Shown here: piece after piece, positions 1-20,509 of the stretch | Numbering within the stretch: the first letter of the stretch is position 1 | How the letters are laid out: each line of letters opens with the position of its first letter | DNA from: a virus | Length of the DNA stretch: 20,509 bases | Strand: one strand, 5' to 3' | IMG/VR virus record: IMGVR_UViG_3300042987_002457 | Span: 1-20,509 of that record | Program-made: the position numbers and the translations under genes | Notes under the pieces: generated by a model | What the model saw: only the letters and a program-made list of their open reading frames with translations | Database searches by the model: none | What the model was told of the DNA's origin: nothing

Positions 1-1010
1 ATGTCGCCGTCGGTGATGCCGATTGCAGGCATTTTGGCGGTGTTTGATGCGTCTGCGGGGGCGATTTCGCAGACTTGGGTGGAGCCGACGGTACCGGTGA
101 TGTAGACGGGAGTGCCGTTAGGGATGGTGGAGGCGGTCGTGTTTTTGACGTGGAAGTAGACGAGGCCAGCCAAGTCGCCGTGGACGTGGGGGGCGTAGAG
201 GGTGCCGTCGACTGTCAGGTTGCTGGTGAAATGGCCGTCGCCGGTGACATCGAGGCTGTAGGCGGGGGTCAGGTTGTTGACGCCGACGCGGTTGTTGCTT
301 GCGTCTACATACAGGGTGCCTGTGTCCACATTGAGGCCGCCGAAGGCGACGCTCGAGCCGGTGCCTACGTCTTGGCCGATAGCGACTGTCGGGGTGGCAC
401 CCTCGGAACCGGAGCCGGTGACGGTGACGCCTGTGCCTCCTGTGATACCTGCGACATAGTTCCCGGTGGTTTCGGTTCCGAGGGCGATGTTGGGTGTCGT
501 CCAGGCCATGCCGGTGGAGGCGCCTGAGTTGGCGACGAGATACTGGCCGTCGGTGCCGATGGGGAGCCTGGCTGGGGTGTCAGCTGCTGTGGCTGCGATC
601 AGGTCGCCTTTGGCGTCGACAATGGCTTTCTGGATGGCGGTCGGGTCGGCTTCGGATGACCACGCAAGGCCGGTACCTGTGGATGAGTCTGCGACGAGAA
701 CTTGGCCGTTTGTGCCTACTGGGAGTCGGCCGACGGTGTCTGGGGCCGTGCCGACAAGAATGTCTCCTTTTGCGTCGACTGTGGCGGCGGTTGGGTCTGC
801 TCCCCAGCGGAGGCCGGTGGCGGTGCTGGAGTCGGCGAGCAGAACTTGTCCGTCGGTTCCGACTGCGAGACGGGCGGGAGTGTCGTTCGCAGTTCCTGTG
901 ACGAGGTCGCCTTTGGCGTCGATGATTGACTTGTTGATTGCATTCGGATCAAGTTCCTCCAATGGGGCTTGGACGATGGACGGCTGGGCCAGTGACGGGG
1001 GGATAGTCAT
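1..1010 (-). CDS. Tail fibre protein, 3' end cut by the window edge
   Basis: Virion surface protein, probably part of a tail fibre. The reading frame opens at ATG 1010 (MTIPPSLAQP...) and is still open at base 1, giving about 336 residues of a longer protein. An AGGAGG Shine-Dalgarno sequence lies 5 bases before the ATG and supports this start. Residues about 31-69, 79-117 and 132-170 are three imperfect copies of a 38-residue unit of the form AKGDLxxGTAxDTxxRLxVGTDGQxLxADSSTxTGLxW, a repeat typical of tail fibre and tail-associated proteins in many phages. After it comes a glycine/threonine-rich stretch and a segment like the start of a fibre shaft or head domain (NNRVGVNNLTPAYSLDVTGD), also common in fibres. 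It follows the collar gene by 10 bases. The family role is known; receptor and oligomer state cannot be told. Confidence 0.85.
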   Translation of the reverse strand, partial: MTIPPSLAQPSIVQAPLEELDPNAINKSIIDAKGDLVTGTANDTPARLAVGTDGQVLLADSSTATGLRWGADPTAATVDAKGDILVGTAPDTVGRLPVGTNGQVLVADSSTGTGLAWSSEADPTAIQKAIVDAKGDLIAATAADTPARLPIGTDGQYLVANSGASTGMAWTTPNIALGTETTGNYVAGITGGTGVTVTGSGSEGATPTVAIGQDVGTGSSVAFGGLNVDTGTLYVDASNNRVGVNNLTPAYSLDVTGDGHFTSNLTVDGTLYAPHVHGDLAGLVYFHVKNTTASTIPNGTPVYITGTVGSTQVCEIAPADASNTAKMPAIGITDGD

Positions 1011-1020
1011 GCCGGGCCTC

Positions 1021-1320
1021 CTAGTACCTGATGATGCTGTCTGTGACGGTGGGCAGGGTAAAATTGGCTCCTGACCCGCCGTAAGTGTAGCCAATGACGG
1101 CAAACAGGGCGGGGTAGGTAAGGCGGCTGACTGATCCGCCGTTGGTGGCTAACCAGCCTTTTGGGGCTGCAATGGCGTTGTGCCAGCGAACGATCCCTCC
1201 GACGGGGGTTGCGGCATTGACCCAGGTTTCGAGTTCCGTGTCTCGGTTCTCAATCAGGTCTTGGGAGGTTTTGGGAAGGTCGGTTAGGTCTTGGCCTCGA
1301 TAGGTGTAGCGGAACGGCAT
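1021..1320 (-). CDS. Small tail-collar domain protein
   Basis: A 99-residue virion protein. Residues about 40-99 match the phage tail collar domain: GGIVRWHNAIAAPKGWLATNGG, then the sR..YPaLFavIG core (SRLTYPALFAVIGYTYG), then the closing NFTLPTV. Most collar-domain proteins are long fibres, so this one is a stand-alone domain with a short N-terminal extension. Its ATG overlaps the stop of the upstream nozzle-like gene (TAATG), so translation is probably coupled. It likely sits at the base of the fibres encoded next door. The collar assignment is by motif; its exact place in the particle is inferred. Confidence 0.8.
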   Translation of the reverse strand: MPFRYTYRGQDLTDLPKTSQDLIENRDTELETWVNAATPVGGIVRWHNAIAAPKGWLATNGGSVSRLTYPALFAVIGYTYGGSGANFTLPTVTDSIIRY

Positions 1321-2921
1321 TAGTCCTCACAAATGCAGATGACACGCCTGATGCGGCATCCTTGCCAGGTGATGCGCGGGTAGAAGCCGTAGCCGCGTCC
1401 AGCGTCGTTGATTTTGAATCGGTAAATCGCGTTGCTGTTATCGGCCGTGATTCCCGAGATGGCCTGGGTAATTGTTTGTGTTGATGAGACGTAGCCGCCG
1501 GTGTCGTTTGGGCCTTTGTCGATAATTCCTGTTGGTTTGATGAACGGCTGAATTGTGGCGTTGCCGGACAGATTGAGGCTGGCTGTTGTGTCAAATCCGG
1601 CTTCAATGATGACTTCGCGTACGACCATGGGCTTGGAATGCCAGTATTCGGCCAGGTCGACTGTTGCTGACGCTGCAGCTTGGTTTGTGGGGCTGCTAGT
1701 AAATTCGTAGTCGGCGGAGTTTGGTTGTGGGAAGTTGTGGATGTACCGAACCATTCGCAGGTTTAGGCTGGTGTCCAGGTAACTCACCATGAAGTATTCG
1801 TTTTGTGGCACCGTGTTTTTGTAGCCGACCGGGGTCGCCACTTGGGCTTGGATGTAATAACTGGTGCTCATGTTCGCGGCGTCGTATGTAAATCGCGCCC
1901 AGGTGTTGTTGGCTTGGCGTGCCCATGCTGTGCCTTCTCGGGACCAGCAAATCAAGTTGTTATTTTGGCCCATGCCCAGCACAAACTGTTCAGCCGTGTT
2001 TTTGTATCCAGCGGTAGCCATTACATCGTTTTGGTCGAGGTAGGCGGCTTGTTCGATGAATGCACCGTTCAGCGCGTAGATCACGCCGTCTGCGTATCCC
2101 GGTGCTGATACGCCCTCGTCGAGCAGATAGACGACGCGGTTGTCGATAACTGCTTTGCGGAATCCTCCGCGCACGTTGTCGTTCGGGATGATGGGTTGGA
2201 TGTTGATGGATTCGCCTAGAACGCCTGTAACGCTGTAGACCGCTCCGACTGTCGTGACGATGAAGTCGTTTGACCGTGGGAACACTCCGGTGATGAGGTC
2301 AGGGAATTCGTAGTATTGAGTGGTTGTTGACCAGGTGGCGGCGTCGAGCGCACCAGAGTAGAACAGTTTGTTGTTGTACCAGGAAACGAGTCGGCTTCCG
2401 ACTTGAACGAGGTCTGCTGGGATTGTGGTGGAGAATGGGTTGGCGACAACGAGGGTGTCAAGTCCGGTGTTCCACGACCATTGGCGAATGTCGCCGTTTA
2501 CGCCGTTGATGTAGGTGAAATACTTTTCGGTGCTGGTTCCTGTGCGAACATTGTCGAATGAGACACGCCCGTCAGGTCGTCCGGTAAGGCTGTAAGTCGT
2601 TGCTGTTGGCGACGATCCGTCCATGTAGATGGCGTGAAGACGGCCGGCCGAGGAGGATGTGCCGTAGTAGGAGACGACGTTGATGAGGACTTTGACGTTG
2701 AATGCGAATGATCCGTGGACTTGTGCGTATGTCCATGTCCCCGACGGTGGGGTTGGTGCGGCGATGGACGCTAGTTCTTTGACTCCGGATGGAACCAGGT
2801 CGCCTCGAACGGAAAGGATGGCATTTGTGCCTTTCCATGTGTTATTGGGAAGTTCGGTTGACCGGTCGCCCATGTAGTGGCCGCCGGTAAAGTTGTCATA
2901 GGTGATGACGAAGCTGCCCAT
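1320..2921 (-). CDS. Large virion protein, probable tail nozzle/hub
   Basis: A 533-residue protein rich in beta-strand patterns, Tyr, Trp, Ser and Thr, without signal peptide or membrane segments. Recurrent short units such as YxxxxAxWSTTTQYYEF, GAVYSVTGVLGES and VVYLLDEGVSAPG resemble the blades of propeller-like tail proteins. It directly follows the adaptor gene with a 3-base gap and has a GGAG ribosome site 7 bases before its ATG. In short-tailed phages the gene after the gp4/gp11-like adaptor encodes the tail nozzle or hub (P22 gp10, T7 gp12), and the length is in that range. I therefore infer a nozzle/DNA-stabilisation role. No single diagnostic motif was recognised; an internal virion or tail-spike-associated protein is the alternative. 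Confidence 0.55.
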   Translation of the reverse strand: MGSFVITYDNFTGGHYMGDRSTELPNNTWKGTNAILSVRGDLVPSGVKELASIAAPTPPSGTWTYAQVHGSFAFNVKVLINVVSYYGTSSSAGRLHAIYMDGSSPTATTYSLTGRPDGRVSFDNVRTGTSTEKYFTYINGVNGDIRQWSWNTGLDTLVVANPFSTTIPADLVQVGSRLVSWYNNKLFYSGALDAATWSTTTQYYEFPDLITGVFPRSNDFIVTTVGAVYSVTGVLGESINIQPIIPNDNVRGGFRKAVIDNRVVYLLDEGVSAPGYADGVIYALNGAFIEQAAYLDQNDVMATAGYKNTAEQFVLGMGQNNNLICWSREGTAWARQANNTWARFTYDAANMSTSYYIQAQVATPVGYKNTVPQNEYFMVSYLDTSLNLRMVRYIHNFPQPNSADYEFTSSPTNQAAASATVDLAEYWHSKPMVVREVIIEAGFDTTASLNLSGNATIQPFIKPTGIIDKGPNDTGGYVSSTQTITQAISGITADNSNAIYRFKINDAGRGYGFYPRITWQGCRIRRVICICED

Positions 2922-2924
2922 CGG

Positions 2925-3545
2925 CTACTCCCAGACGGCGTAGTCGGTGGTGCGGTTGAACTTGATTCGCTTCTGGATTGTCGTCCGGTTGTCGTCATTC
3001 ATCGTCTTCAGCCAGTTGCCGTATTCCTGCAGGTACAGCGAGGCACGGGTTTCGTCTTGGCGTCGGGCAGCGCATAGGTAGGCGGCGTATGAGCAGATGC
3101 TGTAGTGGTAGACCGCAGGCATGAGCGGCGTTGACCCGTCGGCTGACAGGGTTGGCTCGTTACGGAAGTAGTAGAACGTGGCCGTCGGTGAGGTGGAGGG
3201 GATGGGCCAGAGGGCGATGTTGTTGCCGTAGATCACCCAGGCGTTGCCGACATCGCTGGAGTCGGCGTCGAGGTATGTCTCGAAGGGGACGGCTTGGGCG
3301 ACGGCTCCGTTGATGACGAGCTGTTGTGCTCGCATGAAGTCGGATGGCAGGGTGGCGAAACCGGTGGTTGTGGAGAAGACTGGGGTGCTTGTTCCTGACA
3401 GCCACCACCAGTCGCGTTCGGCCGAGATGCGGCTTAGGGCGTTGTTGATCGACGAATTCACATACGAGTCAGTAATCAGACCGTCACCTGTTGATGGGAT
3501 GGCGAGGCGGTCTTTGATTTCTGTTCGGAGTTCGCCGCGGTTCAT
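2925..3545 (-). CDS. Head-tail adaptor (gp4/gp11-like connector)
   Basis: A 206-residue protein expected to dock under the portal ring and join head to tail. The N-terminus (MNRGELRTEIKDRLAIP, then the YVNSSINNALSRISAERDWWWL segment around residues 28-49) has the pattern of the podovirus adaptor family: a first helix, then a helix ending in a cluster of Trp. The middle (GFATLPSDFMRAQQLVINGA, WVIYGNNIALWPIPS, FYYFRNEPTL) follows the same family, where a beta-rich part precedes a long C-terminal helical hairpin (residues about 145-190). The length is close to T7 gp11. Its ATG overlaps the previous stop (TGATG). The family pattern is recognised by eye, so the call is good but not proven. Confidence 0.75.
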   Translation of the reverse strand: MNRGELRTEIKDRLAIPSTGDGLITDSYVNSSINNALSRISAERDWWWLSGTSTPVFSTTTGFATLPSDFMRAQQLVINGAVAQAVPFETYLDADSSDVGNAWVIYGNNIALWPIPSTSPTATFYYFRNEPTLSADGSTPLMPAVYHYSICSYAAYLCAARRQDETRASLYLQEYGNWLKTMNDDNRTTIQKRIKFNRTTDYAVWE

Positions 3546-3844
3546 CAGACGACCTGGATGCTGTATGCCTGTGCGCTGTTGGAAATCAGTTTGACTTGCG
3601 GGCTGGTGCCGTCGCCGGGCAGGCTGACAGTCATTCCGATGGTGACGACATAGGTGTCGTCGCCTGAGATGGTTGGGGTGGCGACACCTTTGGTTGCGTC
3701 ACCGAAAGTGAAGAAGATCGGGTCGCCTGAGGTGGTGCGGTTGGATACCAGGATGAACGATGCCGGGTTGGCAAGGTTGACGGTGTCGACCGTAGAGGGT
3801 GTCAGGACGGCGTGTTTGGCTGTGTTGACGCTGTATGTAGCCAT
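3545..3844 (-). CDS. Small beta-rich virion-associated protein, unknown
   Basis: A 99-residue protein beginning MATYSVNTAKHAVLTP. I chose ATG 3844 because it overlaps the stop of the preceding gene (TAATG) and has an AAAGG site in front; a longer frame to 3922 would run deep into the neighbour. The sequence is dominated by Val, Thr, Ser and Gly strands (VNLANPASFILVSNRTTSG, DTYVVTIGMTVSLPGDG) and ends in hydrophobic VV, suggesting a compact beta-sandwich. Small proteins of this type between capsid and connector genes are often head decoration or fibre-base proteins. That is inference from position; no family was recognised. Confidence 0.65.
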   Translation of the reverse strand: MATYSVNTAKHAVLTPSTVDTVNLANPASFILVSNRTTSGDPIFFTFGDATKGVATPTISGDDTYVVTIGMTVSLPGDGTSPQVKLISNSAQAYSIQVV

Positions 3845-4251
3845 TACTTGCCTTTCTTTGCCATGCTGTATTGGCGCCGGTTGCCGCCATCCAGGTGTCC
3901 AACGTCTTGAATGAGTGCCCAATGGAGCTTGTCGGCCAACTCGAGCCGCTTGTCCCGTTCCTCGGTTTCGTGCTTGTCGCGGATGGCCTTGTTGCGCTTC
4001 ATCAGGTCTTCGTGCAGTTGCTTGCCCTTTTGCCAGTCACCTTCGATCAGTTTTGTGATGAGGGTGTGGTCGCAGCGGGTGTGGGTGCAAGCGATGTATG
4101 GCTCTCCGATGGCATCCACCATCCACACCTCGAACCGTTGGGCGATGGGGTTGAACATCAGCGATGCTGACGGGTCGCCCCGCCAGCCCGATTCGTCGCC
4201 CTTTTGGATGCGTGTGGCGATGTCGTAGACATCCCAGGACACTTCAGCCAT
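3844..4251 (-). CDS. Conserved-looking protein of unknown function between capsid and connector genes
   Basis: A protein of 135 residues starting MAEVSWDVYDIATRIQKGD. An upstream in-frame ATG at 4308 would add 19 residues, but that ATG follows directly on a strong hairpin and has no ribosome site, while ATG 4251 has GGAGG 4 bases upstream, so I prefer the shorter form. The first half is aromatic and mixed (WRGDPSASLMFNPIAQRFEVWMVD); residues about 90-120 form a highly charged helix rich in Lys, Glu and Arg that could be a coiled coil. CTHTRCDH has two Cys and two His but is too short to call a zinc site with confidence. Function unknown. Confidence 0.6.
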   Translation of the reverse strand: MAEVSWDVYDIATRIQKGDESGWRGDPSASLMFNPIAQRFEVWMVDAIGEPYIACTHTRCDHTLITKLIEGDWQKGKQLHEDLMKRNKAIRDKHETEERDKRLELADKLHWALIQDVGHLDGGNRRQYSMAKKGK

Positions 4252-4316
4252 TTGGCCTCCGCCCTGGACATTTCCCATCAGGTCTGCTGCGCGAATCATG
4301 TTGCCCATTGTAGACA

Positions 4317-4350
4317 GCAGGGCCGGTCACCCGAAGGTAACCGACCCTGC
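4317..4350 (-). promoter_or_regulatory. 15-bp RNA hairpin with UUCG tetraloop after the capsid genes
   Basis: On the minus strand, arms at 4350-4336 and 4331-4317 pair over 15 positions around a TTCG loop (4335-4332). Two of the pairs are G-U only when read as minus-strand RNA; on the plus strand they would be C-A mismatches, so the structure belongs to the capsid transcript. There is no T-run after it, so a classical intrinsic terminator is not shown. It lies 22 bases after the capsid-associated gene, where T7 has its partial terminator after gene 10. Partial termination or 3'-end protection of capsid mRNA is the likely role. Confidence 0.65.
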
Positions 4351-4372
4351 GTGCCGTGTGTTGTTGTTGGGA

Positions 4373-4693
4373 TCAGGCGCCGGTTGCGTGGAAGCGAACA
4401 ACGACTGCCGAAACGTCGGTCGTTGACGGAACCTGTGCCAGCGCTGCGCCGTCTGTGGTCGTGTCGACCCAGAACAACTTGATCTTCGGTGAAGACGTGG
4501 AACCATCCCATGCCGGGACGTAGCCGTCGGTCGTTTCGACCGACAGCCAGTCCAAGCGGGTCAGGCCGAGCTGCGCGAGGGTGACAGCCTCTCCGCCCGT
4601 CGGGTAAGACGAGTCGAAGGTAACCGACCCACGCACTTCGCGGCGTGTGCCAGGGACTTCCGACGCCCAGGTGATTGAGCTGGAAGCCGCCAT
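4373..4693 (-). CDS. Capsid-associated protein, possible head decoration
   Basis: A 106-residue protein starting MAASSSITWASEVPGTRREVRG, directly after the major capsid gene with a 1-base gap. It contains VTFDSSYPTGGEAVTLAQLGL, SWDGS-like loops and a beta-strand ending KIKLFWVDTTTDG, a pattern often seen in small proteins encoded beside capsid genes in environmental phages. No enzyme motif or membrane segment is present. Position and size suggest a decoration or cement protein that stabilises the shell, but the biochemical role is inferred. The downstream hairpin would let it share the high expression of the capsid gene. Confidence 0.65.
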   Translation of the reverse strand: MAASSSITWASEVPGTRREVRGSVTFDSSYPTGGEAVTLAQLGLTRLDWLSVETTDGYVPAWDGSTSSPKIKLFWVDTTTDGAALAQVPSTTDVSAVVVRFHATGA

Positions 4694-4694
4694 G

Positions 4695-5963
4695 TCAGAT
4701 CGTCACCTCGGTGATGTCCTTGATGACGAAGTGGGCGTTGCGCTGCTTGCAGGCGAGTTCGCCGTACATGTAGAGCGTGGCCTCGTAGGCGTCGAGGTCG
4801 GGCTTGCGGTTCATCACCGCGCCGTCGAGGTCCATGAACTGGAATCCGTCGCCGACCTGGTGGTAAACGAGCACCTCGGGGTTGATGCCGTACAGGCGGT
4901 TGTTCGGGCAGTCGAAGTCGGCGTAGAGCGCCGTCGGTGCCTCATCGCCCTTGCCGGAAACCGACGGGCTGTAGAACTGGATGCCTGCGTAGCCACCCTT
5001 CAGCTGGGTCTGCTCCATGTTCCGCTTGAGGGAGAGGAGCAGGTTGCTGATGGCGAGGTTGACGCCTTCGGCCGACACCAACAGGCTGGGCTTCTTGCCC
5101 GAGTTGGTGAGGACCTTCATGATGGAGCCGGTGATGAGGGACTCGGTGATCGAACGGTTGGTTCCCGAGTTCGAGTTCACGTATGCCTTCCACTTGGGCT
5201 GGCTCGACGGGTTGATCGTGTGAAGGATCGCGGTGTCGTCGACGATGGTCTGGAGGCCGGTGAGTTCGACCTGGCCGTCGCCGGGCTGGCCGGTGTTGCT
5301 GGACGCTCCGCCTGCGCCGCTACGGAACACGTAGTGGCTGGACGAGGTCGTGACAGCGGCACCCGAGATGACCATGGTCTTGGCCGACTCGTCGACCGAG
5401 GTGACGGTACGGGCCGAGGCGACCGTGGTCGGGGCTGCGACCGTTCCGATGTCGACAACCATGCCGCCGTCGAAGAACAACTGGCGGAGGGCGGTCGAGC
5501 CGGTGGTGGAGGCCAGAACGACGGTGGTGCTGGACGAGGTGGTGCCGCACTGTGCGATGACACCGTTTGAGGTGCCCCACAGCTGACGGTTCACGTCCTT
5601 CATTGCGTCCTTCTTGATGCCTTCCATTTCGGCGTCGAGGGCGTCGATGAACGCGCCGCGATCCGAGACGGCCTGGCGGATGGTCGGACCCGACAGCTGG
5701 ATACGTCCGTAGACGTAGCGCACGGGCACCGGAACGGTGGCGTACGCCTGGTTTCCTGCGGTCGGGAGGGTGCCGTTCTCAGCGCGAGCGCCGACACCGG
5801 ACGAACGTCCCAAGTGCACGGCGTGGCGGGCGATACGGCCCTGGACGGTGTCCTTGCGCGTTTCAATCTGCGAAAGGATGAAGTTGGCTTCGTTGAGGTT
5901 GTCGAGGAAATCCTTGTAGTCGTCCTTCAGGATCGCATCGACCGTTGACAAACTTGCGGGCAT
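4695..5963 (-). CDS. Major capsid protein
   Basis: Main shell protein, 422 residues, starting MPASLSTVDAILKDDYKDFL. I chose ATG 5963 because an AGGAG site stands 5 bases before it; an extension to 6032 lacks such a site. The N-terminal helix, the RYVYGRIQLSGPTIRQAVSDRGAFIDALDAEMEG segment (an E-loop to spine-helix arrangement), and the C-terminal LYMYGELACKQRNAHFVIKDITE strand are typical of HK97-fold capsid proteins. The central Ser/Thr/Val/Gly-rich stretch (about 140-230) is probably an inserted or extended domain. The scaffold and portal genes precede it, as expected for the family. No protease gene is seen, and the protein begins with a short N-arm, so maturation by scaffold exit rather than cleavage is plausible. 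Confidence 0.88.
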   Translation of the reverse strand: MPASLSTVDAILKDDYKDFLDNLNEANFILSQIETRKDTVQGRIARHAVHLGRSSGVGARAENGTLPTAGNQAYATVPVPVRYVYGRIQLSGPTIRQAVSDRGAFIDALDAEMEGIKKDAMKDVNRQLWGTSNGVIAQCGTTSSSTTVVLASTTGSTALRQLFFDGGMVVDIGTVAAPTTVASARTVTSVDESAKTMVISGAAVTTSSSHYVFRSGAGGASSNTGQPGDGQVELTGLQTIVDDTAILHTINPSSQPKWKAYVNSNSGTNRSITESLITGSIMKVLTNSGKKPSLLVSAEGVNLAISNLLLSLKRNMEQTQLKGGYAGIQFYSPSVSGKGDEAPTALYADFDCPNNRLYGINPEVLVYHQVGDGFQFMDLDGAVMNRKPDLDAYEATLYMYGELACKQRNAHFVIKDITEVTI

Positions 5964-6129
5964 TGTTGCTCCTTGGTCGTGGTCTGCTGATTTGTTGAAC
6001 GCAACCTGAACGTGCCGTCCGGCAATCGCCACTACACCATCCGGTGTTTTGTTGTGCGGTCGCTGTATGTAGTGGCTATCCGGCCACTAGCGGTCAGCAT
6101 ACACCACATGTTGTGGTGTCATGCAACCA
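5964..6129 (-). promoter_or_regulatory. 166-base leader of the capsid gene with four short inverted repeats
   Basis: The longest gap in the structural operon. It contains four dyads: ACACCAC/GTGGTGT (6101-6107, 6113-6119), TAGTGGC/GCCACTA (6070-6076, 6083-6089), ACACC/GGTGT (6034-6038, 6043-6047) and TGCC/GGCA (6013-6016, 6021-6024). All could fold in the minus-strand transcript. TTGCAT near 6124 followed by TATG-type bases about 17 to 19 further could be a promoter, but the match is weak. A separate capsid promoter or a stability element is the likely purpose. Confidence 0.45.
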
Positions 6130-6855
6130 TTACAGTCCGTTGGCCTCGAGACGTGCGAGTGCGCGTTCACGCGGCGACATTGCCTGGCCGACCTGACTCA
6201 CGGCGGTGACACCGTTGGCGATGGGGGCACCCATTGCCTGTGATGCTTCGGCGCGTCGCTGAGCGATGGCGGAGGCCCGCTGGATCAGTTCGTCTTCGAC
6301 TTCACGGATGGCAGCGTTCAGGTCAAGGTCGGGGCGCTTGGACGCGGCGACGATGGCTGCGGTAGCGATGGCCGAGTCGGGCTGGTAGCCAGCCTGGACG
6401 AGGGTCTGCTCAATCTGCTGTTCGTGGTACGCCTGGGCCTGCTGCATCTGGAACTGTTCGATCCGCTGGTTGACCATCTGTTCGACGGCCTGCGGGGTGA
6501 GTCCCTGGGCGGCCCCGTCGATCTGGGCCTGCTGGGTGATGGCAGCCTGCTGGGCCGGTGAGACGAATTCTTGGAATCTGTCTCCGGCGAGGGTGCGGGC
6601 GTTGTCGATCATCCATCGGGTGGCGGTTTCGGTGTCTCCGGTGGCGTATGCCTTCACGAAGTCCTGAATGGCTCGAGCGTCGTCGGGGTGCAGGTTTCCG
6701 AACGATTGGGCAATCGGTTTGTACCGTTCCCGTTCCTTGACTCGGTCCTGTACTTCTGCGTCGTACTTGGCTTTCCAGTCGACGGCGGTTTCGGCAGGCG
6801 CAGCGTCACCTGTCGGCGCGGCATCCACCTGCGCCTCGGGGGTGAAGTCTGTCAT
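6130..6855 (-). CDS. Capsid scaffolding protein
   Basis: A 241-residue acidic, Gln/Ala-rich, helical protein expected to line the inside of the procapsid and leave it before DNA packaging. Features: a disordered Ala/Pro/Glu N-terminus, charged VQDRVKERERYKP, then Gln-rich helices (about 105-155: QQAAITQQAQIDGAAQG, QFQMQQAQAYHEQQIEQT), and a basic C-terminal tail PRERALARLEANGL, which is where scaffolds usually bind the coat protein. It sits between portal and capsid genes, the standard place. Its ATG overlaps the portal stop by 4 bases (ATGA), with AGGAG 11 bases upstream inside the portal gene. Composition plus position make this a firm call despite poor conservation in the family. Confidence 0.85.
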   Translation of the reverse strand: MTDFTPEAQVDAAPTGDAAPAETAVDWKAKYDAEVQDRVKERERYKPIAQSFGNLHPDDARAIQDFVKAYATGDTETATRWMIDNARTLAGDRFQEFVSPAQQAAITQQAQIDGAAQGLTPQAVEQMVNQRIEQFQMQQAQAYHEQQIEQTLVQAGYQPDSAIATAAIVAASKRPDLDLNAAIREVEDELIQRASAIAQRRAEASQAMGAPIANGVTAVSQVGQAMSPRERALARLEANGL

Positions 6856-8798
6856 TGGGGCATCATCTCCTGTGGGCCAGCTGCTCCGAGCTGGGGTTGG
6901 GGAACCATCGAACCGGGCGGCTCGTTGGCTTGCGGCAGGGCTTGCGCCCCTGGCATCTGTTGCATGAGTTGAAGCTGCTGGGCGGCTTCTTCTGCTGCGA
7001 GGGTTTCGTGGGCCTGGATGTGCAGGTCAATGGCTTGACGCACGTCGGCTGACGCCAGTTCGTAGGCAGCGGTTTTGCGCTCCTTGTTGTGCTGGGCGAT
7101 GTGCTTGGCATGGTCGTCGAACGTGGCGGGCATGACTGGGGTGGCCTGCATAAGCAGTCCGTTTTCCCATTCGGCCTTTGCGATGTCGGCGTCCATTGTT
7201 GCCAGGTAGCCCTTGGGGTCGGGCAGGTCGAGCATGCGTGCCAAGGCGAGCGGATCGGCGTTGGCGAATGCCTGCGGGAACCTGTCGGCCAGGCTGGTGA
7301 GCACCGACTGGGTGGCGATCTTGGAGCGTGGTGCGGTGGCGTCCAACGGCACTTTGACCTGCGGGTTGTCGTCGATGTCGTCTGCTGACCAGGCGAACTG
7401 GATCGTGTTGCCCTGCGGGGTGGTGAGGGTTTGTGTGCGAACCATGCCGGACTGTTCGGCGTAGGCGCGGTACAACTGCAACGTCATCTTGCCGACGCGG
7501 CTCCACAACTGTGATTGGTTGCGGGCCATCGGGCCGAGCGGCGTGTCGTCCTTTTCTGCGAGCACCGACAGGGCGAGGCCCGAGTTGCGGTCGCCGGGGG
7601 CTTGACCTCGAGATACCGAGTGGGTGAAGAAGATGTCGTCCATCTCCATTTCCAGCTGGGTGGCTTCGTTGCTGATCCAACGCGGCACGTCGGGTGCCAT
7701 CTGCCAATGCGGTTCACCGATTTCGGCGTTGTATTCGAGGATGTCGGCCGGGTCGGTGGTGACGGTGTCGGAGTCTTCGATAGAGCCAACGGGCACCATG
7801 AGGCGTGCGTTAGCGGCCTTTCGCATGTGCTCGAGGATGGTAGAGCGGGCACGGTTGTAGGCGTACTGGATGTCGCGTGCTGGGGACAGAAGCGTGTGGC
7901 CGACCCAGGTGCGCGGGATGCGACGCTGCTTGCCAAGCGCAATGTTGAGATGGGTGAACGGGAACGGCCAGCCTGCGCCACCGTCGCCGTATCCATACAC
8001 CTGCTTGCCGTTGACGACATGGATCACACAGCCGGGTGTGGTTTCGGTGGGCCGTTCGTAGTAGCAGTACACCAATGTCAAACGCGGCGGCTGACCCTGG
8101 GGACGGCGGGTGAGAAGGGTGCGATGCCGCGATGAGAGCGCCGCTTCGGCGTCCGGTGCCGGAAGCCAATCAAGCTTGTACTTTTCCTTGACTTGCTCGG
8201 GCGGCATGGCGACACACTTGATCCAGTACCGCGATGCGAATTCGTCTGCGGAGCCAGGCTCGAGCGTGAATTCGGAAATACACAGCGGAGTGATAGATAC
8301 ACCGCCGGTGGGGATCGCAATGTTGGTGACCGGGTCGATTGCGGCGGTCGGGCCAAGATCAGGGTCCCAGTCGACTGAAATGGCAGCTACGCCACCGAAC
8401 AGGGTTTGGAGCAGGGATTCTTCACGAATGTCGTCCCAATGCTGTTCGTATGATTCGGACAGCAGCAACTGTTCCTGGAGACGCTGGCGACGCAGGTTGG
8501 AGTCGTCGATGCCTGACGGTTCGACTTCCCAGACGAGCGGCGAGCGGGTCATGCGGGCTACGAGGTTGGTGACACGCGGGCCGAACTTGTCGACGGTGAT
8601 GCGCGTGAACTTTTCGTAGTCGGTGTTGTAGTCCAGTTCTTGGACGATGTTGCGGGTGTAATCCCACCAAATCCACTGAAGGCCAGCGTAGTAGCTGGCG
8701 TTCATCCAATAGTCACGACGCTCCTTGAGCAGGTAGGTGTCGGCTTTGTTCCACAGTTCGATGACTTTCTGTGGTTCCGGTGGTGTCCACTCGTTCAC
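6852..8798 (-). CDS. Portal protein
   Basis: A 648-residue ring protein through which DNA enters and leaves the head. The N-terminus (KERRDYWMNASYYAGLQWIWWD), the CISEFTLEPGSADEFASRYWIK segment, FTHLNIALGKQRRIPRTWVGHTLLSPARDIQYAYNRARS and the later helical LGPMARNQSQLWSRVGKMTLQLYRAYAE match the large P22-like portal type. The last 70 residues are Gln, Pro and Met-rich (QQLQLMQQMPGAQALPQAN), perhaps a C-terminal barrel/tail. The start is GTG at 8798, overlapping the stop of the membrane protein gene (GTGA), and the stop overlaps the scaffold ATG. It is downstream of terminase as usual. Confidence 0.9.
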   Translation of the reverse strand: MNEWTPPEPQKVIELWNKADTYLLKERRDYWMNASYYAGLQWIWWDYTRNIVQELDYNTDYEKFTRITVDKFGPRVTNLVARMTRSPLVWEVEPSGIDDSNLRRQRLQEQLLLSESYEQHWDDIREESLLQTLFGGVAAISVDWDPDLGPTAAIDPVTNIAIPTGGVSITPLCISEFTLEPGSADEFASRYWIKCVAMPPEQVKEKYKLDWLPAPDAEAALSSRHRTLLTRRPQGQPPRLTLVYCYYERPTETTPGCVIHVVNGKQVYGYGDGGAGWPFPFTHLNIALGKQRRIPRTWVGHTLLSPARDIQYAYNRARSTILEHMRKAANARLMVPVGSIEDSDTVTTDPADILEYNAEIGEPHWQMAPDVPRWISNEATQLEMEMDDIFFTHSVSRGQAPGDRNSGLALSVLAEKDDTPLGPMARNQSQLWSRVGKMTLQLYRAYAEQSGMVRTQTLTTPQGNTIQFAWSADDIDDNPQVKVPLDATAPRSKIATQSVLTSLADRFPQAFANADPLALARMLDLPDPKGYLATMDADIAKAEWENGLLMQATPVMPATFDDHAKHIAQHNKERKTAAYELASADVRQAIDLHIQAHETLAAEEAAQQLQLMQQMPGAQALPQANEPPGSMVPQPQLGAAGPQEMMPQ

Positions 8799-9007
8799 GG
8801 TCCTACTGCCTCACTCGGGTTGGCCCACGCGGAGTGGGGCTTGTCGTCGTTTCTGCGTTCCTTTTTCTGCTTGTTGACCCTTTCGGCTGCAAGGACAGTT
8901 TCTGGGTTTTTCGCTATCACAAGGTTAGTCAGGCGACGGTTCTCGACGAGTAGCACTATGCACAGGGCGAACAGGGTGATGTTGGTGGCGATGGTTGCGA
9001 CGATCAC
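8795..9007 (-). CDS. Small single-pass membrane protein, unknown
   Basis: A 70-residue protein with one hydrophobic segment at residues about 4-22 (ATIATNITLFALCIVLLVE), followed by a strongly charged tail (NKQKKERRNDDKP). It starts with GTG overlapping the stop of the CxxC/AT-hook gene, and its own stop overlaps the portal GTG, so it is coupled to both. The orientation suggested by the basic tail is N-out, C-in. Position between terminase and portal is not a usual place for lysis genes, so I do not call it holin or spanin. Function unknown. Confidence 0.65.
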   Translation of the reverse strand: MIVATIATNITLFALCIVLLVENRRLTNLVIAKNPETVLAAERVNKQKKERRNDDKPHSAWANPSEAVGP

Positions 9008-9501
9008 AGGTCACCCACGAAGTCGGTGTTGATTTCTTCGACGGGGGCTGTGGGTTGTTCCCGACGAGGGCGTCCTCGACGCCGAAGGGGTGAAGCGTCG
9101 GCGCTCTCGGTAAGAGGCTGCTCGGAACCACCCTCGTCGGGAACGTGCGTCGAGCCTGCCGTCTCGCCGCGACGCGATGCTACACCAGCGATTGCGGAGG
9201 CGATGTTCTCGAGTTGTGTCTCTGCGGTTTCGGCGCGGGCGGCTAGTTCGTTGGCAACTCGGTTTGCTTGGGCAAGTTCGCCAGCTCGAACGATTTCCAG
9301 TGAACGATGTGGGGCCATTTGTCGGCCAAGTTCGATAGCGCAATCAGCACAAATGTAAAGGCGGGTGATGGCTGACGGGTTGGGGTCATCGGGGGAATTG
9401 ACGCCATCAAGGTCAATTTCGAGGTCGATGATGGGTTTGGAGACGCCGCGGCAAATCCAGCAGCATCCGGGCAGGTAGTTGTAGTTGTCGACGATTCGCA
9501 T
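9004..9501 (-). CDS. CxxC zinc-site protein with coiled coil and AT-hook tail
   Basis: A 165-residue protein with three visible parts. Two Cys pairs, CWIC (residues 14-17) and CADC (51-54), should form one zinc site. Residues about 66-105 (LEIVRAGELAQANRVANELAARAETAETQLENI) form a helix able to make a coiled coil. The tail has RRRGRPRR (140-147), an AT-hook core that binds the minor groove of AT-rich DNA. The gene lies between large terminase and portal, starts at ATG one base after the TerL stop, and overlaps the membrane gene. A DNA-binding packaging helper is a reasonable guess; the domains are seen but the function is inferred. Confidence 0.7.
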   Translation of the reverse strand: MRIVDNYNYLPGCCWICRGVSKPIIDLEIDLDGVNSPDDPNPSAITRLYICADCAIELGRQMAPHRSLEIVRAGELAQANRVANELAARAETAETQLENIASAIAGVASRRGETAGSTHVPDEGGSEQPLTESADASPLRRRGRPRREQPTAPVEEINTDFVGDL

Positions 9502-9502
9502 G

Positions 9503-11074
9503 TCACCAACGGCGCTTTCGTGCAGACTTGTCGAGACGGTCCATGAATTTCTGTACCCTTCCTTCGGCCCCTTGCATCGTCGTTTTATGACGGCGGGTTA
9601 TTTCGACGTATGGGCGGCACGATAGCAGGTATCGGAGTGCGTCGACTGCGTGGTCTTCGTCGTCGGTGTCGATGTCTTCGACCTGTGTTTTGTCGTGGCG
9701 CATAGCGGGCAGCGTGCGGAGCAGGTGCTCGCAATTTGCAAAAATTTGTAATTTGGGTATTCCGGTGTCCTCACTAGGTTGGAGGTATCGGCGTACGTTT
9801 TGCCAGCCTGAGACTCGAGCGTTTTTGGCTTTGGAGACTGGCACCCCGAGGCTGTTGTAGACGGAGGCGACCGTTGATCCGAGTCCGGCGACGTTGGAGA
9901 AGGTGGAGGGGTCGATGGCGGTCATGATGACGGATTCGGGTTTGCCGTCAGATTTGGATAGTTCTTTGACTCGGCCTGCTTGTTGGGCGGCGGTGAGTCC
10001 TTTGGTGTAGTCCTCCCTGTAGACGTAGCAGATGCCTGTTGCAGGGTCCCATGCTCCCCATAGGCAGCAGTACGGGTTGGCGGTTCCGAAGTCGATTCCG
10101 CGGTAGCGGGGCCATTCGGCGGGGATGGTGAATGGGGTGACGACATGCTGGTCGCGGCGGAATTCGGAGAAATACTGGCCGGTGAATGTGTCCCAGTCGC
10201 CTAACAGTTTTTGTTTGCGTTCGATTTCGGGAAGCATGGAGAGATGCTTCCTGTAGGTGGGGTCGATGTGGGGGTTGTCGTCGACGGTGCTGGGGACGAA
10301 AGCGACGACCAGATGGTCGTTGGGGTCGTGGGGGATGTCAATCTTGGCGAGTTCCGTGTTGTCGTCTGGTAGTTCGACGCGACGGACGATGTCGGGGTTC
10401 TCGAAGCCTTCGCGTACGTCGTAGACGACGGCGTATTGGCCGTTGTTGGTGGGTTGGACCAGCATCTTGTAGAGGAACGTGTGGCCTTTATCCCCAGGGT
10501 TGGTGGCGAACATGACGTGGGTTCGGACGCCTAGTCGGCTCATTTTGCGGCTGGTGCGAAGTCGGCCGGAGATCATCAGCATCTGGTAGGGGGTGAATTG
10601 GGTGGCTTCGTCGAAACCGATGAAGTCGTATTCGGCTGACATGAACTGGCCTACGTCTTCGTCTCGGGAGCAGTAGCCGTATTCGATGATGGAGCCGTTG
10701 TCGTACCACCAAGCTTTGACGTTGTCGATGGATCGCAGCTGGGCGGATACGTCAAGTTGGGCGTATCTGACTTGGGATCGGATGATGAGCGACCGGCGTA
10801 GCTCGGGTAGGGCGGTTCGGATGAGCAGCGCACGGTGTCCTGGGTATTTAGTGGACAATTCGTGGGCGTGGTAGGCGAGCAGTTCGGACTTGCCGCCACC
10901 TGCAGCACCGCCGTAAAGCAGCCAATCTGTTTTGCCGACGAGAATGTGGGCGCGTTCCTGCCGTATGTTGCCGGTCAGCCGCCATGCAGACAGGTCTGCC
11001 TCGAGTAGACGTAGGTATTCGTCTTGTTCGGCAGCAGATAACTGGACAAATTCGTCATCTGACAGCAAATTCAC
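9503..11074 (-). CDS. terL: Terminase large subunit
   Basis: Motor and nuclease that pump DNA into the procapsid, 523 residues. ATPase domain: Walker A GGAAGGGKS at 55-63, Walker B YDFIGFDEA ending in D155-E156, and the coupling motif MFATNPGD around 188-195. RNase H-type nuclease domain: GIDFG with D328, AIDPS with D388, and DEDHAVDALRY with D474/D478. All active-site residues of the family are present, so the enzyme should be active. It starts with GTG at 11074, overlapping the upstream gene stop (GTGA), the reverse of the more common ATG. The upstream neighbour is the probable small subunit. Confidence 0.95.
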   Translation of the reverse strand: MNLLSDDEFVQLSAAEQDEYLRLLEADLSAWRLTGNIRQERAHILVGKTDWLLYGGAAGGGKSELLAYHAHELSTKYPGHRALLIRTALPELRRSLIIRSQVRYAQLDVSAQLRSIDNVKAWWYDNGSIIEYGYCSRDEDVGQFMSAEYDFIGFDEATQFTPYQMLMISGRLRTSRKMSRLGVRTHVMFATNPGDKGHTFLYKMLVQPTNNGQYAVVYDVREGFENPDIVRRVELPDDNTELAKIDIPHDPNDHLVVAFVPSTVDDNPHIDPTYRKHLSMLPEIERKQKLLGDWDTFTGQYFSEFRRDQHVVTPFTIPAEWPRYRGIDFGTANPYCCLWGAWDPATGICYVYREDYTKGLTAAQQAGRVKELSKSDGKPESVIMTAIDPSTFSNVAGLGSTVASVYNSLGVPVSKAKNARVSGWQNVRRYLQPSEDTGIPKLQIFANCEHLLRTLPAMRHDKTQVEDIDTDDEDHAVDALRYLLSCRPYVEITRRHKTTMQGAEGRVQKFMDRLDKSARKRRW

Positions 11075-11625
11075 CCTGAACCGTCCCCAATGGCACGCAA
11101 TCCGGCTTCGACACGGCGTTTCGCCTCAATTTTGAGTTCCTCGAGGCGGGACAGGCGGTCTTCGGGGCTGCCGACACGCTGTTCTTGGATGGTTGTGGCC
11201 TGACCCATCTCTAAACGGAGCACGTCATACCAGATTTTGGCGACCTTGGTAGCTTCCTCGGCTGATTTGATTTCCCATTCGCCTGCCGCGATCCGTAATC
11301 CGAGGTCAACGATGATGGATTGGGCGAGTTTGGGGAGGATTTCGCGTGATGCGACACCTCGAGCGAGCAGTTCCTCACCCATGACCTTGAGTTGGTCGGC
11401 TCGTTTCTTCTGTTCTTCGCGTTCCAGCTGCTTTCGGACCCGCGATTCTTCGATGTCGGCGGCCCGTTTGGCGCGTTCGATCTCTTTTTTCTCCCCTTTG
11501 GTCATCACAGGGAGGTCGTCGATGGCGTCAACTACCAGTTTTGGGGGTCTGGGAGCGTGTGGTTTGCGTCCTTCGATGCCGTCAACAATGTCGTCGGCGT
11601 CTTTCCACACCTTACGGGCGGCCAT
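11071..11625 (-). CDS. Probable terminase small subunit
   Basis: A 184-residue protein, mostly helical and very charged. Residues about 42-80 (TKGEKKEIERAKRAADIEESRVRKQLEREEQKKRADQL) predict a long coiled coil, and residues 95-145 (LPKLAQSIIVDLGLRIAAGEW, KSAEEATKVAKIWYDVLRLEMGQ) predict a helical bundle that is common in small terminases. It sits directly before terL and overlaps it by 4 bases, and its ATG overlaps the HNH stop. Small subunits bind the packaging start site and form a ring. No clear helix-turn-helix was seen, so the assignment depends mostly on position and composition. Confidence 0.6.
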   Translation of the reverse strand: MAARKVWKDADDIVDGIEGRKPHAPRPPKLVVDAIDDLPVMTKGEKKEIERAKRAADIEESRVRKQLEREEQKKRADQLKVMGEELLARGVASREILPKLAQSIIVDLGLRIAAGEWEIKSAEEATKVAKIWYDVLRLEMGQATTIQEQRVGSPEDRLSRLEELKIEAKRRVEAGLRAIGDGSG

Positions 11626-12089
11626 TACGCAACATTCTGTTTCTGGGGACGGTAATAACGTGTTCCGTCGGCTTTCATCGTGCCGTTTCTAGGAAGAATC
11701 TCCCGTGCGCCTTTCACTAGATTGCAATACCTGCACGCTTTGACGACGTTGCTCAATGAATCCTCTCCCCCTAGTGCCAGGGGTTTGATGTGATCCATGT
11801 GCCATTGTTTCCCGTCGGGGTCAACATCTCCACCTGATCTGTCGCAATAAGCGCAGGTTGTTATGAAGAACAGCGTGTTTCGCGCTTTTCTGGCGACCAT
11901 AGGGTTTCTAGCAGGTTTTTCTTTAGGAACGTCAGGACGCGAGTAGTGATCTAGAAGTTTCCATAATTCCTGATTGGTGGCGGCCTGTTTGGCGACGAGG
12001 GCGTTCAAGTCCTCGATTTGGGCCAATAGACGCTGATGCAGGTCAAGTACCTCGGGGCTGTATTGAAGATGTTTCTTGCGCCGTCTCAC
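11625..12089 (-). CDS. HNH endonuclease
   Basis: A 154-residue nuclease of the HNH family with a zinc-supported fold. The C-terminal half carries CAYC (79-82), WHMDHIKPLALGG with D99-H100, SLSNVVKACRYCN with N114, and the second pair CRYC (119-122), then KGAREIL. The N-terminal 70 residues are a predicted coiled coil and linker (LHQRLLAQIEDLNALVAKQ). HNH genes beside terminase are widespread in phages, where some are needed for cutting by terminase; others are homing nucleases. This one is in register with the packaging operon (GTG start overlapping the upstream gene, stop overlapping the next ATG), which favours a packaging role. Confidence 0.9.
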   Translation of the reverse strand: MRRRKKHLQYSPEVLDLHQRLLAQIEDLNALVAKQAATNQELWKLLDHYSRPDVPKEKPARNPMVARKARNTLFFITTCAYCDRSGGDVDPDGKQWHMDHIKPLALGGEDSLSNVVKACRYCNLVKGAREILPRNGTMKADGTRYYRPQKQNVA

Positions 12090-12370
12090 AGCTCAATCTT
12101 TCCTGTGAGGATGTCGTGGAGGGTGGCCCAGATTTGCATGGAGAGTCCGGCGACCGCTGTACAGGCTGACATTTCGTTGCCGTTCAATGTTCCGGCGTCG
12201 TGAGCGCGTCGAGCCAGCTCGTCAATGTGGGCAGCGGCGATGAATGCGGCCTTACAGAACTCTGGTGTCGGATCATGGCCGTCGATTTCTAATGCGGCTC
12301 GAGCTTGTGCGACGAGCATGTCGTTGCCAAGTTTGGAGACAGACTCCATCAACTGTTCTACTTTTGTCAT
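12086..12370 (-). CDS. Unknown helical protein, first gene of the packaging operon
   Basis: A 94-residue protein (MTKVEQLMESVSKLGND...). ATG 12370 is preferred over an in-frame GTG two codons earlier because AGGGG lies 5 bases before it. The sequence predicts three or four helices (LVAQARAALEIDG, CKAAFIAAAHIDELARRAHDA, CTAVAGLSMQIWATLHDIL). No motif is recognised. As the first gene before the HNH and terminase genes, it marks the 5' end of the leftward structural transcript; a promoter must lie in the preceding non-coding region, although I see no convincing -35/-10 pair. TACCA/TGGTA (12396-12400, 12407-12411) could form a small hairpin in its leader. Confidence 0.6.
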   Translation of the reverse strand: MTKVEQLMESVSKLGNDMLVAQARAALEIDGHDPTPEFCKAAFIAAAHIDELARRAHDAGTLNGNEMSACTAVAGLSMQIWATLHDILTGKIEL

Positions 12371-12695
12371 ACACACCCCTTTTCACAGCCGACAGTACCA
12401 CGGGCATGGTATGTTCGCGGTATGTAGTTCTTCAGCGTGTCAGTTGAAGACGATCCCTCCCGCTGGGAAGCGGCATACAGGGTGGTCGCAGCCCGCAGTA
12501 AGCCTGTTCAGCCAGGAGCGAAGGGACCGTAACCTGAAAGGGTTTCATAACCTCGTCGCCCAAATCACCCCACAGTCGCATGGATAGTGCTTAGGCGTAA
12601 GTCGAGGGTGATGCTGAAATAACAAATACAACGAGTGGACATCGTCAAGGTCCGGCAGTTGGTACGGCGTAGGGCCGCCAACGGGAGGAAAGGTA

Positions 12696-12908
12696 GCTCT
12701 GACCTGTATCAGAGCACCCGAGGCGACGAGCCGAACGGCGAAGTCGCAACCCAACGAGCGCAGCGAGGCGGGAGCGTCCACCCACGCACAGCGAGGGTTG
12801 CCGTCAACCCGACTCCGTCGGGAGCGTCCCTTGACCTTGACCTTCGAAGCCCCGCAGGGAGACAACACACCACACTGCACAGTCCCACACCCACACTACG
12901 AAGGTCAA
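12696..12908 (+). ncRNA. Candidate structured RNA or hairpin cluster
   Basis: Perfect dyads follow each other: GCTCTGA/TCAGAGC (12696-12702, 12709-12715); GCGAC/GTCGC (12723-12727, 12743-12747) enclosing GCCG/CGGC; GGGTTG/CAACCC (12795-12800, 12805-12810); CCCGAC/GTCGGG (12808-12813, 12817-12822); and a wide 10-bp pair TTGACCTTCG/CGAAGGTCAA (12837-12846, 12899-12908). The third and fourth share three C bases, so they exclude one another. An 11-bp direct repeat CGGGAGCGTCC recurs exactly 50 bases apart (12769-12779, 12819-12829). The strand is uncertain because perfect stems fold on either strand; no known RNA family is recognised. Confidence 0.3.
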
Positions 12909-12935
12909 AAAATACGGGAATGAGTAGTGGGAGGT

Positions 12936-12978
12936 GGGGGCTGGGGACCCCCCTTGGGGTGTGGCGGGGGGGTAGGGG
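12936..12978 (+). other. G-quadruplex-type run of G tracts
   Basis: Five tracts of four or more G occur in 43 bases of the plus strand: 12936-12940, 12943-12946, 12956-12959, 12966-12972 and 12975-12978, with short spacers. This meets the usual sequence rule for an intramolecular G-quadruplex. The central CCCCCC run could instead pair with neighbouring G tracts to make a hairpin, so the two structures would compete. Confidence 0.45.
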
Positions 12979-13021
12979 CCGGTGTCGGGCAGGGCCAGGC
13001 TCGAGGTGGCGTACCGAACTG

Positions 13022-13043
13022 GTGTTCGACGAACACATGTACG
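13022..13043. promoter_or_regulatory. Dyad GTGTTCG-A-CGAACAC overlapping a LexA-box-like site
   Basis: Bases 13022-13036 form a perfect 7-bp dyad around one A. Overlapping it, CGAACACATGTACG (13030-13043) matches the actinobacterial SOS box CGAAC-N4-GTTCG except for one base in the right half. The central ACAT equals that of known mycobacterial boxes. A host LexA site in this control region would make a phage transcript respond to DNA damage. One mismatch in the conserved half lowers confidence. Confidence 0.35.
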
Positions 13044-13079
13044 GGTGGGGCAGGGGGGACATCGACGGATTGTTAGGCG

Positions 13080-13114
13080 CACCTAATTCGTCATGACGAA
13101 ATGCGGCCTAGGTG
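13080..13114. promoter_or_regulatory. Nested palindrome, operator- or origin-like
   Basis: TTCGTCATGACGAA (13087-13100) is a perfect 14-bp palindrome. It is enclosed by a second pair, CACCTA (13080-13085) and TAGGTG (13109-13114). Such nested symmetry is typical of sites for dimeric DNA-binding proteins. It lies about 270 bases before the first plus-strand gene. The cognate protein is unknown; winged-helix, ribbon-helix-helix and WhiB genes in the same window are candidates only. Confidence 0.45.
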
Positions 13115-13341
13115 TAGGGCCATAGTCGACGCGGATCGCCAGGCAGACAGCCACACGCGATGAGGGTCTACGGCCATCGAGTAGGGCTATCGGGGGTTTT
13201 GCCCTGGTTCGCCTATCGGCTGGCGTGCTTCCCGACAGGGTCGCTCTGTGATCGTGCGAGGTGGTGCATTCTTCTCGTCGGGTGGGGGTTGCGGCGTGTC
13301 CGATCCCTGTTCGGGGGTTATCTGTTGGCTAGAGTAGTGGT

Positions 13342-13380
13342 GTCGATCCGCTGGGGGTCGGCCTTATTGAAGGGGTGTTC
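13342..13380 (+). promoter_or_regulatory. Structured leader, copy 1 (8-bp hairpin, GCTGG loop, AAGGGG)
   Basis: Arms GTCGATCC (13342-13349) and GGGTCGGC (13355-13362) pair over 8 positions around loop GCTGG; two pairs are G-U in plus-strand RNA. The hairpin is followed by CTTATTG and the AAGGGG ribosome site, and ATG lies 18 bases after the stem. A TAGAGT box (13330-13335, TAnnnT type) would place a transcript start near 13342, but no matching -35 is seen. Copy 2 at 14110 has the same loop, spacing and ribosome site. Confidence 0.65.
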
Positions 13381-13920
13381 ATGTTTGGTTCGTCGTGGTT
13401 CCTTCGACCTGAGATGAAGTTCGTCTGTTGGTCGCCTGAAATCGAGAACGAGGATTCGGCGCACGATTCGGGTTCGGCTATTGAACGGGGTCTGGATCGT
13501 TTGGGGCTGGGTGTTTGGAATCTGTCGCATACGGGGGGTGGTTGCTACGCCTATGACTGTCTTTTGTCTGATGGTTCTTATCTGATGGTTTCTAGTGGTG
13601 ATGTGTTGAGCCGTTACGGTGACTCCGACGATTTTCACGAAGGCTCGGTGACCGTGGGGCTGTATGTCTCCGATGATCGTTGCGATGATTTCGTAATCGT
13701 CCACAATTCGATTAGCCCCGACGGTGATCGTGAATCGGCCATTGTGTCGGCTGTTGGTGAAGTGTTGGTGGCTCTTGGTCTGTCTGCTGATGGCATCGAC
13801 TGGGGCAAGGTGTCGGCGTTTGTTGCTGATGCTTTGTGCGCTTGGTGTGTCGGTGTCGGGCACAAGGTCTACAACGGCAAGGAATACCCGTGCTCTTGTT
13901 CGTTTCGTGGGGTGAAGTGA
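13381..13920 (+). CDS. Unknown acidic protein, first gene of the plus-strand island
   Basis: A 179-residue protein (MFGSSWFLRPEMKFVCWSPE...). ATG 13381 has AAGGGG 6 bases before it, which favours it over a GTG two codons earlier. The middle is rich in Asp, Ser and Gly (CLLSDGSYLMVSSGDVLSRY, GDSDDFHEG, VSDDRCDDFVIVHNSIS). It ends with a Cys-rich stretch (ALCAWCVGVGHKV, YPCSCSF). No family was recognised. It is preceded by the structured leader and its stop overlaps the ATG of the next gene (TGATG). Its role is unknown; position in an accessory island suggests a host-interaction or regulatory function. Confidence 0.6.
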   Translation: MFGSSWFLRPEMKFVCWSPEIENEDSAHDSGSAIERGLDRLGLGVWNLSHTGGGCYAYDCLLSDGSYLMVSSGDVLSRYGDSDDFHEGSVTVGLYVSDDRCDDFVIVHNSISPDGDRESAIVSAVGEVLVALGLSADGIDWGKVSAFVADALCAWCVGVGHKVYNGKEYPCSCSFRGVK

Positions 13921-14051
13921 TGGATACCGACAACGAGGCCACTGAGTGCCAGTGCCACCTTTACGAATGGGTTCATGAGTACGACGATGAGTCGCAATTA
14001 GGTGACTGGTATTGGTGCAGTAACTGCGGAGAGTGCACGCAGGTCGGTTAG
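13920..14051 (+). CDS. 43-residue Cys-rich mini-protein, possible zinc knuckle
   Basis: A small protein MDTDNEATECQCHLYEWVHE, ending YWCSNCGECTQVG. Five Cys and two His occur in 43 residues: CQC near residues 10-12, His13, and CSNCGEC at 33-39, which fits one zinc ribbon or knuckle. It is coupled to the upstream gene (TGATG) with GGGGTG in front. It is shorter than usual gene finders accept but has a plausible start, composition and overlap. Function unknown; nucleic acid or protein binding is inferred. Confidence 0.5.
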   Translation: MDTDNEATECQCHLYEWVHEYDDESQLGDWYWCSNCGECTQVG

Positions 14052-14060
14052 TCGCTAGTG

Positions 14061-14106
14061 GTGTGGCCCCTGGTGGGGGTAGTCCGTGTTCGATTCACGG
14101 GCACAC
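14061..14106 (+). other. tRNA-like element with a canonical T-arm
   Basis: CCGTG-TTCGATT-CACGG (14084-14100) is a perfect T-arm: 5-bp stem closed by G-C, loop fitting TTCRANY. It is preceded by a CCCC/GGGG hairpin (14067-14070, 14075-14078) and the whole is enclosed by GTGTG (14061-14065) and CACAC (14102-14106). A full cloverleaf cannot be built: no 7-bp acceptor stem or D-arm fits. It sits in the 97-base gap between two plus-strand genes, directly before leader copy 2. Confidence 0.45.
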
Positions 14107-14109
14107 GCT

Positions 14110-14148
14110 GTCGATGCGCTGGGCATCGACTTTATGAAAGGGGAAGTA
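14110..14148 (+). promoter_or_regulatory. Structured leader, copy 2
   Basis: Perfect 8-bp arms GTCGATGC (14110-14117) and GCATCGAC (14123-14130) around loop GCTGG, followed by TTTATG and AAAGGGG, with ATG 18 bases after the stem, exactly as in copy 1. Differences between the copies keep pairing (C-G changed to G-C, U-G to U-A or C-G types), which is what selection on RNA structure leaves. The two copies share TCGATSCGCTG. Confidence 0.7.
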
Positions 14149-14739
14149 ATGCAACGGTTCACGCTTCGTGAACTCGCCGACCACCTCAGAGACCTTGCCG
14201 ATGGGCAGGCTGATGAGTTGGGCGAGTTGTTGAGTCAGTCGGCGTTTGCTTTGGATGCGTTCGCCAGCTCGCAGCAAGAAGAAGAAACCGATAGTGGCGC
14301 AATGTTGGCCCATTTAGGGATCAGCATTACGCGGGCTGGGTCGGGTTTTGTTGTGTCTTGGGCCGACTCTGTCGCTAATGAATGGCAGGAATCTTTTAGC
14401 GTGTTTTCGGATGCTGTGGCGTTTGTTGCGCTTGTGGTTCGTTGTCACGAATTGGGCGGGGCTGTTGGGTTTTCGGGTTCGTGGCGTGTGTCGGTTTCTC
14501 GGCTGTTTGTCGATTCAATCGTAGATTCACAACAACAGGAAGAAGACCGAACGATGATGTTTCGGGTCGATGGTGACGGGGAACTATTGGAAGGTGTCGT
14601 CATCGAGAAGTTCGATTCGTCACCTGTTGTGATTGACGGCATCAGTCTCGCTATCGACCCGACCGAGTTGCCTGCGTTCGTTGTTGATTGTGGCGAGCGT
14701 GGGTCTTGGTTGGTTCCGTCGACTTGGGAAGTGAAGTGA
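14149..14739 (+). CDS. Unknown protein, second cluster of the island
   Basis: A 196-residue protein starting MQRFTLRELADHLRDLADGQ. ATG 14149 has GAAAGGGG 7 bases upstream and follows leader copy 2, so earlier in-frame starts inside the leader are rejected. The first 40 residues predict a helical, possibly winged or HTH-like segment (LADHLRDLADGQADELGELL). The middle alternates strands and short helices (GISITRAGSGFVVSWADS, SFSVFSDAVAFVALVVRC), and the end is acidic. No family recognised. Its stop overlaps the next ATG (TGATG). Confidence 0.6.
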   Translation: MQRFTLRELADHLRDLADGQADELGELLSQSAFALDAFASSQQEEETDSGAMLAHLGISITRAGSGFVVSWADSVANEWQESFSVFSDAVAFVALVVRCHELGGAVGFSGSWRVSVSRLFVDSIVDSQQQEEDRTMMFRVDGDGELLEGVVIEKFDSSPVVIDGISLAIDPTELPAFVVDCGERGSWLVPSTWEVK

Positions 14740-15140
14740 TGACGGCCCGAGGTGATGTGTTGGCGTTGCAGTTGGCTCGCCGTGGTGTACCTGTGTCCGA
14801 ACATGTACGGGATGTGTGCGGATTGTTGGCTCGGACTGCGGTCACGATTCAGCGACTCACAGAGGAAGAATGCAACGGGCCGACTTGGGTTGATCGTCCT
14901 TACGCCACTTCTGAACGGTTGGAGAAGTGGGGCGAAGATTTGCAGCGACGGATGGATAGGGCCGAAGTGCGTTTCGGTAAGCAGGTCGCCACACTTCGGG
15001 AGGCGGTCGCTTTCGCTGATCCTGACGGGGTGAATAAGTTCATCGGCGGTTGGCGTGTCTTCGGTGATCCTCGGGGATCGACGGCTGACATCATGGTTAC
15101 CCGTGGTGATCGTGACGAATGGGTGGCGGTGATCGAATGA
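14739..15140 (+). CDS. Unknown conserved-looking protein
   Basis: A 133-residue protein, MTARGDVLALQLARRGVPVSE. It shows helix-rich sequence with HVRDVCGLLARTAVTIQRLTEEECNG, then ERLEKWGEDLQRRMDRAEVRF, a charged helix, and a beta-rich end DPRGSTADIMVTRGDRDEWVAV. The composition and segment order resemble small proteins often found in actinobacterial phage genomes, but I cannot name the family. The start overlaps the preceding stop (TGATG) and its stop overlaps the following membrane gene (ATGA). Confidence 0.65.
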   Translation: MTARGDVLALQLARRGVPVSEHVRDVCGLLARTAVTIQRLTEEECNGPTWVDRPYATSERLEKWGEDLQRRMDRAEVRFGKQVATLREAVAFADPDGVNKFIGGWRVFGDPRGSTADIMVTRGDRDEWVAVIE

Positions 15141-15271
15141 TCGGCGCACCGTGTCCCGATGATTTCCTAATGACCTGTTCGACTTCGGGCGGTACTTGGT
15201 GGGCACTTGTGCCCATCGTCGGCCTGGTCGTTGTCGCTTTGGTTGTTCATCGAGGCGGTCGGCGTGGTTGA
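15137..15271 (+). CDS. 44-residue membrane peptide
   Basis: A short gene, MIGAPCPDDFLMTCSTSGGT then a hydrophobic stretch WWALVPIVGLVVVALVV (residues 21-37), ending HRGGRRG. This is one membrane-spanning helix with a basic tail, so N-out, C-in. The ATG overlaps the upstream stop (ATGA). It is too short for many gene finders, but the overlap, composition and position in a tight operon support it. Role unknown; superinfection exclusion is a common job for such peptides, but only a guess here. Confidence 0.55.
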   Translation: MIGAPCPDDFLMTCSTSGGTWWALVPIVGLVVVALVVHRGGRRG

Positions 15272-15560
15272 TGTGTACCGTCTTCCTGCTTGTTCTGGTG
15301 GGGACGCGAACCATCGGCACGGGTCGGGCTGTCTTCCGATCATCGTTCGGCTGTTGCCTGCTCCCCCTTCGGGTTGGCGTTGGGCACATGGTCGAAGCGG
15401 TGCAGGTTGGGGGTTTTGGGTGGAGCGGATCGGGGGGGCTGGCAGTCGGTGGGCTGTGATCGGTCTACCGAACGCCGACACCTTGGCCGAACTGGTCGCC
15501 ATCGTTGAAGCGTTCGCCTCGGGGTATCGGGTGGGGGTGATCGACGGGCCGAACCTCTGA
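15264..15560 (+). CDS. Unknown protein, last gene of the island operon
   Basis: A 98-residue protein starting at GTG 15264, which has GAGG about 9 bases upstream and overlaps the membrane gene by 8 bases. The sequence VDVYRLPACSGGDANHRHG, then RWAHGRSGAGWGFWVERIGG and a C-terminal helix ADTLAELVAIVEAFASGYRV. The last part reads as a real folded segment, the first as loop-rich. No family recognised. It ends 15 bases before the terminator stem, so it closes the transcript. An alternative frame from ATG 15271 lacks a sensible protein. Confidence 0.5.
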   Translation: MVDVYRLPACSGGDANHRHGSGCLPIIVRLLPAPPSGWRWAHGRSGAGWGFWVERIGGAGSRWAVIGLPNADTLAELVAIVEAFASGYRVGVIDGPNL

Positions 15561-15575
15561 CGGTCGACGGCATCG

Positions 15576-15626
15576 ACCACCATCGAACATCTGTTCGTCG
15601 AACGGGTGTTCGGTGGTGGTCTTTTT
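15576..15626 (+). terminator. Intrinsic terminator of the plus-strand island
   Basis: Arms ACCACCATCGAACA (15576-15589) and TGTTCGGTGGTGGT (15607-15620) pair over 14 positions with one U-G pair. The loop itself folds (CTGTTC/GAACGG around GTC), giving one long hairpin. CTTTTT follows at once (15621-15626). This is a textbook Rho-independent terminator reading rightward and isolates the island operon from the recombinase-like gene. Confidence 0.85.
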
Positions 15627-15698
15627 GCATTCTCGAGCCAGCGCAGCTGGAGCACCGGCACCCCACGAAAAACCCCAAAAGCCCTGAGTGTGGGCAAT

Positions 15699-15743
15699 TT
15701 TGGCGTGCGATTCGACCGAAAAATTTGGCGTGCGATTCGACCG
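15699..15743. repeat. Twin 20-bp direct repeats before the recombinase-like gene
   Basis: TTTGGCGTGCGATTCGACCG occurs twice without mismatch, at 15699-15718 and 15724-15743, with a 25-bp period and AAAAA between. They end 48 bases before the ATG. Exact direct repeats at about two and a half helical turns look like binding sites for a protein: arm-type recombinase sites, an operator, or short iterons. Confidence 0.8.
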
Positions 15744-15776
15744 GTGTTTCGATGCGCTGTTCAGCGCCGGTTCGGT

Positions 15777-15790
15777 GATAATTTCTGTTT
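15777..15790 (+). promoter_or_regulatory. -10 element suggesting leaderless transcription
   Basis: GATAAT (15777-15782) lies 8 bases before ATG 15791, with no ribosome site between. A start about 7 bases after a -10 box would fall on or next to the A of the ATG, as in the leaderless mRNAs common in actinobacteria. No -35 is evident. Upstream, GCGCT/AGCGC (15754-15758, 15763-15767) forms a small hairpin overlapping the TCGATGCGCTG motif (15749-15759) shared with the island leaders. Confidence 0.45.
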
Positions 15791-16711
15791 ATGGCGACTG
15801 TAAGGTCCGTGACGGCACGTTTCTTGGGTTCTCAACCCTCTGTCCATACTCGGCGTCGCTACAAGAAAGACATTGTCACATGGCAACGGTGGTGCCACTC
15901 TCATGGCGTGCATGCGCTCGACGGGTCGGCGTTGAACGCTCAGCTTTTCTCGGAGTGGCTCGAGATGCAGTACACGTCGTCGTCGGTGCTGTCGAGGTAT
16001 TCGGGGGTGACGCGCTGGTTTGATGCGTTGTTAGCCGAGGGTGTCATCAAAGGGCACGGGTTCCGCAATGTGAAGTTGCCGAAGCGGGTGCGATCCATGT
16101 CTCGGGTCGTGATCCCGACGGAGTCGGAGTTGGGTTTGCTGATGGATGCGGCGGCGAAGAAGGGGCCGCGTTGGGAGTGGGTCGCCGGGATGGTGGCCTA
16201 TGGCGGGCTGGATGTGGCCGAGGCGATGCGAGTTCGGTCGACGGACATTCGTACTTGGGAGGGGCGTACGCTTGTGAAGGTGGTGTCGCGGCGTGGAAAT
16301 CGGCGCGAGGTGCCGGTCGATGGGCGTCTCGAGGTTGTGACGTTGGGGTTGGCGGCTGTGTTTGCTCCGACTTCACCGATGGGGCCGTCGCTGACTGGGA
16401 AGTATGTGGCGGAGGCGTTGGGGGTGTTGGCTCGAGAAGCGTGTGGCCGTCCAATCACGGTGCAAGACCTACGCCGCTATGCGGTGAAACGGCAGGCGGA
16501 GCGCGGTGTCCCGATTCCGGTGATCGCCAAGTGGCTGGGCCATACGACCGACCTGTGGGTCCGTCAGACTTTAGGGATGCTGAATCCGGTGGCCGAGGTC
16601 AGTCAGGCTGATGTTGTGGAAATGATTCTCGTCGAGCCTGATGGCGGGCGGTTTGGCTCCGGCTCCGCGCCAGATTCGCTTCTAGATGGTGTTCAGCCGC
16701 AATCCGCCTGA
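15791..16711 (+). CDS. Tyrosine-recombinase-like protein with degenerate active site
   Basis: A 306-residue protein with the two domains of phage integrases. Residues about 15-100 are the SAM-like core-binding domain (VHTRRRYKKDIVTWQRWC, SRYSGVTRWFDALLAEGVI). Residues about 108-275 follow the catalytic fold, but compared with XerD: Arg I (TGLR) is D141 in GGLDVAEAM; the Lys position has RRGNRR; the His of HxLR is Q225 (QDLRR) while R228 is kept; H251 in LGH is kept; and the Tyr position (H+9/H+10) holds T260-L261. Four of six catalytic sites are thus changed, and strand transfer is not expected. The frame is open throughout, with no sign of decay. A retained DNA-binding role is inferred. Its 3' end overlaps the opposite RHH gene by 113 bases. 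Confidence 0.8.
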   Translation: MATVRSVTARFLGSQPSVHTRRRYKKDIVTWQRWCHSHGVHALDGSALNAQLFSEWLEMQYTSSSVLSRYSGVTRWFDALLAEGVIKGHGFRNVKLPKRVRSMSRVVIPTESELGLLMDAAAKKGPRWEWVAGMVAYGGLDVAEAMRVRSTDIRTWEGRTLVKVVSRRGNRREVPVDGRLEVVTLGLAAVFAPTSPMGPSLTGKYVAEALGVLAREACGRPITVQDLRRYAVKRQAERGVPIPVIAKWLGHTTDLWVRQTLGMLNPVAEVSQADVVEMILVEPDGGRFGSGSAPDSLLDGVQPQSA

Positions 16712-16859
16712 GCGTCTCGGACGGCGGCTGGTTGGCCTGCGTGTAGGTCAGGAGTGCTCGAGCGGCTTCGGTCTTGCTGCACCCGACGACTGTTGCTGTC
16801 GTGGTCAGCCATCCGTCCAGCGCGGGGTCAAGGTCAATGTTGATTCGGTTGCGGGTCAC
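16599..16859 (-). CDS. Ribbon-helix-helix-like DNA-binding protein
   Basis: An 86-residue protein starting at GTG 16859 (MTRNRINIDLDPALDGWL). RINIDLDPALDGWLTTTATVVGCSKTEAARALLTYTQ fits the beta-strand, helix, turn, helix layout of Arc/MetJ/CopG repressors; the remainder is a basic helical tail (ANLARSRSQTARHQARRES). Such proteins bind DNA as dimers and often regulate their own operon. The start overlaps the membrane gene by 4 bases (GTGA). The 3' third lies opposite the end of the recombinase-like gene, so the two transcripts are convergent. The RHH call is from pattern only. Confidence 0.6.
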   Translation of the reverse strand: MTRNRINIDLDPALDGWLTTTATVVGCSKTEAARALLTYTQANQPPSETLRRIAAEHHLEANLARSRSQTARHQARRESFPQHQPD

Positions 16860-17053
16860 TTGGCGATCTTTCTGACGAGTTTGTAGACGGCTGACAGGGT
16901 GATGGATGTCAGTCCGACGATCCAGGTTCCGTAGATGATTCGTTCCCCGACGGCTTGGGCAAGACCCGCATCTCGACGGCGGTCTTCCCAGTATGTCGAC
17001 CGCATGTGGGTGGCGCCGAGAGTTGTACGTGGGTCGTAATTGTTGTTGTGCAT
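16856..17053 (-). CDS. Small single-pass membrane protein, unknown
   Basis: A 65-residue protein MHNNNYDPRTTLGATHMRST. ATG 17053 is chosen because GGAG lies 9 bases upstream, while an ATG at 17062 touches that site. The N-terminal half is polar, with WEDRRRDAGLAQAVGER, followed by a hydrophobic helix YGTWIVGLTSITLSAVY and a basic end KLVRKIAK. Topology is probably N-out, C-in. It follows the methyltransferase gene and overlaps the RHH gene. Function unknown. Confidence 0.6.
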   Translation of the reverse strand: MHNNNYDPRTTLGATHMRSTYWEDRRRDAGLAQAVGERIIYGTWIVGLTSITLSAVYKLVRKIAK

Positions 17054-17075
17054 TTGGGGCATCTCCAGGTTTGAC

Positions 17076-17924
17076 TCATGTCAGCAACGGTAGTAGTTGG
17101 CGGGCGATCCATTCGGCTACGGGGCTGGCTACTCCGTTGCCGCACATTTTGTAGCGGGTGCTGTCGCTGTTGGTTTTGCCGTCTGCGCGGTGGAGGGTGT
17201 GGTTGTCGGGCCATCCCATGAGACGCTCGCATTCGAGTGGGGTGAGTCGTCGGACGACCGTGTCGGAGATGACTCCCGTGGACTGTTTGGTCCCTGCACG
17301 AATCGCATGGTGGATGTCGGGGTTGATGGTGTCGTTGTATTCGTCGTAGGCCACGGCTTGTGCGCCTGTTTGGTCGAGGGTGTATGACGGGCCACCTTCG
17401 TCGCCAATGCCAAGTCCATTCTGGCGTTTTTCCATGTCTCGCCCGTCTTGGATTGGGATTGCTACTGCGGGGGGCGACGGGATGCCGAGAGCTGATCCAA
17501 TTTTGACCGGCGGCGATTGACCGTCGGCGTGGACTTTGAATGATCCGCTGGCGTTGGAGTCGAATGCGATTGGTTCATTGGTGGCGATCATGGGGACGTT
17601 GTTTCCTCTTGTGCCCATGCGGCTGAGTAGCGATGGGGTGGTGTCGTCATAGATTCTGGGCGGTTCACCGACGCGTTGCGCGGTGAAGATAACCATGTGG
17701 GGTTCGTTGTCGCCCCGTTTGGATTCGGCTCGAAGTGTTGGCACGATGTTCTCCCATACTCCGCCACCGAGACGGATCATTTGCCCTGGTTGGAATACGA
17801 TGACGGTGGCTCGGCTGTCGCCGGTGTTGTCGAATGCGTTCAATGTTGGTGACACCCCCCCCTGCTGCCAGGTTTCGTAGTCGTCAGGGTGTTGTGCTCG
17901 ACGACGCTTCACGAACCACGTCAT
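17076..17924 (-). CDS. C5 cytosine methyltransferase, C-terminal half (motifs IX-X)
   Basis: A 282-residue protein carrying the target-recognition region and last motifs of a DNA cytosine-5 methyltransferase. Motif IX is RRLTPLECERLMGWPD (225-240) and motif X is STRYKMCGNGVASPVAEWIA (255-274). Residues 22-195 have at least four degenerate units built around SPTLNA, VPTLRA, TPSLLS and SYTLDQ, a variable region that sets specificity. It overlaps the N-terminal half by 4 bases (ATGA), so the two are probably made together and assemble, as in the split enzyme M.AquI. A run of eight G (17855-17862) near its start is a possible slippage site. Role: methylate phage DNA against restriction. Confidence 0.85.
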   Translation of the reverse strand: MTWFVKRRRAQHPDDYETWQQGGVSPTLNAFDNTGDSRATVIVFQPGQMIRLGGGVWENIVPTLRAESKRGDNEPHMVIFTAQRVGEPPRIYDDTTPSLLSRMGTRGNNVPMIATNEPIAFDSNASGSFKVHADGQSPPVKIGSALGIPSPPAVAIPIQDGRDMEKRQNGLGIGDEGGPSYTLDQTGAQAVAYDEYNDTINPDIHHAIRAGTKQSTGVISDTVVRRLTPLECERLMGWPDNHTLHRADGKTNSDSTRYKMCGNGVASPVAEWIARQLLPLLT

Positions 17925-18571
17925 TCAATGCTCTCTCCAGCAAGGGCGGGAGCGCTTTCCCTCTGTTGCTTGACCTTCGCAGAATTCCTTCGGCGGCCCG
18001 TGCCGACAGCAAGTATTTGGTTAGGTCCGACTCGTTGGGCGATTGCAGGATCGAAGACAGAGACGAGGAACACTCGTCGACGCCGTTGGGGGACTCCGAA
18101 GAACTGTGCATCCAGCACATTCCACCATTGCGCCACAGCCCCGATGTCATCCAACGCTGCGAGTACCGCTCCGAAGTCGGCTCCTTGGTTGCTGTTGAGA
18201 GCTCCGGGGACGTTCTCCCAGATGGTGATTCGGGGAAAAGTTCCATTTGTTGCATCGCGCATCTCCTTGAAGATTCGTACTGACTCGAAGAACATGGATG
18301 ATCGGCCACCTTCGATGCCTTTGCGTTTGCCTGCGACTGACAGGTCTTGGCAGGGTGATCCGTAGATGATGGTGTCGACTGGCTCGAGCAGGTCGCCTTT
18401 GACTTCCTGCACGTCGCCGTGGCGTGGTACTTCGGGCCAATGGTGGGCGAGGGTTTGCTGGCAATGGGCATCCCATTCGACTTGCCAACGGCAGTCGTAG
18501 CCTGCTCGGTCGAACCCTAGGTCGAAGCCTCCGACGCCCGAGAATAGGGAGCCGTATGTTGGTTGGGTCAT
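17921..18571 (-). CDS. C5 cytosine methyltransferase, N-terminal half (motifs I-VIII)
   Basis: A 216-residue protein with the AdoMet-binding and catalytic half of a DNA cytosine-5 methyltransferase. Motif I is SLFSGVGGFDLGF (8-20), motif IV GSPCQDLSVAGKRKG (71-85) with the catalytic Cys74, motif VI IWENVPGAL (117-125), and motif VIII FFGVPQRRRRVFLVS (158-171). Motifs IX and X are missing and lie in the next gene. The frame ends cleanly, and its stop overlaps the next ATG. It is therefore a split enzyme or a recent frameshift; the neat 4-base overlap, shared by almost all neighbours, favours a working two-subunit enzyme. It is the last but four of the early operon. Confidence 0.9.
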   Translation of the reverse strand: MTQPTYGSLFSGVGGFDLGFDRAGYDCRWQVEWDAHCQQTLAHHWPEVPRHGDVQEVKGDLLEPVDTIIYGSPCQDLSVAGKRKGIEGGRSSMFFESVRIFKEMRDATNGTFPRITIWENVPGALNSNQGADFGAVLAALDDIGAVAQWWNVLDAQFFGVPQRRRRVFLVSVFDPAIAQRVGPNQILAVGTGRRRNSAKVKQQRESAPALAGESIE

Positions 18572-18648
18572 CGGAATGCTTTCCAGATTGAGATAAGTAC
18601 GGCGGTGATGTAGGCCGCGAAGATCAGTTGGACTATGGGGTCACCCAT
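18568..18648 (-). CDS. 26-residue membrane peptide
   Basis: A tiny gene, MGDPIVQLIFAAYITAVLIS then IWKAFR, almost entirely one hydrophobic helix with a basic end. The ATG lies within the last codons of the winged-helix gene (8-base overlap) and its stop overlaps the methyltransferase ATG by 4 bases, so it fills the gap exactly. A longer same-frame reading up to 18852 is a shadow of the winged-helix gene. The exact fit supports it, though it could be a translational bridge whose peptide has no function. Confidence 0.5.
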   Translation of the reverse strand: MGDPIVQLIFAAYITAVLISIWKAFR

Positions 18649-18979
18649 TCTGGTGTTCCATCCAGGCATCTCGTCCTGCTTCGGTGATGGTGCACACGAT
18701 GCGTTGGCGCCCCGACTGGTTGAGTCGGGTGTCGCCGGTTGGTGCGATCCAGCCCAGGGCACGAAGGTCGGAGCAGCGGCGGCGTAGCCCTTCGTCTGCG
18801 AGGGTAAGTGGCCGGTTGACGAGCAGGCCGACGGCTTCTTCGTCGGTGACATCGTTCAGGCAGTAGACCTCAAGCAGGCGGTAGACCTGGCTGGTGCGCT
18901 TGGGCTTGTCGGGTGCTTGTCGGCTGGTTGTTGGGTCGGATGATCTAAATGTGAGCGGCAGCTCGATGACGTTTGTCAT
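18641..18979 (-). CDS. Winged-helix DNA-binding protein
   Basis: A 112-residue protein starting MTNVIELPLTFRSSDPTTSRQA. The body (RTSQVYRLLEVYCLNDVTDEEAVGLL, LADEGLRRRCSDLRALGWI, TGDTRLNQSGRQRIVCTIT) follows the helix, helix, recognition helix and beta-wing order of a small winged helix seen in many actinobacterial phages, where SDPxTSxxA precedes a helix that senses or binds DNA. It overlaps both neighbours by 4 to 8 bases. It probably regulates phage or host transcription, but its target is unknown. Confidence 0.65.
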   Translation of the reverse strand: MTNVIELPLTFRSSDPTTSRQAPDKPKRTSQVYRLLEVYCLNDVTDEEAVGLLVNRPLTLADEGLRRRCSDLRALGWIAPTGDTRLNQSGRQRIVCTITEAGRDAWMEHQNG

Positions 18980-19152
18980 TCCCAGTCCCTTCGGAATTTG
19001 CTGTAGCTTTGTTCGGTTTCGTGGCAGTTGTCGCAGGTCACGGTGCCTGTTTGTGGATGGAAGTTGTGTCGCCTGACTGGTGCTACGGCGGTGCCGCAGG
19101 TGTCGCAGTCGGCTTCAGACGGCAGTTCGTGGTGCCCGTGCATTTTCGGCAT
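18976..19152 (-). CDS. 58-residue zinc-ribbon protein
   Basis: MPKMHGHHELPSEADCDTCG..., with two Cys pairs CDTC (16-19) and CDNC (40-43) separated by 20 residues, forming one zinc ribbon. Histidines are abundant near the N-terminus. The start is uncertain: ATG 19152 or ATG 19143, both inside the end of the WhiB gene and both with only weak ribosome sites. The stop overlaps the winged-helix ATG by 4 bases. Small zinc ribbons like this often bind nucleic acids or proteins in phages. No family is named. Confidence 0.6.
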   Translation of the reverse strand: MPKMHGHHELPSEADCDTCGTAVAPVRRHNFHPQTGTVTCDNCHETEQSYSKFRRDWE

Positions 19153-19624
19153 GCACCAATCGTACGAGATGCTTCAATGCGGGCATCGTCAAGTCGTCAC
19201 GGCGCCGGTCTCTCCATGCCTGTACGTCGACTTTGTGTGCCTCCTTGCAGGCGTCGCAGGGCGGGGTGCCTCGGCGCCGGTGTTCTTCGTACCCTTGGCG
19301 GGTGCCGTGAAAGAAGCGTTTCTGGACCTGCACTTTGGTTTCGCGTTTGATGTCTCGCCGTTCCCGCTCGGACTTGCCGCCCCACACGCCGTACACGGGC
19401 GGTGGGAGTTGGATCGCATAGTCCAGGCATTCCTGTCGGACGGGGCACGGGGCATCGCCTGGGTCGCGGCTTGTCGCAGGGCGTCCGTTGCAGATTGCTT
19501 TGGCGGCTCGAGCGTTCCCGCCTGGCTCTGGCATGAATAGTTCGGGGTCAAGACCCTTGCACTTGGCCTGTTCCACCCAGGTTCGGGGCACCGACGATTC
19601 CCATAACTGGTAAAACGAACTCAT
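19115..19624 (-). CDS. WhiB-family iron-sulfur transcription regulator
   Basis: A 169-residue protein starting MSSFYQLWESSVPRTWVEQA. It has the Wbl layout: Cys22 in AKCKGLDPELFMPE, Cys45 in AKAICNG, Cys60 and Cys66 in CPVRQEC, then YGVWGGKSERERR (78-90), the G[VI]WGG turn and basic tail. The family normally has CxxC-x5-C; here 14 residues (NGRPATSRDPGDAP) separate Cys45 and Cys60. Residues about 106-126 (HGTRQGYEEHRRRGTPPCDAC) are a second Cys-bearing extension. ATG 19624 overlaps the upstream stop (ATGA). Phage WhiB proteins such as WhiBTM4 are known to bind the 4Fe-4S cluster and to interfere with host WhiB2 and superinfection; that role is inferred here. Confidence 0.9.
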   Translation of the reverse strand: MSSFYQLWESSVPRTWVEQAKCKGLDPELFMPEPGGNARAAKAICNGRPATSRDPGDAPCPVRQECLDYAIQLPPPVYGVWGGKSERERRDIKRETKVQVQKRFFHGTRQGYEEHRRRGTPPCDACKEAHKVDVQAWRDRRRDDLTMPALKHLVRLVHAENARAPRTAV

Positions 19625-19854
19625 TTGGCGACCCCCGCAAACTCGCGCCATGCGGCTACGGCGTTCGACACTTTCCATGCCGAGGGGATGGTGCCGTCGT
19701 TCGTATCGAGGGCATCGACGAGTCGGTTGCCTCGCATGAGCAGTTCTTTCTTGTCGGCGTGCAACTGGTCGATGACGTGCGAGCATTCGAGAAGGGTGCG
19801 ACGCATCAACCGAATCTCTGATTCGGGCGTGTGGTAGCGAACGAAGAACTTCAC
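19621..19854 (-). CDS. Unknown helical protein
   Basis: A 77-residue protein starting at GTG 19854 (MKFFVRYHTPESEIRLMRRT), overlapping the upstream stop by 4 bases (GTGA) and the WhiB ATG by 4 bases. The central part (LLECSHVIDQLHADKKELLMRGNRLVDAL) predicts a long amphipathic helix or coiled coil, and the end WKVSNAVAAWREFAGVAK a second helix. No motif was recognised. Coupling on both sides places it in the early operon; function unknown. Confidence 0.6.
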   Translation of the reverse strand: MKFFVRYHTPESEIRLMRRTLLECSHVIDQLHADKKELLMRGNRLVDALDTNDGTIPSAWKVSNAVAAWREFAGVAK

Positions 19855-20509
19855 TTCTCACCTGCCTTCAAGTGGTCGATGACCTTGGATGCTTCGTTGA
19901 TGGACAGGGCTGACAGGATGCTGACTTCGTAGCCCACGATGCCTGAGCACAGGGCTTTCAGGTCGTCGCCTTCAATGCCTTGGCCTCGGGCGATAGCGCG
20001 GATCATGTTGAGTTGCTTCGCTGATGCTGCCGGTCGGTTGCCGGTCGGTGCTGGTTCAGCGGGCACGATCTCGGCGTCGACGATTTCGCTGTTGGCGAAT
20101 GTTGAACCGGGAAATGCGTCTTCCCATGACACCTCAACCTCTGCCACCGGAGGCTCGGCTGGGACGGCCTCGGTGACAGGGTTGAGGGTTACGACGGCGT
20201 CAGCCAGGGGGGTAGCTGGCGCCTCGTTCCATTCCTTTCCTTCGATGGAAAGGACTTCTTCCGGAGTGTACGACAATCCGGCGATGATGTCAGCAAACAG
20301 CATGCGGCACAGTTCGGATGTGGCTCGAGCCATGAGCATTGCTCGGGGGTAAGTCTTCCAGGCGCCTCGGCCTGCCAGCCCAGCGAGCTGGGCGTCCTTC
20401 ATTGTCCATTCGACGGTGGCTTCGGACCCGGAGTCGGAGCGCTTGCCATAGAGCACGACGCGGTCGTTTGCTGCGACCTTCACGTCGATGCGGTGACCCG
20501 CCTTGAGGA
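19851..20509 (-). CDS. RecT-like recombination-associated protein, 5' end cut by the window edge
   Basis: The frame is open through the right edge: codons before the GTG at 20483 read LKAGHRID, so the true start is outside and at least 218 residues are visible. VEWTMKDAQLAGLAGRGAWKTYPRAMLMARATSELCRMLFAD followed by GLSYTPEEV is the conserved C-terminal core of a widespread phage family linked to RecT-type single-strand annealing. After a Pro/Glu/Val linker, a small helical domain follows (AASAKQLNMIRAIARGQGIEGDDLKALC). It would act on phage DNA ends in recombination. The family link is from memory of the pattern, so the exact class is uncertain. Confidence 0.6.
   Translation of the reverse strand, partial: LKAGHRIDVKVAANDRVVLYGKRSDSGSEATVEWTMKDAQLAGLAGRGAWKTYPRAMLMARATSELCRMLFADIIAGLSYTPEEVLSIEGKEWNEAPATPLADAVVTLNPVTEAVPAEPPVAEVEVSWEDAFPGSTFANSEIVDAEIVPAEPAPTGNRPAASAKQLNMIRAIARGQGIEGDDLKALCSGIVGYEVSILSALSINEASKVIDHLKAGEK

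Follow-up and report, generated by a model that had tools for sequence, protein, structure and literature searches.

The question raised by this locus is why two hairpins with the same loop stand at the same distance from the start codons of two rightward genes of a virus. The window (the whole stretch of DNA that was analysed) is an entire IMG/VR record of 20,509 bp. Its leftward half contains genes for the tail, the capsid, a P22-like portal, TerL and HNH, and positions 15791–16711 encode a tyrosine integrase. The genes searched in the rightward cluster (13381–15557) show no Pfam or PHROG match. These include gene 1 (13381–13920, 179 aa), gene 3 (14149–14739, 196 aa) and gene 4 (14739–15140, 133 aa; its start overlaps the gene 3 stop), all on the + strand. 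Gene 2 (13920–14051, + strand) encodes a Cys-rich sequence of 43 aa. Direct protein searches yielded no relatives of gene 1 and one relative of gene 3, and a search of species genomes for a host yielded one contig in a planctomycete MAG, which is probably misbinned.

The rightward cluster is closed by a very long terminator-like hairpin (positions 15575–15621, at least 20 pairs, then TTTTT). A perfect 19-bp direct repeat, TTTGGCGTGCGATTCGACC, is found upstream of the integrase at positions 15699–15717 and 15724–15742; L095 and L052 have analogous repeats of another sequence at this site. They may be arm sites for the integrase or an operator. A conserved G-rich stretch (12925–12975) follows the HNH/terminase genes. 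The relatives L041 and L042 both end precisely at position 12959 of the window, and other relatives end close by, which suggests a cos site or physical genome end. On the + strand of the leftward operon, hairpins of the type TACCACA-(G/A)GCG-TGTGGTA occur in L046 (at ~789) and L095 (at ~8888), and L049 (at ~1455) has the version AATACAC-GACCG-GTGTGTT. These are located 23–26 nt ahead of the ATG of a small gene before HNH/TerL, with GCGAAAGGGG.

Hairpin copy 1 (positions 13342–13362, + strand) has the sequence GTCGATCC-GCTGG-GGGTCGGC, with an 8-bp stem that includes two G-U pairs, and copy 2 (14110–14130, + strand) is GTCGATGC-GCTGG-GCATCGAC, with 8 perfect base pairs. Each is followed by 18 nt that contain (G/A)AAGGGG, and then by an ATG at 13381 or 14149; the ribosome sites, as read from the sequence, are GAAGGGGT for gene 1 (13369–13376, + strand) and AAAGGG(G) for gene 3 (14137–14142, + strand). 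The initial annotation had described these positions, stems, loop, spacing and ribosome site, as well as the perfect pairing of copy 2 and the two G-U pairs of copy 1, and all are present in the sequence as described. When up to three mismatches are allowed, the hairpin pattern has three matches in the window compared with 0.16 expected from shuffles. The third is copy 2 read on the opposite strand, and the two hairpins are far beyond chance.

Between copies 1 and 2, one pair has changed in a truly compensatory way (C-G to G-C) and two others are U-G/U-A changes, and the two window copies by themselves are thus thin evidence for selection on pairing. In the close relative L003 both hairpins are kept, with one further U-A to U-G change. 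A DNA operator dyad was considered as well and is less likely, because where the window and L003 depart from the dyad they have G-U, not A-C.

The exact hairpin pattern gave mostly unrelated GC-rich matches in viral contigs, and scans restricted to the GCTGG loop missed the family to which copy 2 belongs. It was revealed when the loop was freed and a Shine-Dalgarno (SD) sequence and ATG were required. Inspection of the DNA upstream of every hairpin, SD and ATG in the phages found by their terminase displays the same series of elements repeatedly: an acceptor-like stem, a small D-arm-like hairpin, a T-arm, the acceptor 3′ strand, R-C-U, a hairpin, AAGGGG and ATG. The initial annotation had missed the corresponding structure in the window, which abuts copy 2 without a gap.

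This tRNA-like structure (TLS) is 49 nt long (positions 14061–14109, + strand) and is identified by its match to a covariance model, by covariation and by a structural scan that ignores the hairpin. It consists of a 6-bp acceptor-like stem (14061–14066 with 14101–14106) that has one G-G mismatch in the window, a D-like hairpin (14067–14078), a linker (14079–14083), a T-arm (14084–14100) and the tail GCT (R-C-U; 14107–14109). The T-arm loop, TTCGATT (14089–14095), is a canonical T-loop (UUCGAUU). A CCCC-TGGT-GGGG hairpin and a 5-bp stem around TTCGATT are common to the window, L003 and L095 just upstream of copy 2, with compensatory differences. The anticodon arm is absent. The shape is that of the tRNA elbow, with acceptor and T-arm but no decoding arm. 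In most copies the T-loop fits TTCRANN. The acceptor stem directly adjoins the T-stem and both covary, as in an elbow mimic. A GG that might contact the T-loop is present in the D-like loop of most copies and absent in L082, L090 and L089.

The TLS is not a tRNA gene in the sense of a cloverleaf with an anticodon arm that tRNA models find. ARAGORN shows no tRNA in the window, and across 14 loci it called one copy (in L074, a spurious-looking tRNA-His). Rfam gave no match at the gathering threshold to the window or to the units of its relatives. At E-values up to 5, positions 12800–14300 gave only a chance match, and nothing that places the TLS in the yjdF family.

A 68-position covariance model (R2), built from 12 seeds to cover the whole unit, matches the window at positions 14061–14130 with 74 bits and E-value = 7e-13, the window being one of the seeds. 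The initial annotation had proposed a search of related phages with a covariance model of the two hairpin copies; the search with R2 recovered copies outside the seed: two each in L074 and L147, and one each in L155, L157 and L060 (E-values 5e-7 to 3e-3). Near-copies are present in L078, L091 and L152, and further copies outside the seed in L178, L179/L181 (two each) and L168. At least 20 distinct copies are found in related phages, and unrelated viral loci gave nothing better than E-value = 0.3.

When 20 distinct units are fitted to the R2 model, 98.3% of cells are paired and 20 of 22 pairs have changed on both sides; none of 500 shuffles reaches this covariation. A sequence-only MAFFT alignment of 12 copies gives 96.9% paired cells and 17 of 22 pairs changed on both sides. 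Selection on RNA structure, as first proposed from the two hairpins, now has strong support: all 8 hairpin pairs change on both sides among the 20 sequences, and the TLS helices covary as strongly as the hairpin.

The order of the unit is an upstream stop codon, 7–9 nt, TLS, hairpin, AAGGGG and AUG. The structural scan detected 20 TLS in 2.28 Mb (both strands), and 19 of them are followed by a hairpin, which starts 0 nt after the TLS tail (background rate 0.9–3%). In 19 of 20 the TLS starts 7–9 nt after the upstream stop codon, and in 19 of 20 the start codon is 17–27 nt after the hairpin; distances to the AUG are longer in L095, both in its first-gene leader and in its TLS unit. The R-C-U tail is present in 20 of 20 by construction, because the scan demanded R-C-T. 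In the window the stop codon of gene 2 is 9 nt upstream of the TLS and copy 2 begins 0 nt after its tail. Among complete or long genomes, the number of copies in the cos-proximal operon ranges from zero to two. Several genomes have two copies between different genes, always in the sense orientation, and several relatives with the same integrase or terminase have no detectable TLS. The siting between genes, with an SD and AUG of their own downstream, is the position that would be expected of a punctuation mark.

Copy 1 has a different setting. A weak R2 match at positions 13299–13362 (E-value = 0.97) covers the hairpin only, and no TLS is present. A -10-like hexamer, TAGAGT (13330–13335, + strand), also missed in the initial annotation, is presumed to belong to the promoter of the first rightward gene. 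Copy 1 starts 7 nt after it, so that the predicted +1 (13342) is the first base of the hairpin, which would form the 5′ terminus of the first mRNA. L003 has TAGTGT at this position. No good -35 sequence is found before copy 1 in the window, and a consensus scanner calls no promoter there. Of 11 phages, 8 have a first-gene leader whose hairpin starts between about -2 and +3 relative to the predicted +1; some of these predicted promoters are weak. Leaders like that of the window, with differing hairpin sequences, are present in L003, L095, L052, L072, L077, L091 and L074. In L090 the hairpin is at -4 from the top-scoring promoter, and L082 and L089 show no clear hairpin. First-gene leaders of L072, L077, L082, L089, L090 and L091 also contain tandem hairpins (e.g. 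GGTGAGTCCGTGCGGGCTCGCC and CCGCTTCGGCGG) directly after a TTGACT/TAGAAT-type promoter.

The proposal that one element has been duplicated thus needs revision. Hairpin and spacing are indeed found in both copies, but copy 1 is a promoter-proximal hairpin without a TLS, whereas copy 2 stands between genes and forms the 3′ half of a unit of TLS and hairpin. Because the copy 1 hairpin begins exactly at the predicted transcription start, the two leader classes would have the same outcome, an mRNA that begins with a hairpin, produced by transcription start at copy 1 and by a cut after the TLS at copy 2.

Such a cut is the reading that is favoured here with moderate confidence: the TLS would act as tRNA-style punctuation, RNase Z being the probable enzyme that cuts after its discriminator base, and the new 5′ end would be protected by the hairpin. 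Genes 1–2 and genes 3–4 would be read as one transcript, in which the TLS would fold into the acceptor/T-arm/elbow part of a tRNA and be recognised by the host tRNA-processing machinery. RNase Z would cut just after the discriminator base (R|CU); a cut by RNase P at the 5′ side of the TLS may also occur. The upstream RNA would gain a tRNA-like 3′ end to which CCA can be added. The downstream mRNA would start with CU, followed at once by the 8-bp hairpin, the ribosome site and AUG. A hairpin at the 5′ end slows 5′-dependent decay of bacterial mRNA, and one located within 2–3 nt of the new end may shield the message in this way. Copy 1 would give the same kind of 5′ end by transcription start at the hairpin.

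RNase Z recognises the tRNA elbow (PMC4810234) and cleaves CCA-less tRNA precursors after the discriminator (PMC10100781). A U located no more than 2 nt past the discriminator stimulates the Bacillus subtilis enzyme ~200-fold on CCA-less precursors (PMC10100781). The R-C-U tail places a U exactly two nt past the presumed discriminator, which fits this uracil rule. The TLS departs from normal RNase Z substrates in having no anticodon arm and a 6-bp acceptor. This counts against the punctuation reading, as do the G-G mismatch in the acceptor of the window, the longer distances to the AUG in L095, the relatives with no detectable TLS and the tails of some cluster A mycobacteriophages, which are ACC(A) or ACA(A).

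A wider search with a DNA pattern (T-loop, RCT and AAGGGG at set distances) found the unit in L168 and L179/L181, which are records without a match to the terminase of the window. Unexpectedly, it also matched the cultured cluster A mycobacteriophages D29 and SWU1. Here the TLS is a larger cloverleaf (D29, NC_001900.2, 47,978–48,084, minus strand; SWU1, JF946695.1, 51,311–51,405, minus strand), with 63–75 nt inside and an enlarged D-arm; L189 and L190 have a cloverleaf TLS of this kind before gene 89. The acceptor is GGGTAG/CTACCC, or GGGTGG/CCACCC in Mulciber, and the T-stem covaries (CCAGG, TCGGG, TGCGG, CGCGG, TGGGG). Most of these phages have the tail ACU, but Miko has ACC(A), and MissWhite, Fameo and Echild have ACA(A). 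In SWU1 the TLS is followed by the hairpin GCCTGAGC-TTTGGT-GCTCAGGC, AAAGGGG and ATG. The likeness to the TLS of the window is one of structure, and common descent is not claimed.

L5, D29 and StarStuff produce an extremely abundant and stable Pleft RNA of ~500 nt, which is further processed (Dedrick et al., PMC5712189). Its 3′ end is at L5 positions 51,140–51,190, just before gene 89 and without a terminator, and reads downstream of it are reduced by >90% (PMC5712189). Dedrick et al. left unexplained how this end is defined, and report no tRNA-like structure (PMC5712189). The SWU1 RNA-seq paper does not mention the Pleft RNA. SWU1 coordinates can be converted to those of L5 by an offset of 179, obtained both from the gene 89 start (51,261 versus the probe B edge at 51,082) and from the predicted transcription start (51,851 versus the mapped 51,672). 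The SWU1 TLS tail (51,311) then corresponds to L5 ~51,132, beside the published 3′ region and at the edge of probe A (51,133). By this coordinate argument, which is not a measurement, the cluster A TLS appears to coincide with the 3′ end of the Pleft RNA.

In the main rival explanation the TLS acts in cis to enhance or switch translation, and its tRNA-like fold contacts the ribosome and stays uncut, as proposed for the yjdF riboswitch. The TLS is directly upstream of the hairpin, SD and AUG, yjdF is indeed folded like a tRNA, and in vitro translation increased 2- to 6.3-fold with tRNA leaders in cis (PMC9142559). This leaves unexplained the 7–9 nt distance from the stop codon, the R-C-U tail and the hairpin inserted between TLS and SD. 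In cluster A the TLS appears to coincide with the point at which an abundant RNA ends and downstream reads drop by >90% (PMC5712189), which also argues against this rival, and an unsystematic look showed no alternative pairing between T-loop and SD. It is considered unlikely.

The same drop in L5/D29 reads at the place of the TLS (PMC5712189) could be expected if TLS and hairpin set the level of downstream genes by terminating or attenuating transcription, or by antitermination (put/nut-like). The terminator scan found none at positions 14061–14130 and no U-tract follows the hairpin, as an intrinsic terminator would require; a T-loop and tRNA geometry would also be unnecessary. This explanation is improbable.

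The initial annotation had suggested that the hairpins control translation of both clusters together or are recognised by a phage protein. In this case they would be operator (boxB-like) hairpins to which a phage or host protein binds, with the TLS incidental. The shared GCTGG loop and spacing of the two window copies agree with it, as does the retention of the hairpin in L003, where the gene that follows copy 1 has diverged strongly (42% identity over 80 aa). GCTGG occurs, however, only in the window and its nearest relative and, in L095, in the leader of the first gene. The other loops are AATGG, AACGG, ATAGG, ATCGG, GTTGG, ATGGT, ACTCA, AACAC, CACCC and AATTCG, so the conserved loop of a phage boxB or coat-type operator is lacking. 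Free divergence of both loop and stem in homologues had been named as evidence against the first proposal; the loops do vary freely, but the stems stay paired. Such differences from one relative to the next disfavour a loop that binds a protein, and the equally strong covariation of the TLS helices also speaks against this explanation. It is very improbable; control of translation may occur, but punctuation by the TLS is better supported.

A tRNA gene remnant or an integrase attachment site matching a host tRNA gene, suggested by the resemblance of the T-arm to a tRNA 3′ end and by the tyrosine integrase 1.7 kb downstream, is rejected as scarcely credible because of the compensatory changes on both sides of the helices and the multiple copies per genome, sense-oriented between different genes, and also lacks support from an anticodon arm, from ARAGORN beyond the L074 copy or from Rfam.

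Returning to tRNA-style punctuation, a broader proposal can be made, tentatively. In phages of Actinobacteria an anticodon-less tRNA mimic and a 5′-capping hairpin may form a portable cassette, which makes host tRNA-maturation enzymes cut polycistronic RNA, so that upstream 3′ ends are tRNA-like and protected and downstream 5′ ends are protected by a hairpin; the 3′ end and stability of the cluster A Pleft RNA may arise by the same principle. If true, tRNA punctuation would extend to phage mRNAs through a new family of structured RNA that Rfam lacks, and it would be explained how model mycobacteriophages form the 3′ end of an RNA that is abundant, toxic and stable. M. smegmatis infected with D29 or L5 would permit a direct test of the punctuation model. 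The literature searched, with most subscription journals outside it, contains no description of a TLS-hairpin element in phage mRNAs. What is already known is tRNA punctuation in mitochondria and viral tRNA-like elements with hairpins, the TMERs of murine gammaherpesvirus 68 (MHV68).

In mitochondrial punctuation by RNase P and RNase Z, as proposed here, a tRNA-shaped RNA between genes sets the ends of the flanking mRNAs. The phage TLS differs in being no functional tRNA, without an anticodon arm, and in being followed by a dedicated hairpin, SD and AUG; its cleavage is a prediction. The MHV68 TMER RNAs also have a viral tRNA-like element directly before hairpins and are processed using tRNase Z (PMC4838037). 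Their hairpins are pre-miRNAs, whereas in the phage unit one hairpin leads an mRNA, and no homology is claimed. The yjdF riboswitch (PMC9142559) likewise places a tRNA-like fold before an SD, with a contact between D-loop and T-loop that may also form in the phage TLS, but it is a four-way junction with an aptamer and not a processing site. tmRNA and armless tRNAs have the acceptor, T-arm and D-loop part without an anticodon arm; unlike these, the phage TLS has no tag ORF, mostly lacks CCA and is embedded between genes. The cluster A Pleft RNA of L5, D29 and StarStuff appears to have a cloverleaf TLS with a T-arm where its 3′ end was mapped; in several phages a hairpin, AAGGGG and the gene 89 AUG come next. 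It differs from the window in that its TLS is larger and lies within a long non-coding leader.

What the first reader, a model, noticed from the sequence alone, without database searches (positions are those of the whole stretch)
15791..16711. Integrase-like protein lacking the catalytic tyrosine and three other active-site residues
Aligned by eye with XerD, the catalytic Arg I is D141, the Lys position falls in RRGNRR without Lys, the His of HxLR is Q225 and the Tyr position is T260/L261. Only R228 and H251 remain. The frame is intact over 306 residues and both domains keep their hydrophobic pattern, which argues against a pseudogene. This suggests a recombinase fold kept for DNA binding, for example as a repressor or as an architectural protein at an origin. 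It stands at its own promoter with twin repeats in front.
Basis: partly seen in the sequence, partly recalled or inferred. Interest (0 to 1): 0.72.

Follow-up and report, generated by a model that had tools for sequence, protein, structure and literature searches.

The report
Dead integrase kept by integrase-less phages
A family of aquatic phages, probably infecting actinobacteria, keeps under strong selection a protein that looks like a DNA-cutting integrase but has lost its cutting residues, most likely because it now serves as a DNA-binding regulator, as one Bacillus prophage repressor is known to do.

Summary
The 306-aa protein at 15791-16711 is a two-domain tyrosine-recombinase fold. Arg I is Asp141, the His of HxxR is Gln225, and no Tyr stands at any plausible nucleophile position. 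Arg228 and His251 remain. I found 26 full-length relatives (53-99% identical) and all share these losses. No Tyr in the C-terminal domain is conserved across the family. dN/dS between close pairs is 0.03-0.16, so this is neither a pseudogene nor an assembly artefact. Searches of the relatives' contigs, two of them terminally redundant (probably complete) ~40-kb genomes, found no other tyrosine integrase and no serine integrase. The gene has its own promoter region: an upstream terminator, an 11-bp box (CTGGGTGTGGG) found once per genome, and twin direct repeats whose sequence changes in both copies together between lineages. Best explanation: a former integrase exapted as a sequence-specific DNA-binding regulator that acts at least on its own promoter. 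DNA binding was not tested. The mechanistic precedent is MrpR (YopR), the recombinase-fold repressor of Bacillus prophage SPbeta, but profile comparison puts this family with active actinophage and plasmid integrases, not with MrpR. It is therefore probably an independent case. A role at a replication origin is possible but unsupported.

The parts
15791..16711 (+). Catalytically dead tyrosine-recombinase-fold protein, 306 aa; core-binding domain about residues 1-98, linker 99-110, catalytic-type domain about 111-284, conserved low-confidence C-terminal tail
15575..15621 (+). Intrinsic terminator that closes the upstream unit
15684..15694 (+). Box A, CTGAGTGTGGG in the window (CTGGGTGTGGG in every other relative), at this place in all loci and as an exact match nowhere else in the genomes examined
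15696..15718 (+). Twin direct repeat, copy R1, candidate binding site
15721..15743 (+). Twin direct repeat, copy R2, 25 bp from R1
15777..15782 (+). Putative -10 box GATAAT, 8 nt before the ATG, suggesting a leaderless mRNA (by eye; the sigma-70 consensus scan did not call it)
16599..16859 (-). Small ribbon-helix-helix-like gene (by eye, no Pfam match) convergent with and overlapping the last ~110 nt of the dead-integrase gene; rival binder of the repeats

Best explanation
The gene encodes a phage integrase that lost DNA cleavage in one ancestor of this phage group and was kept as a sequence-specific DNA-binding regulator. Shown here: the protein keeps the two-domain tyrosine-recombinase fold (predicted), lacks the nucleophile, Arg I and His in every relative, evolves under purifying selection, and is encoded as a separate unit behind a terminator with a conserved composite site in front (box A, repeat R1, an A/T block, repeat R2). 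Inferred: the protein binds the ~16-bp repeats, probably one monomer per repeat and cooperatively, and so controls its own promoter. Repeat spacings of 42, 53-54 and 63 bp are near whole helical turns, as looping would need; those of 24-26 bp would place the monomers side by side. Its further targets, and whether it governs the infection programme as MrpR does, are unknown. DNA-binding regulator in general: about 0.75. Own-promoter repeats as its target: about 0.55.
For: Fold. Loss of the same residues in all 26 full-length relatives and no conserved Tyr in the C-terminal domain. dN/dS 0.03-0.16 in close pairs. No other integrase in the relatives' records. Composite site at the same place in all loci. 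Repeat pairs above shuffles in most lineages with both copies changed together. Precedent for the mechanism: MrpR has the recombinase fold, no recombination activity, and represses through a 15-bp element (PMC10516654).
Against: No binding experiment. The repeats have no further copy elsewhere in the window, G002 and G005, so a wider regulon is not visible. The L004/L020 clade shows no significant repeat pair. An RHH-like gene overlaps the 3' end in the lineages with the longest repeats and could be the binder there; WhiB, present in all, is not excluded. The model's pTM is moderate (0.56).
Confidence: 0.6

Rival explanations
1. Architectural or initiator protein at the phage replication origin: the single site (box A, repeats, A/T block) is the origin and the protein acts as an iteron-type Rep that recruits host machinery.
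For: Site is single and beside its gene in every genome; repeats and an A/T-rich block; no polymerase, primase or helicase among the proteins scanned.
Against: No DnaA boxes at the site, no GC-skew switch there; not every ORF was scanned; the A/T richness is what any promoter has.
Confidence: 0.13
2. The repeats belong to the overlapping RHH-like protein (or WhiB), and the dead integrase acts elsewhere, for example on host DNA or on competing integrases.
For: The longest repeat pairs occur in phages that carry the RHH-like gene.
Against: Repeat pairs with the same GCGTGCG core occur in G006, G007 and G010 relatives where the RHH-like gene was not found.
Confidence: 0.17
3. A recombinase with an unusual nucleophile, or a partner subunit of the host's Xer recombinases.
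For: Arg II and His III are invariant.
Against: Arg I, His and Tyr are all gone; T260 is Val in L031 and L032; no conserved Tyr in the domain.
Confidence: 0.04
4. Decaying remnant of an integrase (pseudogene) or assembly artefact.
For: Active-site loss is what first decay would look like, and these phages have no other integrase.
Against: 26 intact full-length relatives from many samples, dN/dS 0.03-0.16, conserved promoter and C-terminal tail motif.
Confidence: 0.01

Closest known systems
MrpR (YopR), master repressor of Bacillus prophage SPbeta (PMC10516654, PDB 8A0A)
   Same: Tyrosine-recombinase fold, catalytic residues lost, phage-encoded; Arg I and His replaced; DNA-binding repressor of a ~15-bp element
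   Different: No convincing sequence kinship (hhalign prob 23, E 9e-4). MrpR keeps Lys and Tyr and lost the His/Trp; this family lost Tyr and keeps His251 and Arg228. MrpR has ten sites in its genome; here only the own promoter was found. SPbeta has an integrase; these phages show none
Phi3T SroF bound to DNA (PDB 9rd5, title only)
   Same: Fold match, TM-score 0.48 on the query
   Different: Known here only from the PDB title; no sequence comparison made with certainty
TnsF, inactivated tyrosine-recombinase target selector of Tn6022 (PMC10293859)
   Same: Dead recombinase domains kept for DNA targeting
   Different: N-terminal zinc fingers, ~500 aa and a Tn7-type transposon context, none of which was seen here
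Tyrosine integrases with intact active-site residues, of Gordonia phages (Kiko gp37, EMsquaredA gp36, Utz gp31) and of plasmids
   Same: Closest sequence relatives outside the family (22-30% identity, full-length profile match E 1.5e-28)
   Different: The Gordonia proteins keep Arg, Lys, His, Arg, His and Tyr

Membership tests
Tyrosine recombinase (active) | Two-domain core-binding plus catalytic fold | tested here: met
   (fold is predicted, not solved)
Tyrosine recombinase (active) | Catalytic Arg I, His, Arg II, His/Trp and Tyr | tested here: not met
   Arg I, His and Tyr absent in all full-length relatives; Arg II and His III present
MrpR family of SPbeta-like phages | Sequence kinship with MrpR homologues | tested here: not met
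   hhalign of A2 with 8 MrpR homologues: prob 23, E 9e-4 over 114 columns, against prob 99.8 with active recombinases
MrpR family of SPbeta-like phages | Recombinase fold with catalysis lost | tested here: met
   By sequence and model only; activity not assayed
MrpR family of SPbeta-like phages | Repeated binding element in several promoters of the genome | tested here: not met
   Repeats found only at the own promoter in the window, G002 and G005 at up to 3-4 mismatches
MrpR-like repressor (by function) | Sequence-specific binding and repression | not testable with these tools
   Needs gel shift and reporter
TnsF target selector | N-terminal zinc-finger region and Tn7-type transposon genes beside it | tested here: not met
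   306 aa with no extra N-terminal domain; phage context
Iteron-type replication initiator | Origin with repeats plus DnaA boxes next to the gene | tested here: inconclusive
   Repeats yes; DnaA boxes no, skew switch no; origin not mapped

The most novel reading that the evidence does not exclude
The dead integrase has become the replication initiator or origin organiser of a phage group in which no polymerase, primase, helicase or integrase was found: an integrase turned into an iteron-type Rep.
Probability: 0.12. Interest if true: 0.8.

Novelty: new variant of a known kind. Interest (0 to 1): 0.52.

Why it matters
MrpR showed that a phage can turn a recombinase into a repressor, and its authors suspected that this is more widespread. 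This family would be an apparently independent instance in phages of probable Acidimicrobiales hosts. It goes further than MrpR in having lost the tyrosine itself, in genomes with no other detected integrase, and it comes with a natural series of co-varying candidate operators that makes the protein-DNA code testable. It also warns that 'integrase' annotations, often used to call a phage temperate, can be wrong.

Tried and rejected
Single-sequence search of PDB sequences: no hit; the profile search gave only weak XerA-like and Int hits. Scan of bacterial and archaeal genomes for relatives or prophages: one 5.2-kb contig in an Acidimicrobiales MAG with a GP88-like gene and a cytosine methyltransferase beside it, that is, a phage fragment. 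Second integrase, tyrosine or serine: none. Origin signs: GC skew and DnaA boxes negative. Y230 or another Tyr as substitute nucleophile: not conserved. Membership in the MrpR family: weak. Rfam: no match. Other copies of the C-terminal tail motif in the phage proteomes: none. A likeness of the -10/ATG region to a dif site was seen by eye and dropped, because the start codon and -10 box alone would give it. SroF is known here only by its PDB title: no paper on it was in the library, and I did not verify which phi3T gene encodes it.

Full report
The window is a 20.5-kb record of an uncultivated tailed phage with SU10-like major capsid protein, P22-like portal, terminase, WhiB, RecT, HNH endonuclease and a cytosine methyltransferase. 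WhiB suggests an actinobacterial host. The only relative in the bacterial genome collection lies on a phage fragment binned in an Acidimicrobiales MAG, which makes that order the best guess for the host, no more.

Observation. The ORF at 15791-16711 (+) encodes 306 aa with the two domains of phage integrases. The AlphaFold2 model, built from 13 family members, has mean pLDDT 82 and pTM 0.56. Foldseek finds XerA, integron integrase, lambda Int, Cre, XerD, Brujita Int and phi3T SroF on DNA. Profile alignment with seven tyrosine recombinases that keep the active site (prob 99.8, E 1.5e-28) puts Asp141 at Arg I, Gln225 at His, Arg228 at Arg II and His251 at the His/Trp. The Tyr position falls on R258, T260 or L264 depending on the alignment. 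None is Tyr in any of 25 aligned sequences, and the only invariant tyrosines are Y24 and Y61 in the N-terminal domain.

Family. Three scans of viral contigs and one of genome contigs gave 27 loci, 26 with a complete C-terminus, 53-99% identical to the window protein. All have D or E for Arg I, Q for His and no Tyr. On a tree with nine outside recombinases the dead family is one clade, and the others keep His, Arg, His and Tyr, so the loss is most simply one old event. dN/dS between close pairs is 0.03-0.16. The gene is maintained, not decaying.

Genomes. Two relatives' records (G003, 39.5 kb; G015, 40.4 kb) have direct terminal repeats of 123 and 127 bp and are probably complete. Searches of 18 relatives' records found no match above cut-off for the integrase family, only the dead gene itself, and nothing for serine recombinases. 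No DNA polymerase, primase or helicase turned up among the proteins scanned, though not every ORF was scanned.

Site in front of the gene. A strong intrinsic terminator (15575-15621) is followed by box A (15684-15694), repeat R1 (15696-15718), repeat R2 (15721-15743), a putative GATAAT -10 and the ATG with no room for a ribosome-binding site, which suggests a leaderless mRNA (by eye). CTGGGTGTGGG stands at this place in every relative (with one mismatch in the window) and as an exact match nowhere else in the genomes examined. Twin direct repeats are significant against shuffles in most lineages, but their sequence differs between lineages while the two copies agree within one. That is what a site co-evolving with a phage-encoded binder would show. 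Spacings are 24-26, 42, 53-54 and 63 bp. The L004/L020 clade lacks a clear second copy. In the window, G002 and G005 no further copies exist in the genome.

Interpretation. Loss of catalysis with the fold, basic residues and promoter site retained points to a DNA-binding regulator, and the only candidate site found is the gene's own promoter. MrpR of SPbeta is a solved precedent for the mechanism: same fold, catalysis lost, repressor on a 15-bp element (PMC10516654). TnsF shows that dead recombinase domains can also be DNA targeters (PMC10293859). The present family is not MrpR: profile comparison is weak (prob 23) and the retained and lost residues differ. I therefore read it as an independent exaptation from active actinophage-type integrases. 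Which genes it controls, and whether these phages have a dormant state at all, is open.

Rivals. The RHH-like protein encoded across the 3' end could own the repeats in phages that have it, but repeat pairs also occur in phages where it was not found. An origin function is conceivable, since the site is single and beside its gene and no replication enzyme was found, but it lacks DnaA boxes and a skew switch. Residual catalysis is very unlikely.

Noticed in passing
16599-16859 (-): Small ribbon-helix-helix-like gene convergent with the dead integrase and overlapping its last ~110 nt; kept in the window, G002, G005, G015 and G017, not found in G003, G006, G007, G010, G012.
   Followed up: partly
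17076-18571 (-): Cytosine methyltransferase is split into two ORFs with a 4-nt overlap in the window but is a single 513-592 aa ORF in G003 and G006.
   Followed up: no
L012 7306-8286 (+), L009 10092-11318 (+): A GP88-family gene (PF17338) stands just upstream of the dead integrase in several relatives but was not found there in the window.
   Followed up: no
L006, L007, L008: Gordonia phages Kiko, EMsquaredA and Dmitri each carry two annotated tyrosine integrases; those aligned (both of Kiko and EMsquaredA) keep His, Arg, His and Tyr.
   Followed up: partly
residues 282-296 of the window protein (16634-16678): A conserved C-terminal tail EPDGxRFGSGxAPDS, low confidence in the model, found in no other ORF of the genomes examined.
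   Followed up: partly
G002, G003, G015 and other ~40-kb relatives: GC skew has nearly one sign around the whole genome on the strand of the dead-integrase gene, although most genes lie on the other strand.
   Followed up: no
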